Positions 1-16,413 of a DNA stretch of 16,413 nt are shown here, in pieces (within the stretch, counting starts at the first letter, position 1; every line of letters begins with the position of its first letter). Below the pieces are notes generated by a model that did no database searches, had not been told where the DNA came from, and saw only the letters and a list, made by a program, of their open reading frames with translations. The stretch lies in contig JAUYMQ010000287.1 of NCBI GenBank assembly GCA_030698575.1, positions 1 through 16,413 on the forward strand. The letters run 5' to 3'. The DNA comes from Deltaproteobacteria bacterium. GTDB lineage: Bacteria > JAUYMQ01. The position numbers were made by a program, and so were the translations under genes.

Positions 1-2
1 TT

Positions 3-395
3 GCGGCGTGTGAGGAGCCCACCCTGCTCTTGGGCATGAACAATCAGCAGGTGCTGCCATTCGAGCGGCCGCAGCTCCTGGACGGCTCCACGCTGGTGTT
101 CAACCTGCTGGCCTTCTCTGACCCCCGGCGCCCATTGCCCATGGTGTGCGCGCTGTTTTCGCAGCCGCAGCTGCACGCGGCTTGGCTGCCCGAGGCGACG
201 CGGGTGCGCCTTGCGTACAACCCCGGCATGTTTGGGCCCACGCTCCGCGTCAAGCTGTCGCGCGCGCCCGTCCTGGCGCGGACCAAGCGGGACGAGGCCG
301 AGGCGAAGAAGAAGTCGGCACGGACGTTCAGCATGTCCCCGTTCGACGAGGACGAGTACGACATTCCGACGTTCCTGCGGCGGCAGGCCGACTGA
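3..395 (+). CDS. Unidentified protein with FtsZ-like C-terminal peptide (5' end outside window)
   Basis: The frame is open from the first complete codon at base 3 to the TGA at 393-395, so the true start lies upstream; a TTG at 30 or ATG at 36 is possible but no good ribosome site precedes them. The visible 130 residues begin with a globular-looking part, continue through a charged Lys/Glu/Ala-rich linker (KRDEAEAKKK) and end in DEDEYDIPTFLRRQAD. That ending matches the conserved C-terminal peptide of FtsZ (E. coli ends in LDIPAFLRKQAD), which binds FtsA, ZipA and other division partners. Nothing upstream in the visible part resembles the FtsZ GTPase or its second domain: there is no tubulin signature and no usual final beta-strand. 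I do not recognise the rest. It could be a division-associated protein that borrows the FtsZ tail. A terminator-like hairpin follows 70 bases downstream. Confidence 0.75.
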   Translation, partial: AACEEPTLLLGMNNQQVLPFERPQLLDGSTLVFNLLAFSDPRRPLPMVCALFSQPQLHAAWLPEATRVRLAYNPGMFGPTLRVKLSRAPVLARTKRDEAEAKKKSARTFSMSPFDEDEYDIPTFLRRQAD

Positions 396-466
396 CGTTG
401 CCGTCTGCGCCGGCGGGGCCCCGCATCCGGGGGGCGCCGCCGGCGCGGGCCTTCCGTTTTCCAAGG

Positions 467-488
467 CCCGCGCTCCGCGCGGGTTTTT
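467..488 (+). terminator. Intrinsic terminator or attenuator before the hydrolase gene
   Basis: A perfect 7-bp GC stem (467-473 with 477-483, loop TCC) is followed directly by five T residues (484-488). It would end transcripts of the upstream gene. The ribosome site of the next gene starts only 6 bases later, so there is no room for a promoter in between. Confidence 0.7.
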
Positions 489-493
489 GTTTC

Positions 494-501
494 AGGAGGA
501 G
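494..501 (+). promoter_or_regulatory. Ribosome binding site that fixes the TTG start at 507
   Basis: AGGAGGAG lies five bases before TTG 507-509. This near-perfect Shine-Dalgarno sequence supports the TTG start of the hydrolase over later in-frame ATG codons. Confidence 0.75.
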
Positions 502-506
502 AGAAC

Positions 507-1301
507 TTGCTGGAGGAGCCAGTTCGGTTCGAAAACCCCGACGGCCGGCGCCTCGCCGGTATCGTCGGGCGCCCGATTGAGGGCGAAGTGCGGGCGGCGG
601 TCGTGCTCAGCCACGGCATGCTCTCCGGAAAAAACAGTCCCAAGCACGTGATGCTCGCCGAGCGCCTGGCAGCCCGGGGGGTAGCCACGCTCCGCTTCGA
701 CTTCACCTCGCGCTACGAATCGGAAGGCACCATCGAGGAGATGACCTACACGCGGCAGGTGGCCGACCTGGCGGCGGCCGAGGCGCTGGCGAGGAAGTTG
801 TTCGGAGCATTGCCGCTGGGGCTTTATGGTTCGAGCATGGGAGGCGCCGTCGTGATCCTCCACGCGGGTTCAGGGTGCGACGTTCAGGCTCTCGCCACGA
901 TCGCGGCGGTGGGCCGGCCGGGGAATCTCTGGTCGGCCTGGGCCGATGCCGAAGGCGTCGCGCGGTGGCGGCGGGAGGGATGGATGACCGTGGAGGGAAC
1001 CCGCCTCCCCTACGGCTTCTACGAGGACACCCTCCGCCAGGACGTCGTAGCCGCGGCTTCGCGCCTGCGCGCGCCCTTGCTGCTCGTGCATGGGGCGAAG
1101 GACGCTCTCGTGCCGGTCGAGCAGTGCCGGGAGCTGCATGCAGCCGCGGCCGGACCCAAGCGCATGGTGATCCTTCCCGAGGCCGATCATCGCTTCAGCC
1201 GGCAGGCGGACCTCGATCGCATGCTCGACGAGGTGTCCGGCTGGTTCACAGCGCGCCTGCTTCAGGGCCACGGCGCGAACGCACCCTCCCCGTCCGCCTG
1301 A
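507..1301 (+). CDS. Alpha/beta hydrolase (serine hydrolase, esterase/aminopeptidase-like)
   Basis: The 264-residue protein has a full alpha/beta hydrolase fold pattern. A His-Gly motif in the oxyanion region (SHGM, residues 35-38) is followed by the nucleophile elbow GSSMG at 108-112 (Ser110), an acid residue in HGAKDALVP (Asp199) and the catalytic His in EADHRF (His228). There is no signal peptide, so it is probably cytoplasmic. It fits the dienelactone-hydrolase/serine aminopeptidase S33-like group, whose members cleave small esters, lactones or peptides; the substrate cannot be read from the sequence. The start is TTG with a strong ribosome site. The stop codon lies inside a small terminator-like hairpin. 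The next gene, a universal stress protein, begins 124 bases later and may have its own promoter. Confidence 0.88.
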   Translation: MLEEPVRFENPDGRRLAGIVGRPIEGEVRAAVVLSHGMLSGKNSPKHVMLAERLAARGVATLRFDFTSRYESEGTIEEMTYTRQVADLAAAEALARKLFGALPLGLYGSSMGGAVVILHAGSGCDVQALATIAAVGRPGNLWSAWADAEGVARWRREGWMTVEGTRLPYGFYEDTLRQDVVAAASRLRAPLLLVHGAKDALVPVEQCRELHAAAAGPKRMVILPEADHRFSRQADLDRMLDEVSGWFTARLLQGHGANAPSPSA

Positions 1302-1312
1302 AAGGCTTTTTT
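1296..1312 (+). terminator. Weak terminator-like hairpin after the hydrolase
   Basis: A 4-bp stem GCCT/AGGC with loop GAA (1296-1306) overlaps the hydrolase stop codon and is followed by six T residues (1307-1312). The stem is short, so termination may be partial. Confidence 0.4.
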
Positions 1313-1425
1313 CCGCCTCCACCTTTCGTGTTATGCTGTCGCAAGCACTCCTGATGGCCAGGCCAGTCCTGTCCCCGACGCACCCCGTGTCCGACGCACG
1401 GGTCGAGGCGTTTCCGGAGGCCCTC

Positions 1426-1935
1426 ATGGCAGATAGGAACCCGCCCGCGACCAATCCTGAAGATCTCCACCTCCGCACAATCATGGTGCCCGTCGACTTT
1501 TCCGAAAACGCGATGGGCGCTGTCGATTACGCCGTGAAGCTCGGCAAGCAGTTCGGCTCCCGGCTGGTTCTGGTGCACATCTACCACTTTCCCGTCGAGC
1601 TGCTCACGGACTGGTCGGCTTACGGCACCCTGGCCGGCTCGGGGGAGTTGCTCGAGGCCCTTCGCAAGGAGCGCGAGCAGCAGCTGTCGGCCCTGGCGGC
1701 GGAAAAGGCCGCCTCGGGCCTCGAGATCGCCACGCGCGTGCTCGAAGGGACCCCGTTCAGCGAGATCGTCAAAGCCGCCAGGGCCGAGAAGGCGGATATT
1801 CTGATCATGGGAACCCGCGGGCTGACGGGCATGAAGCACGTCCTCATAGGAAGCACCGCCGAAAAGGTCGTGCGGAAAGCACCCTGCCCCGTCCTGGTGC
1901 TGAAGCCCGAGAACTTCGATTTCCAGATGCCCTGA
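1426..1935 (+). CDS. Universal stress protein, ATP-binding (UspA family)
   Basis: This 169-residue single-domain Usp begins the family's first strand with TIMVPVDFSENA (Asp24) and carries the nucleotide-binding signature G-2x-G-9x-G-S at 129-143 (GTRG then IGS), followed by a typical PCPVLVLKP C-terminal strand. The complete signature predicts the ATP-binding subclass (MJ0577-like). Such proteins are cytoplasmic homodimers involved in survival under stress or energy limitation. The frame is open further upstream to 1333, but ATG 1426 has a GGAGG ribosome site (1416-1420) five bases before it and matches the usual family length. The next gene starts 15 bases after the stop, so the two are probably co-transcribed. 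Confidence 0.92.
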   Translation: MADRNPPATNPEDLHLRTIMVPVDFSENAMGAVDYAVKLGKQFGSRLVLVHIYHFPVELLTDWSAYGTLAGSGELLEALRKEREQQLSALAAEKAASGLEIATRVLEGTPFSEIVKAARAEKADILIMGTRGLTGMKHVLIGSTAEKVVRKAPCPVLVLKPENFDFQMP

Positions 1936-1950
1936 CACCGAGGCCCCCTC

Positions 1951-2829
1951 ATGAGCGGCCAGACCGGCTCCTCCCCGCCCCAGGATCCCGCCGGCGGCCC
2001 GCTGCGGGCCGAGGATCTCGTTTCCCAGCTCACCGAGCACTACGGCGCGACCCTCTTCCTCGGTGTGCACTCGGCAAGCGACACCCTTGCCCGCCTCGAG
2101 GCCCGCGGGGTTCCGGCCAGGCTCGAGGAATTGGGCTTCGGACCGCTTCACCTCGACATAGGCGCACAGCTGCCGGAGGGACAGACGCTTCGGGTCTACC
2201 ACGAGGCGGCCAACCCGGACGCCTTGCTCATGGAGTTCCGGCTGCGCCTCCAGGACATCGCGCCCGCCCTGCGCCTGGCCAGCGTGGCACCGCTACAAAC
2301 CATGCGGTTTCTCCGTGTGGAATGGGCCCTGCTGCAAAATCCGCGCGCGGAGTTCATGCCCGACCGCCCCCGCCTCCCCGATCAACGCCACCCGGGCCTC
2401 GGCATCGGGCACGAAGTGAGCGCGTTCCTGGACGCCCTGGCGAAAGAGCACCGCCTCGACGGGCTCCTCTTCTTCCCGCAGCACTATCACAACGCCGCCC
2501 TGTACTCGCAGCGCTACGTCTTCTTCCACCCCGCGCGCCAGGGCGCGCACGAGGCCATGATGCGCGACCTGAAGGAGCGCGCGCTGGCCGACCGCTCCTT
2601 CGCCATCGACGGGGGATTCCTCCGGCGCGGGAAGTCCGGCGCCCCGGCTGAATGGAGCCCCAGCGAGATGATCCGTCCCCTCTCCCGGCGGCTAGAGGAG
2701 ATCATCCGCTCACGTTTCTGGTGGCGCGAGGCAAGGGCCGCGCGCAAAGGGACCCGCTGGCGGATCGACTGGAAAGAGTATGAGCGGTGGCGGGCGACGG
2801 AGGAGAGAGCGGCGGAAAGCGGGCGCTAG
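1951..2829 (+). CDS. Conserved-looking hypothetical protein, 292 aa
   Basis: I do not recognise a family. The protein has a Pro/Gly-rich N-terminus (1-20), a mixed alpha/beta middle, and a segment dense in aromatic and polar residues that looks conserved: LRVEWALLQNP (121-131), RHPGLGIGHEV (146-156) and GLLFFPQHYHNAALYSQRY (171-189), with several histidines (178, 180) that could bind metal or act in catalysis. The C-terminal 50 residues are rich in Arg and Trp, which could indicate nucleic-acid or membrane-surface contact. There is no signal peptide or membrane helix. It follows the universal stress gene by 15 bases, suggesting one transcript. Its stop overlaps the stop of the convergent L,D-transpeptidase gene in a shared CTAG (2826-2829). 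Codon use is like its neighbours, so it is a genuine gene. Confidence 0.8.
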   Translation: MSGQTGSSPPQDPAGGPLRAEDLVSQLTEHYGATLFLGVHSASDTLARLEARGVPARLEELGFGPLHLDIGAQLPEGQTLRVYHEAANPDALLMEFRLRLQDIAPALRLASVAPLQTMRFLRVEWALLQNPRAEFMPDRPRLPDQRHPGLGIGHEVSAFLDALAKEHRLDGLLFFPQHYHNAALYSQRYVFFHPARQGAHEAMMRDLKERALADRSFAIDGGFLRRGKSGAPAEWSPSEMIRPLSRRLEEIIRSRFWWREARAARKGTRWRIDWKEYERWRATEERAAESGR

Positions 2830-3437
2830 GGAAAGATCAGGACCGGCGTGCCTACAGCTACGAAATCATACAGAATTCTGATGTCTTCGTCGGAGACCGA
2901 GATGCACCCCTCGGTCCAGTTGATGCGGTGACGCCGGGTGAAGCCGCGGTACTCCCCCTCGCCATGAATCCCGACGTAGCCACCCAGGCCCGTTCCCCAG
3001 GGCGGCTTCGCGCCCCCGTTGATCGCTTCCTTGATCCGCTCGTACTGTCCCCGATCGATGATCCGGCTCACGAGGCCGCGCTGGGCGTCGTCGAGGTTCG
3101 GGTAGCTCAGGCCGAGGAAGCGGAGGAAACGGGATTGGGTGGTCTTGTTCGTGATGTAGTACTCGCCCTCCGGGGTCCGGTTGTCCCCCTGGCGCTCCTT
3201 CGTCCCCATTGGCTTCTTGCCCAGCACGATGGGGAAGCGGCGTTTGAGGATGTCGTTCTCGAAGTAGAGGAGCTGGCGCTTGGCCTTGTAGACCACGACG
3301 GTGGGGCGTCTGTGGGCCGCCGCCAGCACCTCGCCTCCCGCGCTCACCCGGGAAGAGGACGAAAAGCTGAGAAGGGCGCCCACGGCGCAGCCGAGAAGGA
3401 GCCAGAGATAGCGCGCTGGTCGGGTCGTTCCACTCAT
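2826..3437 (-). CDS. L,D-transpeptidase (YkuD domain), exported, TEGC-type active site
   Basis: This 203-residue protein has a short basic N-terminus and a hydrophobic stretch (10-25) that serves as signal peptide or anchor. The YkuD catalytic domain runs from about residue 46 to the end. The family's active-site His is in GIHG (His158) and the nucleophile is Cys178 in TEGCISVS. Most family members read SHGC here; the TEGC/TDGC form with a following VSDEDI belongs to a well-populated subgroup, so the enzyme is expected to be active. The family makes 3-3 peptidoglycan cross-links or attaches lipoproteins to meso-diaminopimelate. It is transcribed divergently from the OprI-like lipoprotein gene. 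No clear ribosome site precedes ATG 3437. Confidence 0.9.
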   Translation of the reverse strand: MSGTTRPARYLWLLLGCAVGALLSFSSSSRVSAGGEVLAAAHRRPTVVVYKAKRQLLYFENDILKRRFPIVLGKKPMGTKERQGDNRTPEGEYYITNKTTQSRFLRFLGLSYPNLDDAQRGLVSRIIDRGQYERIKEAINGGAKPPWGTGLGGYVGIHGEGEYRGFTRRHRINWTEGCISVSDEDIRILYDFVAVGTPVLIFP

Positions 3438-3504
3438 CCCGGATAGACTCGCTTGCCTTGAGAGAGGTGAGCGGCGGGGGACCGGCCGGTCGAGACTTTT
3501 ACTC

Positions 3505-3533
3505 TATACACACTATTGACTGTTTGTTATGAT
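3505..3533 (+). promoter_or_regulatory. Sigma70-type extended -10 promoter of the lipoprotein gene
   Basis: A -35 element TATACA (3505-3510, 4 of 6 consensus bases), a 17-base spacer and a -10 TATGAT (3528-3533, 5 of 6) preceded by an extended -10 TGT (3525-3527) lie in a locally AT-rich gap. Transcription would begin near 3540, leaving a leader of about 28 bases before ATG 3568. Confidence 0.6.
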
Positions 3534-3567
3534 CGCGGCCCATTTCATGAAAGGGGGTGTAGAACCG

Positions 3568-3822
3568 ATGTCAACCTATTTGAGGTCGAAGACACTGTCA
3601 ATGATGGCTGTAATCCTGCTGGCCTCCTCGTTCTCCTTCGGCTGTGCGAAGTGGAAGGAGACCCGGGACGCCAAGGACGAGGCCGTGAAAGCCGCGGCGG
3701 ACTCCATGGCAGCCTCGCAGCGCTCGGAAAGTGCAGCCAGCCGGTCAGAGTCTGCAGCCGCCAGGGCCGAAGATGCCGCCGCGAAGGCGGAGGCCATCTT
3801 CGAGAAGCTCCAGAGGAAATAA
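3568..3822 (+). CDS. Braun/OprI-type alanine-zipper outer-membrane lipoprotein
   Basis: The 84-residue precursor has a signal peptide with a basic start, a hydrophobic core and a lipobox-like ending SFSFGC; Cys26 would be lipidated. The mature part of 59 residues is close to the 58 of E. coli Lpp. It is a continuous Ala-rich heptad-type helix (AASRSESAAARAEDAAAKAE) and ends in EKLQRK, resembling Lpp (KYRK) and Pseudomonas OprI (EKASRK), whose last Lys is joined to peptidoglycan. I infer a trimeric coiled-coil tether. The frame opens earlier at 3529, but that codon lies in the -10 element; ATG 3568 has a GGGGG ribosome site 10 bases before it. L,D-transpeptidase genes, the enzyme class that makes the Lpp-peptidoglycan bond, lie on both sides. 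A strong terminator follows. Confidence 0.88.
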   Translation: MSTYLRSKTLSMMAVILLASSFSFGCAKWKETRDAKDEAVKAAADSMAASQRSESAASRSESAAARAEDAAAKAEAIFEKLQRK

Positions 3823-3865
3823 GCGGAGCAAAAACGTTCCGCTGGGTAACCACCTACGAATTCCG

Positions 3866-3904
3866 AAGCCTCCGCCGCAAAACGGCGGGGGCTTTGGGTT
3901 TTCT
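3866..3904 (+). terminator. Strong intrinsic terminator of the lipoprotein gene
   Basis: A 12-bp stem (3866-3877 with 3883-3894, one G-U pair) with loop CAAAA is followed by a T-rich tail through 3904. It points in the lipoprotein's direction; on the other strand no T-run follows the stem. Confidence 0.88.
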
Positions 3905-3912
3905 TGATCCGA

Positions 3913-4887
3913 TCACCTGGCCAGGGCGGTCAGCTCCGGAAGCTCCACTTCCCCGAATCCCTTCGTCACGTTGACCGGAATGCCGCGCTGATTGCGCATC
4001 GCCCGCCGGAGTCGCTCGCGATCCACCCGCCCCGTCGCCCCCAGCTCCTCGATCTGCCGCCAGGCTTCTCCCTCCCGATTCGGAAGGAGGCCGTAGGGAT
4101 CGTCATGGATCTCCACGAAAACATCGTAGCCCGAAAGGCCGACCTTCACCGGCTGGTAGACGATCTCCACGGTGTACCCTCTTTCCACACGAGCGTAGAG
4201 GTAGTTGATGTCCTCGGGGTACATCCGAATGCACCCGTGGCTGTAGTACCGCCCCACGCCCCAGGGCTTGTTCGTGCCGTGAATGCCGTAGCCCGGAATT
4301 GAAAGGACGAGGCGATACTTTCCCAGAGGATTGGCGGGGCCCGGAGGCACGACCGCCACGGGTTCCTTCATCTCCTTCTGGATCGAGGGAGGGACGCGCC
4401 ACGTCGGGTTGGTTTCCTTCAGCGACACCTTGAAGAAGCCCCGCGGGGTCTGCCAGTCGTAGGGCCCGAGTCCCAGGGGGAACGTCGAGACGATCCCCTT
4501 CGGGCCGGGGAAGTAGTACATCCGCATTTCCGGCACGTTGATCAGGATGCCCTTGTGGGCGCCCTGGGGAACGATGAATGCGCTGGGGACGAGGACGTAG
4601 GGGGCCAGGGCGGGAAGCCAGGGGTCGACGTCAGGATTGGCGATCTCCATCTCGCCGATTCCGACGTCTTCACGCCGGCCGATGTCGAGGAACGTCTCTC
4701 CCGGCTGCGCCCGGTAGACCTTGAGCTCCCCGATGACCATCGTGGGGCGGCCCGAGCCCGGGAAGGCGAAGCCGTGATACCGAACGTTCTCCCTGGGAGG
4801 GGCGTCCATCGATTCAGCGCCCAGAAAAGTGAGGGCGGCGGCGGTGAGCGTGAGAAGACGTCCGAGCGGTTTCACGAGTGATTTCAA
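3913..4887 (-). CDS. L,D-transpeptidase (ErfK/YbiS type) with LysM-like domain
   Basis: This 324-residue exported enzyme has a signal peptide (KSLVKPLGR then a hydrophobic run to about 23), a LysM-like peptidoglycan-binding segment at 56-106 (YRAQPGETFLDIG...IANPDVDPW) and a YkuD catalytic domain at about 110-245. The active-site motif is canonical: GIHG (His203) and SHGCIRM (His217, Cys219, Arg221). A C-terminal extension of about 80 residues has no motif I recognise. The architecture is that of E. coli ErfK/YbiS/YcfS, which attach Lpp to peptidoglycan. The frame opens at ATG 4974, but that would add 29 Arg-rich residues before the signal peptide; TTG 4887 has an AGGGGAG ribosome site seven bases upstream and gives a proper signal peptide. 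It converges on the lipoprotein gene. Confidence 0.92.
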   Translation of the reverse strand: MKSLVKPLGRLLTLTAAALTFLGAESMDAPPRENVRYHGFAFPGSGRPTMVIGELKVYRAQPGETFLDIGRREDVGIGEMEIANPDVDPWLPALAPYVLVPSAFIVPQGAHKGILINVPEMRMYYFPGPKGIVSTFPLGLGPYDWQTPRGFFKVSLKETNPTWRVPPSIQKEMKEPVAVVPPGPANPLGKYRLVLSIPGYGIHGTNKPWGVGRYYSHGCIRMYPEDINYLYARVERGYTVEIVYQPVKVGLSGYDVFVEIHDDPYGLLPNREGEAWRQIEELGATGRVDRERLRRAMRNQRGIPVNVTKGFGEVELPELTALAR

Positions 4888-4894
4888 GGAACTG

Positions 4895-4901
4895 CTCCCC
4901 T
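4895..4901 (-). promoter_or_regulatory. Ribosome binding site that fixes the TTG start at 4887
   Basis: On the minus strand AGGGGAG lies seven bases before TTG (4887-4885). It supports the shorter enzyme with a normal signal peptide over the ATG start at 4974. Confidence 0.65.
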
Positions 4902-4955
4902 TCCTAGATCGGCGTGCCTGACAAGCAACGGCAGCTCTGCGCCGGGGGGGCCGCC

Positions 4956-4986
4956 TTGATCCGTGCAGCGCCATTCAGACTACCAT
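4956..4986 (+). promoter_or_regulatory. Possible weak promoter for the archease-rtcB pair
   Basis: TTGATC (4956-4961, 4 of 6 bases) and TACCAT (4981-4986, 4 of 6) are separated by 19 bases in the gap between divergent genes. The spacing is long and the match modest. This is the best candidate seen on the plus strand of the gap 4888-5045. Confidence 0.3.
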
Positions 4987-5045
4987 AGACCTGACGCCCC
5001 GGGGAGCCCCGCGCGCGCCCTCGGGACGAAGAAGCGAGGCTGGCC

Positions 5046-5492
5046 GTGAGCAGAGAGAAATCCGGATACCGCTGGCTGGATCACACCGCCGACGTGGGCG
5101 TCGTGGTCCACGGCGACAGCCTCGAGGCGCTCTTCGAAATCGCCGCGGAGGCCTTGAGCGATCTCATCACCGATCGGGAAACCGTCGAGGAGCGGGAAGA
5201 GCGCAGGGTCGTGCTGAGCGCGCCGGACCCCGAGCAGCTCCTGGTCCGCTGGCTCACGGAGATCCTCGCCTGGTTCGAGATCGACGGGCTCGTCTTCCGG
5301 CGTTTCTCAGTCCGGATGGATGGCGCTCTCAGCCTGGAGGGCCGGGCCTTTGGCGAGGCCTTCACCTACGGCGCGGCTGACCGGAACGCACGGCACCCCT
5401 TCCGGACTGCCATCAAGGCCGTGACCTACCACCAGCTCTCGGTCCGACAGAGCGGCGACGGCTGGGAAGCAACGATCATTTTCGACGTCTGA
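5046..5492 (+). CDS. Archease, RtcB activator
   Basis: The 148-residue protein is a full-length archease. It has the N-terminal signature DHTADVGV (12-19, with metal-binding Asp16), the family's AIKAVTYH block (122-129) and the closing FDV whose Asp147 also belongs to the metal site. In archaea and many bacteria archease speeds up guanylylation of RtcB and lets it turn over many times; it acts in the cytoplasm. The GTG start at 5046 is chosen because the conserved domain begins seven residues later; only a weak ribosome site precedes it. rtcB starts 22 bases after the stop, so the two are almost certainly one transcript. Confidence 0.95.
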   Translation: MSREKSGYRWLDHTADVGVVVHGDSLEALFEIAAEALSDLITDRETVEEREERRVVLSAPDPEQLLVRWLTEILAWFEIDGLVFRRFSVRMDGALSLEGRAFGEAFTYGAADRNARHPFRTAIKAVTYHQLSVRQSGDGWEATIIFDV

Positions 5493-5514
5493 GGTTCGAC
5501 GTCCGGGGCAAAGC

Positions 5515-6978
5515 ATGGCAGGGAAGAAGACAAGACCCCCCATCCGGGTCGAGCGGCTCGATGACTACCGGTGGCGCATCCCGCAGACCGGCCGCATGCT
5601 GACCGAAGGGATCGTCTACGCGGACGACGCGCTCTTCGCCCGGATTCGCCAGGACCAGAGCCTCGAGCAAGTGAGGAACGTCGCCTGCCTGCCGGGTATT
5701 GTCGGCCCTTCTCTCGCGATGCCAGACATTCATTGGGGCTACGGCTTTCCGATCGGGGGCGTGGCCGCCTTCGACCCTGCTGAAGGAATCGTCTCGCCCG
5801 GCGGCGTCGGCTACGACATCAACTGCGGCGTGCGGCTACTCAGGTCAAACCTGACGCGCAAGGAAATCACGCCGAACCTCAAAGCGATCGCGGATGCCCT
5901 CTTCCGCGATATCCCGGCTGGCGTGGGACGCGGGCACAAGGAGTACCAGCTGGACCCGCGTGAGGTGCGGCAGGTGCTCGAGGGAGGGGCCGCCTGGGCC
6001 GTCGAGCAGGGGTTCGGGACGGAAGCGGATCTGGATCACATCGAGGAGGGCGGCAGGCTTGCAGGAGCGGATGCCGGAGAGGTCTCGGATCGCGCGGTCG
6101 AGCGGGGAAGGCGGCAGCTGGGCACCGTCGGGTCGGGAAATCACTTCATCGAGGTCGGCTACGTCGCGGAGATTCACGACGCTGCCGCTGCCTCCGCCTT
6201 CGGGCTCGCGAAAAACCACGTTACGGTTTTCATTCATAGCGGGTCGCGCGGGCTGGGCTACCAGGTCTGCGACGACTTCATCTCGGTCATGCTCGAGGCC
6301 TCAAGTCGTTACGGCATCGATCTGCCGGACCGCCAGCTTTGCTGTGCACCGCTGCGCTCACCGGAGGGGAAGCGTTACCTGGCGGCGATGTCGGCGGCCG
6401 CAAATTTTGCCTTCGCCAACCGGCAGTTGATGGCCCATCGCGTGCGCGAGACCTTCCGCCACACCCTTGGCCTCACGGATCGCGATCTGCGGATGGGGCT
6501 CGTCTATGACGTCTGCCACAATATCGCGAAGTTCGAGACCCACCAGGTGGAGGGCCGATCTCGGCGGCTCTGCGTGCACCGGAAGGGCGCGACGCGCGCC
6601 TTCCCCGGATCGGCACGGGAAGTCCCGGCGGACTACCGGAAGGTCGGCCAGCCGGTTCTCATCCCGGGCGACATGGGACGCCGATCCTATGTGCTCGCCG
6701 GCGCCGAGGGCGCTCTGTCAGCCACGTTCGGCAGCGCCTGCCACGGCGCCGGCCGCGTCATGAGCCGGAACGAGGCCAGGCGAGTTGCGCGGGGCCGGGA
6801 GCTTGTGCGTGAGTTCGAGGAAAGAGGGATCTTCCTGCGGGGCGCTGGAAGGGCAACGCTAGTGGAAGAGATACCCGAGGCCTACAAGGACGTCACTGAG
6901 GTGGTTGACGTCGTCGAGGGAGCGGGGCTGGCGAGGAAGGTGGCCGAGCTTCGCCCGCTTGCGGTCATCAAGGGCTAG
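5515..6978 (+). CDS. rtcB: RNA-splicing ligase RtcB
   Basis: This 487-residue GTP- and Mn2+-dependent ligase joins RNA ends with 2',3'-cyclic phosphate or 3'-phosphate to 5'-OH ends in tRNA splicing or RNA repair. All key residues are present at offsets of 6-7 from Pyrococcus horikoshii RtcB: Asp101 and Cys104 in GYDINCGVR, His210 in GSGNHF, His241 in HSGSRGLG, His335 in CHN, and His410 in ACHGAGRVMSR, which is the residue that takes GMP. Length and C-terminus (LRPLAVIKG) are normal and there is no intein, which some RtcB genes carry at these motifs. It sits directly behind archease. No RtcR-type regulator, cyclase RtcA or tRNA gene is in the window, so the substrate is open; repair of stress-cleaved RNA is plausible. 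Confidence 0.97.
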   Translation: MAGKKTRPPIRVERLDDYRWRIPQTGRMLTEGIVYADDALFARIRQDQSLEQVRNVACLPGIVGPSLAMPDIHWGYGFPIGGVAAFDPAEGIVSPGGVGYDINCGVRLLRSNLTRKEITPNLKAIADALFRDIPAGVGRGHKEYQLDPREVRQVLEGGAAWAVEQGFGTEADLDHIEEGGRLAGADAGEVSDRAVERGRRQLGTVGSGNHFIEVGYVAEIHDAAAASAFGLAKNHVTVFIHSGSRGLGYQVCDDFISVMLEASSRYGIDLPDRQLCCAPLRSPEGKRYLAAMSAAANFAFANRQLMAHRVRETFRHTLGLTDRDLRMGLVYDVCHNIAKFETHQVEGRSRRLCVHRKGATRAFPGSAREVPADYRKVGQPVLIPGDMGRRSYVLAGAEGALSATFGSACHGAGRVMSRNEARRVARGRELVREFEERGIFLRGAGRATLVEEIPEAYKDVTEVVDVVEGAGLARKVAELRPLAVIKG

Positions 6979-6999
6979 AGAGCCGGGCGGAACGGCTCT
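6979..6999. terminator. Hairpin between convergent rtcB and yqeY
   Basis: A 7-bp inverted repeat (6979-6985 AGAGCCG with 6993-6999 CGGCTCT, loop of seven) fills the gap between the two stop codons. No long T-run follows on either strand, so termination would be weak. Confidence 0.35.
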
Positions 7000-7443
7000 T
7001 CAGGAGAGCAGGCGCTTGGCGACGGCGCTCACCTGTTTGCCGTCGGCCACCGGTCCAAGCCGGTGCAGGGCCTCTTTCATGACCGCACCCATCGCCTTCG
7101 GGCCGGAGACTTCCGTCTCGGCGATCACCGCCGCAACCACGCGGGCGATCTCTTCCTCGGTGGGGGCCGGCGGGAGGTAGCCCTCGAGGAGATTCAGTTC
7201 CTCTCGTTCCCGTTCGGCCAGCTCCAGCCGCCCTCCCTTCTCGAACGCCTCGATCGACTCCCGGCGCTGCTTGGCCTGGGTCCGGATGACCGGGAGGACC
7301 TCCTCGTCCGACAAGGGATGGCGCAGCTCGATCTCGCGGTTCTTGACGGCCGCTCGCAGCATGCGGATGGTGGAGAGGCGAACCTCGCTCCGGGCCCGCA
7401 TCGCCTGTTTCAAGTCCTCTTCCAGACGCTCCCGAAGGCCCAT
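7000..7443 (-). CDS. yqeY: YqeY family protein (GatB/YqeY domain)
   Basis: The 147-residue helical protein matches the full YqeY family: N-terminal LRERLEEDLKQAMRA, the helix TIRMLRAAVKNREIE (24-38), and NLLEGYLPP (84-92) leading into the GatB-like tail domain, which ends in AKRLLS. The family is related to the tRNA-binding tail of the amidotransferase subunit GatB. Its function is unproven, though a role linked to tRNA or translation is usually assumed. ATG 7443 has an AGGGAG ribosome site at good spacing. In many bacteria yqeY sits with rpsU, dnaG and rpoD; here it is next to rpoD but divergent, with no dnaG or rpsU in the window. Confidence 0.92.
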   Translation of the reverse strand: MGLRERLEEDLKQAMRARSEVRLSTIRMLRAAVKNREIELRHPLSDEEVLPVIRTQAKQRRESIEAFEKGGRLELAEREREELNLLEGYLPPAPTEEEIARVVAAVIAETEVSGPKAMGAVMKEALHRLGPVADGKQVSAVAKRLLS

Positions 7444-7540
7444 CTCATGGCTCCCTCTGTCAAATACCCCTACCAGGAATTTAAAGTATTCATGGATTAC
7501 TACCTGTATGGTCTAATTCAACCTCTACTTGACGTCGAAC

Positions 7541-7569
7541 TTGACACGGTGCGAAATTTTCCGTAGGCT
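7541..7569 (+). promoter_or_regulatory. Sigma70 promoter with perfect -35
   Basis: TTGACA (7541-7546), a 17-base spacer and TAGGCT (7564-7569, keeping the key T, A and final T) form a good primary-sigma promoter. Transcription would start near 7576, about 430 bases before rpoD. The -10 form and GC-rich start region resemble stable-RNA promoters. Confidence 0.55.
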
Positions 7570-7708
7570 TGTCCGTCTGAGAGTTGTGGCGCTATCGCGT
7601 CGGGCGTTAGCGGGGGACACAACCCCGATGTCTCTTGATGTCCCTTAAGGATGTTCCAGGCGGCATGATCCGTCGGGCCTGTTTGAGGGAAGTCCTGAGA
7701 ATGGAGAG

Positions 7709-7795
7709 AGGGATCGCCGCTGTCCAGTGAAAACGCCCGGGCCGGCGTCCCGACTCAAGAAACTCTGTAACCCCCCTTCGGTGAGTGGCATCCCT
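7709..7795 (+). ncRNA. Candidate structured RNA or rpoD leader element
   Basis: A 12-bp helix with a single bulged C (7709-7714 and 7716-7721 paired with 7784-7795, one G-U pair) closes a loop of about 60 bases. Inside it is a second hairpin (7733-7737 with 7744-7748). The helix lies in non-coding DNA downstream of the promoter at 7541 and upstream of rpoD. No known RNA family is recognised; the structure was found by eye and not scored for energy or covariation. Confidence 0.35.
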
Positions 7796-8003
7796 TGAAT
7801 CGAGGGGTTGCAGGTTTTGGCCACCACGATGGCGTCGGGTGTTCTTTTGGCTCCGATACCTGACTAAAATACTAAAGATATTAGATCTAGCACTTACTAC
7901 TTTGATCGAAGCAGGCAGGACCCCAGACACCTCACACCCACCCCAAGGCCCGGCGACGCACCACGGGCGCGACCCGGCGGAGCATGCAGGAAGAGCGACG
8001 ACG

Positions 8004-9551
8004 ATGAAGAACCGTAAGGCTGACAGAAAGAGTGATGCGCTCGAGATGGAGGCTGTTCCAGGTCTTGCTCTCGAGGAAAGGCTGATGGACTCCGAGGTCG
8101 AGAACGAGACGGCCGCGGACGAGGGCACGTTCGACGAGGAGATCGACCCCTCCGACTCGACCGACGACGCCCCGATCATCGCCGAGGAGACCCCCGAACG
8201 GCCCGCGCCGCGAATGGCGGGCGAGTCGGAGTTCTTCCCCGGCAACATCCTGGCCAAGTACTTCCGCGAGATCGGGGGCAGCCCCCGCCTCACGAAGGAT
8301 GACGAGGTGCGCCTCGCCCAGGAGATCGAACGTTGCCGCAACGTCACCCGCGATGTGGTCATCAGCGTTCCGTTCACGGCGGATCGGCTGCTCTCGCTCG
8401 TCGACGACCTGAAGGCCGGCGACGTCAACATCTATGAGATCACCTCCCGCGTTGAGCGTGGCGACAGCGAGACGCAGAAGCTCGAGGAGAGTCGCCGGCT
8501 CGTAGCCCTGCTCGGCCGGCTGCGAGCAACCCTGAACGAGGCTCACACCCGGAGGGGCCTTGTCGCCAAGCGCAAGAGCAAGGCGGGCCGCAAGCAGATG
8601 GCCGATCGGGCCGACCAGGCCACACTCAAGGCGCGAAATTACCTGGACGACATCCAGATCAACGAAAACTACGTGAAGTCCCTCCTCGAAGAGCTGCGTC
8701 AGATCGCCGTGGCCTACGAGCTGGGCGAGAAATACTCGCGTGCCAAGGTCCGCAGCCTCGTCGGCCTCACTCCGGAGAAGCTGCGCGAGAGGCTGTCGGA
8801 GGCCGACCAGGCCTACCGCGAGCTGGAGTACGCGAAGAACCAGTTCATCGTCGCGAACCTGAAGCTCGTGATCGCCATTGCGAAGAACTTCAAGACCCGC
8901 GACGTGGACTTCATTGATCTGGTCCAGGAGGGCAACCTCGGCCTCATCCGCGCAGTCGAGAAGTTCGACTGGAGGAAGGGATACAAGTTCAGCACCTATG
9001 CCCTCTGGTGGATCCGCCAGGCCGTCACGCGCGCGATTCATGATCAGTCCCGGACCATCCGGATCCCGAACCACATGAACGAGACGATCGTGAAGTACAA
9101 CAAGACCTTTGCCAGTCTGACCCAGAAGCTCGGCCGCGAGCCGACGCCGGAGGAGGTATCCGAGAAGATCAGCCTCTCGATCGATAAGGCGCAGACCATC
9201 ATCCGCGCGGTCCAGACCCCGCTGTCGCTCCAGCTTCCCGTGGGCAACAGCGAGGAGGTGAGCCTGGAGAACTTCATCGACGACAAGAGGGTGGAGCATC
9301 CGTCCACCGCGCTTGATCAGGAGCGGCTGCTCGATCTCGCGAAGAACTCCCTCGAGACCCTGAGCGAGCGAGAGCGCAAGATCCTCCAGTGGCGGTTCGG
9401 CTTCGACGGAAACGAGGAGCACAGCCTGGAAGAGATCGGCCAGAAGCTCGGCCTCTCCAGGGAGCGCATCCGGCAGCTCGAGATGCGCGCCATCAAGAAG
9501 CTCCGCCACCCGGCCTACAGGAAGCGCTGGCTGGAGTTCGTCGAGAACTAA
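8004..9551 (+). CDS. rpoD: RNA polymerase primary sigma factor (RpoD-like)
   Basis: The 515-residue sigma70-family protein directs RNA polymerase to promoters. It has a very acidic N-terminus (1-70) in place of a typical region 1.1, region 1.2 at about 80-110 (NILAKYFREIGGSPRLTKDD), a non-conserved region of about 160 residues (as in group-1 factors, absent from RpoS), regions 2.1-2.4 at 277-360 (DLVQEGNLGLIRAVEKFDW; FSTYALWWIRQAVTRAI; RTIRIPNHM), region 3 at 361-440, and region 4.2 helix-turn-helix at 474-502 (LEEIGQKLGLSRERIRQLE). The non-conserved region favours the housekeeping factor. The frame opens at 7785, but ATG 8004 has AGGAAGAG eight bases upstream and the earlier part is not protein-like. 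A strong terminator lies 18 bases after the stop. Confidence 0.93.
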   Translation: MKNRKADRKSDALEMEAVPGLALEERLMDSEVENETAADEGTFDEEIDPSDSTDDAPIIAEETPERPAPRMAGESEFFPGNILAKYFREIGGSPRLTKDDEVRLAQEIERCRNVTRDVVISVPFTADRLLSLVDDLKAGDVNIYEITSRVERGDSETQKLEESRRLVALLGRLRATLNEAHTRRGLVAKRKSKAGRKQMADRADQATLKARNYLDDIQINENYVKSLLEELRQIAVAYELGEKYSRAKVRSLVGLTPEKLRERLSEADQAYRELEYAKNQFIVANLKLVIAIAKNFKTRDVDFIDLVQEGNLGLIRAVEKFDWRKGYKFSTYALWWIRQAVTRAIHDQSRTIRIPNHMNETIVKYNKTFASLTQKLGREPTPEEVSEKISLSIDKAQTIIRAVQTPLSLQLPVGNSEEVSLENFIDDKRVEHPSTALDQERLLDLAKNSLETLSERERKILQWRFGFDGNEEHSLEEIGQKLGLSRERIRQLEMRAIKKLRHPAYRKRWLEFVEN

Positions 9552-9569
9552 GCTAGACCGGAACGAAAA

Positions 9570-9605
9570 AAAGAGGGGGTGGCAGTCGCCACTCCCTCTT
9601 TCTAT
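9570..9605. terminator. Bidirectional terminator between rpoD and the zinc-ribbon gene
   Basis: A 14-bp stem (9570-9583 with 9588-9601, one G-U pair) with loop AGTC is preceded by a run of A (9566-9572) and followed by a T-rich tail, so it can stop rpoD transcripts on the plus strand and zinc-ribbon transcripts on the minus strand. Confidence 0.92.
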
Positions 9606-9621
9606 TTGCCCTCGCCCCGGG

Positions 9622-9771
9622 TCAATAATCTTCCTCGGCCTCCCAGGTCTCTCCCTGGAGCCGTAACTTCAGCGTCGTGCCGCAGTAGGGGCAGCAGGTC
9701 GATTCACCGTCCTCCTCCTTGCTCACGGGGATCTCCGCGTCGCAGGTGGGGCATGTCGGGTCCTTTATCAT
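9622..9771 (-). CDS. Small zinc-ribbon protein (LysW-like)
   Basis: This 49-residue protein is essentially one zinc ribbon: CPTC (7-10) and CCPYC (26-30), about 15 residues apart, followed by a strand and an acidic end EAEEDY. The layout recalls LysW, the amino-group carrier of lysine/arginine synthesis, but the required C-terminal EDWGE with final Glu is missing, so a carrier role is not supported. ATG 9771 has a GGGAGGAAG ribosome site at good spacing; the frame runs further upstream to 9846 but with no such signal. It is the last gene of the minus-strand group and is followed by the bidirectional terminator. A small metal-binding adaptor or regulator is possible. Confidence 0.75.
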   Translation of the reverse strand: MIKDPTCPTCDAEIPVSKEEDGESTCCPYCGTTLKLRLQGETWEAEEDY

Positions 9772-9867
9772 CGACGCTTCCTCCCGGAGGTCCCTCGGAT
9801 CAGGATATCGGCAACACTCGACGCCGCTTGAGCGCTTCCCGGCCACGGAAAACCTCCGCCCGGGCGC

Positions 9868-10407
9868 CTAGGGGTGTGGCCCCCGGCCGCCGCCGTTCAC
9901 GGCGGGGACGTGGGGCCGGGCCCAGAGCTCGTAGAGGGGGCCCAGGATGAGCAGCGCCAGCGTGCCGGCCAGGAGAAAATGGCCCAGGAGCAGGACGGGC
10001 GCCATCCCCGCGGAGAGGAAGCGAACCCCCCAGGGCCCGGCGATCTCCAGCAGGACGCCTGCGAAGGAGAGCCACGTAAGAGCCCGCTTGAGCCCGTCCG
10101 ACACCGACACCATGTAGAACACGTGGCAGAGCACCAGCAGGGTCAGCGGCATCATGAACAGGTGAAAATGCGCGTTCATGAGGAGCTCTGTCGCGCTCTT
10201 GGGATAGGTAATGACCTCGCCTGAGGCGTCCACCGTCCCCCGGTAGTAGCTGGTGATCCCGTCGATGCTGAAGCCCGTCTGCCGGTAGGTGAGGACGAGG
10301 TTCGTCGCGTAGCCGAGCAGGGTGAACAGGAGAAAGAGCGTCAGGACCAGTCGGAGGTTCGGACTGGCCGTGGTGAGCCTGTAACCATTCGCCGAGAAGG
10401 TCTTCAT
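9868..10407 (-). CDS. Four-helix membrane protein, possibly haem-binding
   Basis: I do not recognise a named family. The 179-residue protein has four predicted membrane helices at about 18-40, 78-101, 107-128 and 134-158. Between helices 1 and 2 lies a polar loop with TYRQTGFSIDGITSYYRG and DASGEVITYPKSATELLMN. Histidines 80 and 82 (NAHFHLF), 95 (LCHVF) and 143 (GHF) sit in or at the membrane helices, which is compatible with b-type haem ligands; this is inference. The tail is Gly/Pro-rich. ATG 10407 overlaps the TGA of a truncated upstream copy of the same gene as ATGA (10404-10407). The zinc-ribbon gene follows 96 bases downstream, probably on the same transcript. Confidence 0.82.
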   Translation of the reverse strand: MKTFSANGYRLTTASPNLRLVLTLFLLFTLLGYATNLVLTYRQTGFSIDGITSYYRGTVDASGEVITYPKSATELLMNAHFHLFMMPLTLLVLCHVFYMVSVSDGLKRALTWLSFAGVLLEIAGPWGVRFLSAGMAPVLLLGHFLLAGTLALLILGPLYELWARPHVPAVNGGGRGPHP

Positions 10408-10636
10408 CGTGCGGAATGAGGGTTCATCATCGGCTTGTTAACACTTTTCGGGTAGACGAGCATCTCGCCCGAAGCATCCCCCCGTCCCGATACCACGTGG
10501 AAATCCCCTCTACCGCGAAACCCGCCTGACGGTAGGTCGTGAGGAGGTTCGTCAAGTAGCCCATGAACGTGAGGACGAGTCGCAAATTCGTCGATGCGGT
10601 GGTGAGCGGGTAATTGTCGGCGTTGAAGACCTTCAT
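10404..10636 (-). pseudogene. Truncated, frameshifted tandem copy of the four-helix membrane protein gene
   Basis: Reading from ATG 10636, the frame gives a close relative of the downstream intact protein: NYPLTTASTNLRLVLT matches GYRLTTASPNLRLVLT, and TYRQAGFAVEGISTWYRD matches TYRQTGFSIDGITSYYRG. About six residues of the first helix are missing. At a run of six C on the plus strand (10478-10483) one base is lost; the match continues in another frame as DASGEMLVYPKSV and stops after NPHSAR at 10404-10406, exactly over the start of the intact gene. The C-terminal 100 residues, with helices 2 to 4, are absent. A one-base gain in the G-run would restore a 77-residue reading frame, so a sequencing error or variable tract is possible, but the copy would still lack most of the protein. 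Confidence 0.8.
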
Positions 10637-11175
10637 GGCTTGCGGGCCTGCCTCTCAATCTTGCCGACGATAAGCCCCGGTGGAGCGACGTGGGGGTCCG
10701 ATAGACGATTTCGACCAGGGCCGGCGCCCTCCTCATTCCCCGGTTCAAAGCCCAAACCGACAGCTCGGCAGCGCTGAGGATCGGAATGTCGTGCTCCGTC
10801 AGGAGGGGCGCCTCGAGCGACTTTCCCTCTTACTCTCGCAAGAAAGCGACACATCGGCACCCCGCTCCACGCCGATTTCCTGCAGACCACAGCTCGATTC
10901 CCTTCACGTGGCCTTCACCGTGCACATCCACCACGAAGGCGTTGGGGCGGTCCTTGCCCAATCTCGTTCACCACAACTGCGCTTAGATCTCTTCGTCTCT
11001 CGCGCGGGCAGGGGCTGGACATATCACACCGGCCCCCAGAGGCCAAGTCCGAGCAAAACGGCCCCGCGCGCTCCCATATTTGTTCCGCTCAAACCATCCT
11101 TCACAGCGCCCCGTTGCGGCGGCCCGACGCCGTCTCTCATGCGAGATCATGCCCGGAAGGAAGGCGAGCGGTCGA
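10637..11175. other. Gene-poor stretch with decayed coding traces
   Basis: No intact gene is visible. On the minus strand the frame running down from 10967 reads like protein: KDRPNAFVVDVHGEG and VKGIELW (10967 to about 10890). It is then broken by a probable frameshift near 10885, with the continuation EIGVERGADVSLSCESK in another frame and an in-frame TAA at 10830-10832. It reads again as PLLTEHDIPILSAAELSVW and ALVEIVYRTPT (about 10820-10690). I do not recognise the parent family. This looks like one or two eroded genes. Open frames on the plus strand here have no ribosome sites and low-complexity translations. Confidence 0.45.
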
Positions 11176-11847
11176 TCAAGCGGTGAATCTTTGCCTGACT
11201 ATTCTTCCATGATTCAGAAGAACCTGACTCCCCGACCTGCGACCTATGTCATGATTATGGGTCACCATGAGAATGGTTTTTCCTTCGAGATGGAGATCTC
11301 GAAAAATGTTCATAACCTCTGCCTCGTTTCTCTCATCAAGGTTGCCAGTTGGTTCGTCGGCCAAGACAACTTGCGGCTCGTTGACGAGAGCGCGAGCAAT
11401 GCAAACTCGCTGTTGCTCGCCACCGGAAAGTTGTGAGGGGAGATGGTGCGTTCGATCGGCCATTCCCAATCTCTCCAGAATGGCGCAGGCCTGCTTCTTG
11501 TCCACAATCGAATGGTAGTATTGCGCAAGCATGACGTTTTCCAGGGCCGTCAAGTAAGGTACGAAGTGGAACCCCTGGAAGATCAATCCGATCTTCTCCC
11601 GGCGGAACGTGGCAGCTTCGTCGGGATCGAGGCGACCAAGATCCGTGCCCAACACGAGCACACGCCCCGCCGTGGGCTTATCCAGTCCGTCCAGGAGGTT
11701 CAGCAGGGTGGTCTTGCCGGAGCCCGATGGCCCCATCACGGCCACCCATTCCCCCTGCTCGATATGGAGCGATACGCCGTCGAGCGCGCGGATGCCGCCG
11801 GGGTACACCCGACTCACGTTCTCAAGACGGATGGCTGCCTGCCCCAT
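11176..11847 (-). CDS. ABC transporter ATP-binding protein (LolD/MacB/FtsE type)
   Basis: The 223-residue ATPase has all motifs: Walker A GPSGSGKTT (39-47), Q-loop Gln91 in IFQGFHFVPYLT, signature LSGGEQQR (140-147), Walker B VVLADEP (160-166, Glu165) and H-loop His197 in MVTHNHD. It would power the two FtsX-type permeases encoded just upstream. Family members act as mechanotransmission ATPases on periplasmic partners rather than as classical importers. ATG 11847 overlaps the preceding permease stop as TGATG and has an AGGAGAG ribosome site, so the genes are translationally coupled; the frame is open further upstream inside the permease gene but that is not used. Bases about 11176-11340 have clearly lower GC (roughly 45%) than the rest of the window. 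No terminator is seen after the stop. Confidence 0.93.
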   Translation of the reverse strand: MGQAAIRLENVSRVYPGGIRALDGVSLHIEQGEWVAVMGPSGSGKTTLLNLLDGLDKPTAGRVLVLGTDLGRLDPDEAATFRREKIGLIFQGFHFVPYLTALENVMLAQYYHSIVDKKQACAILERLGMADRTHHLPSQLSGGEQQRVCIARALVNEPQVVLADEPTGNLDERNEAEVMNIFRDLHLEGKTILMVTHNHDIGRRSGSQVLLNHGRIVRQRFTA

Positions 11848-12959
11848 CACTCTCCTCGCAGTGCCGCGGCAACCTGGATTCGAACGGCGCGGCCGCAACC
11901 GAACGCGCTGGATAGAACCGATACGAACATGGTGACCAGCAAGGACGCCACCATGGCCGCCCACTGGGGCGAAACCGACGCGTGGAACACCTCTTGGGCC
12001 ACGCCCTCCGCCAGCGCCGTGCCGGCAGCGAAACCTACCACGGACGCCATCGCTCCAAGTGCGGAGCTTTCGGCCAACAGGAATACGACCATCGAGCGGC
12101 GCTTCGCCCCAAGCGCCAGAAGGAGCGCAAGCTCTCTGCGCCGCTCGGCCACTCGGGCGAGCGCAGCAGCCGAAACCCCCAGCGAGGTCAGCACAACCAC
12201 AACCACGAGCGTCACGCCGGACAGCAGGTTGATCTTTTTCAACACCGACTCCTCGCCATGAAGGATTCGGTAGAGCGGCTTGAGCCGCACTTCGACGCCC
12301 TTTGCGCGGATGGCCTCCTGGAGCTGACCGATACCCGCCGCCCCGCCAGGGACCGAGAGGAGAGCGTAGTGAAAAGCCGCCTCCTCTGGGACGGATGACG
12401 TAACGAAAAGGCGGGCTTCATCCTCGTCACCGGAGTCCAGGATGCCCACCGTTCGAAGGGATAACTTTCGCCCCCCCTGATCCCATTGAACTCCTACGAG
12501 CGTTCCTACTTTCAGCCCCAGCGCGTCGGCAAGGCGCCGACCCACGACACACTCTCCGGGCGCCGTCGCCCGCCGTCCCGTGACCGCCCAGTAGGGGGTC
12601 ATCTCCCGCAGGCCCTCCGGTGACGCGGAGACGACAGCCACCGGTTTTCCCTGAACGAGCCCGACGCGAAGGCTGAGGTGAACAAGATTGGCGAACTGGC
12701 GGCGCGCGACCTCCTCCACGACCGGCCAGCTAGTTCCCGCCCTCCCCAGTCCCTCGGCGGCCGAAGTCGCATGGATGGCCGGATATATGACGGCGTTGGC
12801 CCCCAGCCGCCGCAGATCTGCGCTCACCTTCCCTTCGATCTCCAATGCAATGGTGCTGAAGAGGGTAACGAGTGCCCCACAACACGCCAGCGCCACCATG
12901 ATCCAGACCGAGGTCCGGATGTTCTTGACGACCGACTTACGAACCATGTGAGCGAGCAT
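11847..12959 (-). CDS. ABC transporter permease, FtsX/MacB type (second)
   Basis: The 370-residue protein has the MacB/FtsX plan: one N-terminal membrane helix (18-40), a large periplasmic domain of about 200 residues (41-245), and three C-terminal helices (246-268, 290-316, 333-355) forming the FtsX domain, with the typical ERRRELALLLALGAKRR coupling segment (272-288). It pairs with the permease encoded 9 bases upstream and with the ATPase whose start overlaps its stop. By analogy with Campylobacter jejuni Cj1661-Cj1663, which follow the FTR1/P19 genes, it is expected to serve periplasmic iron handling. ATG 12959 has a weak GAGAG ribosome site; a second ATG lies four codons later. Confidence 0.9.
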   Translation of the reverse strand: MLAHMVRKSVVKNIRTSVWIMVALACCGALVTLFSTIALEIEGKVSADLRRLGANAVIYPAIHATSAAEGLGRAGTSWPVVEEVARRQFANLVHLSLRVGLVQGKPVAVVSASPEGLREMTPYWAVTGRRATAPGECVVGRRLADALGLKVGTLVGVQWDQGGRKLSLRTVGILDSGDEDEARLFVTSSVPEEAAFHYALLSVPGGAAGIGQLQEAIRAKGVEVRLKPLYRILHGEESVLKKINLLSGVTLVVVVVLTSLGVSAAALARVAERRRELALLLALGAKRRSMVVFLLAESSALGAMASVVGFAAGTALAEGVAQEVFHASVSPQWAAMVASLLVTMFVSVLSSAFGCGRAVRIQVAAALRGE

Positions 12960-12968
12960 GGGTAACTC

Positions 12969-14240
12969 TCAGTTGCCGTGCAGCACTTGCGCTGTGCTTT
13001 GGTGGAGTACCTGAGACACCGGCCACAGGCAGGCCACCCATGCAACGATCAATCCCAGCAACGGTGACAAGATCGCCAACACTCCCAGGCTTCCTGCTTC
13101 TCCGCCAAAAACGGCGTTCACGAGCCCCTGGCCCAGTACCGGTCCGCTCACAGCAGCCAACGCACCACCCAGCAACCCCAGTGCGGCTGATTCGCAGGAG
13201 AAGAGCAGCAACACGTCACGGCGGTGGGCGCCGATGGCTTGAAGCAACGCCACTTCCGAGCGCCGCTCGAGGACGGCCGACGTGAGAACCCCAATCACGC
13301 TCAGGCAACAGACGACCGCGGTGAGGCCCCCCAAAATGGTCATCAACCCCTCCATGCGGATGAGAACGGCGCCTTGGGTTTCGCTCACCCGGCGCACGAC
13401 CCGTGCCGCCGATCCGCCAATGGCCTCTTGGATTGCGGCAGCCACCGACCCCGGATAGGGTGTGCAGGACCACCGCTCGTACTCCGCGGGCGTAAGCGAC
13501 GTGGGGTCGAGGCGGTACTTTTCCGCCAACTTGTTCTCCGGTGTGGTCAAGGTACTCACGTCCGCCTCGGAAATTTTTTGAGGCAATCCCGCGAAGTCCT
13601 GGACCGTGGATAGAGAGGCGATGAGGGCCCCGTCTTCGCGTTCACCGGTTACAACAATACCGCGGACACGCAACGAACGCGTCCGACCTGCAAGGGTCAG
13701 CCTCACCCATTCCCCGGGTGTGAGACCGAGCTCACGGGCCGCGTCCACCCCCACCAGGCACTCGTCGTCGGCCTGTGGCCATGCACCCTTCACGTGCCAG
13801 TGACCGTACCCCTTGAGAGAATCGGGCGTGAACGAGACGCTACCCGCTGCGGCGCTCCCATGGGGAGCGCCTATGCCGAGGAGCGGCACGTCCCGCCCGT
13901 CCACCCGCACCTGGACCCACAAACGGAGAAAGACGCCGAGAATATTGTTCCGCCAGAAGAGGGTCTCGAGCTTCTCCATCTGACCCTCATTAAGATAGAT
14001 CTGCCCGATCCGCGGCGCCAACTCGTAACCGCCCACCCTTACGGGCACGGCGCCAGCGGATGGCTCGACCCTGATGTTTGCGCCGAACGCGGAGAGTTCA
14101 CGGTTTATCTTGTCTCGCACGTCCAAACTGAGCGTGATCAGCGCCACCACCAGGGTCATACCGACCCAGATGGTGAGAACGGCCAGGAGCTTGCGTGACC
14201 TCCGGCGCGCCAGTGATCGGGCGAGAATTCGGAGAAGCAT
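12969..14240 (-). CDS. ABC transporter permease, FtsX/MacB type (first)
   Basis: The 423-residue protein has an Arg-rich cytoplasmic start (ARRRSRK), a first membrane helix at 18-40, a periplasmic domain of about 255 residues and three C-terminal helices (298-322, 344-372, 384-408). The FtsX coupling segment LERRSEVALLQAIGAHRRD (324-342) contacts the ATPase. It is longer than its partner, so the pair likely forms a heterodimer. The start follows the FTR1-fusion stop by 15 bases and its stop precedes the second permease by 9 bases, which indicates one operon. The periplasmic part shows no motif I can name. Confidence 0.9.
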   Translation of the reverse strand: MLLRILARSLARRRSRKLLAVLTIWVGMTLVVALITLSLDVRDKINRELSAFGANIRVEPSAGAVPVRVGGYELAPRIGQIYLNEGQMEKLETLFWRNNILGVFLRLWVQVRVDGRDVPLLGIGAPHGSAAAGSVSFTPDSLKGYGHWHVKGAWPQADDECLVGVDAARELGLTPGEWVRLTLAGRTRSLRVRGIVVTGEREDGALIASLSTVQDFAGLPQKISEADVSTLTTPENKLAEKYRLDPTSLTPAEYERWSCTPYPGSVAAAIQEAIGGSAARVVRRVSETQGAVLIRMEGLMTILGGLTAVVCCLSVIGVLTSAVLERRSEVALLQAIGAHRRDVLLLFSCESAALGLLGGALAAVSGPVLGQGLVNAVFGGEAGSLGVLAILSPLLGLIVAWVACLWPVSQVLHQSTAQVLHGN

Positions 14241-14255
14241 TTCCCTTGATCCCCG

Positions 14256-15671
14256 CTACCGGGTGTAAGCCGCCGGGTTCTCCCGGAACATGGCCCGGCA
14301 GCGTTCCATCTTGCAGAAGTAATAGGTCTTGCCGTTTTGGGTCTCGAAGGCAGAAGACTCGTTTCTCTTGAAACGCATGCCGCACACGGGGCAGGTCTCC
14401 TCGATCCCCGGCTGCTCGCCGAAGAGCTCCGCCACCCGGGCGAGCGCGATCACAGGGATGTGGACGTGGCTCGCCGTGGTCTGGGCCTCCAGCGGGATTG
14501 GATTGCAGCCGCCCGGCTGGCCCAGCGTGCGGGGATTGATCACGGCCCCGCAGTTGAGGCAAATGAGATTCTCGCCCTCCTGGATGTAGCCGGAGGAGCC
14601 GCAGATCTCGCAGGCATCCAGGGCGGTCCGTACTTTACCATCCGAGGCTTTCATCGCCAGGAACCGCACCATGTGTCCCCCGGTCAGAAAACCGAAACGG
14701 TGGAGCTTACCGTCGTCTAGCTTCTGAAGGGGGACAACAACACCATCACCCTCTCGGGCGGCAGCTTCCGGCGGGGGAACTTCCTTGGGCAGCATCTCCC
14801 TGGCGTAAGCGACACCCACGACGACCAGCACCAGCAGCGCGCAAACCACGGCTCCGAGCCGATAAAACCATTCCCGTTTCACCCTCGCCCGTGCCAGGCG
14901 CAAGTCCGCGTCAGAGGCCCCTTCGAGGGCGGGGGCCGCTTCGCGTCTCCGGCTCAGGAAGATAAACAACGGAATAGCGACGATGGCGAGGAGGAAGAGA
15001 GAGTTGTTGCGCACCACAGGTCCCACCAGCGCCATGGTCTGCTGCGTCGCGGGTACGATCCCGATCTCGGAAAACTCGTGGTAGCCGTTCACCAAGAGTT
15101 GCACGACGAAGATGCCCAGCACCCACGTCGTGACCGTGAAGAAACGCCGCAGATCCACCTGGACGCTGCCCCGCACGAACATCACACAGAAGAGGATCGC
15201 CGCAGCCAGGCCGACCAGCGCTCCGATGAAGCTCAGCAGCGCTTCCGTCGTCAGGTTCACGGCGCTGAGAAACATCACCGTCTCGGCTCCTTCGCGGAAG
15301 ACCATGAGGAACGCAAAGGCCCCCAGCCCCCACGTTTCCTTTGCGCTCCCCGCCGCTTCCACCGCGTGCTGGACCCGTTGCTCGATCTCCGCATGCAAGC
15401 TCTTTGCTTTGCGATGCATCCACCACATCATGGACGCCACGAAGACGGCCGATACCCAGTAAAGTACGCCCTCGTAGATTTCCTCGCTGATCGTCAGAGC
15501 GTTCAGAGCCACGGCGGCAACGACGCTGGCCACGATGGCGAGGCTCAGCCCCCCGTAAACGGCGCGCTCGAGGTCCCGCCGTGCCGAACGTTTGAGCACC
15601 ACGAGGGTGATCCCGATGACCAGCGCGGCCTCGATTCCCTCCCGGAGCATGATGACGAACGACTCGAACAT
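14256..15671 (-). CDS. FTR1 iron permease fused to DUF2318 and YHS domains
   Basis: The 471-residue protein joins three metal-related modules. Residues 1-240 are an FTR1/EfeU-type iron permease with about seven helices and both iron-binding REXXE motifs (REGIE 10-14, REGAE 126-130). After a further helix (272-290), residues about 305-400 form a DUF2318 domain with CEIC (354-357), CLNC (371-374) and GGCNPIPLE (Cys389), the set of cysteines thought to bind metal or a cluster. Residues 425-471 are a YHS metal-binding domain (CPVCGM 427-432, YYFC to Cys453, Cys458). FTR1 and DUF2318 are separate genes in the Campylobacter P19 operon. GGAGG (15678-15682) lies six bases before ATG 15671. The outer-membrane protein gene ends 21 bases upstream and the permease genes follow directly. 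Confidence 0.93.
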   Translation of the reverse strand: MFESFVIMLREGIEAALVIGITLVVLKRSARRDLERAVYGGLSLAIVASVVAAVALNALTISEEIYEGVLYWVSAVFVASMMWWMHRKAKSLHAEIEQRVQHAVEAAGSAKETWGLGAFAFLMVFREGAETVMFLSAVNLTTEALLSFIGALVGLAAAILFCVMFVRGSVQVDLRRFFTVTTWVLGIFVVQLLVNGYHEFSEIGIVPATQQTMALVGPVVRNNSLFLLAIVAIPLFIFLSRRREAAPALEGASDADLRLARARVKREWFYRLGAVVCALLVLVVVGVAYAREMLPKEVPPPEAAAREGDGVVVPLQKLDDGKLHRFGFLTGGHMVRFLAMKASDGKVRTALDACEICGSSGYIQEGENLICLNCGAVINPRTLGQPGGCNPIPLEAQTTASHVHIPVIALARVAELFGEQPGIEETCPVCGMRFKRNESSAFETQNGKTYYFCKMERCRAMFRENPAAYTR

Positions 15672-15692
15672 GTTTTTCCTCCGTTATCGGCC

Positions 15693-16412
15693 TCAGAAAT
15701 TCAGGTCCACCGACAGCAGGATCGTGGTGCTCTGATCCGTGTTGCGACCCGCGATCCCGCGTTGCGCGCCGGTCCGAATACACACAAGATCCGAGAGGGG
15801 CATCACGGCGCCCACCGTCACCGCGATCAGGTCTGCATCCTGGTCGCGATGCGTGAAGTCATGGCTGTAGTTGAGCTCCAGCTCCGGCTGAAGCTTGTGG
15901 AGAAACTGATAGCCCAGCGCCAGGTTCGCACCGAAGCTGCCCCGAGAGGCTACGGGATCGCCGAAGACCGCCACGTAGCCGAGGTCGAAATTCGTGCTCC
16001 ATCGCTCCGACCAGTCCTTGACCACGGCGAAACGAGTATCCAGGCTCCAGAACTCCTGGCTCGGCCCCAAGCGGTCTGGCGACGTGTCCTTCCCCGTGGG
16101 GATCGTGAGGGTAGGAACGTAGGCAAGAGCTACTCTCCAAGCCTCGTTCTCAAAGAACCGCCACTTCGCGGAGACCGCGAGGTCCGTCAGCCCGTGCCCC
16201 GATCGGAGACCCGTTTCATCATCGGCCAGCCACGAGTAGCCGGACCCGATGGCCAAGTCCAGATCGTCAGATACCCCTCTGGTAAGAACCATCTGATTGC
16301 TCAACTCGTACAAACGGGCTCGCCGTTCTTTCTTCCAGAAGGGATCCCATCGTTGCGTCGAACGGTTGTAACCGACGTTGAGTTGGAGTTGCCAAGCTCC
16401 TTCTCCCAGCGG
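15693..16412 (-). CDS. Outer-membrane beta-barrel protein (5' end outside window)
   Basis: The frame is open to the window edge; the visible 239 residues are the C-terminal part. They show alternating amphipathic strands separated by short turns (LQLNVGYNRST; NFDLGYVAVFGD; SFGANLALGYQF; PELELNYSHDF) and end in ILLSVDLNF, a barrel strand with the terminal Phe used for assembly by BamA. The pattern resembles the phenol-degradation MetA/transporter-like barrels, though I cannot confirm that family from a fragment. It is first in the visible operon, 21 bases ahead of the FTR1 fusion, so it could be the outer-membrane entry route for iron or another substrate; this is inferred from position only. 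A TTG at 16313 is in frame but lies inside the barrel, so it is not the start. Confidence 0.82.
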   Translation of the reverse strand, partial: PLGEGAWQLQLNVGYNRSTQRWDPFWKKERRARLYELSNQMVLTRGVSDDLDLAIGSGYSWLADDETGLRSGHGLTDLAVSAKWRFFENEAWRVALAYVPTLTIPTGKDTSPDRLGPSQEFWSLDTRFAVVKDWSERWSTNFDLGYVAVFGDPVASRGSFGANLALGYQFLHKLQPELELNYSHDFTHRDQDADLIAVTVGAVMPLSDLVCIRTGAQRGIAGRNTDQSTTILLSVDLNF

Positions 16413-16413
16413 A

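Follow-up and report, generated by a model that had tools for sequence, protein, structure and literature searches.

Could a lipoprotein gene lying between two genes of the YkuD family encode a covalent tether of the outer membrane, together with the enzymes that set its state of attachment? The question is raised by a locus in the window, the whole 16,413-nucleotide stretch of deltaproteobacterial DNA that was analysed. Two YkuD-domain proteins, LDT1 and LDT2, are encoded on either side of the lipoprotein (Table 1), and all three genes lie where a preliminary description had placed them, with the TEGC-type and SHGC-type YkuD motifs that it gave. The lipoprotein gene is on the strand opposite to both of its neighbours, divergent from LDT1 and convergent with LDT2; a single operon of the three is therefore ruled out. 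The scan for promoter-like patterns returned one site where 0.4 were expected, which is weak evidence for a promoter. Omp85 is present in the host genome (MAG), and the organism is therefore diderm.

Table 1. Positions of the genes, sites and codons of the locus in the window.
Feature	Position	Strand	Basis
LDT1, exported YkuD-domain protein, NWTEGCIS, proposed DpaA-type detaching amidase	2826..3437	-	Pfam YkuD, tree, DpaA residues
Catalytic Cys codon of LDT1	2904-2906	-	
Promoter-like site, TATACA-17-TATGAT, TG before -10, divergent intergenic region	3505..3533	+	pattern scan
Shine-Dalgarno-like AAAGGGGGTG, 8 nt upstream of lipoprotein ATG	3550..3559	+	sequence reading
Lpp/OprI-like lipoprotein, 84 aa	3568..3822	+	weak NF040598 and PF11839 matches; similarity to G187, G398 and G261 lipoproteins
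Lipoprotein signal peptide	3568-3642	+	
Lipobox Cys codon of lipoprotein	3643-3645	+	
C-terminal Lys codon of lipoprotein (end AEAIFEKLQRK)	3817-3819	+	
Strong intrinsic terminator of lipoprotein gene	3862..3898	+	16-pair stem, 11 GC pairs, T-rich tail
LDT2, exported ErfK/YbiS-type L,D-transpeptidase, YSHGCIR, proposed lipoprotein-attaching enzyme	3913..4887	-	Pfam YkuD, NCBIfam, PDB, tree

Is the lipoprotein gene real? Its product falls below the cut-offs of the relevant family models, scoring 17.5 bits against PF11839 (Pfam cut-off 23.1) and 23.7 bits against NF040598 (cut-off 43), and no match to PF04728 was reported. As a query against 59 diverse genomes it returned only itself and one weak unrelated match. 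Yet when it is compared with the lipoproteins at the same position in genomes G187, G398 and G261, none of 2000 shuffles does as well in any of the three cases. This similarity goes beyond composition, and we therefore regard the gene as real. A homologous lipoprotein in G517 reaches 62 bits against the cut-off of 43. The lipobox SFSFGC (residues 21-26) matches the PROSITE lipobox pattern, leaving a mature protein of 59 residues with the C-terminus Gln-Arg-Lys. The length and the Arg-Lys end of the 59-residue Ala-zipper initially proposed are thus borne out; its heptads are not significant taken alone, the contrast being equalled in 598 of 5000 shuffles, and no hendecad pattern was found in the protein. 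In the G187, G398, G517 and G261 lipoproteins the heptad contrast is significant (equalled in at most 12 of 5000 shuffles). At the C-terminus the homologues share [IVM]F-x-K-x-x-[KRM]-K or near variants with the final Lys. This Lys, whose absence from homologues had been put forward as evidence that would count against a tether, is kept by nearly all of them, the exceptions being four of 29 in one phylum that end in KKH or KKAE.

On its sequence LDT2 belongs with the transpeptidases. Its YkuD domain scores 86.1 bits (Pfam, E = 4.7e-24), the catalytic motif fits [ST]xGC[IV]R, and the PDB matches include 9tyw (E = 7e-59) and 4lzh (E = 2e-36). In the YkuD tree it lies with E. coli LdtA-C and LdtE, and groups with the LDTs of G187 and G086. 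Its start is unsure, as the frame is open from TTG at 4887 and also from ATG at 4974. The LysM domain attributed to LDT2 in the preliminary description is undetectable, a Pfam search at a limit as loose as E ≤ 1 returning no PF01476 match; E. coli LdtE reaches 35 bits, and the homologue in G187 scores 14.2 bits, under the cut-off of 20.9. E. coli LdtA gives no LysM match either, so the domain is not a strict requirement for an LDT of the ErfK/YbiS type.

How far is the arrangement retained in other genomes? PF11839 alone overlooks the window gene and most homologues outside the Gammaproteobacteria, and these were found instead by a search of the context of LDT2 homologues. The phylum of G261 comprises about 20-30 families. 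Of 59 LDT2-homologue loci there, 27 have a helical lipoprotein convergent with the LDT, 13-83 bp apart. These pairs are spread over eight families, two further loci are codirectional, and those neighbours aside there is no other comparable lipoprotein ORF within ±3 kb of the LDTs. At locus L110 the order and orientation of the three genes are exactly those of the window, and the three also occur together at L125, at L134 and in G187 (L152), a genome of a third small phylum where the convergent pair and the DpaA-side gene are all present. Among 27 gammaproteobacterial genomes with PF11839, a convergent LDT is found at 23 of the 27 OprI loci and an adjacent DpaA-like YkuD gene at nine, six of which have the LDT too. 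E. coli itself has lpp convergent with ldtE, 63 bp apart, and the DpaA gene elsewhere in the genome; to call these genes scattered, as had been done, is thus not quite right. Relatives of LDT1 in named genomes (L016-L024) have no tether at the same locus, and all six gammaproteobacterial genomes among them carry OprI beside an LDT elsewhere. Conserved synteny, originally suggested as a check, is therefore seen in several phyla for a Lys-ending lipoprotein next to YkuD genes. Gene order, protein families, catalytic motifs and this conservation of the neighbourhood are matters of observation.

Adjacency alone is no proof of attachment, because in E. coli the neighbour of lpp, ldtE, encodes an enzyme that forms 3-3 cross-links and is not chiefly responsible for anchoring Lpp (PMC12729407). 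LDT2 might likewise be mainly a 3-3 cross-linker, with the lipoprotein serving in the periplasm as a spacer that is free or held non-covalently. The convergence of lpp with ldtE is consistent with this, as are the top NCBIfam matches of LDT2, which give similar scores to the LdtA-type (PRK10190, 137 bits) and LdtE (135 bits) models, and lineage does not predict LDT function (PMC10434034). We nevertheless consider it improbable. LDT2 is the one GCxR-type enzyme found among the three YkuD matches of the MAG, two of which are at this locus, and if there were no attachment it would be difficult to account for a Lys-ending helical lipoprotein beside this type of LDT in several phyla. It is possible that LDT2 performs both attachment and 3-3 cross-linking.

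LDT1 is a different kind of YkuD protein (203 aa; 85.5 bits, E = 6.8e-24, Pfam). The motif reads GC[IV]R in E. coli LdtA-E and GCIR in LDT2, against GCYA in DpaA and GCIS in LDT1, which has no Arg two residues past the catalytic Cys. The tree divides the GCxR type from the GCx[AS] type with support of 99/97, and LDT1 sits with E. coli DpaA. Its best NCBIfam match is the DpaA/YafK equivalog NF040599, although at 23.8 bits it is far under the cut-off of 365. Lys83, Tyr109 and Tyr131 are required for the activity of E. coli DpaA, and the K83A mutant is inactive (PMC10653827). LDT1 retains Lys83, Gln86, Arg108 and Tyr131, with Tyr109 replaced by Phe. It has a DpaA-type L1 insertion bearing Lys83, a short L2 without the lid segment and a long L3 insertion. 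The main wording of the preliminary description had both YkuD enzymes forming bonds, one attaching the lipoprotein and LDT1 making 3-3 cross-links. A complete YkuD fold and the catalytic Cys would allow this, but the L1 and L2 loops argue against it, as does the lack of the active-site Arg found in all five E. coli transpeptidases (PMC8263019), and we consider it very improbable. Judged by its sequence, LDT1 is likelier to be a hydrolase, and probably an amidase that detaches the lipoprotein as DpaA does, than another enzyme of attachment or 3-3 cross-linking. Thus the core of the earlier proposal, a tether with YkuD enzymes, stands with the neighbourhood and the Lys retained, while its second bond-forming enzyme gives way to the alternative that it had placed in brackets, detachment as by DpaA, which the GCIS motif, the DpaA residues and the tree all favour.

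Which kind of hydrolase might LDT1 be? With the tether still attached by LDT2, it could be an L,D-carboxypeptidase like Bd1075, Csd6 and Pgp2, trimming tetrapeptide stems and so limiting the donors. The best PDB sequence match is indeed Bd1075 (7o21, E = 3.1e-5), with 8ikr lower (E = 0.0022), and the active-site Arg is absent from DpaA-type amidases and L,D-carboxypeptidases alike (PMC8263019). Fold comparison confirms the YkuD fold (1y7m, Z 15.2, rmsd 1.9, 110 aligned; Bd1075, Z 14.8, rmsd 1.9, 119 aligned), and the longest alignments are with Bd1075, Csd6 and Pgp2 (119-123 residues); it does not separate amidases, carboxypeptidases and transpeptidases, and that DpaA is not among the matches listed excludes nothing. 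In L,D-carboxypeptidases, however, a D-Ala-binding Trp aligns with DpaA Met133 (PMC10653827), and here LDT1 has Gly. It also retains the DpaA substrate residues, and its place beside the tether, seen in several phyla, is what one would expect of DpaA. A carboxypeptidase is thus unlikely, though less so than either of the cross-linking roles considered above.

Our preferred reading, to which we assign a probability of roughly 0.6, is that the cluster encodes a covalent tether of the outer membrane and, to set its state of attachment, one enzyme that attaches and one that detaches it. From the features described we infer the enzyme activities, the localisation and the Lys-peptidoglycan linkage. 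The lipoprotein would be exported, lipidated at Cys26 and delivered to the outer membrane, and would cross the periplasm as an Ala-rich helix with its C-terminal Arg-Lys exposed. LDT2 would attack a tetrapeptide stem and join it to the side chain of this Lys, so tying the outer membrane to the peptidoglycan; we infer this step from its family and the conserved pairing. Less certainly, LDT1, as a DpaA-type enzyme without the transpeptidase Arg, would hydrolyse the Lys amide and free the lipoprotein. Counting against this model are the score of LDT1 far below the DpaA cut-off, the four homologues lacking the terminal Lys, and DapF, the DAP epimerase (PF01678), which was not found in the 91.6% complete MAG, so that the acceptor residue is a presumed one.

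Surveys restrict Lpp to some of the Proteobacteria (PMC10628300, PMC10260701), and a review narrows this to E. coli and its near relatives (PMC11784454). Proteins like DpaA, with substrates that are unknown, are frequent among bacteria scored as Lpp-less, the scoring having relied on PF04728 only (PMC8263019). We find an OprI-like lipoprotein beside an attaching-type LDT, often with a DpaA-like enzyme, in apparently three phyla besides Pseudomonadota. To judge from this, the narrowness of a family model seems to have kept the tether out of sight. We give about even odds that reversible covalent tethering of the Lpp/OprI type extends beyond Proteobacteria to several diderm phyla, as a cluster of tether, attacher and detacher, and that DpaA-like enzymes in 'Lpp-less' bacteria may have as substrates such lipoproteins, which the usual model of Lpp does not detect. 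The distribution and packaging are new, the chemistry being already known, and the clusters supply specific tether-enzyme pairs open to testing.

The E. coli system of Lpp with LdtA, LdtB and LdtC resembles that of the window in its small helical lipoprotein ending in Arg-Lys and its ErfK-type LDT, and the lpp-ldtE locus in the convergence of the two genes. The two lipoproteins themselves have no significant sequence similarity (296 of 2000 shuffles as good), and the zipper of Lpp is Leu/Val where the window lipoprotein is Ala-rich. E. coli DpaA (YafK/LdtF; PMC8263019, PMC10653827) is like LDT1 in lacking the Arg, in the four shared residues and in its side of the tree, while LDT1 differs in the Ser for Ala after GCI, Phe at Tyr109, the long L3 and its score. 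Its gene is away from lpp, whereas the DpaA-like gene of the window is inside the cluster. Bd1075, Csd6 and Pgp2 are, like LDT1, YkuD hydrolases without the Arg, Bd1075 being the closest solved sequence, but LDT1 lacks the Trp of their D-Ala pocket. In P. aeruginosa, OprI is anchored by LdtPae2 and probably released by LdtPae3 (PMC10434034). This set is alike in having an Arg-Lys-ending Lpp homologue with one anchoring and one SxGChA-type enzyme; it belongs to another phylum, and the window lipoprotein is under the OprI-family cut-offs. The P. aeruginosa set is compared here by its proteins; in the window the three genes are adjacent.

The gene order, families and motifs of the cluster can be read directly. 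The adjacent trio of the preliminary description, comprising a YkuD protein with the motif NWTEGCIS (LDT1), an Lpp/OprI-like lipoprotein and an ErfK-type YkuD protein with the motif YSHGCIR (LDT2), is present in full, and occupies 2826-4887 of the window. The lipoprotein gene has its own promoter-like site, good ribosome-binding site and strong terminator, and is thus probably transcribed on its own; it diverges from LDT1 and converges on LDT2. At 0.631, the GC content of the cluster is in line with the remainder of the contig (0.63-0.68) and with two other loci in the MAG (0.635 and 0.674), so that nothing in it suggests recent insertion. Archease and RtcB RNA ligase, a usual gene pair, lie close together adjoining LDT2.

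Features of the window, with strand and assignment
Feature	Position	Strand	Description
LDT1	2826-3437	-	exported YkuD protein
divergent region	3438-3567		candidate promoter region
lipoprotein	3568-3822	+	between LDT1 and LDT2, opposite strand
LDT2	3913-4887	-	exported YkuD protein
archease, RtcB	5046-6978	+	in this order
membrane protein locus	9868-10748	-	apparent tandem duplication, one copy decayed
near-copy	10427-10636	-	just upstream of membrane protein gene
FTR1 locus	11176-15671	-	looks like FTR1/P19-type iron uptake

Elsewhere in the window, the 179-aa membrane protein has no Pfam match, and the near-copy is a shortened version of its N-terminal part. The FTR1 iron permease is fused to an FtrD-like (DUF2318) part and a YHS-like end; next come two permeases of the MacB/FtsX type and an ABC ATPase.

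The synteny sought in the preliminary description is found well outside this MAG. None of the other genomes compared shares more than the domain with it, so it does not belong to the well-sampled Pseudomonadota. With LDT2 as query against 386 diverse genomes, strong full-length matches were obtained in genomes G187 (49%), G086 (48%), G261 (43%) and G038 (38%). In G187, whose phylum is represented by four genomes only, the lipoprotein (+, ending IFNKIIKK), LDT2 (-) and an LDT1-type YkuD protein (+, WTDGCIA) lie side by side, and in G261 lipoprotein and LDT2 are convergent. No lipoprotein was found in the roughly 600 bp of contig past the LDT of G086, or near that of G038. An LDT2 homologue occurs in 50 of 148 genomes of the G261 phylum, from which 59 loci were taken, together with 3 kb of flank on either side wherever the contig extended that far. 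In 27 of the 59 (eight families) the LDT faces a convergent gene for an Ala-rich helical lipoprotein 13-83 bp away, and in two more the lipoprotein is codirectional; no other ORF of this kind was found in the fetched regions, and loci without one mostly hold more distant LDT paralogues. Three loci have an added DpaA-like gene, related to the E. coli amidase that frees Lpp from peptidoglycan. L110 has the exact arrangement of the window (DpaA-like -, lipoprotein +, LDT2 -), while L125 and L134 have LDT2, lipoprotein and DpaA-like gene on one strand throughout. In L125 (2818-4134 and 4707-5696) and L134 the LDT2 variant itself resembles a lipoprotein and bears an additional C-terminal segment that is SPOR-like by eye, and the DpaA-like protein on the same strand beyond the tether has a repeat/coiled-coil N-terminal half.

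The neighbourhood is also kept in Gammaproteobacteria. A PF11839 lipoprotein is convergent with an ErfK-type LDT in all six genomes reached via LDT1 relatives. PF11839 is present in 27 of 94 sampled genomes, with a convergent LDT within the 3-kb locus in 23, an adjacent DpaA-like YkuD protein in nine and both in six. Two LDTs beside OprI (L154 and L173) carry GCIH and GCIQ, not GCIR.

The window lipoprotein scores under the cut-offs of the Lpp/OprI models, and its heptads are not significant on their own. Its similarity to the same-position lipoproteins of G187, G398 and G261 exceeds that due to composition (0/2000 shuffles as good, each); that to gammaproteobacterial OprI-like proteins is weak (24-39/2000), and that to E. 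coli Lpp is not significant (296/2000). The C-termini of the window (AIFEKLQRK), G187 (AIFNKIIKK), G517 (AVFQKSMKK) and Gammaproteobacteria (DRMFEKAMMK and DRMFKKSMYK) are alike. Judged by its gene context and its C-terminus, rather than by model score, the protein would work like OprI. Tether-like lipoproteins of family f275 (L116, L121, L123 and L126) end KKH or KKAE rather than in Lys, yet the convergent LDT is retained, 13-14 bp away. Attachment may differ in these proteins, or may make use of an internal Lys.

The E. coli sequences read GC[IV]R in LdtA-E and GCYA in DpaA; LDT2 has GCIR and LDT1 GCIS. Absence of the Arg marks DpaA-like hydrolases (PMC8263019, PMC10434034). One branch (99/97) of a tree built from 39 YkuD domains splits GCxR from GCx[AS], placing DpaA with LDT1. 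Lys83, Gln86, Arg108 and Tyr131 of DpaA are kept in LDT1, with Tyr109 replaced by Phe; DpaA K83A is inactive (PMC10653827). LDT1 is likely to be a hydrolase. Its closest solved structures by sequence are Bd1075 (7o21) and 8ikr. It is possibly a carboxypeptidase, but the Trp that lines the D-Ala pocket of carboxypeptidases is absent from LDT1. The predicted model (pLDDT 76) has the YkuD fold, which does not tell the enzyme kinds apart. Because the neighbourhood is conserved, an amidase acting on the tether appears the better reading.

As to activities, localisation and regulation, we infer that LDT2 would couple the C-terminal Lys of the lipoprotein to the peptidoglycan stem and that LDT1 would reverse the link, while the divergent promoter region could adjust the balance of attachment and detachment. 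Adjacency is no proof of attachment, since E. coli ldtE adjoins lpp, yet LdtE is a maker of 3-3 cross-links (PMC12729407). LDT2 may do both, since no other GCxR-type enzyme was found in the MAG (4.13 Mb, 91.6% complete), where LDT2 and LDT1 are two of three YkuD matches. The third (G000:C26, L003 1096-1962) is of GCxA type (WTDGCIALE), on a tree branch apart from LDT1. Omp85 is present; DAP epimerase (DapF, PF01678) was not found in the 91.6% complete MAG, reflecting either an assembly gap or another DAP route, which bears on the identity of the residue at stem position 3.

How general is such a tether? Lpp has been described as restricted to some Proteobacteria (PMC10628300, PMC10260701, PMC11784454), and DpaA-like proteins of Lpp-less bacteria are said to require other substrates (PMC8263019). 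Our comparison suggests that OprI-like tethers occur more widely and that the PF04728 model failed to pick them up. We found no paper on 'alanine-zipper' with lipoprotein and transpeptidase in the open-licence literature, and an earlier description is possible. In E. coli lpp is convergent with ldtE, with 63 bp between them. Since the pair recurs there, in G187, in the G261 phylum and in Gammaproteobacteria, it is an old arrangement, of which the window is a further instance, plus a gene of the detaching type.
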